A DNA stretch of 38,025 nucleotides from a virus. A program made the translations under genes and the position numbers. The notes beneath the pieces are model-generated. The model searched no databases. It saw nothing but the letters and a program-made list of their open reading frames with translations, and was not told the DNA's origin. Each line of letters begins with the position of its first letter. Position 1 is the stretch's first letter. The stretch lies in the IMG/VR virus record IMGVR_UViG_3300030419_006576, positions 1 to 38,025 of that record; one strand, given 5' to 3'. Positions 1 to 38,025 of this stretch are shown piece after piece.

Positions 1-142
1 TAAAAAGACCTCATATCACCCGAATGAAACATATGTACAAATGGGTCGCGATACGATGAGGGATGCTCCTTTGACAGTTCCTTACGGGTCGTGGAAAGAA
101 CTAGATGTGCAACCATTCTATTTCCAGCCAGGAGTATCATAA
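1..142 (+). CDS. C-terminal end of an unidentified upstream protein (partial)
   Basis: An open frame enters from the left edge (first full codon at 2) and runs without a stop to TAA at 140-142. It gives 46 residues ending in GSWKELDVQPFYFQPGVS. The stop overlaps the ATG of the next gene (TAATG), the coupling style seen elsewhere in this operon, which supports real translation. No domain can be recognised in so short a fragment. From its place just before a spike-like gene and a baseplate block it is probably another tail or baseplate protein, but that is inference from position only. Confidence 0.7.
   Translation, partial: KKTSYHPNETYVQMGRDTMRDAPLTVPYGSWKELDVQPFYFQPGVS
130..134 (+). promoter_or_regulatory. 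Shine-Dalgarno AGGAG that decides the start at 142
   Basis: AGGAG lies 7 bases before ATG 142, inside the last codons of the upstream gene. An ATG further upstream in the same frame (at 91) would add 17 residues but has no such site and would overlap the preceding gene by 52 bases. The start at 142 is therefore preferred. Confidence 0.65.
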
Positions 143-1077
143 TGTCTAATTTTTATAAGAAAGCAGTTTCAAAAGTGGGGTCAAACCCCAAAATAGAGAA
201 ATACTTACGAGGCCAAAGCGAAAGCGCAAAAGTAAATGCGCAGGGAATTGGTGGTGATGCGATATATGAGCCAGTCCCCAATTTTTTAAAAACTTCTACT
301 GAAAATGTTGTGCAAAACGAGCACAATTCATGGATTATTCTGGGCAGAGATAGAGTGGCCAGTAAGATGAGTGGGTATGGTGGGAAAGGGGATACTCAAG
401 CGGCCTCTATTGATATTGTTGTTGGAAGAATGGGCAGCGAGGCACGAGGTTTTACGCCAGATGGGGAGGAGATTTGGGTCAATCCAAATTTCAAGAAAGA
501 CGCAGCAAGAATTTATATCAGCCAAAAATCAGATATGGATAAATATTTTGATTTAGCTGATGGAGTTGTCGGTAATGCAGTAACGAAGTCTGGAATAGTG
601 CTGAAGGCAGACGGAATTAGGATAATTGGCCGCGAAGGGATTAAACTTGTAACTAAGACAGATATAAAGAATTCACAAGGCGGTGAGATAAAGAGCGTTC
701 CTGGTATTGACTTAATTGCTGGAAATGATGATTTGGATATGCAACCTTTGGCAAAGGGCACTAATTTGGTTGAGGCATTAAATATTCTTGTTGACAACAT
801 TGATAATTTAAATGGAGTTGTCGATAGTCTTTTGATGGCACAGTTTGAAATGAATGATGCTGTATCCACGCACTATCATACGTCTCCATTTTTTGCTGCA
901 CCAACCTTACCTTCCGAAACAGTGATGTCTAAAGGCATTAGGACTATGATATCACACTTGACAAAAACTAAAGCCTCTTTATTGAATAACAAAGTTAATT
1001 TAGGTTTGTTTAGAAATAATTTTCTAAATCAATCTGGTGGCAAATATATCAACAGTAGACACAATCACACTAACTGA
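142..1077 (+). CDS. Putative baseplate spike-associated virion protein
   Basis: The product is 311 residues from ATG 142. It is rich in short beta-type segments with Gly/Asp turns. Around residues 130-200 it has a run of the type KSGIVLKADGIRIIGREGIKLVT, the in-register 'hydrophobic-polar-DG' look of beta-helical or OB-fold/beta-prism spike proteins. A histidine pair H244-x-H246 (THYHTSPF) is followed by a Pro/Ser-rich segment, and the protein ends with a second H-x-H (RHNHTN). Paired histidines of this kind occur at metal-binding tips of phage spikes (gpV, PAAR proteins), and an HTHP...GP segment is common in gpV-type assembly proteins. The neighbours (very large virion protein, then gp25 and gp6 homologues) fit a baseplate hub or spike role. 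No lysozyme domain was seen. The family assignment is inference; a plain structural protein of unknown role is the alternative. Confidence 0.5.
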   Translation: MSNFYKKAVSKVGSNPKIEKYLRGQSESAKVNAQGIGGDAIYEPVPNFLKTSTENVVQNEHNSWIILGRDRVASKMSGYGGKGDTQAASIDIVVGRMGSEARGFTPDGEEIWVNPNFKKDAARIYISQKSDMDKYFDLADGVVGNAVTKSGIVLKADGIRIIGREGIKLVTKTDIKNSQGGEIKSVPGIDLIAGNDDLDMQPLAKGTNLVEALNILVDNIDNLNGVVDSLLMAQFEMNDAVSTHYHTSPFFAAPTLPSETVMSKGIRTMISHLTKTKASLLNNKVNLGLFRNNFLNQSGGKYINSRHNHTN

Positions 1078-1095
1078 TGAGCGGGAAATAATATT

Positions 1096-4000
1096 ATGGG
1101 TTATATAACAGGGGCAAATGCTAATTGGTTTCTTGCTAATTTTGAGCAGTATAATAACTTTGTAAAAGATGGAACCGATGCTGACCTGGGCACTCTCATC
1201 GGGTACAATTTCGGTCAGGCTAAATTTAAACAAGGTACTGATAATAATTTTACATTAATCGGGGTTGCTTTAGGGGAGTCGTGGGAGGGGTGGCTCGAAG
1301 CACAAGACACAAGCACTCCTTTCGACAGTAATAAGAATCCTACAACTACAGCCGCTCAACGAGCTATTATTCATGCAATTATGGGCACCTTTGCGAGTAA
1401 AGAATTTTATAATTATATGCTCTCTAAAGGTTACGTCTATACTCATGGCGGATCAGATTTCACTCTAGAGGCGCCTTTCGAGCCTCCGAGCGTTTGGGTA
1501 TCAAATGTTGCTAAATCTGTTACAGCTGATGGAATGTTCCCAATTAGCGGAGTGCCGACCAACGCAAATATTTTACCTCCAGAAAAAAATCCCCCTTATG
1601 GCACACATCAAGATCCGACTTATGAACCGCCCACCACAATAGACGAGCCACCAAAATTCTTTGTGTCGCAAGGTAATAGTAATGTTCCAGAGTGGGTTGT
1701 TGAATGGTCTTCTATCGTCCATGTGGGATCCGAGGGAATGTATGGCCTATTATACACTGCGTATAAGGCAGATATTACAATAGATGCTGATTTGTTTATT
1801 GAAAATTATTTAGTATCTAAAGGGCTTGTAAAATATCAACCTTCTGAAGCAACGGCTAAACAGGCCGACTGGGAAGCTCTTTCTGCACTGGGCGGCACCA
1901 CGGAAAGTCCCACAGAGTCAAAGTGGAAAGGGTTCTTCAATGGGCACATTTCCGAAGAAGGAAAAACTCCTCCCGTGGCATTGCCAAATACAGAAAATAT
2001 ACAAGCTCAATATCCTTACCCAGATGCGTCTCACTATGTTCTTCTGAAAGGCACTGTGGGGAAACCCCCAAAGCCAAAAACAGCTTTAGCGGTTAGAACT
2101 AGACCAACAAAATCACAAAAAGCACAGGTTGTTGGGTCACTAACTAACGGAGATGTCGTATTAGTAGAAAAAGAGTTTATAGGTGCCAGACGCCAGTGGC
2201 ACCTGATAAAAGTGGTGCAGGAGGGCCACCCTCTGGCCAGCTATAAAGGAAATTTATATGCAAGTTCTAAGTTTTTAGAAAAATTACCAAACACGCCATA
2301 TTCTTTGGATAGGGTGTATAAGTGCAAAAGACTGCCGAGAAAAGCATTTCAGCTGCCGGATTGGCCAGTACTGAAAGATAAGACTGCCTTTATTGATAGA
2401 AGAGTTTGTGATTATTGTGTGATAATTGAACCAGTTGATGAACTTACAGGTAAAAAATATACCGAGATACCGGCCCCTTGTGATGAAAATTTGGCAAAAA
2501 TAAAACTTAGAGCACTGGAGATGGGTGTTTATGAGTTATTGAAGTTTTATAATAAAAAGATGGATATTGATGCTGATGGGACCAACAATACTTTATCAAC
2601 AATCTTGGGAGCGTTTAAAGGGCCCTATGTTAAAAAGGGCGATTGGTATTTGAGCTTGCGTCCCCGATCTAAAGTGAGAGTGTTGGTTCGATTCCCGGCA
2701 AAATATTTTGATGCATTGCCGGAAAATGTGGAGGAGCTAGAAGGTGTGCCAACTGTTGGTACACCACAGCCGATACCACCTCAAACAGAAGAAGAGGCTG
2801 TGGTCGCAGACCCGGTTGTGCCGCAAATAAGGACAGTTCATTTTGTAATATCTTCTTTGTCGGACAAAATAAACGCCATTATTGATTCTATGGGGTGTTT
2901 TGCAAAAGGAATAGACGGATGGATGGGGGATATACCGGGACTTGATCTCACAAAAGAGATGAAGAGACTGGAGAGATTCCCTCTTGCATTGAAACAATTT
3001 TTAAAATTAAATGGATATACTGTTGATGAGAAGGAAGAAGACACTATAGAACTGGGTTTTGATAGTTCGTTTAAGTTACAATACGTTTTATTAAATAAGG
3101 CTGGGTTCTCTTCTCCTCTGAGGGTTGGATTTGATAAGTTTAAAAACACAGATCCGATCAATATTAGCAGAACAATGGGATATGTATTTTACCTGGATGA
3201 CCTTGCAAGAGAGGCCAAAAAATCTAAAAAAATTAATTGGGTTGATTATGTACAAAAATACACATTTCCAATTCCAGAAATCAAACCGAGTAAAATTTCA
3301 ATAGAAGGTCCCACCTCTAAGGGTGCCACAAACGAAAAAAAGATGGCTCAAAAATTAGCCGCAAAATATGACCGCATTGAAACGGTTACTCTCTCTGGGC
3401 AGAGGGAACTGGAGAAAGAAATAGATAATCCTTCTTTAAAAAAGAAGCTGGCCACAATTAGAAAAAAACAAAAGGAGTTTGTCGGTGACGAATTCATTAG
3501 GCAAATACCAGAATTGCTTGAAAAATTGGAAGATTTAACTTGCGGTGGGTCAGCTTCTTTAGATGTGTTATATTCTTCAATTTTAAATCGTGTGGATATT
3601 AAAGAACTGGCGTCTTTAGGAGCTATGGCTCAAGCAGCAAAGATGCCCTCTGGAGATGTTTCAATAACCATAGTGGAAGACGCTCTGGAAGAGATGAGTC
3701 ATAAAGATTTGGTAGAGGTGTATACCTCCTTTCCAGATTCTGTTAGGGCCGAAATAGATCTTCATATTACACAACAAGAGGCGTTTAAATCAATAGATAT
3801 TGAGCAATATTTGAAACCAGAAATTCCAATTCCATCAGAAGGGCTTCCCACGGCGGAAGTTGATGTAATATATTCGATACCCGAATTGGATGAGGCTCTG
3901 AAAGGGGCCTTGGTGGAGGTACCTGACCCACCGCAATTGATCGCGTCGGTAAAAATTGTAAAGCCCGACATAGAGAAGGAAGTAAAAAATCTCATGCCGT

Positions 4001-7000
4001 CTGCGGACGCCATACCTTCATTGGACACCCCCGACTTTACAGTTCCAAATGTACCAACTCCGCCGGTGATGGACTGTTTAAATATGCCGTCACTAAAATT
4101 ACCGAATGTCCCGACGATTACGATTCCAGAGGTTGGACTAGATCTTTTCAAAATAGCCGATACCATGTCGGATATATCTGTGAATTTACGTGTTCAAATA
4201 GAAGAAATAACATGCAGCACGTTGTATGAAATGGTTAAACTTACTTTGGAGGGGGCGTTTGAGGCCATATTCGCTAGTGATGGCGATTCCAACTTTACAG
4301 GAAAATATGGTAATAAAAACTTAAATGATATGTTTAATCAAACCAAGGGCGGCGTGGCTAGAGCATTTAAAGATTTGGATTTACCAGTGCAAACTAGTGA
4401 TATAAGTGGTGGGCCGAAGGCAGAAACAACAGTAATTTCAATGATTGATGATGTTTCTGCTGTGTTGACACCTTTAGAAATAGTTGACGTGTTGCAGGGG
4501 GCGGCAACACCAGAAACTTTGACAGTTGTGGAAAGCGTGGTGTCAGAAAATTATCCTTCGATGATGGAACAGATAAGAAAAGCATCAAATATAAAAGATG
4601 TGTTTGAACATATGGGCAATTTTGTCGATGAAAGCTTGCTCGATTCTATAAGGCGGTTGTCAAAAATCTTTCCATCAGCAATTACTGGACTTTTGTGCCA
4701 AGATGACGCACGTTCACGAGCAGAGGCCATACAGGAACATGGCAAACGATTAAGCGATGAGTGTTCTGAAGAACAGTATAAAAGGAAAAGAAAACGTAGA
4801 CGAAAAAAGTTGAAAAGACTGTTGGCGCTTACTAAAAATGCTGATAAGATTTTGAACAATGTGATGGCCCCAACGGTGAGTTCTTGCGGAGAGGCTGTTA
4901 CGGGTGTTTCTGACGACGTTAGTATAAGTGGTGTCGGGGGAATTATTCCTAAAGATCATGAATCAATCAAATACATGAATAAGAAAGTGATTAAAAACAT
5001 GTTTGAGATTCCAAACATGCATTTTAATACCGAAATTAATACGTATTTAGACTCCCTCCTCAAACAATCTTTTGAAAATCCAACCAAGTATGATGCGGAA
5101 TTTGATGGATTAAAACAGAAATTAGATTGGGATGAGGAAAAGGTAACAAAAGGTGGCCAGGGGCTGTTGGAAGGTGCTGACCAGAAAAAATATGATCAAG
5201 CCGCTGTTGATTACCAAAAATTAAGCATCAAGGTGGCGCCACAAGTAAAAAATTCACTTTTTAATCCCGATTTCTTTATCGAACAGAATGTTGAGTTTGT
5301 TAATTTTATGGGCGCACAAACATCCTTCGTCAAGGACAGCAAGCAAAGGATGAGATTGAACTACACCCAGTATACAACAGACACTGAGGCTATAAAGAAA
5401 ATTCAGGAAGCTAAGGATGATTTGGATTTGGCATTACGACGAATGAAATTCTGGCAAACGAAAGCAGACATCGCCAGCAAATCTAAAAATTCTAAAAATG
5501 GTGAAATTCCACCGTCTTTGCAAAAGAAAGTGGACAAATATGCGACAGAAGCCGAGACAGCTAATGCTACTCTAAACACGCTTAAGGAAAATTTTGGCCC
5601 TGCATCTAAGCCTTCACCGGTTGCCAAAGAAGAGAGCGTCACCACTACAATGGTTTTCAAAAACGAAGATTCACAAACAAGTGCGCCTCTTCAAAATAAA
5701 AGCAATCTGCTTTTAGACATTAATGCGGCCTCTTCTATGTTGAACATATTTGAAAATGTTGAAATTACTGGATCTGGCAAAGTTCCCCCTCTTGCTGAAA
5801 CAGACTTATATTCATTTAATTCTACAAAGGGTTCGTGGCAGGAGGGTGCGTTTGCTAATTATGCAATTCGTCGGTGGGGCGATGTGGCAAACAATGTTGA
5901 CCTGTCTTCTCTGGAAAATACAAATTCTGATACTTTTTCTTACTACTCCTTAATACATTCGCGCATATTTAACTTTATTTTGAGGAGGCTTGGTTCTGCC
6001 ATATCTAATTCTCCCCTGTTCATTAATGATAATTTAGATGATCTAAACCTCGGTGAGACAAAAAACAATCCAGATCCAAGCCTGTGCGTTCCTGCTCGCA
6101 TGTCTGGCTTGTTAGATATTGACAACATGCAAAAAATAGTCAGCGAAATATATGATGAATCGTGCGACGAGAGGGGAAAAGATTTTACAAAAATGGGACC
6201 TCTAGAGTCCTCTGGGATTCAAGGCATTACATATATTACAATAAGGTTATATGTTTTAGAAACTTTGTTAAAATCCATATTTACCTTTTCACAATTTAGC
6301 ATATCAGAGACGCGCAGCGATGAGTTATTCAGTGAATTTGTTGCACTAAGTGTAATATCAGGTCTCCAGTCCCATGGAAACGAATATTATGACGAGTTTT
6401 TGAAACAAACCAAAGTCATTACTGATCAGCGACAAAAAAAGGGTGAGTTGCTTACCAACCCCCTAGCCGAGCAAAGTGATGACCCTCTGGCGCAAGATGA
6501 GGATGGAACATTGTCGGACCCGGAGCATCCGTTTACAATTTCTGGCCTTTCGTCGCTTCGGTTTCTCATCAAAGAGCAGATTTATCTACTCTCGCTAGAG
6601 ATGGATAACCGCTTAAATCCCCCCGTAAAGGATGTTGATTCATTTTTCTTGGGCACAGGCGGCCCCGGCTTCGATGGGCTTGTGCCCACTGTTGACGTGC
6701 CTGAAACGAGGCAACATAATAGATTCGAGGAAATTGTAGATGTGGTGCAAGATCCAACATCTTTGAAGAAAGGGGCAACTCACTATTTAAAATCAGAATT
6801 TTTCTTTCTAAATGAAATTTTGAATAAAGAAAATAATTTTGATAGGGCTGGGGGCTTTATATTAGAAAAATATATTCGAATCGAAGACAAGACAGAAGTA
6901 AATAATTGGCAATCGCTAAGTGACGAAGAAAAGAATTTCATCCAGGACATTTGGTTTAACCGACCCGGCGGAGTCCATAACAAATTCCCACAGGCTTATA

Positions 7001-8241
7001 CAAAAGACGGTAAATTGGAAAATAAAGATCTTTTTGACAGTGGCCATCTAGCTGGTGTTGTCAATGTGCAATCCTTAGTGAAGTATTTAGCTTCTTTAAA
7101 AGGGGCAGGTTATGGCGACTTTAATTTGAAGAATATTGCGGAAAAATTTAAATTTGGCTTGAGACTCTCTTATGTTGCCCCAATTTCAGAAGCAAATACA
7201 CAAGAAACTGCGAAAGTAAATATTATATCTGTTGGAACACAGGGCGATATTAAACTTGGAGATGAAAAACCGCAGTCATCAGATGGTTGGGAGAAAAATA
7301 CTTCTGTTAGTAACAATTATCAACAAATATTTGACTCACTCAATCAAGGCGACAAAGATGCAATTGAAAAAGTTTCTATATCTGAAAAAGCATACTGGAT
7401 TCAGGAACACTATCAATACCTGGAGCCAACATCTCTAGAGGACACAGCCCAAGTATCTTTGGATAGGAGAGACGCTTATATATTACCACTTGTCACCCTT
7501 GAGGATGCGATGGGCTTGGATGGCCTCCCACAGTTAACTATTTCTGATGCATTAGAACTTTTACAGGAAGGTCCGCGAGAATTGGCCTTTAACGCAATGA
7601 AAGAGAAGATGATTAAAGAACCAAAATATCAATTTTTATTTAATTACATCTTTCCCCTTCCTCGTATAGTCTCTCTTATATCGCTTTTCAATGTTCTTTC
7701 AACGACAAAAAATGTGGATGGAACAGCGCACATGTTTGATATGACAAAAGATTCTTTAAAATCAATGTTTTTCAATCTCATCCCCGGAGACCCATGGTAT
7801 TCTAAACAGGATGAAAAGCTTGAGGCAAAGGGCGGGAATATGGGCATGATGCAGCAAGACAACGATAGTATGACAATGACCGGTCCCGCGAGCCAACCAT
7901 CAGTGGCAAAAATTGCTGCTAGAGCGGCATTGATATTATTAAAAGCGCAGGCACGTCAATCTGATCCACACTATTCTTTTGTTTCGAAATTAGATGACGT
8001 GGGTGCTGCGCCATTTGGTATGACGTGGGGTTCTGTTTTTCCATTTTGGCCTGTGAATTTCTGGCTTGGTTGGGGCCCCCCACTAGGTCCAATTGGCATG
8101 GCTGCCTATAGCGCCGGCTTGTTACCTGGAGAAAAAAGAAATAAGAAAAAGAGAAAAGTAATTAAGGAAGAGGCAAAGCCGTGTTCGGACACCTCGTCAA
8201 ATATACCTATTGTTCCTATTGTGCCTTTTAAATTACCGTAA
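1096..8241 (+). CDS. Giant virion protein (2381 aa) with an SH3-like domain, probably baseplate/tail
   Basis: The product is 2381 residues, far longer than most baseplate proteins. The start ATG 1096 is 18 bases after the previous stop. Visible parts: an N-terminal globular region; a Pro-rich linker at about 155-190; and an SH3b-like domain at about 328-400 (LAVRTRPT..., a VVGSLTNGDVV turn, a QWHLIKV strand, LYASSKFLEKL). SH3b domains in bacteria and phages often bind cell-wall material. There is a Pro-rich beta segment at about 970-1015 (repeated VPNVPTPP / LPNVPTITIPE). A strongly basic patch lies at 1229-1242 (KRKRKRRRKKLKR), and a Trp/Pro-rich hydrophobic stretch (PFWPVNFWLGWGPP) lies near the C-terminus, followed by KRNKKKRK. 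No peptidase or lysozyme motif was recognised. Position before the gp25/gp6 pair suggests a baseplate hub or tail-tube-end component; this is inference. That it is a single intact gene is certain from the open frame. Confidence 0.7.
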   Translation: MGYITGANANWFLANFEQYNNFVKDGTDADLGTLIGYNFGQAKFKQGTDNNFTLIGVALGESWEGWLEAQDTSTPFDSNKNPTTTAAQRAIIHAIMGTFASKEFYNYMLSKGYVYTHGGSDFTLEAPFEPPSVWVSNVAKSVTADGMFPISGVPTNANILPPEKNPPYGTHQDPTYEPPTTIDEPPKFFVSQGNSNVPEWVVEWSSIVHVGSEGMYGLLYTAYKADITIDADLFIENYLVSKGLVKYQPSEATAKQADWEALSALGGTTESPTESKWKGFFNGHISEEGKTPPVALPNTENIQAQYPYPDASHYVLLKGTVGKPPKPKTALAVRTRPTKSQKAQVVGSLTNGDVVLVEKEFIGARRQWHLIKVVQEGHPLASYKGNLYASSKFLEKLPNTPYSLDRVYKCKRLPRKAFQLPDWPVLKDKTAFIDRRVCDYCVIIEPVDELTGKKYTEIPAPCDENLAKIKLRALEMGVYELLKFYNKKMDIDADGTNNTLSTILGAFKGPYVKKGDWYLSLRPRSKVRVLVRFPAKYFDALPENVEELEGVPTVGTPQPIPPQTEEEAVVADPVVPQIRTVHFVISSLSDKINAIIDSMGCFAKGIDGWMGDIPGLDLTKEMKRLERFPLALKQFLKLNGYTVDEKEEDTIELGFDSSFKLQYVLLNKAGFSSPLRVGFDKFKNTDPINISRTMGYVFYLDDLAREAKKSKKINWVDYVQKYTFPIPEIKPSKISIEGPTSKGATNEKKMAQKLAAKYDRIETVTLSGQRELEKEIDNPSLKKKLATIRKKQKEFVGDEFIRQIPELLEKLEDLTCGGSASLDVLYSSILNRVDIKELASLGAMAQAAKMPSGDVSITIVEDALEEMSHKDLVEVYTSFPDSVRAEIDLHITQQEAFKSIDIEQYLKPEIPIPSEGLPTAEVDVIYSIPELDEALKGALVEVPDPPQLIASVKIVKPDIEKEVKNLMPSADAIPSLDTPDFTVPNVPTPPVMDCLNMPSLKLPNVPTITIPEVGLDLFKIADTMSDISVNLRVQIEEITCSTLYEMVKLTLEGAFEAIFASDGDSNFTGKYGNKNLNDMFNQTKGGVARAFKDLDLPVQTSDISGGPKAETTVISMIDDVSAVLTPLEIVDVLQGAATPETLTVVESVVSENYPSMMEQIRKASNIKDVFEHMGNFVDESLLDSIRRLSKIFPSAITGLLCQDDARSRAEAIQEHGKRLSDECSEEQYKRKRKRRRKKLKRLLALTKNADKILNNVMAPTVSSCGEAVTGVSDDVSISGVGGIIPKDHESIKYMNKKVIKNMFEIPNMHFNTEINTYLDSLLKQSFENPTKYDAEFDGLKQKLDWDEEKVTKGGQGLLEGADQKKYDQAAVDYQKLSIKVAPQVKNSLFNPDFFIEQNVEFVNFMGAQTSFVKDSKQRMRLNYTQYTTDTEAIKKIQEAKDDLDLALRRMKFWQTKADIASKSKNSKNGEIPPSLQKKVDKYATEAETANATLNTLKENFGPASKPSPVAKEESVTTTMVFKNEDSQTSAPLQNKSNLLLDINAASSMLNIFENVEITGSGKVPPLAETDLYSFNSTKGSWQEGAFANYAIRRWGDVANNVDLSSLENTNSDTFSYYSLIHSRIFNFILRRLGSAISNSPLFINDNLDDLNLGETKNNPDPSLCVPARMSGLLDIDNMQKIVSEIYDESCDERGKDFTKMGPLESSGIQGITYITIRLYVLETLLKSIFTFSQFSISETRSDELFSEFVALSVISGLQSHGNEYYDEFLKQTKVITDQRQKKGELLTNPLAEQSDDPLAQDEDGTLSDPEHPFTISGLSSLRFLIKEQIYLLSLEMDNRLNPPVKDVDSFFLGTGGPGFDGLVPTVDVPETRQHNRFEEIVDVVQDPTSLKKGATHYLKSEFFFLNEILNKENNFDRAGGFILEKYIRIEDKTEVNNWQSLSDEEKNFIQDIWFNRPGGVHNKFPQAYTKDGKLENKDLFDSGHLAGVVNVQSLVKYLASLKGAGYGDFNLKNIAEKFKFGLRLSYVAPISEANTQETAKVNIISVGTQGDIKLGDEKPQSSDGWEKNTSVSNNYQQIFDSLNQGDKDAIEKVSISEKAYWIQEHYQYLEPTSLEDTAQVSLDRRDAYILPLVTLEDAMGLDGLPQLTISDALELLQEGPRELAFNAMKEKMIKEPKYQFLFNYIFPLPRIVSLISLFNVLSTTKNVDGTAHMFDMTKDSLKSMFFNLIPGDPWYSKQDEKLEAKGGNMGMMQQDNDSMTMTGPASQPSVAKIAARAALILLKAQARQSDPHYSFVSKLDDVGAAPFGMTWGSVFPFWPVNFWLGWGPPLGPIGMAAYSAGLLPGEKRNKKKRKVIKEEAKPCSDTSSNIPIVPIVPFKLP
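4780..4821 (+). other. Basic patch in the 2381-aa protein
   Basis: Fourteen codons encode residues 1229-1242, almost all Lys or Arg (KRKRKRRRKKLKR). The patch sits between an acidic, Cys-containing helix and a predicted coil. It could bind nucleic acid, membrane phosphates or an acidic partner; the sequence does not decide. Confidence 0.6.
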
Positions 8242-8276
8242 GCAACCTATTTACCTTAGTATAGGAGAGAAATAGA

Positions 8277-8684
8277 ATGGCCGGAATTTCACCAAAACTA
8301 CCAGTTGTCCCAGATGAAAATGATGGCTTTAAACTAACCAAGACTTATAGAGAGGTGGTGGTGCAGAATTTTATGAATGTGATGCTAACCTCCCCAGGCG
8401 AAAGGGTAATGGATCCAGAATTTGGAGTTGGTTTGCGCAAGTACTTGTTTGAACCAAACGAGTCAAATACGTATTCTGAAATTGAGGCAAGAATACACAG
8501 TCAAACTAAAAAATATTTGCCATTTGTTCAAATTTTAAATGTGGAATTTACAGATCCCATTCAAGCCAGTCAAAGCATATTAGATGGGGGAAATTATATG
8601 GGTGTACGAGTAACTTTTAAAATAATTCCGCTTGGTGTGGTTGAAACTTTGAGCTTGCCAATTTGCCATAAACAGTCTATTTAA
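8277..8684 (+). CDS. gp25: Baseplate wedge protein, GPW/gp25 family
   Basis: The product is 135 residues, the usual size for T4 gp25-like proteins. It shows the family's core: helix with VVVQNFMNVMLTSPGERVMDPEFGVGLRKYLFEP (the TSPGER...PEFG turn at 38-50 and the E59-P60 pair that corresponds to the EPR-type motif), then a short helix (SEIEARIHSQTKKYLPFVQI) and C-terminal strands. Members form the inner wedge of contractile baseplates and help start sheath polymerisation. A good Shine-Dalgarno (AGGAG) precedes ATG 8277, and the gp6-like gene follows after 18 bases, as in many contractile injection systems. The family call is strong; the specific symbol rests on analogy with T4. Confidence 0.88.
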   Translation: MAGISPKLPVVPDENDGFKLTKTYREVVVQNFMNVMLTSPGERVMDPEFGVGLRKYLFEPNESNTYSEIEARIHSQTKKYLPFVQILNVEFTDPIQASQSILDGGNYMGVRVTFKIIPLGVVETLSLPICHKQSI

Positions 8685-8702
8685 ACTAAAGGGAAATATA
8701 AT

Positions 8703-10517
8703 ATGAGATGTGACAACAAGAGAGATACTAAATTAGTTCCCATTAAATACACCAGTAGAGAATTCGCAACAATTAAAAATGATTTGGTGGAATATGCAAA
8801 AAGATATTATCCAGATACTTTTAAAGATTTCAACGAAGCGGGCTTCGGGGCCCTATTTTTAGATACTGTGGCATATGTGGGGGACATATTATCATTTTAT
8901 TTAGACTTCCAGGCAAATGAGTCATTTTTAGATACAGCTTTAGAATACGATAATATTATAAAGCTTGGCCGACAAATGGGGTATAAATTTAGAGGAAATC
9001 CTAGTTCGTGCGGTTTCGCCACATTTTATATTTTAGTGCCGTCTCTCCCGAATGGACTCGGCCCCGACACAAGATATTATCCCATTTTGAGAAAGGGAAG
9101 TGAATTTAGAACTGCTGATGGCGTTGGCGTTTTATTAAATGAGAACGTTAATTTCAAACATTCAGACAACGAAGTAATTGTTGCACAGGTGGATGACACA
9201 ACCGGCGTCCCCACGTCGTATGCTATAAGGGCCATGGGGCAGGTTATTTCTGGAGAATTAACGGAAGATATTGTGACCGTGCCTGAGTTTAAAAAGTTTT
9301 TACGTGTTTCGTTGTCTGCTGAACATATAACAGAAATTATTTCTGTTGTAGACACTGAAGGTCATGAATATTACGAAGTTGATAATTTGTCACAAAATGT
9401 AATCTACAAGTCTATAGTTAATAGAAGTTCGGATGCCGATAATGTAAAATCTATTTTAAGACCTTTTGTGGTTCCAAGAAGATTTGTTGTCGAACAAGAC
9501 AAACGCAATAGAACATATTTGCAATTTGGTTATGGATCAGAGACTCAACTAGTTACGGATGCGGTTGCTGATCCAACAACAATTACCTTGCAACAGAATG
9601 GTAAAGATTATACCACCGACCCGTTTTTTGACCCAACAAAGTTGACAGAAAGTGATAAATTTGGTATTTCCCCCGCCAACACCAAGCTGACTATAACATA
9701 TAGAACAAATACTAAAAATAATGTAAACATAGGGGCGAATAAACTGATAAAAGTGGCGAGGCCATTATTTACCTTTTCTGACCTTTCTTCATTAAACAAC
9801 GACACTGTTAGATTTGTTGCAAACTCTGTTGAGGTGAGCAACGAAGATCCAATTACGGGCGACGTAAGTTTCCCCTCCTCGGAAGAGTTGAAAAGAAGAA
9901 TTTATGATCACTATGCTGCTCAAAATCGTGCTGTGACTAAGCAAGATTATGCTTCCACGATTTATTCGATGCCACCTCAGTTTGGGGCGATTAAGAGAGC
10001 CACAGTGGTTAGAGACGATGATTCTTTTAAAAGAAACTTAAATGTTTATCTGTTGGGGGAAAATAGTGATGGAACATTAACCACAGCAAGCGCCACACTC
10101 AAAAAAAATGTAAAAATATGGCTTAACAAGAACCGTATGATTAATGACACTGTAGATATTTTAAACGCTAGAATATTGAATATATCAATAGATTTTGTAA
10201 TTTTGGCGGATTTAGAATTCAATAAGTTTGATGTTCTTTCGACGGCAATTAGCACCTTAAGAGACAAAATGAAAACTGCAAAAGAGATAGGCGAGGCTTT
10301 TTACATAACCGATGTCTATAAAATTTTAAACGATGTTGACGGCGTACTGGACGTTCAGAGTGTGCAAGTTGACCAGAAAACTGGCGCCAATTATGCCGAT
10401 TTAGATTTTGACATTTATAATTATATGTCTGCTGATGGAAGATACTTTACAGTACCAGAAGATGTTATTGTCGAAATAAAGTATCCACTAGAAGATATCC
10501 AGGGAGTGATTAAATAA
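8703..10517 (+). CDS. gp6: Baseplate wedge protein, gp6 / BaseplateJ-like
   Basis: The product is 604 residues, close to T4 gp6 in length. The N-terminal part holds the 'helix, DTVAYVGDILSFYLDFQANESFLDTA' block (about 50-80) seen in gp6-like and BaseplateJ proteins. The middle has a strand ending in QFGYGSE (274-280), equivalent to the FGDG-type motif. The C-terminal part has the QNRAVTKQDYASTI segment (from about 405), where new wedge domains begin with 'ENRAVTxxDY' in this family, followed by alternating beta and helix elements. gp6 dimers form the baseplate inner ring together with gp25 and gp7, which matches the adjacent gp25 homologue. Its TAA overlaps the next ATG by one base, so the genes are likely translationally coupled. 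Confidence 0.85.
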   Translation: MRCDNKRDTKLVPIKYTSREFATIKNDLVEYAKRYYPDTFKDFNEAGFGALFLDTVAYVGDILSFYLDFQANESFLDTALEYDNIIKLGRQMGYKFRGNPSSCGFATFYILVPSLPNGLGPDTRYYPILRKGSEFRTADGVGVLLNENVNFKHSDNEVIVAQVDDTTGVPTSYAIRAMGQVISGELTEDIVTVPEFKKFLRVSLSAEHITEIISVVDTEGHEYYEVDNLSQNVIYKSIVNRSSDADNVKSILRPFVVPRRFVVEQDKRNRTYLQFGYGSETQLVTDAVADPTTITLQQNGKDYTTDPFFDPTKLTESDKFGISPANTKLTITYRTNTKNNVNIGANKLIKVARPLFTFSDLSSLNNDTVRFVANSVEVSNEDPITGDVSFPSSEELKRRIYDHYAAQNRAVTKQDYASTIYSMPPQFGAIKRATVVRDDDSFKRNLNVYLLGENSDGTLTTASATLKKNVKIWLNKNRMINDTVDILNARILNISIDFVILADLEFNKFDVLSTAISTLRDKMKTAKEIGEAFYITDVYKILNDVDGVLDVQSVQVDQKTGANYADLDFDIYNYMSADGRYFTVPEDVIVEIKYPLEDIQGVIK

Positions 10518-12061
10518 TGCCGATATTAAGATATACTGCCAGTGCCGACACTACAATAACAAATGCTTATAAGCCAAACTTGGTTAATAAGGGCACTGGT
10601 TCTAATATGGGCGCAGCAGATTCGTTACAGATATTTTCTATTTATGGTCGTGCAAGCAGTTCAGCCGGAATATTTACTTCTATTGAAAAGTCGAGAGTAT
10701 TAATCAACTTTCCTATTGGTGATATTCGTGCTGATAGAAATTCCGGCGTGATCCCAGCAAGCGGCAATGTTTCGTTCCATCTCAGAATGTACAATGCTAG
10801 AACACCTTTTACACTCCCTAAAGAATATACATTAGTAGTCAACCCAGTATCGCGCTCCTGGCAGGAAGGTTCCGGCATGGACATGGATTCTTATATAGAT
10901 ACTGGATACGCCAATTGGATAGCAGCTTCTAGTGCTAGTGTGGGGGGTGCCATTACGAACTGGACAACTGAAGGTGGCGACTATCATAATTCTGGATACG
11001 TTTCTGGTAATATTTTACCACCGGAGTATACACAATATTTCGAAAAGGGAAATGAAGATTTAAATATAGATATATCCACCACAGTAGAAGAGTGGATGGC
11101 AAGCAATAAAGGCGCAACCACCAATTATGGAATGGGTATTATGCTGACAGCCAGCCAAGAGGACGGCGGTGAGAAAAAATCTTACTACATTAAGAAATTC
11201 TTTTCACGAACTAGTGAGTTTTTCTTCAAGAGGCCAGTGATTGAAGCCCGGTGGGATGATTCAAAAAAAGATGATCGTGGAGATTTTTATCTTAGCAGCG
11301 CACTAGCACCAGCAGCTGATAATTTAAATCGACTGTATTTGTACAACTTTATTAGGGGTAAACTTAGAGACATCCCTAGCGTCGGTACTGGGGGAAGCCT
11401 TTTTGTGAGCTTGTATTCTGGAACGACTGGGCCATCAAGCCACCGCACAGGTGGTGGCAAACTAAACTTACCTGCGGGTGGCGGTGTTTCTTCTGCGGGC
11501 AGTGTCAACATAACTGCATCTTGGGTAAGTACGGGAATTTATTCAGCTTCGTTTGCCACAACTTCTTCCGTTTCTTCTAGCTCTACTGAATATTTATATG
11601 ATGTGTGGCATAGCCCGGGTGTGGTTGAATACTTTACAGGCTCTGGTATATCTGCAAAAACAATTCAAGCGTCGAATATACAGCCGGCCAACGATTGGGT
11701 CACCACAATAACTAATTTGAGACCATCCTATAAGCGTGTAGAGCACCCCAGATTCAGAGTGTTTACGCGCCAACAAAATTGGAATCCAACTATTTATTCA
11801 AAAGCGACCACTGCGATTGAGCCACAAATTCTTAGAGATGCTTATTATAAGGTTTATAGGATATATGATAATACAACCGTGGTAGAATACGGAACAGGGA
11901 GCATCAAATATACTCAATTATCATATGATGCCAGTGGCAGCTATTTCGATTTAAAAATGAATCTTTTGGAAGCGGGATATGCTTATGGGATTAAAATAAT
12001 GTCTCTCAATGACGGTGTTACTTACGAACATCCAGAAATTTTTAAATTTAGAGTAGATTAA
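10517..12061 (+). CDS. Virion protein with DNRLRE/CBM-like N-terminal domain
   Basis: The product is 514 residues. The N-terminal 245 residues show the pattern of DNRLRE-type beta-sandwich domains: an ADTTIT...GSNMGAADSL opening, a long first-sheet strand before RSWQEGSGM (about 113-120), a Trp-containing NWTTEGGDY segment, and a closing DISTTVEEWM...NYGMGIML segment (about 180-210). Such domains are often found in secreted carbohydrate-binding or adhesive proteins. The rest is Ser/Thr/Gly-rich beta structure with fibronectin-like strands (YAYGIKIMSLNDGVTY). It starts within the gp6-like stop codon and is followed after 2 bases by the 3167-residue giant gene, so all three are likely made together. 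A role in baseplate periphery or host-surface contact is inference. Confidence 0.6.
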   Translation: MPILRYTASADTTITNAYKPNLVNKGTGSNMGAADSLQIFSIYGRASSSAGIFTSIEKSRVLINFPIGDIRADRNSGVIPASGNVSFHLRMYNARTPFTLPKEYTLVVNPVSRSWQEGSGMDMDSYIDTGYANWIAASSASVGGAITNWTTEGGDYHNSGYVSGNILPPEYTQYFEKGNEDLNIDISTTVEEWMASNKGATTNYGMGIMLTASQEDGGEKKSYYIKKFFSRTSEFFFKRPVIEARWDDSKKDDRGDFYLSSALAPAADNLNRLYLYNFIRGKLRDIPSVGTGGSLFVSLYSGTTGPSSHRTGGGKLNLPAGGGVSSAGSVNITASWVSTGIYSASFATTSSVSSSSTEYLYDVWHSPGVVEYFTGSGISAKTIQASNIQPANDWVTTITNLRPSYKRVEHPRFRVFTRQQNWNPTIYSKATTAIEPQILRDAYYKVYRIYDNTTVVEYGTGSIKYTQLSYDASGSYFDLKMNLLEAGYAYGIKIMSLNDGVTYEHPEIFKFRVD

Positions 12062-12063
12062 TT

Positions 12064-15000
12064 ATGCCAAATATTAAAGATCTCTTCGAGAATCAAAATA
12101 AATCATATCAGGTTTTGTCATCGAAAAACATAAGTGATTTAACAGCTAGTGACGATGTAGAGTCTTTCGGATATTTGCAGGCATACAAGAAGGAAGATGA
12201 TAGGTTTTTCCCTGCAGCAGACTATACCAAACCAGAACATTTTGTTAAATACGGGTCTGCCAAAAGATACTATGTTGATTCAATTAGAAGAATTTATCGT
12301 ATGTATCCATATGATGGGTCACATAAAGAAAAAATTGAATGGCATAATTCTTCTTCATACTTAGATAACTTTATTTTCAATACTGAATATCCTCGAACTA
12401 ACGGATTTTTGAACCTTGCTGTGCCCTCTTATGGCACGATGACGGTTTATGGATTTAGCAGCACATCATTGCGGTCTGCTTTTGCATCGTCGTCAACATC
12501 GCAATATGTTTCTATTGTTGGCGGCCCACACGCCGCTGCTGTTATTGACACGGAAGATGACACGACACCAAAAGATTATAAATCTAAAAGCGCCAAGAGT
12601 TCATACGTGTCCACACTCGCCAATATATACGACGTCAGCAAGAGGAGAGCATCGAATCTGGCTATGGACGGCACACCGGGTAATACCGTTGAATGTTGGA
12701 TCAATTCATATAATGTAAAATCTGGTTCCGATAGTCTCACGACTGCTTTATTCGATTTATGGAATGGGCCCCCTGGTGGTTATGAATTATCAGATATACA
12801 TACGGCTCTTGGCAGCGCAAGCTATGGTCGTTTTCTAATTGAAAAGCGCGTCTTTCGCGACAAAGGGCTTCCGCACAAGGGGGCTAATTTTCATGTAACA
12901 TATATGTCTGGCACAAGCGGCGTTGAAAGGGTGCCTGTTCTACTTACGGGCACCGTTGGCAATATAACGTCTTCTGGTGATTGGAACCACGTAGCTTTTA
13001 GTGTAAAAAACAGCGGCCTTAGTGACAGCGATAGGGGACTAGAGGTTAAAACCTATTTAAACGGAGAGTTGGTTGACAGAATTCTAACAGGAAGTTCGGT
13101 AGGGGAGGTTACAGGTACATTAAATGCTAATTTGGGCGCCTATAGATATTTCCCAACTAGCGACATCAAAGTTGCAGCCATAGAAACACATGCGCCATCT
13201 GTTACTGATTTTGAAGGATGGGGCTCTCTTTCCGGCGCGTTAGACGAATTTAGGTTTTGGAAAAAGGCCAGAACTTCCCAGGATGTCGGGCGCAACTGGT
13301 TTACTCAGGTACATGGAGGCACAAACAGCGATGATGCCAACACCGATTTGGGTGTTTATTATAAGTTTAATGAAGGGAACACGACTTCCGCGTCTTTTGA
13401 TTTGACGGTGTTGGACTATTCTGGCAGAATATCCAATGGTACGATTAAGAATTATACTACAGGAATGCGACACACTGGATCCGCCATGGTTGTCGCCAAA
13501 GCAGCAGATCAGGAATTCAAAGACCCTATCATTTATTCCTTCCATCCAGACGTTAAACGACTATTTGACAGTAAAGAGCAACTTGGCGAACATTACGATT
13601 ACACTAACAATTCTTCTATACGAGGCACCTTTCCAGATTGGATATTGGATGAGGATGTTGAGAAGGGCGGCGGCCATTTAGGCAATATAATACAGATTAT
13701 TTCACAATATTTTGACAATGTGCAAGTATTGACTGATTATTTAAGCCACCTTAAAGATATTGAATATACAAAATATCGAGAGATAATCGCCGCTTGCAAA
13801 GACAACGGGGGCTCCTTTTACAGTGAGCTTGCGGCCAATGTGGACTCATCACTGTCTTCTAGTTTTGCTAGTAAGCCGTTGCCGTTTAGTAAACATTTAT
13901 TAAATTCTGTAGGATTAAATGTACCAGAGTTATTTGTTGATGCGACAGTTTTAGAAGCGCTGTCTTCTAGAAACGAAGACGAAATTTTTAAAAACAAAAT
14001 AGCCGAGGTTAAAAACCAAATATATCAAAACATTTATAATAATATAAATTATATTTTTAAATCCAAGGGGACTGAAAAGGCATTTAGAAACCTAATCCGC
14101 TGTTATGGCGTTGATGAAGAATTGGTAAAAATAAATTTATATGGGGACAATGTTACTCACGAGATAAGAGATAATTATAGATCCACAGCCGCAAAAAAGG
14201 CATACGTAGATTTTAATAGCAATGGCAGGTTTTCCTCCGTTGTTTATCAAATGACAGCCAGCACTTTGCCGTATTCCAATAACGCTACTTCTTCGTACAT
14301 ACCTTCAACCGCAGACCTCCCAGGTGGTGGTTTTGGTATGACTTTTGAGACAGAAGTGCTGTTTCCAAAGAAGGCGAAGAACAACCCTGGTTATCAACCA
14401 TATGACTATTTGACCGCTTCACTTTTTGGCATTCACACTGCGTTGACTAAATCAACTCTTGACACGTCGCTTTTTGCTGGCGAAACAACGTGGGGATCCC
14501 CGGATTTTTCTGAATTTAAAGTATATGCGGTAAAAGACGTCAATGAAAGCCATCCACGCTATGCGGGTGATGCATATTTTCAACTCACTAGCTCTGCTCT
14601 TGGAATCAATTTAACTAGTAGTGTTTTCAAGGGTATTTATGATAATGAGAAGTGGAACCTCGCGTTTAGAATTAAACCAACAAAATACCCATGGGCCAAC
14701 AGTGTTGTTAGCAGTACTGGTTCTCTGTCCTCGTATGAAGTATCACTTTACGGTGTAAATACTAATTTAGACATTGTTTCGAATGAGTTTTTATTATCTG
14801 CATCGGTTGATTCGTCACATGCAAATAATTTCCTTTCAGGTTCCAAGAGATTGTATCTGGGGCCACATAGAACAAACTTTACCGGAGCTATTCTATCGAG
14901 ATCGGATGTTAAAATTTCTTCCACTAGAGCATGGATGGATTACTTAACTAACGATGAGATAAAGGCCCACGCCAGGGACGCAGAAAATCGTGGCGTTTTA

Positions 15001-18000
15001 CATCCTTATAGGAATGCATTTGTATTCCAAACCTCGTCCAGCCCATTTTATATTCCGCGCTCGGATCTGATGATATTTGAATGGGATTTCTCGCAAGTCA
15101 CGTCTTCTGACGCCCTGGGGCAATTCCAGTTCCAAGATATTAGCTCTGGGTCCACAAGTGCAAACTATGAGCCCTGGGGAGTTACAGACGATAGATACGG
15201 CGGCTTGCGAGATATTTTAAGAAGCCAGTATGCTGGAGTTGGGAATCTATTCCCGGCAGGAAGTAAGGAGGTTGTGCAGAGAGAATATATCTATTCGGCA
15301 AAACAAGTTCCACCTGAAATTATTAATAGTTCGGATATGGTTAGTATATTAGAGCGCGATGATCTCGTATTTACGAAAGAGAGTCGCCCTATCGACTATT
15401 TCATAGCTGTTGAAAAAAGCATGTATCAAACAATCACACAAGAGATGTTGAAAATGTTTGCTACAATACAAGATTTTAACAATCTTATTGGTGAGCCGGT
15501 TAATCGATATCGTGGCCAATATAAAGATATGGAAAAGTTGAGGAGCTTGTTCTTTGAGAATATCGGGAACTCTCCAGACCTTGATAAGTATGTTGATTTT
15601 TATAAATGGATTGATGCTTCAATAACCAAATTCTTAGAACAATTTTTCCCAGCATCTGCAAATTATGCAAAAGACATGAGGACTGTTGTTGAAAATCATG
15701 TTTTAGAAAGAAATTCATATAGAACCAAGTTTCCAACTTTAGAAATGAAGCAGGAAGACCCTGAAACAACAATATTGGGCATTAACGAATTGACATATAA
15801 TTGGAAGTATGGTCATGGACTTCTGCCCTCGGATGAAGTAGAATCTAACAATTGTTTGTGGTGGGGGCAGAGAGCAGAGCGAGGGAATCACAGGATTAGC
15901 CAGAGTGTGGCTGCAGTTAATGATGATCGTGCCACCATTTTACACGTTGCAACCACTGATAATAGCGGGTCTTACTTAAAAAGAATACAAGGGTCCACAT
16001 ATGTCCTTAGAAAATTATCTCGACCCTATAAAGAAGGGGTCACATTCAGCGAGCAAGTGCATGGCGGTGTAAACTACCCCGGCAATAAAACTGGTGATTT
16101 TTATAAAGCCAAAGTGAGAGAGTTTGGTAATGATAATACTATCACATTTGATAGTGAAAGGATTTTTTCTGATTCGGAACGCAATTGTGACGACGATGAT
16201 AATACCAAATATAAGGAAAAATTAAAATTTGAATTGAAGCCGTCAACGGAGCCAAGCGCTTTTAGGGGAAGTTTGATTGCTCCCTTTAACATGTATTACA
16301 AAGATACAGCGATGACAGCCAGTTCTATTATTAGAGATATTGCTAATGAAGTTGAATTTGTTAATTTACATGCTGACTCATACGGGCCGAATAATGAAAT
16401 ATCTATGCAGAGTCCTTTTACGGAAAAATATGTCGGAGGAAATCAACATAGACACGTTGCTTTAAATAACCCCACAGGCACCACTGAAAACGATTTGGAT
16501 AATCCGCTTACTAGGCCAGAAGCTTTTGTCATAAAGTTGGACGGAGAGAATAGAATACAAGGTCCAGATTATGGCAATGCCCACAAGCCAAGAGCGACAT
16601 ATACTCGCGAGCCACTGGCAAAACGTCCGCTTAATATTAAAAATATTTTGCAAAGAACAGGATCGACACCATCTACAATTATTGGTAACTATACTAAAAA
16701 TTATGAAGTGGTGCAAACTTCTGGCCGCAAAACAAATAATAAATATTTCGTTGAGGCCACTGGGACTGGCTTTGGGCATTTGACGGACACAACTGGCTTG
16801 TGGGCCTCCCCGGAAGTTCCGTTCTTATCTGGAAATTTCGATTTTGTCTTACCAGCGCGGAAAGTCTATAACACTATTTTCGCAGAGAAGTTTTCCGCAC
16901 CGGGCAGTTTTGAAGTTATTTCTCGCGGATATACTGATCCGTTTTCGGAAGAATATTCTGTGTATAATGCGCTGCCGTTTAGAAATTTAACTGTGCGCGG
17001 AAGGAGCTTTAAAAAATTATCTTGGGAAACAAAGGGGACTTCCCATAAGCCAAGTGCAAGGCTTTTGATGAGCGCGAGTATTTGGTCCACATCTTCTCTC
17101 GGACTCAGATCACTGCTCACCAGACATGCTGCGTGGGGAGGATATGATTACGATGCCCATACGAGTGCGTCTTTTCACAAGGTAAACAGAAATGCGCTCC
17201 GAACCATCGAATACGATGGGGAATCCACGACCGCCTTCTTAACGGGCACCCAACATGACAATTGGTGGGTTCAGCATGCTATACCAAGAAGCGATTTGCA
17301 ATATACGTGGATTACGGCATCAATAAATCAAAGCGATCCCACTAATGTTTTTGGGTTTGGTTACTTCCCCCCTTATGGCGAAGTTTCAAGCTCTGGTGGG
17401 GGTTGGGAGTCGGCTGTTAATTTCATCACCGCCAGTTGTGTGGGGGGTTATAGACTCGCCTCGCTGCGGGTGATGGGTGAGGATATTGGCTCTGGCAAAA
17501 TCAACTTTATTCCAAATGATTTTGTTGGCTTGAATACAAATATAAATGATCCAATAAGCGCCAGTGCAAACACCGTTGGATATCCCAGCGGAGCTTTTTT
17601 CTATAAAAGTCCCACCGCCAGCCCCGGGACCTGGAGATATTTCGGGGGCTTGGTTCGTTCAGGGTTTGCCGGCAAATGGTCTGCGCTTATATTGAACGGT
17701 TTGAATCATCATCGCAACGGACCTTACCAACATCCCACGTGGAAGCAGATACGAACCGGAGAAACTGCAATTGCAAGGCACCACAAGAAGAATAATACGT
17801 TTTCCATATCGGTTCGTAATGAGGAAAACATTAATAAATTCACAGTATTTCCGAGGCTGTCGAAGTTGGAAGACTTGCGTGGCTTGCTTTCTTATAAAGA
17901 TATGCAGGGCTTCGGCCATAAGATTTCGAGAGCTTCTGTCACCAATGAGAACTACACAGAGCCGATGATAACATCGAAGTTTTCTCCAATCAGGCACACA

Positions 18001-21000
18001 TTAGATACTGTTAACGACAAAATACTTTCTGAATTGGTTGTGGATCACACATATGCAAACAACTTGGTCACATTCGCCAACCCAGCCTTGGCATCGAGAA
18101 TTGAACTTGCGATGGGCGGGCGCAATGATATTAGACCACTTAAAGAAGCTCAAGAACAAATTTACGATAAACTAGTTCACACTTATATTGGGGGCACAAT
18201 CCCAGCGGATTCTAACCCGATCAAAAGTTTCAAAAACATGATCTATAAGGAAACGGTTTATCCCAAGCACCAACATTCTTATCTTGATAAGACCCGAGGG
18301 AGAACTAAATATACAGAAACAATAACTGATCTTCAGTCGTCCGATTATACGAAGGCCCTGGGTGAGCAAAGGACTTTTTGGAAGGATTCCACTCCTTATC
18401 CGTTGCCGAACGGACGCTCCCGAGGCGCGACATATGCCAGAAATGCTCTCGGGTATATAGTAAGCGATCCGAAAGAAACAGGTGCTTGCCTCGACGGCAC
18501 GACCTTTGCTACAGACCTTAGTGTGTGGCCATTAGACGTAACCCTGTCCAATGTTGATGCCGGCCTAACAAACCTGCAACCAACAGGTTCTGCGAATGGC
18601 CAACTCTCTGTTGACACGACGACACCAACTCTGATTAAAATGGAGCGTAATCGCTCATATGATGTTCCAACGGCTTCTTTCTGTTATGAATATCACAATC
18701 AACAATATATTTTCATGCCGCATAACACAGTGGGCACCGCTTCTGGAGGTCCCTCTGCGAGACCACACACTCAAGTTATTCTATCCCCCCTTATTCCCAA
18801 ATGGCAAACTGGCCAGTTGGCCAATAAGAGCCCGTGGTTTAATACATATGAAGACTATGCTTTAGATATTAGGTCTATGGCCCAAGAATATACGGTAATA
18901 CCAGAATTTAGAATTTCTGAACACATGGGCTACTATTTGGACAAGGGTGGAGATTTCCGCTCCATAAACAATAAATTCATGACACTTGAAGGCGGCGCCC
19001 TGTCACAAAGTGCCGCCACCGAAGAAGGGGTCTTCGACAGTGCATTTTTCAACGAGTATAGTCATAGCGACTTCTTAAAGCATTTTGAAATTATAGAAAA
19101 ACAACACGAGGGCATATCTGAAGCAACGCAAGTAACAGTCAAGTGTCACGGTGTTAAAAAACTATTACCGTATAATGGATTTTATCCTGTTCTTAGAACA
19201 GTTCAGCTTGGCAACTTGTTTTCACAATCTTTTGCACCGTTTTTAACTGGAAGCACACAATTTCAGACCAACCCATATGCAGAGAGACTGTCTTCCATGA
19301 TGCAACCATTTTTTAATCCCGGCATATTATACAACACTATTAAATCAGGGATTGCCGTTGATTGGGTCGCCCTTACGGGTTCGGATATTAATCAGGCTTC
19401 GACCAACGAGACCTTTTTAACAGGTAATGCCGGCACATTCCGTCTCCCGTTTGAATCTTTGGTTGACCCCGCTGCGTATTTGCCAACTCCGACAGGTTCA
19501 TCTATACACGACGGAAAAAGCAGCCTCTATTACGCGGATACCACCACCTATAGAGGCAGTCAGGAACACGTCTCCAGCTCTTTTTCAGTTTGGAAGGGTC
19601 AGTCGAAACCACATTATAGTATGGCAATGAACAATTTCTTGGCGGAGGTGCCAAGCTTTTTCTTAAAAGGTGGCAGATTTAAAAATCTTATTTCTGGCCC
19701 CGAAAGCGGAATAAAACCGTTTGTTTCTGGTGTCACATATTATATGGACTTGGTGACCTACAAAACAGACGATTTTAAAATGTACGAGGGTCCACAAAGG
19801 GTCACGGGATCAAGCCTCGCATTTGGTCGAACGCCTGTGCAATGCCGGGGAACACATTACGGACCCGCCTTTGCTGTAACGGGAACTAGTGATTTAACGC
19901 GCCCAACAAACTGGAGATTCGATCCAGCGTTCGCCCCATATACTCCACCATATTTTTATGGCAAGTCTATTACAACTTTTGTCTTTAAACCACATCATTT
20001 GTGGGAGATGCTACCTGGAGAATCTCAAGCGATTGGAGATCAAACCGGATTTACAATGAACGATGTTCTCGGCTGGATCAAGGATTACGGCACAGTTCAC
20101 AGCAACACTCAAGAGCTTGATGAGAGGGGTTATTTAACAGGAGCCCTAACTGCGATTCCAAAGAATAAAGAGCACCCACCACAATACCAAGAGTGGGCAA
20201 CCGCAGCAAGAGAACAAATGACGAATGCCTCTTCTTTTAATTTGTTTGATATAATTGAAATACCGTCTGTGGAATTCAATCCTCAGACAAATCAACCTAT
20301 AAAAACGACAAATGCGAAAACTAATAAGTTTTGGTCTATTTCTCCAAAATTTGAGTGCCCAACATTAAACTTCTCTGGAACTGTAAGCACTAACGACATA
20401 TTCCCCGACGCCGCAGACGGCATCGATTGTAACACGAGAGGAATGTGGAGGGGCTATGGGGATGCGCCCAAGAGTGATCAAGGTATCTTCTTTGAAGTTA
20501 AAGAAACATATCCAACAATTACTTATGCCGCCAAGGCATCTAAGAACTTCGACCCCCTTCAGGGTTCTAGTGTTAATCCGCCACTTAGTGCTTCGCTGAT
20601 GCAGCACCTTGGTTTTAAAACTGGTTTAAGACGTCGTGTCGGGGAAGTGGCAGAAACGAAGAGAATTTATGAAGCAGTTGTGGCCATTCCTTTTAAAGAG
20701 ACCAACGGAAAGAAAAAGTTTTTCCCAATAATGTCTGCGACGGATCCGGTAATGAGATCGATTTTATCTCGTAAGGTGGTCAAATCTATCCTTGGTCAGG
20801 GAGAACCTGTGTCTCCAGATATATATGTTCCAGGGGATTCTATTATCAACATGGTTGAAACTATGCAAAATTATGTTTTCCCCCCGAATCTGGATTTCAT
20901 CACGAATGAGGATGTGGCTCCGTTTTGCATGTATATATTTGAATTCGATCATGAGTTAAACAGGCAAGATCTTGAAGATGTTTGGCAGGGCGTAATGCCC

Positions 21001-21567
21001 AGAATATCAATGACGGCGGAAAAACAAACATCCACTATTAGTCACTTTTTGACCAATAACGAATTGCTCAATGACACGCCGATCTCAAAAGATCTGAGAT
21101 GGATGGTGTTCAAAGTTAAACGGAAAGCGCAAAAGAGTTATTATAATTCAACACTAACGGCCAAAGATGATCAGAAATATAAATTCAATTTGGGGGATGC
21201 CGGTAGCGAAGGAGAGGTGCCGAACTATTCTTATAACTGGCCATATGACTTCTTTAGTTTGGTCGAGTTGGCAAAAGTAAACACAGCCGTGCAGATTGGA
21301 GGTGCAATGCCAGTCACGCCACCGGACATTACAGCGGATGCCGAAGAGCCGATGCCCGTGGCTGTTAAGCCGCCCGTCCAGGGAGGTCCATCAGAAATAC
21401 CACCAGAGGATGCCGTTATGGAAGATAAGAATGCCATGAAACAAAAACCGGGCGCCAAGAAGATGTTCAAAAAGCAGGTGATGAAGGCTGGCCAGTCATC
21501 TGCGGCCAATCAGGCGATGCAGGCGGAGACCGCAGCAAAAAATGCGGCAGAACCGGGCACAAGATAA
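12064..21567 (+). CDS. Giant virion protein (3167 aa) with two LamG/ConA-like domains
   Basis: One uninterrupted frame of 3167 codons. The first LamG/concanavalin-like jelly roll lies at about 205-460: an opening strand around VECWINSYNV, the GDWNHVAFSV strand, VKTYLNGELVD, then GALDEFRFWKKART and a closing LGVYYKFNEG. A second, more divergent one lies at about 733-983: FGMTFETEVLF, NEKWNLAFRIKPT, an RLYLGPH strand and ARAWMDYLTNDEIKAHARD-like closure. Between them is a helical region ending in NNINYIFKSKGTEKAFRNLI (about 656-680). The middle and C-terminal thirds are Tyr/Thr/Ser-rich beta material without a recognised domain. The last 80 residues are Pro/Ala/Lys-rich and probably disordered. 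LamG-like folds usually bind glycans or proteins. The place after gp25 and gp6 invites comparison with T4 gp7, the next wedge gene, but no sequence match to gp7 is visible. It is most likely a baseplate or tail-fibre-type scaffold. Confidence 0.7.
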   Translation: MPNIKDLFENQNKSYQVLSSKNISDLTASDDVESFGYLQAYKKEDDRFFPAADYTKPEHFVKYGSAKRYYVDSIRRIYRMYPYDGSHKEKIEWHNSSSYLDNFIFNTEYPRTNGFLNLAVPSYGTMTVYGFSSTSLRSAFASSSTSQYVSIVGGPHAAAVIDTEDDTTPKDYKSKSAKSSYVSTLANIYDVSKRRASNLAMDGTPGNTVECWINSYNVKSGSDSLTTALFDLWNGPPGGYELSDIHTALGSASYGRFLIEKRVFRDKGLPHKGANFHVTYMSGTSGVERVPVLLTGTVGNITSSGDWNHVAFSVKNSGLSDSDRGLEVKTYLNGELVDRILTGSSVGEVTGTLNANLGAYRYFPTSDIKVAAIETHAPSVTDFEGWGSLSGALDEFRFWKKARTSQDVGRNWFTQVHGGTNSDDANTDLGVYYKFNEGNTTSASFDLTVLDYSGRISNGTIKNYTTGMRHTGSAMVVAKAADQEFKDPIIYSFHPDVKRLFDSKEQLGEHYDYTNNSSIRGTFPDWILDEDVEKGGGHLGNIIQIISQYFDNVQVLTDYLSHLKDIEYTKYREIIAACKDNGGSFYSELAANVDSSLSSSFASKPLPFSKHLLNSVGLNVPELFVDATVLEALSSRNEDEIFKNKIAEVKNQIYQNIYNNINYIFKSKGTEKAFRNLIRCYGVDEELVKINLYGDNVTHEIRDNYRSTAAKKAYVDFNSNGRFSSVVYQMTASTLPYSNNATSSYIPSTADLPGGGFGMTFETEVLFPKKAKNNPGYQPYDYLTASLFGIHTALTKSTLDTSLFAGETTWGSPDFSEFKVYAVKDVNESHPRYAGDAYFQLTSSALGINLTSSVFKGIYDNEKWNLAFRIKPTKYPWANSVVSSTGSLSSYEVSLYGVNTNLDIVSNEFLLSASVDSSHANNFLSGSKRLYLGPHRTNFTGAILSRSDVKISSTRAWMDYLTNDEIKAHARDAENRGVLHPYRNAFVFQTSSSPFYIPRSDLMIFEWDFSQVTSSDALGQFQFQDISSGSTSANYEPWGVTDDRYGGLRDILRSQYAGVGNLFPAGSKEVVQREYIYSAKQVPPEIINSSDMVSILERDDLVFTKESRPIDYFIAVEKSMYQTITQEMLKMFATIQDFNNLIGEPVNRYRGQYKDMEKLRSLFFENIGNSPDLDKYVDFYKWIDASITKFLEQFFPASANYAKDMRTVVENHVLERNSYRTKFPTLEMKQEDPETTILGINELTYNWKYGHGLLPSDEVESNNCLWWGQRAERGNHRISQSVAAVNDDRATILHVATTDNSGSYLKRIQGSTYVLRKLSRPYKEGVTFSEQVHGGVNYPGNKTGDFYKAKVREFGNDNTITFDSERIFSDSERNCDDDDNTKYKEKLKFELKPSTEPSAFRGSLIAPFNMYYKDTAMTASSIIRDIANEVEFVNLHADSYGPNNEISMQSPFTEKYVGGNQHRHVALNNPTGTTENDLDNPLTRPEAFVIKLDGENRIQGPDYGNAHKPRATYTREPLAKRPLNIKNILQRTGSTPSTIIGNYTKNYEVVQTSGRKTNNKYFVEATGTGFGHLTDTTGLWASPEVPFLSGNFDFVLPARKVYNTIFAEKFSAPGSFEVISRGYTDPFSEEYSVYNALPFRNLTVRGRSFKKLSWETKGTSHKPSARLLMSASIWSTSSLGLRSLLTRHAAWGGYDYDAHTSASFHKVNRNALRTIEYDGESTTAFLTGTQHDNWWVQHAIPRSDLQYTWITASINQSDPTNVFGFGYFPPYGEVSSSGGGWESAVNFITASCVGGYRLASLRVMGEDIGSGKINFIPNDFVGLNTNINDPISASANTVGYPSGAFFYKSPTASPGTWRYFGGLVRSGFAGKWSALILNGLNHHRNGPYQHPTWKQIRTGETAIARHHKKNNTFSISVRNEENINKFTVFPRLSKLEDLRGLLSYKDMQGFGHKISRASVTNENYTEPMITSKFSPIRHTLDTVNDKILSELVVDHTYANNLVTFANPALASRIELAMGGRNDIRPLKEAQEQIYDKLVHTYIGGTIPADSNPIKSFKNMIYKETVYPKHQHSYLDKTRGRTKYTETITDLQSSDYTKALGEQRTFWKDSTPYPLPNGRSRGATYARNALGYIVSDPKETGACLDGTTFATDLSVWPLDVTLSNVDAGLTNLQPTGSANGQLSVDTTTPTLIKMERNRSYDVPTASFCYEYHNQQYIFMPHNTVGTASGGPSARPHTQVILSPLIPKWQTGQLANKSPWFNTYEDYALDIRSMAQEYTVIPEFRISEHMGYYLDKGGDFRSINNKFMTLEGGALSQSAATEEGVFDSAFFNEYSHSDFLKHFEIIEKQHEGISEATQVTVKCHGVKKLLPYNGFYPVLRTVQLGNLFSQSFAPFLTGSTQFQTNPYAERLSSMMQPFFNPGILYNTIKSGIAVDWVALTGSDINQASTNETFLTGNAGTFRLPFESLVDPAAYLPTPTGSSIHDGKSSLYYADTTTYRGSQEHVSSSFSVWKGQSKPHYSMAMNNFLAEVPSFFLKGGRFKNLISGPESGIKPFVSGVTYYMDLVTYKTDDFKMYEGPQRVTGSSLAFGRTPVQCRGTHYGPAFAVTGTSDLTRPTNWRFDPAFAPYTPPYFYGKSITTFVFKPHHLWEMLPGESQAIGDQTGFTMNDVLGWIKDYGTVHSNTQELDERGYLTGALTAIPKNKEHPPQYQEWATAAREQMTNASSFNLFDIIEIPSVEFNPQTNQPIKTTNAKTNKFWSISPKFECPTLNFSGTVSTNDIFPDAADGIDCNTRGMWRGYGDAPKSDQGIFFEVKETYPTITYAAKASKNFDPLQGSSVNPPLSASLMQHLGFKTGLRRRVGEVAETKRIYEAVVAIPFKETNGKKKFFPIMSATDPVMRSILSRKVVKSILGQGEPVSPDIYVPGDSIINMVETMQNYVFPPNLDFITNEDVAPFCMYIFEFDHELNRQDLEDVWQGVMPRISMTAEKQTSTISHFLTNNELLNDTPISKDLRWMVFKVKRKAQKSYYNSTLTAKDDQKYKFNLGDAGSEGEVPNYSYNWPYDFFSLVELAKVNTAVQIGGAMPVTPPDITADAEEPMPVAVKPPVQGGPSEIPPEDAVMEDKNAMKQKPGAKKMFKKQVMKAGQSSAANQAMQAETAAKNAAEPGTR

Positions 21568-21583
21568 TAGGGAGATATTTTAG

Positions 21584-22771
21584 ATGACATTTTTTAATAA
21601 AAAGGAAGAAGTGTTAGATATAGAACTAACTCAGTTCGGAAAGTATCTCGTATCTCAGGGAGAGTTTGATCCCACCTATTACGCCTTCTTCGATGACGAT
21701 ATTGTTTACGACGGAAGATATGGGGGCTTAATAGCGGAAACCGGCAGCAACCAAAGCTCGATTGAAGTGAGGATAAAAGATGTCCCAAGAAATCATGCTC
21801 AATATGTATATACTGGTATAGAATCACAGGTCAGGAGAAACAATCGTTTAATTCGAACTGGCGAACTATTGCACGATGGGAAGACGCTGTTTTTGGGTAA
21901 GAAAGATCCCAATTTAAAGATTTTTGAACCTGTAGGCGATAAGAACTTTTCTTCTTATGCACCACTTGGGTCTTCCGATCTGGTCAACGACAAGTCGCCC
22001 GCATGGAATATCAAATTATATCATGGGGAGATCGACACGTCATCGATTCAATTGACTAGCTCGGCCACTGCCGTGGGGATGAAAATTCCTCAACTCAATG
22101 CCACAATAGAATATATTACTTCTGTTACTGGCCCGAACGACAAGTCATTATCGAGTGGTCAAAGTTGCGCAAACCCATTTCAGGCACAACAGCCTTCGGA
22201 TGTGACCGAGGCAGATGTGCAGGACGAGTTGTATGGCAGCGACGAAAAGACGTCTGGCCTTACATCTGAGGTTTATGACGAGTTTGAAGACGACTCCAGA
22301 ATCAGAGTAAAGAGAGGTCAAATAATATTAAAAGCTGAAGAGTTTAACACGGCCTATGTTAATGAAAATTTTGATGTAGAAGTTTTTGAAATGACCAGTT
22401 CGGTTAATATTGCTGGAGAAACTGAAGATGTGTGGGTGCCATTATACTTTCAAAGAAAGGTGGACGAAAATGGTAATTATATGCGAGTCAAATCGGAGGA
22501 TGATTTGTATGATGAATTGGATGATACTGACAGCAGTTTTGTTAATTATTTTCTTGATTTAAATGCCGACAGGGATATATTAGAAGAGTTCCTGTGTCCA
22601 ATTATAGCAGAAGAGGAAAAAGTGGGTGGAAGAGATATTTATGATATGGGATATAGATACATATGTCCCGATGTAGACTTGCTAAAGAGGGCCGCCCAAA
22701 TTGGCGGAAGCGTCATAGAAGATACATATGTGGGATCTATCCAACAAGAAGATATTGAGGAATGTGATTAA
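21584..22771 (+). CDS. Virion structural protein, marine T4-like phage type (395 aa)
   Basis: The product is 395 residues, from an ATG preceded by GGGAG. The N-terminus (FFNKKEEVLDIELTQFGK, then GEFDPTYYAFFDDDIVYD) resembles a protein family I recall from marine T4-like phages, which is usually annotated only as a structural protein. It also shares an N-terminal pattern (LD..LT..G+...G.F...F..DD.I.Y) with the product of 30663-31595, so the two probably have a common fold. The C-terminal half is strongly acidic (DEF..DDSR, DDLYDELDDTDSS, QQEDIEECD). The stop overlaps the next ATG (TAATG). The function is unknown; a baseplate or tail-appendage connector is a guess from context. Confidence 0.62.
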   Translation: MTFFNKKEEVLDIELTQFGKYLVSQGEFDPTYYAFFDDDIVYDGRYGGLIAETGSNQSSIEVRIKDVPRNHAQYVYTGIESQVRRNNRLIRTGELLHDGKTLFLGKKDPNLKIFEPVGDKNFSSYAPLGSSDLVNDKSPAWNIKLYHGEIDTSSIQLTSSATAVGMKIPQLNATIEYITSVTGPNDKSLSSGQSCANPFQAQQPSDVTEADVQDELYGSDEKTSGLTSEVYDEFEDDSRIRVKRGQIILKAEEFNTAYVNENFDVEVFEMTSSVNIAGETEDVWVPLYFQRKVDENGNYMRVKSEDDLYDELDDTDSSFVNYFLDLNADRDILEEFLCPIIAEEEKVGGRDIYDMGYRYICPDVDLLKRAAQIGGSVIEDTYVGSIQQEDIEECD

Positions 22772-25700
22772 TGACAGTAGCGGTAGTCAGCAATGAGAGC
22801 ATTATAGGGTCTTTAACACCGAATGTTTATGTTAGTAACATTTCTTTGGAGAGCACCGGTCAAACAATTTTAAATGATAAAAATACTAGCACGGTCAGCA
22901 TACACACTGCTTATACAGAAAAAAATCCCACTTGGATAACCAAAACAAAGGCGCAGGGAGAGGATCTACTTACTAATCCACCCTCTGTTCAATACAGTCC
23001 TTCGAAATTAAAAATCAATATAGATATGGTTTTGAAAGAAATGACGGCAGGTGTGGGGCAATTTTGGGTTGGTTTGCCAAATTATCATGAGTATGTGAGT
23101 ATAATTTCTTACTTTACGACACACTCTCTTGCAACCAAGATTCTTTCTATAGGTTCTAACTCGATAAATTTTACTTTTATTACTGACGAAGGCGTAGAAA
23201 AGATGGCTTTGTCCATAATTTCTCTTATAAAAAATAATTTATTAACCAATATGGAGAAAGAAGCCTTAATGGGTTTGGGCCTAAGCGATGCCTCTTTCAA
23301 GGCTCCGTTTCAATTGGCAATAAAGCCGCCTGAAAATTACGATTATAAGGCTGGCTGGAATGATTTTCAATCTAATCTTATAAATTTTTTGCTCGACCAC
23401 ACTGAGGCTGCAAATATAGATACTCTGGCAAATATAATGAAGAGTAACATGGCAAATTATGAAAATACCACGACACCTTATCTTGAGGTGGATGCGTATG
23501 GAAAGACCATGAACAATTATAAATTCACCAAGCAGCACACACATGATGTTGGAAATCCTCGGCATTTGTCATTTTCTGCCATGAGCTATTTGAACCTGGA
23601 ACAGATGACTGCCGATCTGGGTATAGATTTTAATGTGTCTAACATCCCACACGGGAAATTGACATATGAACAAATCATTGATAATTTTAAAGTTAATACA
23701 AAATCTTTTATTTACATAGATCCTTTGGACAATAGTATATGGGCTGGCCCTGTTCACAAAGCTGAACAAACCAGCGAAGCTAAAGAGTTGGATGTGGGAT
23801 CGGAACACTGGCGAACTGGCCACACTGAGACAGCCGATTCATTTACTGTTAACAAGACTGTGGTAACAAATGCTAAAATACACGACTTCAGAATAGTTGA
23901 GAGAATTGAGAAGATTAATCTTGACCTATCCTTCTTGGAAACACAGGTTTATAATAAAGAACTGACGAGTAAGCATATAACAAGGGACAAAACAGAAGTT
24001 TTAAAACAGCCTGCTTATTTTACACCGTTGCACATAGGCAGAGACGCGGATGGTAATTGTAGATTCATGTTTGGTCTGGATCACTATACGATGTTAATAG
24101 AGAACACTTTGTTTGGAAAGATCTGGCAACCATTTAGTCCTTCTCAGTTAGAAGATTTGCAGTTAAATACTAAGTTGGTCAACCTCAAAGTGAAGAGAAG
24201 AAGGGTTGAAAACATTTCTGCCCCCAATCGCCTTGGCGGTCTGGAGGTGGATGAGAAGCCTTTCAAGACTGGCTATTTGGGAGAGCCCCACATAGATGAA
24301 GAGGAGATAATAGAAACTATCGCTGTTGGCAAGGACAGCGGCACTAATGGCTTTACAGTAAATCCTTCTGGTGGGAAACTAAAAGAAGTTATTTTGTCAA
24401 TGCCGCAACCGGGCGCCCTTGGAAACAATTACCACAAGTATGGAATCCGGTTCTTCACAGGAACAGACCCAGAAATGACCAGCATTACAGATGGCCATTA
24501 TCAATATGGTGTTGAGTTAGAGATTATAGATAATACTGTTAATTTTATATTGGAGCAAATTGGCTTATTATATGAGAGCTATCATTCACTAAGCTCCTAT
24601 TACGAAGAGGCAATTCTACCACAGGCATACGATAGTCGCAATAACAGATTTAGACAAACATTCGGGGAAAAGTGGCTATTCGACCCCACGCTGGAAAGGC
24701 CCTGGGTAAATGCTATAACTATTCTTGTTAATGTCATTAATCGCTTTCGCTCGCCCGAGAATCCTCTGCAATCTATGTCTGATGACTATATGGCTGTTAA
24801 TGCGTCTGTATTTAATATTCCTTCGGTCCAATTTGGTTTGACGACTATTAGCGATCCTATTACTGGGACTCCACGAGGTATTAACGCATTAAAAAAAGTA
24901 ATGCTCGATGTTTGTAAGAAGTTGTCTAAAATGGCTGGCACAACTTTAAAGCGTTTTGATGACACGCCACATGTGGATGATCAAAATTTTGATGTTGTAA
25001 AAGAGCCCCAACAGGCCATGTATAAAACAAAGGCGACTGATAAAAGAACAATAAAAATAAATTATTGGTTTTCTAATTTGTTTAATAGTGATATTCCAAA
25101 ACATTTCGGATATGACTATTTGTCTCCTAGTGGAAAATATATAACAAGCCAAGTTTCAACTGGCTTACACACTATTAAGGGAGGGGATTTTAAAAATCGC
25201 GTCTCGCAAGAAATATTTAAATACTTCAACACTGATACATTTAACGACGGCACGTTTGACATAGTAGATGTTGAAAATGGATTATCTTACACTCAAGATG
25301 ATACTCCATATAACACTGGTTACACCTTCTTTACGCCATCTAATATTAATTTTAAAAAGGCCGGCAAAAAAACTTCCCCCGGATTCAAAGTCCCAGTGGT
25401 GCCAATGGGCACTTCTCCTGGCAGCAATAAGGACCAAACTTCTAGTGATCTTGTTTCCAAATCTGCGTGGTCTATGCTAAATCCTGGGGTTTCTTTGCAA
25501 GATTGGAAAACGTTTTCCTTTATTGCGAGCAAAATAATGAATTATAACTTTAGTGGTCGCTTGTCGTACTCTGACTCCACCACATCTCAGAGCACAAAAA
25601 CGCTTTATTCTGATGTGCAAGATAAAATTAAGTTTCATTTAAATGAGATTCTGTCACATAAAAATTGTACTGCTGTGATGAAAGCGGATACGAGCAAACA

Positions 25701-27267
25701 AGAAGAGGACGCAACAGTGATGGAAGATGCGTCAAATTATTTTGCCAAGTCTTTGATTGATAGTTCGGATAAGATCGATGAAAATTTGGTTCCAACAGAC
25801 AAAAAACTTGATCCCTTAACAGTTAGTTATACTGGTGGCTCACAAAATTCTTTATTTTTGGCCTTGACACACCAAATTGCCAACCACTGTCTTGAGGGTG
25901 ATAGTAAGCAAGACGCCCAGTTCCATATTAATTTCTTTACTCCTTCTACGGACACGGAAGACACTATTATACCATATTTGAAAGCACAAGATGGAGTTGA
26001 TGTAGAAAGTGAATTGGAAGCTTTGCCCAACGCCATCAAGTCGCTAATACTTTATACAAATAAGCAAGCCCAGGTTAGATATCCGTGGCAGCAAATTGGA
26101 AAAAATGTTATGTTGAATGCCAGTTATAAAGGCATGTTTTCTTTAAATTATCAAAATATAAAAAGGATAGAGGTCCTCACCGGGTTTGAGCAAACATATG
26201 TTCCAAATGGAACACAAGCACTTATTAACAGCCCGTTGTGGCAACCTCTTACTCAGCAAATATTTGATCAAAATGTTGGGCAGAGTTTGTTTTGCCGGCT
26301 AAAGTCTTATATAAATCCAAAGCTTGGAGTGGGGCTCCCAAGTTGTTTGGAGATGCCCGTATTTCATGAGCATTTTATTTTAAACCCTTCTGATGAAGGC
26401 ACAATACAAACAGATTTCCCACCTGTCCCGTTTGATATACCGCCCATGGAAGAGATGCCGGGTGCAGAAATAATCTTTGCAAAAGAGCCTCCCCCGCAGA
26501 CACCTGTCCCAATTCCACCACCAGCCCCCGCCGGAGGTGAGACCGCCCTCTCTAAAAGGACGGGCGTAAAAACCAACAAGGGAGGTCAACCCCCCGCAGC
26601 TGCATCGGCTCGAAAGAAGGGGGCCTTGGCAAATGTTGTTGCTGCAGCTGATAAGAGGAAAAAAGGTTCAGGCCCAGCACCGAGGGTACCAATAGGCGCC
26701 CCATCGTCCACAAGACTAGTTGGCGGCACCACAACAGGAGCCCCATCGGATAAGAGAAAAACAGGAACCAGTGCTGGTTCGGCTGCGAAAAGAAAAACTG
26801 GGGTTAGTAAAATTGCAGCAGTCGCTGCCGACAAGAGAAAGACTGGAACTGCCGCTGTCACGAAGGCTAAGAGGCAAGGCGCCCCCGGAGTTGATCTGGG
26901 TGGTTTACAGAAGTCGGCATCGAAAGACGCAAGAAAGGGAACCCAGCCACAACCTCCTTCTGCAGATCCCCGATTGACCGCTCCACCGCCGCAACCCCCT
27001 CCCAAGCCGCAGAGGCTTACGGATTATATGAGCACCGGCGTTGGAGTTGAGCCTCCAACAGAAGAAGAAATAAGAGTTGCGAAAGAGGTTGTGACTAAGC
27101 AGGACCCGGCAGATCCAAGACTAACAGCTGCCGCAGGCCCATCGGAAGATCCAAGAGTGACCGGGCCATCATCCACGAAGACACACGGCGCCCCACAGCC
27201 GCCAACACATGCCCCATCTGGGGATGCTATGGCTATCCCGGTACCGGGTTTTATGAAGGGTTTTTAG
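22771..27267 (+). CDS. Large virion protein (1498 aa) with basic repeat tail
   Basis: The product is 1498 residues. Residues 1 to about 1220 are a mixed alpha/beta globular region with many Tyr, Asn and Thr and no recognised domain or catalytic motif. From about 1224 to the end the character changes sharply to Pro/Ala/Gly/Lys/Arg low complexity. Seven short basic repeats come first (SKRTG, ARKKG, DKRKKG, DKRKTG, AKRKTG, DKRKTG, AKRQG), then three D-P-R-(L/V)-T units. The tail is almost certainly disordered. It sits between two other virion-type genes and is coupled to the upstream one by TAATG, so it is read as a structural protein. Whether the tail binds DNA, membrane or an acidic protein (the upstream gene's product has an acidic C-terminal half) is open. 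Confidence 0.65.
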   Translation: MTVAVVSNESIIGSLTPNVYVSNISLESTGQTILNDKNTSTVSIHTAYTEKNPTWITKTKAQGEDLLTNPPSVQYSPSKLKINIDMVLKEMTAGVGQFWVGLPNYHEYVSIISYFTTHSLATKILSIGSNSINFTFITDEGVEKMALSIISLIKNNLLTNMEKEALMGLGLSDASFKAPFQLAIKPPENYDYKAGWNDFQSNLINFLLDHTEAANIDTLANIMKSNMANYENTTTPYLEVDAYGKTMNNYKFTKQHTHDVGNPRHLSFSAMSYLNLEQMTADLGIDFNVSNIPHGKLTYEQIIDNFKVNTKSFIYIDPLDNSIWAGPVHKAEQTSEAKELDVGSEHWRTGHTETADSFTVNKTVVTNAKIHDFRIVERIEKINLDLSFLETQVYNKELTSKHITRDKTEVLKQPAYFTPLHIGRDADGNCRFMFGLDHYTMLIENTLFGKIWQPFSPSQLEDLQLNTKLVNLKVKRRRVENISAPNRLGGLEVDEKPFKTGYLGEPHIDEEEIIETIAVGKDSGTNGFTVNPSGGKLKEVILSMPQPGALGNNYHKYGIRFFTGTDPEMTSITDGHYQYGVELEIIDNTVNFILEQIGLLYESYHSLSSYYEEAILPQAYDSRNNRFRQTFGEKWLFDPTLERPWVNAITILVNVINRFRSPENPLQSMSDDYMAVNASVFNIPSVQFGLTTISDPITGTPRGINALKKVMLDVCKKLSKMAGTTLKRFDDTPHVDDQNFDVVKEPQQAMYKTKATDKRTIKINYWFSNLFNSDIPKHFGYDYLSPSGKYITSQVSTGLHTIKGGDFKNRVSQEIFKYFNTDTFNDGTFDIVDVENGLSYTQDDTPYNTGYTFFTPSNINFKKAGKKTSPGFKVPVVPMGTSPGSNKDQTSSDLVSKSAWSMLNPGVSLQDWKTFSFIASKIMNYNFSGRLSYSDSTTSQSTKTLYSDVQDKIKFHLNEILSHKNCTAVMKADTSKQEEDATVMEDASNYFAKSLIDSSDKIDENLVPTDKKLDPLTVSYTGGSQNSLFLALTHQIANHCLEGDSKQDAQFHINFFTPSTDTEDTIIPYLKAQDGVDVESELEALPNAIKSLILYTNKQAQVRYPWQQIGKNVMLNASYKGMFSLNYQNIKRIEVLTGFEQTYVPNGTQALINSPLWQPLTQQIFDQNVGQSLFCRLKSYINPKLGVGLPSCLEMPVFHEHFILNPSDEGTIQTDFPPVPFDIPPMEEMPGAEIIFAKEPPPQTPVPIPPPAPAGGETALSKRTGVKTNKGGQPPAAASARKKGALANVVAAADKRKKGSGPAPRVPIGAPSSTRLVGGTTTGAPSDKRKTGTSAGSAAKRKTGVSKIAAVAADKRKTGTAAVTKAKRQGAPGVDLGGLQKSASKDARKGTQPQPPSADPRLTAPPPQPPPKPQRLTDYMSTGVGVEPPTEEEIRVAKEVVTKQDPADPRLTAAAGPSEDPRVTGPSSTKTHGAPQPPTHAPSGDAMAIPVPGFMKGF
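26551..26880 (+). repeat. Degenerate coding repeat: KRKTG-type basic units
   Basis: Seven irregularly spaced units encode (A/S/D)-K-R-(K/T)-(T/K)-G or shortened versions, separated by Ala/Val/Gly/Pro spacers. The first is SKRTGV at 26551 and the last AKRQG ending at 26880. Codons vary between units, so selection appears to act on the peptide rather than on the DNA. Confidence 0.75.
26962..27168 (+). repeat. Degenerate coding repeat: DPRLT units
   Basis: Three units encode A-D-P-R-L-T, A-D-P-R-L-T and E-D-P-R-V-T, at about 26962, 27109 and 27145, in Pro-rich spacers. They follow the basic repeats in the same tail. Different codons are used for the same residues (ccccgattgacc against ccaagactaaca). 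Confidence 0.65.
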
Positions 27268-27299
27268 ATGAGAGATATATTTAAGGAAGGTGTTTAAAA

Positions 27300-30200
27300 A
27301 TGTTTAAAAATTTCTTTCTCCCTCCAAAACTCACTGGAGACCCAACATTCGGGGCTGGAAATACCGGTGTGGAAGTTCCCCCTACGGAACTGGGCCCTCA
27401 TGGTAAAGAAAAGCTAATAGTTGTAAAAGACACATATTCGCCAAATGGAACTGACGTTGACAGACTTAGCGGAGAGTATAAGTTAGGTCAAGGTGGAGCC
27501 GCTGATATATTCAGAGACTTTATAGGCAAGGTTTGGACAACAACAGAAGCCTCAATGGGCAACCCAAAACAAATGATCTTTTTGAATCCGAAAATGGGGA
27601 CAGAGAGTGGGAACTCTGCCGCCAGCATGCCGTGCGATATTTATACCGATGAGGCAAATATAGTTGAAGATGATTTTTGGACCGTCTGGAAACAAAGCAT
27701 TTATGTAGATCCAGACGCACGTTGGATGTGCGAACACATTGCCAAACCTGCATTTGGCGGCGATATTTCTGATGATGTGGTTTCGATTGTGGCAAATTTT
27801 TTGTCGAATCCCAATAGCACTCTATCACCATATGAAAATATGAAAACATCAGACGCCAATAAGGCAGCAGAGGTTGTGTCTTATTTGCTTAAGTGGTGGA
27901 AGAATGCGCTTGATTTTGATAATAAGATGCCCTTATCACCATCAGACCCAAACCAGCAACAATTGATTAATAGGTTTGTTCTCTATCAAGATTATAATTT
28001 TATTGTTCCGTTGCCATTTGATATTAGTATGGCTAATAATTTACTGGGGGTAAAGCCTCTCATTGCAGATTTGAAATCTGCGTATAATTTTTATATTGAT
28101 CCATATGAGTGTTTCGTAAAAACTGCCGGCGTTCAGGAACAAATAATTCCAAATATTTATGCATTTATTTCGTCTTATATACCCGAGAATTATCAGAATG
28201 AAAATTATAGCACTAGCAAGAAATTTCAAGATTTGATCAGCTTAAACAATCTTCTCAAGGGATATGATGGTTCTTCTCTCGTGACGACCCCTTTTATGGG
28301 TAAAGGTGGGACCACAAAAGATGTCCCGGCAGCTGTAAATGATTATTATAAATCGTGGACAACCGTTTTGCAAAATGCTAATGAGAAGCAGTTGGAGGCT
28401 TTATCGCCCTTAGTCAAAAGATATTCAAATTTGCTTTTCCCGATGGACGACAAAGAGATGCTCAAACATTATAATAATTGGAGGCACATGTTCCCAATGT
28501 ATAATGATTTGAGATTTTCGACTGGTATTTTAACGCAGTTCGGAGATCTATTTAGGGCCACTAAGTTATCACACCACTTTATGAACTATTATATGCTTGT
28601 TGGCGAATTGTTGAACCAGCCAATGCCGATGATTATGAAAAAGCAAGAAAAGTTTGTCACGCAAGAGGTGAGTCAAATAAACTCCAGCAAACTTACTTCT
28701 GCGGGAACTCCCGATGCTAGCGATCTTTTCCTCAATATAAATTCCGAAGACGAAATGAAAGTCATGGGACTAGAGCCGTGGCTCGCTAGTATGGATATAA
28801 TTAATTTATTTCCAAGTTCTGGAGGGACATCATTCGCCGGCGGCGGCTTTAATGTTACTGCAGACGAAGAAGAATTTATCTCCTTACAGGGAGGTCTTAC
28901 CAATTTAGAGAACATACAAGATCTTCTTGACAATGTTGATGTTCAGAGCCTTTTTGAAGAAAACGCAGTTTTTATTACTAAAAATAAGAATGAAGATTTA
29001 GCCGCTGTTGATTCTTCTAACAACCTAGAAAGAACACTTTTAGCAGCGATACTTGTTGGCAAAATAAGAAAGATAGCTAAACAGTATGTTCGCGATTACA
29101 CAAAAATTGCCACTGGACAAACAGCTTACTCTGAAGCGCTTATGTATAAAGTGCAAAAGTATAAGCAAGTGGAGACAGTCGATGACATGCCAGTCCTATT
29201 CCCCTGGGTTGGAAAATCAAAATTGCCATTTAAGTTTGGGAAAAAGAGTTCCAACCAGAAGTCCTTGGATAAGCTTTCCGGAAATACAAATCAGACTGAT
29301 AGTGGCTTCCCTGATGACGGTGGCATCTCTGGTGGGGTAAAAGTACAGACATATTACTTTTTAAATTCGAGCGAGATAGATATTTTAAGATTTATTGATT
29401 CGCAAGTTGCTTATAAAACAAAGTATTTTTATAAGGTTTCATCTGTACAACTGGTGGTTGGAACTGAATATTCATATGAAGATGTTGCACTGCTTAACAC
29501 GAAAATAGACAGCGCAATTCAGTATCTCGATGATTGGATCCCATATGCGGAAGCCACGACGACAGCCCCAGAGGCAATACCCGATATACTTGTACAAAAG
29601 GGGAGCTTACTCAGCACACGAGTTGGGGTGCGTTTTAAACCAAAATTGAATGTTGTAGAAGTTCCTTTCACTCAAATGAACAGTAGAATCCTGGATAGAC
29701 CACCCATATTCCCAGATTCATATATCGTACCGTACAAGGGTGTTAATAATAAAGTATTGATTAATTTAAATAGTCAAGTCGGTTCGTATAACATGATGCC
29801 AATAGCCCTGACACCAGAAGAAGAGAAAGAATTCATGCTGATGAGAGAGGCACAGAATGTTGTTGATCTTGATAAGCCCATACAGTTTAGGTCAGACGAC
29901 CCTGTAGCTGGGGAAGGATATTTCCAAATCTTCAGAACCGATAAGCGGCCTGAAGAATATAAAGATTTTGCCAACAAACTAGTCCAGAATGTGTCCACTG
30001 CGATTCCTGGTTCTGACTTGCTTGATGCCTCTTCGGCTGCCTTCGTTGACACGATTGAACCGAATAAAAAATACTATTATATTTTCAGGGTGGTTGACGT
30101 CCACGGTAATTTTTCAAATCCATCTTCGGTATTTGAAATCGAGATGATTGATGATAATGGAACCGTCTACTTCAAGCAGAGGGTTGTTGAACTTAAAAAG

Positions 30201-30608
30201 ATAGAACTGAAGACGCCTTCGATGCCAATGAGGAAATACCTCCAGATTCGTCCAAGCTTACCTCAAAGTGTTCTTGACGCAGATAGTATGGATTTGGCTA
30301 ATGCCGATTCTGCTACGGAGTATGCATGGCCAGCGTATGAGAGAGGCCCGGTTCAGCTGGGTATGAGAGACGAATCCATTTGGGGGAAAAAGATTAAAAT
30401 TCGTCTCACTTCTAGAGCGACAGGGAAGCAAATTGACATTAATGTTACATTCAAAGTGACAGCGGATAATTCGATGCAAATGATAGCCGACCATATGGAA
30501 GGTGCGGCTTCCAATAAGATGCAAGCCGCAGCCGGTGGTGTTCCACTGGTCGGAAGCGAGGTTGGCAGTGGGCAACCAAAATCTGTTGGCCCATTAGAGG
30601 AATTTTAA
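27300..30608 (+). CDS. Large virion protein (1102 aa) with fibronectin-III-like segments
   Basis: The product is 1102 residues; ATG 27300 follows a purine-rich AAGGAAGG site. The N-terminal 600 residues are largely helical with many aromatic residues and no recognised domain. Two segments look like fibronectin-III-type beta sandwiches: about 680-727 (strands with AYKTKYFYKVSSVQLVVG) and about 862-958 (FQIFRTDKRP, then NKKYYYIFRVVDVHGNFSNPS, the classic Y-x-Y-x-(V/F)-x-A/D...G..S pattern). The C-terminus is Gly/Ala-rich. Fibronectin-III modules are common on phage tail and fibre proteins as surface-attachment or spacing units. The neighbours are all virion-type genes. The exact role is unknown. 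Confidence 0.62.
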   Translation: MFKNFFLPPKLTGDPTFGAGNTGVEVPPTELGPHGKEKLIVVKDTYSPNGTDVDRLSGEYKLGQGGAADIFRDFIGKVWTTTEASMGNPKQMIFLNPKMGTESGNSAASMPCDIYTDEANIVEDDFWTVWKQSIYVDPDARWMCEHIAKPAFGGDISDDVVSIVANFLSNPNSTLSPYENMKTSDANKAAEVVSYLLKWWKNALDFDNKMPLSPSDPNQQQLINRFVLYQDYNFIVPLPFDISMANNLLGVKPLIADLKSAYNFYIDPYECFVKTAGVQEQIIPNIYAFISSYIPENYQNENYSTSKKFQDLISLNNLLKGYDGSSLVTTPFMGKGGTTKDVPAAVNDYYKSWTTVLQNANEKQLEALSPLVKRYSNLLFPMDDKEMLKHYNNWRHMFPMYNDLRFSTGILTQFGDLFRATKLSHHFMNYYMLVGELLNQPMPMIMKKQEKFVTQEVSQINSSKLTSAGTPDASDLFLNINSEDEMKVMGLEPWLASMDIINLFPSSGGTSFAGGGFNVTADEEEFISLQGGLTNLENIQDLLDNVDVQSLFEENAVFITKNKNEDLAAVDSSNNLERTLLAAILVGKIRKIAKQYVRDYTKIATGQTAYSEALMYKVQKYKQVETVDDMPVLFPWVGKSKLPFKFGKKSSNQKSLDKLSGNTNQTDSGFPDDGGISGGVKVQTYYFLNSSEIDILRFIDSQVAYKTKYFYKVSSVQLVVGTEYSYEDVALLNTKIDSAIQYLDDWIPYAEATTTAPEAIPDILVQKGSLLSTRVGVRFKPKLNVVEVPFTQMNSRILDRPPIFPDSYIVPYKGVNNKVLINLNSQVGSYNMMPIALTPEEEKEFMLMREAQNVVDLDKPIQFRSDDPVAGEGYFQIFRTDKRPEEYKDFANKLVQNVSTAIPGSDLLDASSAAFVDTIEPNKKYYYIFRVVDVHGNFSNPSSVFEIEMIDDNGTVYFKQRVVELKKIELKTPSMPMRKYLQIRPSLPQSVLDADSMDLANADSATEYAWPAYERGPVQLGMRDESIWGKKIKIRLTSRATGKQIDINVTFKVTADNSMQMIADHMEGAASNKMQAAAGGVPLVGSEVGSGQPKSVGPLEEF

Positions 30609-30662
30609 TTAAAGAAAGTACTATTTAAATGAAAATACTACTTATTGAAGAGAGGGTAAATT

Positions 30663-31595
30663 ATGGCTTTTTTAGATAATTCGGGCGATATAATTTTAGA
30701 TGCTGTCCTAACTGATACGGGACGCCACAGGTTGGCCATGGGCGACGGCAGCTTTAGAATAACCAAGTTTGCTTTGGGCGACGACGAGATTAATTATACT
30801 CTGTATGATAAGAATCATGCATCTGGTTCTGCCTATTATGATTTGAATATATTACAAACCCCCGTTCTTGAAGCTTTTACCAACAACACCTCTTTGATGA
30901 AGTCTAAACTGATTTCTATTCCTAGAACGAATTTGCTTTATTTGCCGATATTGAAACAAAACGCAATACAACCAGATACGCAGATCTACGGCGCGCTTAA
31001 GAATGATGGCTATTTAATACTTGTAGACGAGGATACGGAAAAAAGAGCAAAGCCAGAAACGGCAGGAGTGCTTAACGGTGCCACTCCCAATTCCAATCCA
31101 AATAAAATTCGCGTCGATCAAGGGCTCGACACAACAGAGATCCCAGCCAGCTTTCCTTTGGATGCTGATTTGGTGGAGACGCAATATATTGTAGAAATCG
31201 ATAATCGATTTGGGCAAATATATTCACCCCTTGGGGCTGGCACTGCGAAAGTTAGTTTTATTGATGATGACCAAATAGCAAGTTACTATTTTTCTTTCAA
31301 TACGGACACGAGCTTTGTAAGAACACCAGAACAAATTCTTAACAATGACCCCAATAATGGTAATGCAATTAACGGCCCACGAGGGACAATAATTGAACTT
31401 AGGCTTAAGGCGTCTATAGATCTAAATTCGAGCACATTTCTCTTTACGCAACTTGGCGGAGAAGTGACTTATAATTTAGGGGTCGCTAGTGATACTTTTT
31501 ACTATATCGATTCAATAATTAGAATTTCAGGCGCGACAACTGGATATAGAATAGATTTACCGGTTAGATTCCTTAAGTTGAAGACTGCTGGCTAA
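30663..31595 (+). CDS. Virion structural protein, marine T4-like phage type (310 aa)
   Basis: The product is 310 residues. The N-terminus (FLDNSGDIILDAVLTDTGR, then FRITKFALGDDEINYTLYD, with a SGSAYYDLNILQTPVLEAF block) matches my recollection of a conserved virion-protein family in marine T4-like phages. The first 50 residues also align by eye with the product of 21584-22771. The C-terminal half is beta-rich with an FSFNTDTSFVRTPEQ segment. A GAGAGGG purine run precedes ATG 30663. The role is unknown; conserved location next to the 31617 gene in such phages is from memory and should be checked. Confidence 0.62.
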   Translation: MAFLDNSGDIILDAVLTDTGRHRLAMGDGSFRITKFALGDDEINYTLYDKNHASGSAYYDLNILQTPVLEAFTNNTSLMKSKLISIPRTNLLYLPILKQNAIQPDTQIYGALKNDGYLILVDEDTEKRAKPETAGVLNGATPNSNPNKIRVDQGLDTTEIPASFPLDADLVETQYIVEIDNRFGQIYSPLGAGTAKVSFIDDDQIASYYFSFNTDTSFVRTPEQILNNDPNNGNAINGPRGTIIELRLKASIDLNSSTFLFTQLGGEVTYNLGVASDTFYYIDSIIRISGATTGYRIDLPVRFLKLKTAG

Positions 31596-31616
31596 TAAAA
31601 AAGTAGGGAGAAATTA

Positions 31617-32693
31617 ATGGCTACGACATACAAATCTTTTTTAAATAACGATGTTACATCGACAAGAACTTTGCTCCATGAAGCTATTCCAATTACAGGA
31701 ACTATTGTTTCGGGAACTTACAGGGAAGCGTCTACGTCAACATCAAATATAAAAAATTATGCCCATAAAATGTTTCAATCAGTTTATGATTATCCCTATT
31801 TGAGTTCTTCGGCAAATCATATTTTTGATATTACCTGTGGTTATGCATCTGATTCCGCACTTTCCAAGTCTAGTGGTGTTTCTACTGACCAGTATAAAAA
31901 GATTAATATTTATAACCAAATGGCACAAATGCTTGTTGGTCATGACATTAGTGGAAACATTAGACAGTTTGATCAGGATGGCGACTTAACTGGCGGAACA
32001 AAAATGAAAGAAGTGTTTTTCATTAATTATGCTCGCCTTTTAAATAAAGATGAAATCAAAAAGGGTTCTTACTCGATCTCCTTTTTTACTGGCGGCCTTC
32101 CGACAATTCGGTCTGGCAAACTTGATATCGCTGACCATAATGCACAAAATGAATTCCGTGTAAATTCACCAGCAGGAGAATACGGACTTCTCTATACCTC
32201 GTCTGCAACTCCAAGTTCAGACTCACCCGTGGGGCATGTCTATTATCAGGCTGGCATTGTTGTGCTGACGTCAAGTCTCTTTAGTCAGTTTGGCGCCACG
32301 CCAGTTCATGGTTGTATTTTCGGTGCCCCCAACGCAACTTATGATTCTGGCTCGGTAAACATTGTTATGAGCGGTTCCAATATTACCGCCTCTTGTGACG
32401 GGTTGAGAAATCGTTGGGCTGAGAACGCCTATAACAATACAACAGAATTGAATTCAACGATTTATTTCTGCCGTGCTAATCACAATGATTTCAATTACAG
32501 CACTAATCCAACATATCTTACTTCGAGCAAGATTGTTGTTAAGAACAACACTTTTGATATGCCAACGGCATATATTACTACAGTTGGGCTTTATTCTGCT
32601 GACAATGAAATGCTTGCCGTGGCCAAACTCTCAGAGCCTTTAAAAAAGCAACCAGACAATGAAATTACTTTGAGAGTGCGATTAGACTATTAA
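31617..32693 (+). CDS. Virion structural protein, paralogue of the next gene (358 aa)
   Basis: The product is 358 residues, with a GGGAG site before ATG 31617. The N-terminal third (TTYKSFLNNDVTSTRTLLHEA, SNIKNYAHKMFQSVYDYPY, SSSANHIFDITCGY) resembles a conserved marine T4-like phage structural family as I remember it. The C-terminal two thirds align by eye with the next gene's product: IKKGSYSISFFTGG, HVYYQAGIVVLTSS, NYSTNPTY, then VGLYSADNEMLAVAKLSEPLKK and an LRVRLDY end. No enzyme motif was seen. It is probably a baseplate or tail-appendage part, by association. Confidence 0.65.
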   Translation: MATTYKSFLNNDVTSTRTLLHEAIPITGTIVSGTYREASTSTSNIKNYAHKMFQSVYDYPYLSSSANHIFDITCGYASDSALSKSSGVSTDQYKKINIYNQMAQMLVGHDISGNIRQFDQDGDLTGGTKMKEVFFINYARLLNKDEIKKGSYSISFFTGGLPTIRSGKLDIADHNAQNEFRVNSPAGEYGLLYTSSATPSSDSPVGHVYYQAGIVVLTSSLFSQFGATPVHGCIFGAPNATYDSGSVNIVMSGSNITASCDGLRNRWAENAYNNTTELNSTIYFCRANHNDFNYSTNPTYLTSSKIVVKNNTFDMPTAYITTVGLYSADNEMLAVAKLSEPLKKQPDNEITLRVRLDY

Positions 32694-32735
32694 CTTCCCT
32701 TTTGTAAAGCGGCACTATTTATAACAAAAGGAAGT
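32693..32735 (+). promoter_or_regulatory. Inverted repeat that can pair with the next gene's ribosome binding site
   Basis: Left arm 32693-32705 (acttcccttttgt) pairs with right arm 32724-32735 (acaaaaggaagt): 12 base pairs with one bulged C and an 18-base loop. The right arm contains the GGAAG that serves ATG 32741, and the left arm begins at the last base of the preceding stop codon. There is no T-run after it, so it does not look like an intrinsic terminator. A translational attenuator or an mRNA-processing or stability element is more likely. Confidence 0.55.
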
Positions 32736-32740
32736 CATCA

Positions 32741-33928
32741 ATGCCTTATTATAAATTCGGTCCAAACGACATTTTTTATAACAGAATAGAAACACACCCA
32801 CAGAGCGACTTTCTGATTTGGGATGGTAATATTTATTACAACAATTTCCCACGCCACACAGGGACTTTATCTGGGGAGCCTGAAAAACATATCTCGTTGG
32901 GCGATCTTAGTTTATATGAATTAAATATTGATAGACCTTCAGATTCTAGAATATATCCTTTTATTACAAAAGACGGAAGCCTGACGTCTTTTAAGACAGT
33001 TTCTTTAAAAAGCTTTAACGCCGACTTCCAATATGGTGATACTATTTCTAGTTCTTATCCTTTGAACGCTGGAATCACAAGAGACTATATGTCAACAGAC
33101 GCAGCGATCTCAGATTCGTGTACGTATACTGTGTGTAAAAAACACCTTGTTGCTTTGGAAAACACGTTAGATTACTATCGCTATTTGAGCGACCACTATG
33201 CTTATTCGTCTTCGATAGCGGATAAGAGTACGCAAGCAATGGGGCTTGTATTTATTCCTTCTATATTTTATGGGTCTTCGATCAAAAAGGGGAGTCTTAA
33301 TTTAAAGTTTTATGTAACCGGAACCCTGATTGGAGAGTTAAGAGATAAAAATCGTAACGGTGAACTGATTGAGGTTACAGGCTCAAACACTGGCAGCGTT
33401 GCCGGGGTGGCTCTCTATAACGAGGGGGTTTTGCTTTTAACAGGCAGTTGGAGCATATTGGATTCATTCACTGAGGATTATGTTATCGCTGCTTCTGCTG
33501 ATAATCCCCGATGGAGATATTTTGGAACAACGGGATCCGCCGGATCACAAACCGTTCCTTCTTCAAGTTTTGCCCTGTCCTTTAAGGGGACAAATTATGT
33601 GCCGGTAAAGACGATGCTTGCTCACGCCCCCAAGGGCCGGCTAAACCATTCAAATAACCCAACGTATATTGAGCATGGCCAAGAAGCTTTTGTCACATCG
33701 GCAAGGGTTGGGAAAAAACAATATATGGAAGATAAAAATATAAGTATTAAAAATACTCTTTCCAGTGCATATGCAGATCCAACTGGCACTTTTGCGAAGC
33801 AAACTTGGATATCTAAAGTCGGAGTTTATGATAAAGACATGAACCTGATCGGCGTGGCGAAGGTTGCCAATCCAGTTAAAAAAACAGAAGATCGCGAATT
33901 TACCTTTAAACTAAAACTTGATTACTAG
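32741..33928 (+). CDS. Virion structural protein, paralogue of the previous gene (395 aa)
   Basis: The product is 395 residues from ATG 32741, preceded by GGAAG inside an inverted repeat. The N-terminus (YYKFGPNDIFYNRIETHPQ, then FLIWDGNIYYNN) is of a type I recall from marine phage virion proteins. From about residue 170 it parallels the preceding gene's product: SSIKKGSLNLKFYVTG, GVALYNEGVLLLTGS, NHSNNPTYIEHG, and a near-identical ending plan (SKVGVYDKDMNLIGVAKVANPVKK...FKLKLDY). The two genes thus share a C-terminal domain with different N-termini. It is the last virion-type gene before the replication genes. Confidence 0.65.
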   Translation: MPYYKFGPNDIFYNRIETHPQSDFLIWDGNIYYNNFPRHTGTLSGEPEKHISLGDLSLYELNIDRPSDSRIYPFITKDGSLTSFKTVSLKSFNADFQYGDTISSSYPLNAGITRDYMSTDAAISDSCTYTVCKKHLVALENTLDYYRYLSDHYAYSSSIADKSTQAMGLVFIPSIFYGSSIKKGSLNLKFYVTGTLIGELRDKNRNGELIEVTGSNTGSVAGVALYNEGVLLLTGSWSILDSFTEDYVIAASADNPRWRYFGTTGSAGSQTVPSSSFALSFKGTNYVPVKTMLAHAPKGRLNHSNNPTYIEHGQEAFVTSARVGKKQYMEDKNISIKNTLSSAYADPTGTFAKQTWISKVGVYDKDMNLIGVAKVANPVKKTEDREFTFKLKLDY

Positions 33929-33934
33929 TATAAT
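33929..33934 (+). promoter_or_regulatory. Candidate -10 box TATAAT just before the RuvC-like gene
   Basis: A perfect TATAAT ends 6 bases before ATG 33941. A start about 7 bases downstream would fall on the ATG itself, giving a leaderless message. At 17-base spacing the -35 position (33906-33911, ttaaac) matches TTGACA at only three of six bases, and no TGn extension is present. The RuvC-like gene has no visible Shine-Dalgarno, which fits a leaderless start but also allows coupling to the upstream gene. Confidence 0.35.
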
Positions 33935-33940
33935 AGTGTT

Positions 33941-34483
33941 ATGATTCTCGGACTTGATGTAAGCACAAGTATAACGGGTGCAACGCTTTTGGACGATAAT
34001 GGAAACATTATTTTATGTGAGGCGTGGGATACAAGAAATAAGAATCGTTATGAGGATTTATTTGCTAAAGCAGATCAAATTCGCTTCCAACTGTGGAAAA
34101 TGGGCCAATATCATAATATCGAAAAAATCTATATAGAGCAATCTCTCCAATCATTTCGAAGTGGCTTCTCCTCTGCTCAGACTCTTTCAACACTTTCAAG
34201 GTTTAACGGCATTGTCTCATGGCTTTGCTATAGGACCCTAAAAATCAAACCAGAATATATTGCAGCAACCTCGGCCAGAAAAACATGTGGCATAAAAGTT
34301 GCAAAGGGCAAAAAAGCAAAAGAGGTTGTATTAAAGTATTTGCTTGACAATGAACAATCTTTCAGTATAGAATATACTAAACATGGGAATCCAAAGCCGG
34401 GTTCTTATGATCAGGCTGATTCAATTGTAATTGCAAGAGCAGGATACATCCTTTGTCAGAACAGCAAAAGCTCAACCTCTTAA
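33941..34483 (+). CDS. ruvC: RuvC-family Holliday junction resolvase-like nuclease
   Basis: The product is 180 residues, typical for RuvC (about 170). It carries the RNase-H-like fold's four acidic residues in the RuvC spacing: D6 in LGLDVSTSITG, E66 in IYIEQSLQ, and D157 and D160 in SYDQADSIVIA. The Gly/Ser-rich FRSGFSSAQTLSTL segment after E66 and the KGKKAKEVV basic helix also match the family. RuvC-like enzymes cut branched recombination intermediates; in phages they resolve DNA before packaging or support recombination-dependent replication. T4 itself uses an unrelated resolvase (endonuclease VII, gp49). It overlaps the primase gene by 31 bases, so the two are probably co-translated. Sequence specificity and whether it acts as a dimer cannot be read here. 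Confidence 0.85.
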   Translation: MILGLDVSTSITGATLLDDNGNIILCEAWDTRNKNRYEDLFAKADQIRFQLWKMGQYHNIEKIYIEQSLQSFRSGFSSAQTLSTLSRFNGIVSWLCYRTLKIKPEYIAATSARKTCGIKVAKGKKAKEVVLKYLLDNEQSFSIEYTKHGNPKPGSYDQADSIVIARAGYILCQNSKSSTS

Positions 34484-35391
34484 GTGATTTTCTTGGATGG
34501 CACTATGTTGCCGGCGACGAATATGTGTTTCATTGTAAGTTCTGCGATCATCACAAGAAAAAGCTTTCCGTAAATATAGAGAAAAACAAATACAAGTGTT
34601 GGATCTGCGATACCAGTGGGAATGATATTCGTTACTTGGTTCGTCGCTTTGGTGCTCGTAATCAGTTGGATCAGTGGGACGTGTTGACCAATCGTGTCAG
34701 CTTGTCCGGTTTTGATAATCTATTCGAGGAAGAAGGAGAGGTGGTTGAAGAAGTCATCAAACTGCCAGATGAGTTCGTTTCTTTGGCGAATCGTAATGTG
34801 CCTTACTCCGCTCTTGCTCCGAAACAGTATTTAAGGGATCGAGGGATCACAAAAGAAGATATTTTAAAATGGAAGATTGGCTATTGTCCCACCGGCGAAT
34901 ATGGTGGGAGGATTGTTGTTCCTTCTTTTAACATGGATGGCTATGTAAACTATTTTGTTGGTCGGTCTTACGGAGATAAATTTCCCAAATATAAGAACCC
35001 TCCCGTTTCGAAGAACATCGTCTTCAATCATCTATATATTGATTGGTCTAAAGATGTTGTCTTGGTGGAGGGAGTATTTGATGCGATTGTGGTTGGAGAC
35101 AATGCAATTCCCATTCTTGGTTCGACTTTGAGGGAAGACGGAAAGTTATTTCAAGAAGCCGTAAAAAACGATACTGTTATATATCTGGCACTTGACCCCG
35201 ATATGGAGAAGAAAACTCGAAAGCTGATTAAAAAGTTGCTTTCTTATAATATAAAAGTGTATAAAATTGACGTATCACCGTTCGCGGATGTGGGCGAGAT
35301 GACAAAAGAAGAGTTTCGAAAGAGAAAAGATGAGGCGGCGTTTTTGAATGAAGAGGACTACTTATTGTACGAAGCTATAAACTCTTTATAG
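34453..35391 (+). CDS. DNA primase with zinc finger and TOPRIM domain
   Basis: The product is 312 residues, starting at TTG 34453 inside the RuvC-like gene. An N-terminal zinc-binding site C28-x2-C31 / C49-x2-C52 (HCKFCDHH, CWIC) begins only about 25 residues after this start, and no ATG lies in between, which supports the TTG. A linker and helical part (YLRDRGITKEDILKWKIGY) is typical of DnaG-like catalytic cores. The TOPRIM part shows E206 in VLVEGVFDA and the D248-x-D250 pair in LALDPDME. Size and order fit a compact phage primase of the T4 gp61 / DnaG type, which makes RNA primers at the fork with a replicative helicase (not in this window). The C-terminus lacks a separate helicase domain. 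Confidence 0.85.
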   Translation: MSEQQKLNLLSDFLGWHYVAGDEYVFHCKFCDHHKKKLSVNIEKNKYKCWICDTSGNDIRYLVRRFGARNQLDQWDVLTNRVSLSGFDNLFEEEGEVVEEVIKLPDEFVSLANRNVPYSALAPKQYLRDRGITKEDILKWKIGYCPTGEYGGRIVVPSFNMDGYVNYFVGRSYGDKFPKYKNPPVSKNIVFNHLYIDWSKDVVLVEGVFDAIVVGDNAIPILGSTLREDGKLFQEAVKNDTVIYLALDPDMEKKTRKLIKKLLSYNIKVYKIDVSPFADVGEMTKEEFRKRKDEAAFLNEEDYLLYEAINSL

Positions 35392-35395
35392 GAGG
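35391..35395 (+). promoter_or_regulatory. Strong Shine-Dalgarno GGAGG for the Cys-rich mini-gene
   Basis: GGAGG overlaps the last base of the primase stop codon and lies 6 bases before ATG 35402. It is among the best Shine-Dalgarno sites in the window and argues that the short frame after it is translated. Confidence 0.7.
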
Positions 35396-35401
35396 TCTAC
35401 A

Positions 35402-35512
35402 ATGAGCGGTTTTATTCACAGATTATTTAATTTATTCAATTCCCAACATTGCTGTTGTTGCTGCGGATGCTGCGAGTGCATTGATTGCCTCGGAAAATGC
35501 AACGCTAGCTAA
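35402..35512 (+). CDS. Cysteine-rich mini-protein (36 aa)
   Basis: A complete frame from ATG 35402 to TAA 35510-35512 encodes 36 residues. The first 14 (MSGFIHRLFNLFNS) form a short amphipathic, possibly membrane-associating segment. Residues 17-33 hold ten cysteines (HCCCCCGCCECIDCLGKC). The strong GGAGG site and its neat fit between the primase stop and the next gene (14 bases before ATG 35527) support it as a real gene. Possible readings are metal binding (metallothionein-like), a redox or disulfide peptide, or acylation of cysteines at a membrane. I do not recognise a family. Confidence 0.65.
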   Translation: MSGFIHRLFNLFNSQHCCCCCGCCECIDCLGKCNAS

Positions 35513-35526
35513 AAAGGAAATAAAAA

Positions 35527-37188
35527 ATGTCGCTATCACGTACACAAATTAGAAAGATTATTCGAGAAGAACTTAAACAAATACGCAAAGTTCAACACCC
35601 TGTCCTGCGAAAATCCAAATGCACAGTTTACTTAAAGGAATCAAATGGCGCTCTGAAGCCAGTTTCATTTAATTCTGTTCTCAAGCAGCAGAAAAAAGGT
35701 GTCTTTAGTGAACAACAAGTTCGCGATATTTTAGAATCTTCTTTTAACCATGACATGCGTATGTTTAATTGTTACAGTACTGCTTACACAAATTTAAGCC
35801 AACATATGATTTCTGAAGGTCTTATCACTGAGGGTGGAAAAGTTACCAAGAAAGGGCGCATTTTAGAAAAGAAAGAAAGAGGCACGGTCTTGGCCGAAAG
35901 TGACATGCGAAAGTATGCCGCTAGTCTTATTTTGGAGCAAGAGGAAGAAGAAATCGATGTCGAGGCCATCAAAACCACAGGGCAGAAAGCCGCCGGCGCA
36001 ATTGGCAAAGGTTTAAAGGCCATTGGAGGCGTTTTGGCCACCCCCTTTAAAGCTTGGAAATGGTTCAAAGATAAGGTTTGGGAAGCCATTAAAGGTGCCC
36101 TTTCAAAAGTCGGCCAAGCAATTGCGGCTTTTGGGGACAAATATAATATTGGATTGATCCAGCAAGTTACAGAATGGATTAAAGCGGCTTTTGGAGCCGT
36201 TGCTAAATTTTGCGGCAAGAACAAATGGACAAAAATTCTATGTGGTGTAGTTGCCTCTGTTTGTATCAGCCTTCTTGTAAAAGCTGCTATAGCTACAGTC
36301 GTGGCCCAATGCGGCCTTTCGATGAGCAGCATGGTCATGACCTGGGCAGGTGGCTGCGCCGCAGGTGCAGCAGGATTGACAGAAAACAATTCGGACGAAG
36401 AACCAGTGCTGCAAGAGGCTGTGAGTGAAATTTGCAAAGCCGCAGCAGAGGCTGGCTCCCATGCTACCAATGGGATGTTGAATAGTATCAAAGGCGCCCT
36501 TAAACTGATGGCAGCAAAGGGAGAAATTGCAGACGCTGCTCAGCTAGACTCTGCTTTAAACTTTGTTGATAAATATGAAGAAGTGTTAGAAGCGAGAATA
36601 ACAGCGTCTACGTCAGGCGCAGAAGTTTTAGGACAGGCAACTGGCGGTGCCTGGGCTAGCCCAGGAACAACTAAAATACTAGAAGACTTTATGGATGTGG
36701 CTGATAGTTGTACCAGCCAAGGTTCCAAGCTCGCCCAATCTGCCTTGGGCAAAGCAATAAAGATGACTGACTACAACTTCGAGGAATCTGCTTCGGAGAT
36801 AACAAAAAACCTCATAGCCTTGGGCGAAGAGGGTGCCAACGTGAAAGAAAGTCAAACATATATAGCGCTCGCAAAAATTGTTCGGGCTGGTGGGATGAAA
36901 GCCGAGGAAGCTCAAAAACTAGCAGAAACTTTGGGAGGGCAATTGGGATATGATACCTCTCCAGCATGGTCTAAGGCAGCGAAGGCAGCCAAAGAAGCAG
37001 CCAAAGCAGCCGGCGAAGGCGGTATGGATTTTGCGTCAGGTCTAAAAGCTAAAATTGAGGCTGGGCAGGCTAGCGCAGAAGAGATTGCAAAGTATAAAGA
37101 AATGACGGACCTTGAGGCCGCCAATCGAGCCCGTCAGGCTATAAAAGAAAACCTTAACCGAATGAGACAATTAGCAGGAGTACTCTAA
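35527..37188 (+). CDS. Putative head-internal or ejected protein with targeting peptide and membrane helices (553 aa)
   Basis: The product is 553 residues; AAGGAAA precedes ATG 35527. It opens with MSLSRTQIRKIIREEL, a variant of the N-terminal peptide of the next three genes, with I12-R13-E14 at the same place. More (I/L)-x-E triplets occur at L122-A-E124 and L136-E-type sites near 135-137, before an acidic run EQEEEEID; these could be cleavage points. Residues 150-230 are amphipathic, Ala/Lys/Trp-containing helices. About 237-284 are hydrophobic (ILCGVVASVCISLLVKAAI and a Gly/Ala-rich segment) and could cross a membrane. The C-terminal half is Ala-rich and helical, ending in RMRQLAGVL, a tail I recall from marine phage proteins. 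An ejected pore-type or head-core protein is the inference. Its stop overlaps the next ATG. Confidence 0.55.
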   Translation: MSLSRTQIRKIIREELKQIRKVQHPVLRKSKCTVYLKESNGALKPVSFNSVLKQQKKGVFSEQQVRDILESSFNHDMRMFNCYSTAYTNLSQHMISEGLITEGGKVTKKGRILEKKERGTVLAESDMRKYAASLILEQEEEEIDVEAIKTTGQKAAGAIGKGLKAIGGVLATPFKAWKWFKDKVWEAIKGALSKVGQAIAAFGDKYNIGLIQQVTEWIKAAFGAVAKFCGKNKWTKILCGVVASVCISLLVKAAIATVVAQCGLSMSSMVMTWAGGCAAGAAGLTENNSDEEPVLQEAVSEICKAAAEAGSHATNGMLNSIKGALKLMAAKGEIADAAQLDSALNFVDKYEEVLEARITASTSGAEVLGQATGGAWASPGTTKILEDFMDVADSCTSQGSKLAQSALGKAIKMTDYNFEESASEITKNLIALGEEGANVKESQTYIALAKIVRAGGMKAEEAQKLAETLGGQLGYDTSPAWSKAAKAAKEAAKAAGEGGMDFASGLKAKIEAGQASAEEIAKYKEMTDLEAANRARQAIKENLNRMRQLAGVL

Positions 37189-37517
37189 TGAAACTGACAA
37201 AAACACAACTTAAACAGATTATTAAGGAAGAGCTTAATAAGGTGTTGAAAGAGAACTATGGGCGACACCGTGGCGGCGTGTATGGCACCGGCCCTGATCG
37301 CCCAGTAGATACAAGTGGCGTAGATTTAAGTGAACCTTCTCTTGAACATGCACTAGTAGATAAAGCCATTGCCGCACTTGAGGAAGACGAAAGTGCAGAC
37401 TATAGTTGGGTTGTGGATGAGTTGGAAAAACTAGACCCCAAACAAGAAAATGATGAGGTTGCGATTAATGCTATTTTAGATGCCCAACTTGGAATGACAT
37501 TGGAAGAATTATTATAA
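37188..37517 (+). CDS. Small acidic protein with shared N-terminal targeting-like peptide (109 aa)
   Basis: The product is 109 residues. The N-terminus MKLTKTQLKQIIKEEL is shared almost exactly with the next two genes, and the likeness to the next one continues to residue 24 (KVLKENY here, KVLKEYY there). It contains I12-K13-E14 and L20-K21-E22. The rest is acidic and helical (ALVDKAIAALEEDES, DYSWVVDELEKL, LGMTLEELL) with a Gly-rich loop (GRHRGGVYGTGP). ATG 37188 and the stop at 37517 overlap the flanking genes by one base each. No known domain was recognised. By analogy with T4 internal proteins it could be packaged in the head; this is inference. Confidence 0.6.
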   Translation: MKLTKTQLKQIIKEELNKVLKENYGRHRGGVYGTGPDRPVDTSGVDLSEPSLEHALVDKAIAALEEDESADYSWVVDELEKLDPKQENDEVAINAILDAQLGMTLEELL

Positions 37518-37888
37518 TGAAACTTACAAAATCAAAACTCAAACAAATCATTAAAGAAGAGACTACAAAGGTCTTAAAAGAATACTACGATGAGTTCGAC
37601 AGCCATAGAGATATTGAACATAGAGAAGAAACAGAAGCCCACCAGGAAACCATGGCTAAAGAGGAGAAACTTCAGGCCGTGTTGCTCGACAAAATGCCGG
37701 AGCTAAAAGATCAGATGTCGGACGACAAGTTGGGCAGGTTGGTATCAACGATTCTGAACCATTCCGGTCTAGACCCCTTCGTTGACAATAACCAGGAAAA
37801 GCTAATAGACATGGCGTATACTTTAGCATGGGAGACGTCAGATGACAGTCCCGACTCTTGGAAAAGAGAACTTGAAATATACTTTTAG
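37517..37888 (+). CDS. Small acidic protein with shared N-terminal targeting-like peptide (123 aa)
   Basis: The product is 123 residues, starting MKLTKSKLKQIIKEE followed by TTKVLKEYY, parallel to the previous gene over 24 residues. After that the two diverge: here a His/Glu-rich charged stretch (DSHRDIEHREETEAHQ), then helices (LQAVLLDKMPELKDQM, DKLGRLVSTILNHSG, KLIDMAYTLAWETSD). The pattern of one conserved leader on unrelated bodies suggests a functional tag. TAATG coupling links it to the gene before. No family was recognised for the body. Confidence 0.6.
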   Translation: MKLTKSKLKQIIKEETTKVLKEYYDEFDSHRDIEHREETEAHQETMAKEEKLQAVLLDKMPELKDQMSDDKLGRLVSTILNHSGLDPFVDNNQEKLIDMAYTLAWETSDDSPDSWKRELEIYF

Positions 37889-37903
37889 GGAAAAAGATTT
37901 AGT

Positions 37904-38025
37904 ATGAAACTTACAAAAACAAAACTTAAACAAATGATCAGAGAGCAACTAGAGGAAGGTCTTGGGGATGCTTATGTTAATTGGATGAACAAGAATTTTC
38001 CTGGCGAAGATGAGCCTGAGTGGGA
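37904..38025 (+). CDS. Third MKLTK-leader protein, cut by the window end (partial)
   Basis: ATG 37904 begins MKLTKTKLKQMIREQLEEGL, the same leader with M11 and I12-R13-E14. Forty codons are visible before the right edge, without a stop. The start lies 15 bases after the previous stop, with a weak purine-rich site (GGGAAAAAGA). The body begins DAYVNWMNKNFPGEDEPEW. It shows that the series of tagged genes continues beyond the window. Confidence 0.6.
   Translation, partial: MKLTKTKLKQMIREQLEEGLGDAYVNWMNKNFPGEDEPEW

Follow-up and report, generated by a model that had tools for sequence, protein, structure and literature searches.

The question raised by this locus was why four consecutive ORFs, whose bodies are unrelated, begin with one and the same N-terminal peptide, and what that peptide does. 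The ORFs lie at the right end of the window, i.e. the whole stretch of DNA analysed here, a virus record of 38,025 bases. The preliminary description had read the peptide as a head-targeting and cleavage tag. This reading was supported by the sequence analysis, and the shared peptide is likely (probability about 0.83) to be a removable prohead-targeting signal, with core binding, cutting, packaging and delivery all being inferred.

The four N-termini (Table 1) had the motif M-(K/S)-L-(T/S)-(K/R)-x-x-(L/I)-x-x-(I/M)-I-(K/R)-E in common, with I12-x-E14 at the identical position in all of them. Within the window alone, there were four pairs of N-termini with 7 or more of 15 residues in common, where 0.44 pairs were expected (maximum of 3 in 200 shuffles). 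Proteins 2 and 3 were identical at 19 of their first 24 residues, L20-K-E22 included, and the nucleotides of their tags differed at 4, 2 and 10 sites at codon positions 1, 2 and 3, respectively. Hence the earlier claims of a shared motif with a fixed I12-x-E14, and of a likeness of these two proteins up to residue 24 with a second L-x-E at residues 20-22, held. The claim that codon differences were mostly at third positions held for pairs among the last three ORFs and failed for pairs with protein 1 (e.g. 14, 8 and 12 differences). The first three tagged genes were joined by TAATG overlaps and are therefore probably translationally coupled, as inferred from sequence alone. No usable match was obtained for the three complete tagged proteins of the window in Pfam or PHROGs searches.

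Table 1. Tagged ORFs at the right end of the window and loci carrying the LAG-type module (window positions unless a locus is named; cut sites are predictions)
Feature	Position	Strand	Description
Tagged protein 1	35527..37188	+	553 aa, ATG start; tag, hydrophobic middle, scaffold-like C-terminus
Protein 1 tag, residues 1-16	35527..35574	+	MSLSRTQIRKIIREEL; possible cut after E14 (or at YLKE38/S)
Protein 1 C-terminal module	37150..37185	+	NLNRMRQLAGVL; behind I-K-E541; same type as scaffold protein C-terminus
Tagged protein 2	37188..37517	+	109 aa, ATG start; N-terminus MKLTKTQLKQIIKEEL
Protein 2 tag and second site	37188..37253	+	MKLTKTQLKQIIKEELNKVLKE; predicted cut after E22
Tagged protein 3	37517..37888	+	123 aa, ATG start; N-terminus MKLTKSKLKQIIKEET
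Protein 3 tag and second site	37517..37582	+	MKLTKSKLKQIIKEETTKVLKE; predicted cut after E22
Tagged protein 4	37904..38025	+	ATG start; N-terminus MKLTKTKLKQMIREQL; truncated by window end
Protein 4 tag and second site	37904..37957	+	MKLTKTKLKQMIREQLEE; predicted cut after E18 (L-E-E/G) or E14
R(M/W/I)xxLAG(I/L) module	L121:977-2383		at C- or N-terminus beside I/L-x-E
R(M/W/I)xxLAG(I/L) module	L128:8399-10543		at C- or N-terminus beside I/L-x-E
R(M/W/I)xxLAG(I/L) module	L138:7848-9419		at C- or N-terminus beside I/L-x-E
R(M/W/I)xxLAG(I/L) module	L147:7093-9381		at C- or N-terminus beside I/L-x-E
R(M/W/I)xxLAG(I/L) module	L179:3632-4096		at C- or N-terminus beside I/L-x-E
R(M/W/I)xxLAG(I/L) module	L028:3290-3778		at C- or N-terminus beside I/L-x-E

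Most genes of the window were tail and baseplate genes, including those of gp25-like and gp6-like baseplate wedge proteins, and were followed by the genes of a RuvC-like resolvase and a DnaG-like primase and then by the tagged ORFs; no S77 gene was found in the 38,025-base window, which is a fragment. Only one relative of protein 1 was found (homologue L001:8233-10020, 45% identity in the best segment), and it was located on an 87.8 kb contig (G001) syntenic with the window. On G001 the homologue was followed by six further tagged ORFs, an SbcCD-like nuclease gene, other genes and two more tagged ORFs, the last two directly preceding the genes of terminase, portal, S77 protease, scaffold-like protein and major capsid protein; the protease, scaffold and capsid genes lay 15-21 kb downstream of tagged genes. 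The protease (G001:27053-27505, 27 kb into the contig; L003:6970-7569) exceeded the Pfam cut-off of its family (E 9e-30) and was 34% identical to T4 gp21 (E 9e-27), and by both measures belongs to peptidase family S77, that of T4 gp21. Given the synteny with G001, the window probably represents only part of a T4-type myovirus, with the head genes beyond its right edge, and an S77 gene would be expected some 15-20 kb or less downstream of 38025. A 36-residue cysteine-rich ORF (MSGFIHRLFNLFNSQHCCCCCGCCECIDCLGKCNAS) was also observed at 35402-35512, just ahead of the first tagged gene, with a near-identical counterpart at L001:8108-8218 in the relative.

The occurrence of the tag elsewhere was determined with a degenerate DNA pattern, by which at least 119 IMG/VR stretches were matched, and a control pattern with the codons in scrambled order gave no match in IMG/VR. 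Among 84,980 bacterial and archaeal genomes (GTDB, 257 Gb) there was a single match. It lay on a contig of 306 kb (NHDW01000006.1, L164; 305,838 bases) that had been assigned to a Methylococcaceae genome (MAG 'Methylococcaceae bacterium TMED69'); this contig carried S77 and a run of 16 tagged ORFs in 8 kb, and is almost certainly from a misbinned giant phage. Tagged ORFs were counted with a profile trained on the fetched loci, and 428 of them (408 distinct) were found in 1.19 Mb of fetched phage DNA, compared with none in a 1.07 Mb control of random IMG/VR sequence, retrieved by means of a random 14-mer. Tagged genes numbered four in the window (a fragment), 8-9 in G001 and 25 in G008, and the assembly behind NHDW01000006.1 gave 29 profile hits. 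The tag consensus was MKITKSQLKQIIKEEL. Information per position was about 3 bits at residues 14-15 and only about 0.5 at residue 17, and conservation did not extend beyond residue 16. Since the search pattern itself fixed many of the positions up to 15, the conservation there is in part built in; residues from 16 onwards were free. Nothing relevant to the motif letters was found in the literature searched.

N-terminal placement of the tag was shown by scanning all six frames with residue 1 left out of scoring, when 422 of 431 profile hits fell at a start codon and shuffled translations gave no hits. Four of the nine other hits lay inside proteins already bearing an N-terminal tag, and in two of these (of L114 and L026) the second copy lay no more than 7 residues from the C-terminus. 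These data bear on the explanation that what is repeated is a cassette at the DNA level (a start-site or recombination module) and not a signal in the peptide. In its favour, the tagged genes are short, arranged head to tail and interchangeable. Against it, tags within a contig differed mostly at third codon positions (0.26, 0.17 and 0.45 of codon positions 1, 2 and 3, respectively, with 67% residue identity), and the copies at C-termini, where there is no start site, suggest a constraint at the peptide level; this explanation is all but ruled out.

If the peptide is a removable signal, as we prefer to read it, the cutting site should be considered. T4 gp21 cleaves after L/I-x-E (PMC9026906). 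With few exceptions among 20 relatives, L-x-E stood at the end of the major capsid protein prodomain; in Flavobacterium phage vB_FspM_immuto (host Flavobacterium sp. LMO8) this end read I-V-S-E. I/L12-x-E14 was present in 93% of tags. Behind the tag, [IL]-x-E occurred in residues 17-28 of 189 of 379 tagged proteins, compared with 92 expected from column shuffles (z 14), and in 147 of 284 when one protein per family was used (73 expected), so that about half of the tags were without a second site there. The excess was replicated in 51 tags from other contigs (28 against 12.9 expected); it was not seen in residues 17-28 for [IL]E, [IL]xxE, [IL]xxxE, [IL]xD, [IL]xK, [IL]xQ or [VA]xE, and it turned into a deficit in residues 29-40 (26 against 43 expected). 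From residue 29 onwards, the ratio of [IL]xE to its mirror Ex[IL] was 0.70 (0.62-0.78) in tagged bodies, compared with 1.09 (1.05-1.13) in untagged ORFs of the same contigs; the drop was largest for [IL]xE and smaller for [VM]xE and [IL]xxE. Neither mature major capsid proteins (mirror ratio 1.05) nor scaffold proteins (1.15) avoided I/L-x-E.

The second site depended on residue 15. It was present in 175 of 312 proteins with Glu at this position and in only 4 of 41 with another residue (mostly Ala, then Val and Thr), with p values of 7e-9 for all proteins, 8e-6 for one protein per family and 0.014 for independent new tags; since residues 17-28 were unconstrained, the comparison is independent of the search pattern. 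In the simplest reading the two I/L-x-E sites would be alternatives, one good site being kept per protein. The preliminary description, which expected N-termini at residue 15 or 23, is refined: the cut is probably not uniform and would occur after E14 when residue 15 is Ala, Val, Thr or Ser, and otherwise usually after a Glu at 18-22, and for the tag peptide MKLTKTQLKQIIKEELNKVLKENYGRH a cut after E22 is predicted. Enrichment behind the tag, avoidance in the bodies and dependence on residue 15 were shown statistically and together support, as an inference, removal by the S77 prohead protease. Several points count against it: most tags have Glu at residue 15, where the junctions in T4 and in the capsid proteins are E/A and E/S; about half of the tags are without the second site; mature major capsid proteins do not avoid I/L-x-E although they too encounter the protease; and the bodies are also somewhat low in [VM]xE and [IL]xxE. 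The same statistics bear on a second alternative, an uncut docking helix which holds proteins on the scaffold or the shell. The strong amphipathic pattern speaks for it, and I12-x-E14 could be mere helix periodicity. It is nevertheless very unlikely, a floating but exactly spaced second I/L-x-E, body avoidance and residue-15 dependence not being expected of a helix that stays uncut.

The removable-signal reading takes the protease to be of the gp21 type. Such an S77 gene, absent from the window as a fragment, was present in G001 and in 31 of 49 tagged contigs of at least 30 kb, compared with 3 of 31 random contigs of that size (p 2e-6). In the 30-100 kb class the counts were 17 of 33 tagged and 0 of 28 random contigs; the class above 200 kb was uninformative, all three random contigs there also carrying S77. 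No S78 was found among the 49 tagged contigs. The 18 S77-negative tagged contigs had no intact head module: with the window added (19), none had a major capsid match, 17 had no portal match, and in the remaining two the portal was at the contig end. For this reason they were rejected as uninformative counterexamples, the head module being missing or cut off.

The link between tag and S77 was thereby shown statistically, and it may in part reflect the common descent of these phages. A third alternative holds that the peptide is an address to somewhere else (membrane, replication site or phage compartment) and is tied to S77 by common descent only. In its support, tagged genes were mostly not beside head genes, nearness of the tag to the protease gene being weak (nearest-tag test, p 0.026), and S77 phages without a tag exist. 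However, the cut-site statistics fit the I/L-x-E specificity of S77 (PMC9026906), and this alternative is regarded as very improbable. Among named phages, a tblastn search with the 22-residue tag found only one uncultured 484 kb phage, and the profile was therefore used instead. It gave no hits in T4, KVP40, P-SSM2, HTVC008M, S-PM2, S-TIM5 or phiM12 and one weak hit in CP220; no tag was found in the isolate Mel-JY01, which is close by its protease. The isolate vB_FspM_immuto carried S77 and one tagged protein (immuto35A_190, MKKSQLRQIIKEALDASTPAPNEIPGG...), whose trimmed N-terminus is predicted at Ala13 (ALDASTPAPNEIPGG...). Among the phages examined, the tag thus marks a part of the S77 phages and not all of them.

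Three separate observations were also made. The S77 of a 484 kb uncultured phage (LR756508.1:156507-158102, the record behind L172) appeared as two halves in open frames of 576 residues separated by about 1 kb, a pattern that an insertion within it (intein or intron) would give. Two consecutive major capsid protein genes were present in a 242 kb phage (L154:14111-17966). In immuto35A_199 (L174:4877-5959), the letters FIAEAR near residues 21-26 are those at which the targeting peptide of T4 IPII/IPIII is cut.

The tagged proteins had a median length of 111 aa. With the first 22 residues removed, 379 proteins fell into about 284 families (241 singletons). The net charge of the body was negative in 69% (median -4). 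Most bodies had no domain match; the domains recognized were L,D-transpeptidase (YkuD; L089), GNAT acetyltransferase (L023), AAA_33 kinase-like (L055), leucine-rich repeats (L095), pentapeptide repeats and DUF6321. The recognized domain began behind the tag in the YkuD and AAA_33 proteins, and the best GNAT match began at residue 10, overlapping the tag.

The bodies bear on a fourth alternative, namely that the tag is carried by fillers of the prohead core (like T4 gp67/gp68 or gp22), which are chopped by the protease and cleared rather than retained as cargo. Two observations favour it. Firstly, about 20 contigs had a conserved gene of about 140 aa directly behind the protease (L003:7570-8001 and equivalents in L126-L154), whose tag-like start MKKSDLKxLIKPLVKECIxEVLIEEG contains LVKECIxEVLIEE, which hhalign matched to IIKEELxKVLNEE in the tag (P 8e-6, probability 84%); L129 had a tagged gene at this position instead. 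Secondly, protein 1 had 14 I/L-x-E sites and a scaffold-like C-terminus. Against it, tagged bodies as a class avoid I/L-x-E and scaffold proteins do not (ratios as above), and some bodies have enzyme-like domains (YkuD, GNAT, AAA_33). This alternative is considered unlikely, and the reading of a removable signal on retained proteins is preferred. It remains possible that the tag was derived from the N-terminus of a core protein, an inference only. In many contigs the 140 aa gene was followed by a small basic gene resembling ribosomal protein S21, as it is annotated in Mel-JY01.

For protein 1 the packaged-cargo reading of the preliminary description is refined, because its many I/L-x-E sites and its scaffold-like C-terminus make it look more like a prohead-core protein than simple cargo, as far as can be judged from sequence alone. 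Several sites were common to protein 1 and its homologue (YLKE/S, MISE/G, LI(T/A)E, VL(A/V)E/S and LILE/Q). Protein 1 ended in IKE-NLNRMRQLAGVL, containing RMRQLAGVL, and the homologue in LQE-NFNRIQRLAGVLA. In many contigs an R(M/W/L)xxLAGI ending was also seen on the scaffold-like protein encoded ahead of the capsid gene, as well as on proteins of 470-760 aa adjoining the protease, where I/L-x-E immediately preceded it. In immuto35A_187 and L028:3290 the module was at the N-terminus and was followed by I-T-E or I-S-E. The strict-pattern ending was found in 8 of 1735 genes of at least 100 aa, compared with 0.1 expected, and all eight were scaffold-like proteins or homologues of protein 1; searched by sequence, the module gave no match to any named family. 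On these few sequences, the LAGI/LAGV ending is possibly a second removable address module derived from the scaffold. T4 Alt is trimmed at both ends (PMC9026906), and by analogy protein 1, with the tag in front and the scaffold-like module behind I-K-E at its end, would likely be a core or internal head protein trimmed likewise, again judged from few sequences. An AlphaFold model of protein 1 was unusable (pLDDT 42).

The closest parallel is the capsid-targeting sequence of T4 (IPI, IPII, IPIII and Alt), which is likewise a short N-terminal peptide on unrelated proteins, beside I/L-x-E and with a gp21-type protease. By this analogy the tag would work as the T4 sequence does, although homology was not shown: the T4 sequence MKTYQEFIAEA is unlike the tag and the tag profile had no hits in T4. 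The supposed likeness to T4 is therefore refined to a functional parallel, without homology as far as tested. The peptide is 10-19 residues long in T4 and about 14-22 in the tagged phages; the number of tagged genes per genome (up to about 25-29) and the variety of bodies go beyond T4; and the bodies are mostly acidic (median -4), unlike the basic T4 internal proteins IPI-III. The head-core genes of T4 (gp22 scaffold, gp67/gp68) lie beside the protease gene as in the tagged phages, but T4 gp22 is without the LAGI end which protein 1 shares with the scaffold of these phages. In phiKZ and SPN3US, internal ejected proteins bear N-terminal propeptides that are removed by the prohead protease, and the first 15 residues of SPN3US gp53 and gp54 are identical (PMC5694885). 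In having several internal proteins with an N-terminal propeptide these phages are like the tag system; they differ in having S80 and A/S-x-E sites where the tagged phages have S77 and I/L-x-E, and in the tagged phages one 16-residue tag stands on hundreds of families.

Sequence statistics show the tag, its position at the N-terminus, the signal for cutting and the S77 link; the mechanism proposed next is an inference. The amphipathic helix M-K-I/L-T-K-x-Q-L-K-Q-I-I-K-E-E-L would attach to the prohead core, so that each tagged protein would end up within the shell as it assembles. The gp21-type S77 protease would cut behind I/L-x-E, at I12-x-E14 if residue 15 is small or uncharged and at the second I/L-x-E (about residues 18-22) if it is Glu, and the freed body, which avoids the protease site, would remain in the head. 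Delivery of the body into the host would follow; this is the least certain step, and the balance tips only slightly in its favour. No tagged protein is known in a virion, no proteomics of a tag-bearing phage having been found, and packaging and injection remain inferred. A bolder reading, which as a whole we would back by a narrow margin, is that a widespread set of uncultured S77 phages has two removable address modules which can replace one another, namely the IIKEE tag and the scaffold-derived R(M/W)xxLAG(I/V) at either end. With these, the capsid would be loaded with large, fast-changing effector-like sets (L,D-transpeptidase, acetyltransferase, kinase-like, leucine-rich and pentapeptide-repeat proteins) for delivery to the host, as an arsenal several times that of T4.

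If the removable-signal reading is true, the first 22 residues would suffice to list the proteins carried in the heads of these phages, and hundreds of families formerly called 'hypothetical proteins' would become new candidates for early host takeover and counter-defence. It would also suggest that cargo is exchanged in T4-type phages by swapping the body behind a fixed tag, and capsids could be loaded with proteins by means of a new targeting peptide. The sequence-only test used here (a site enriched at the tag and avoided in the body) could find cargo tags in other phages. The tag would thus give a route to listing candidate proteins that a large group of uncultured phages carry and perhaps inject.
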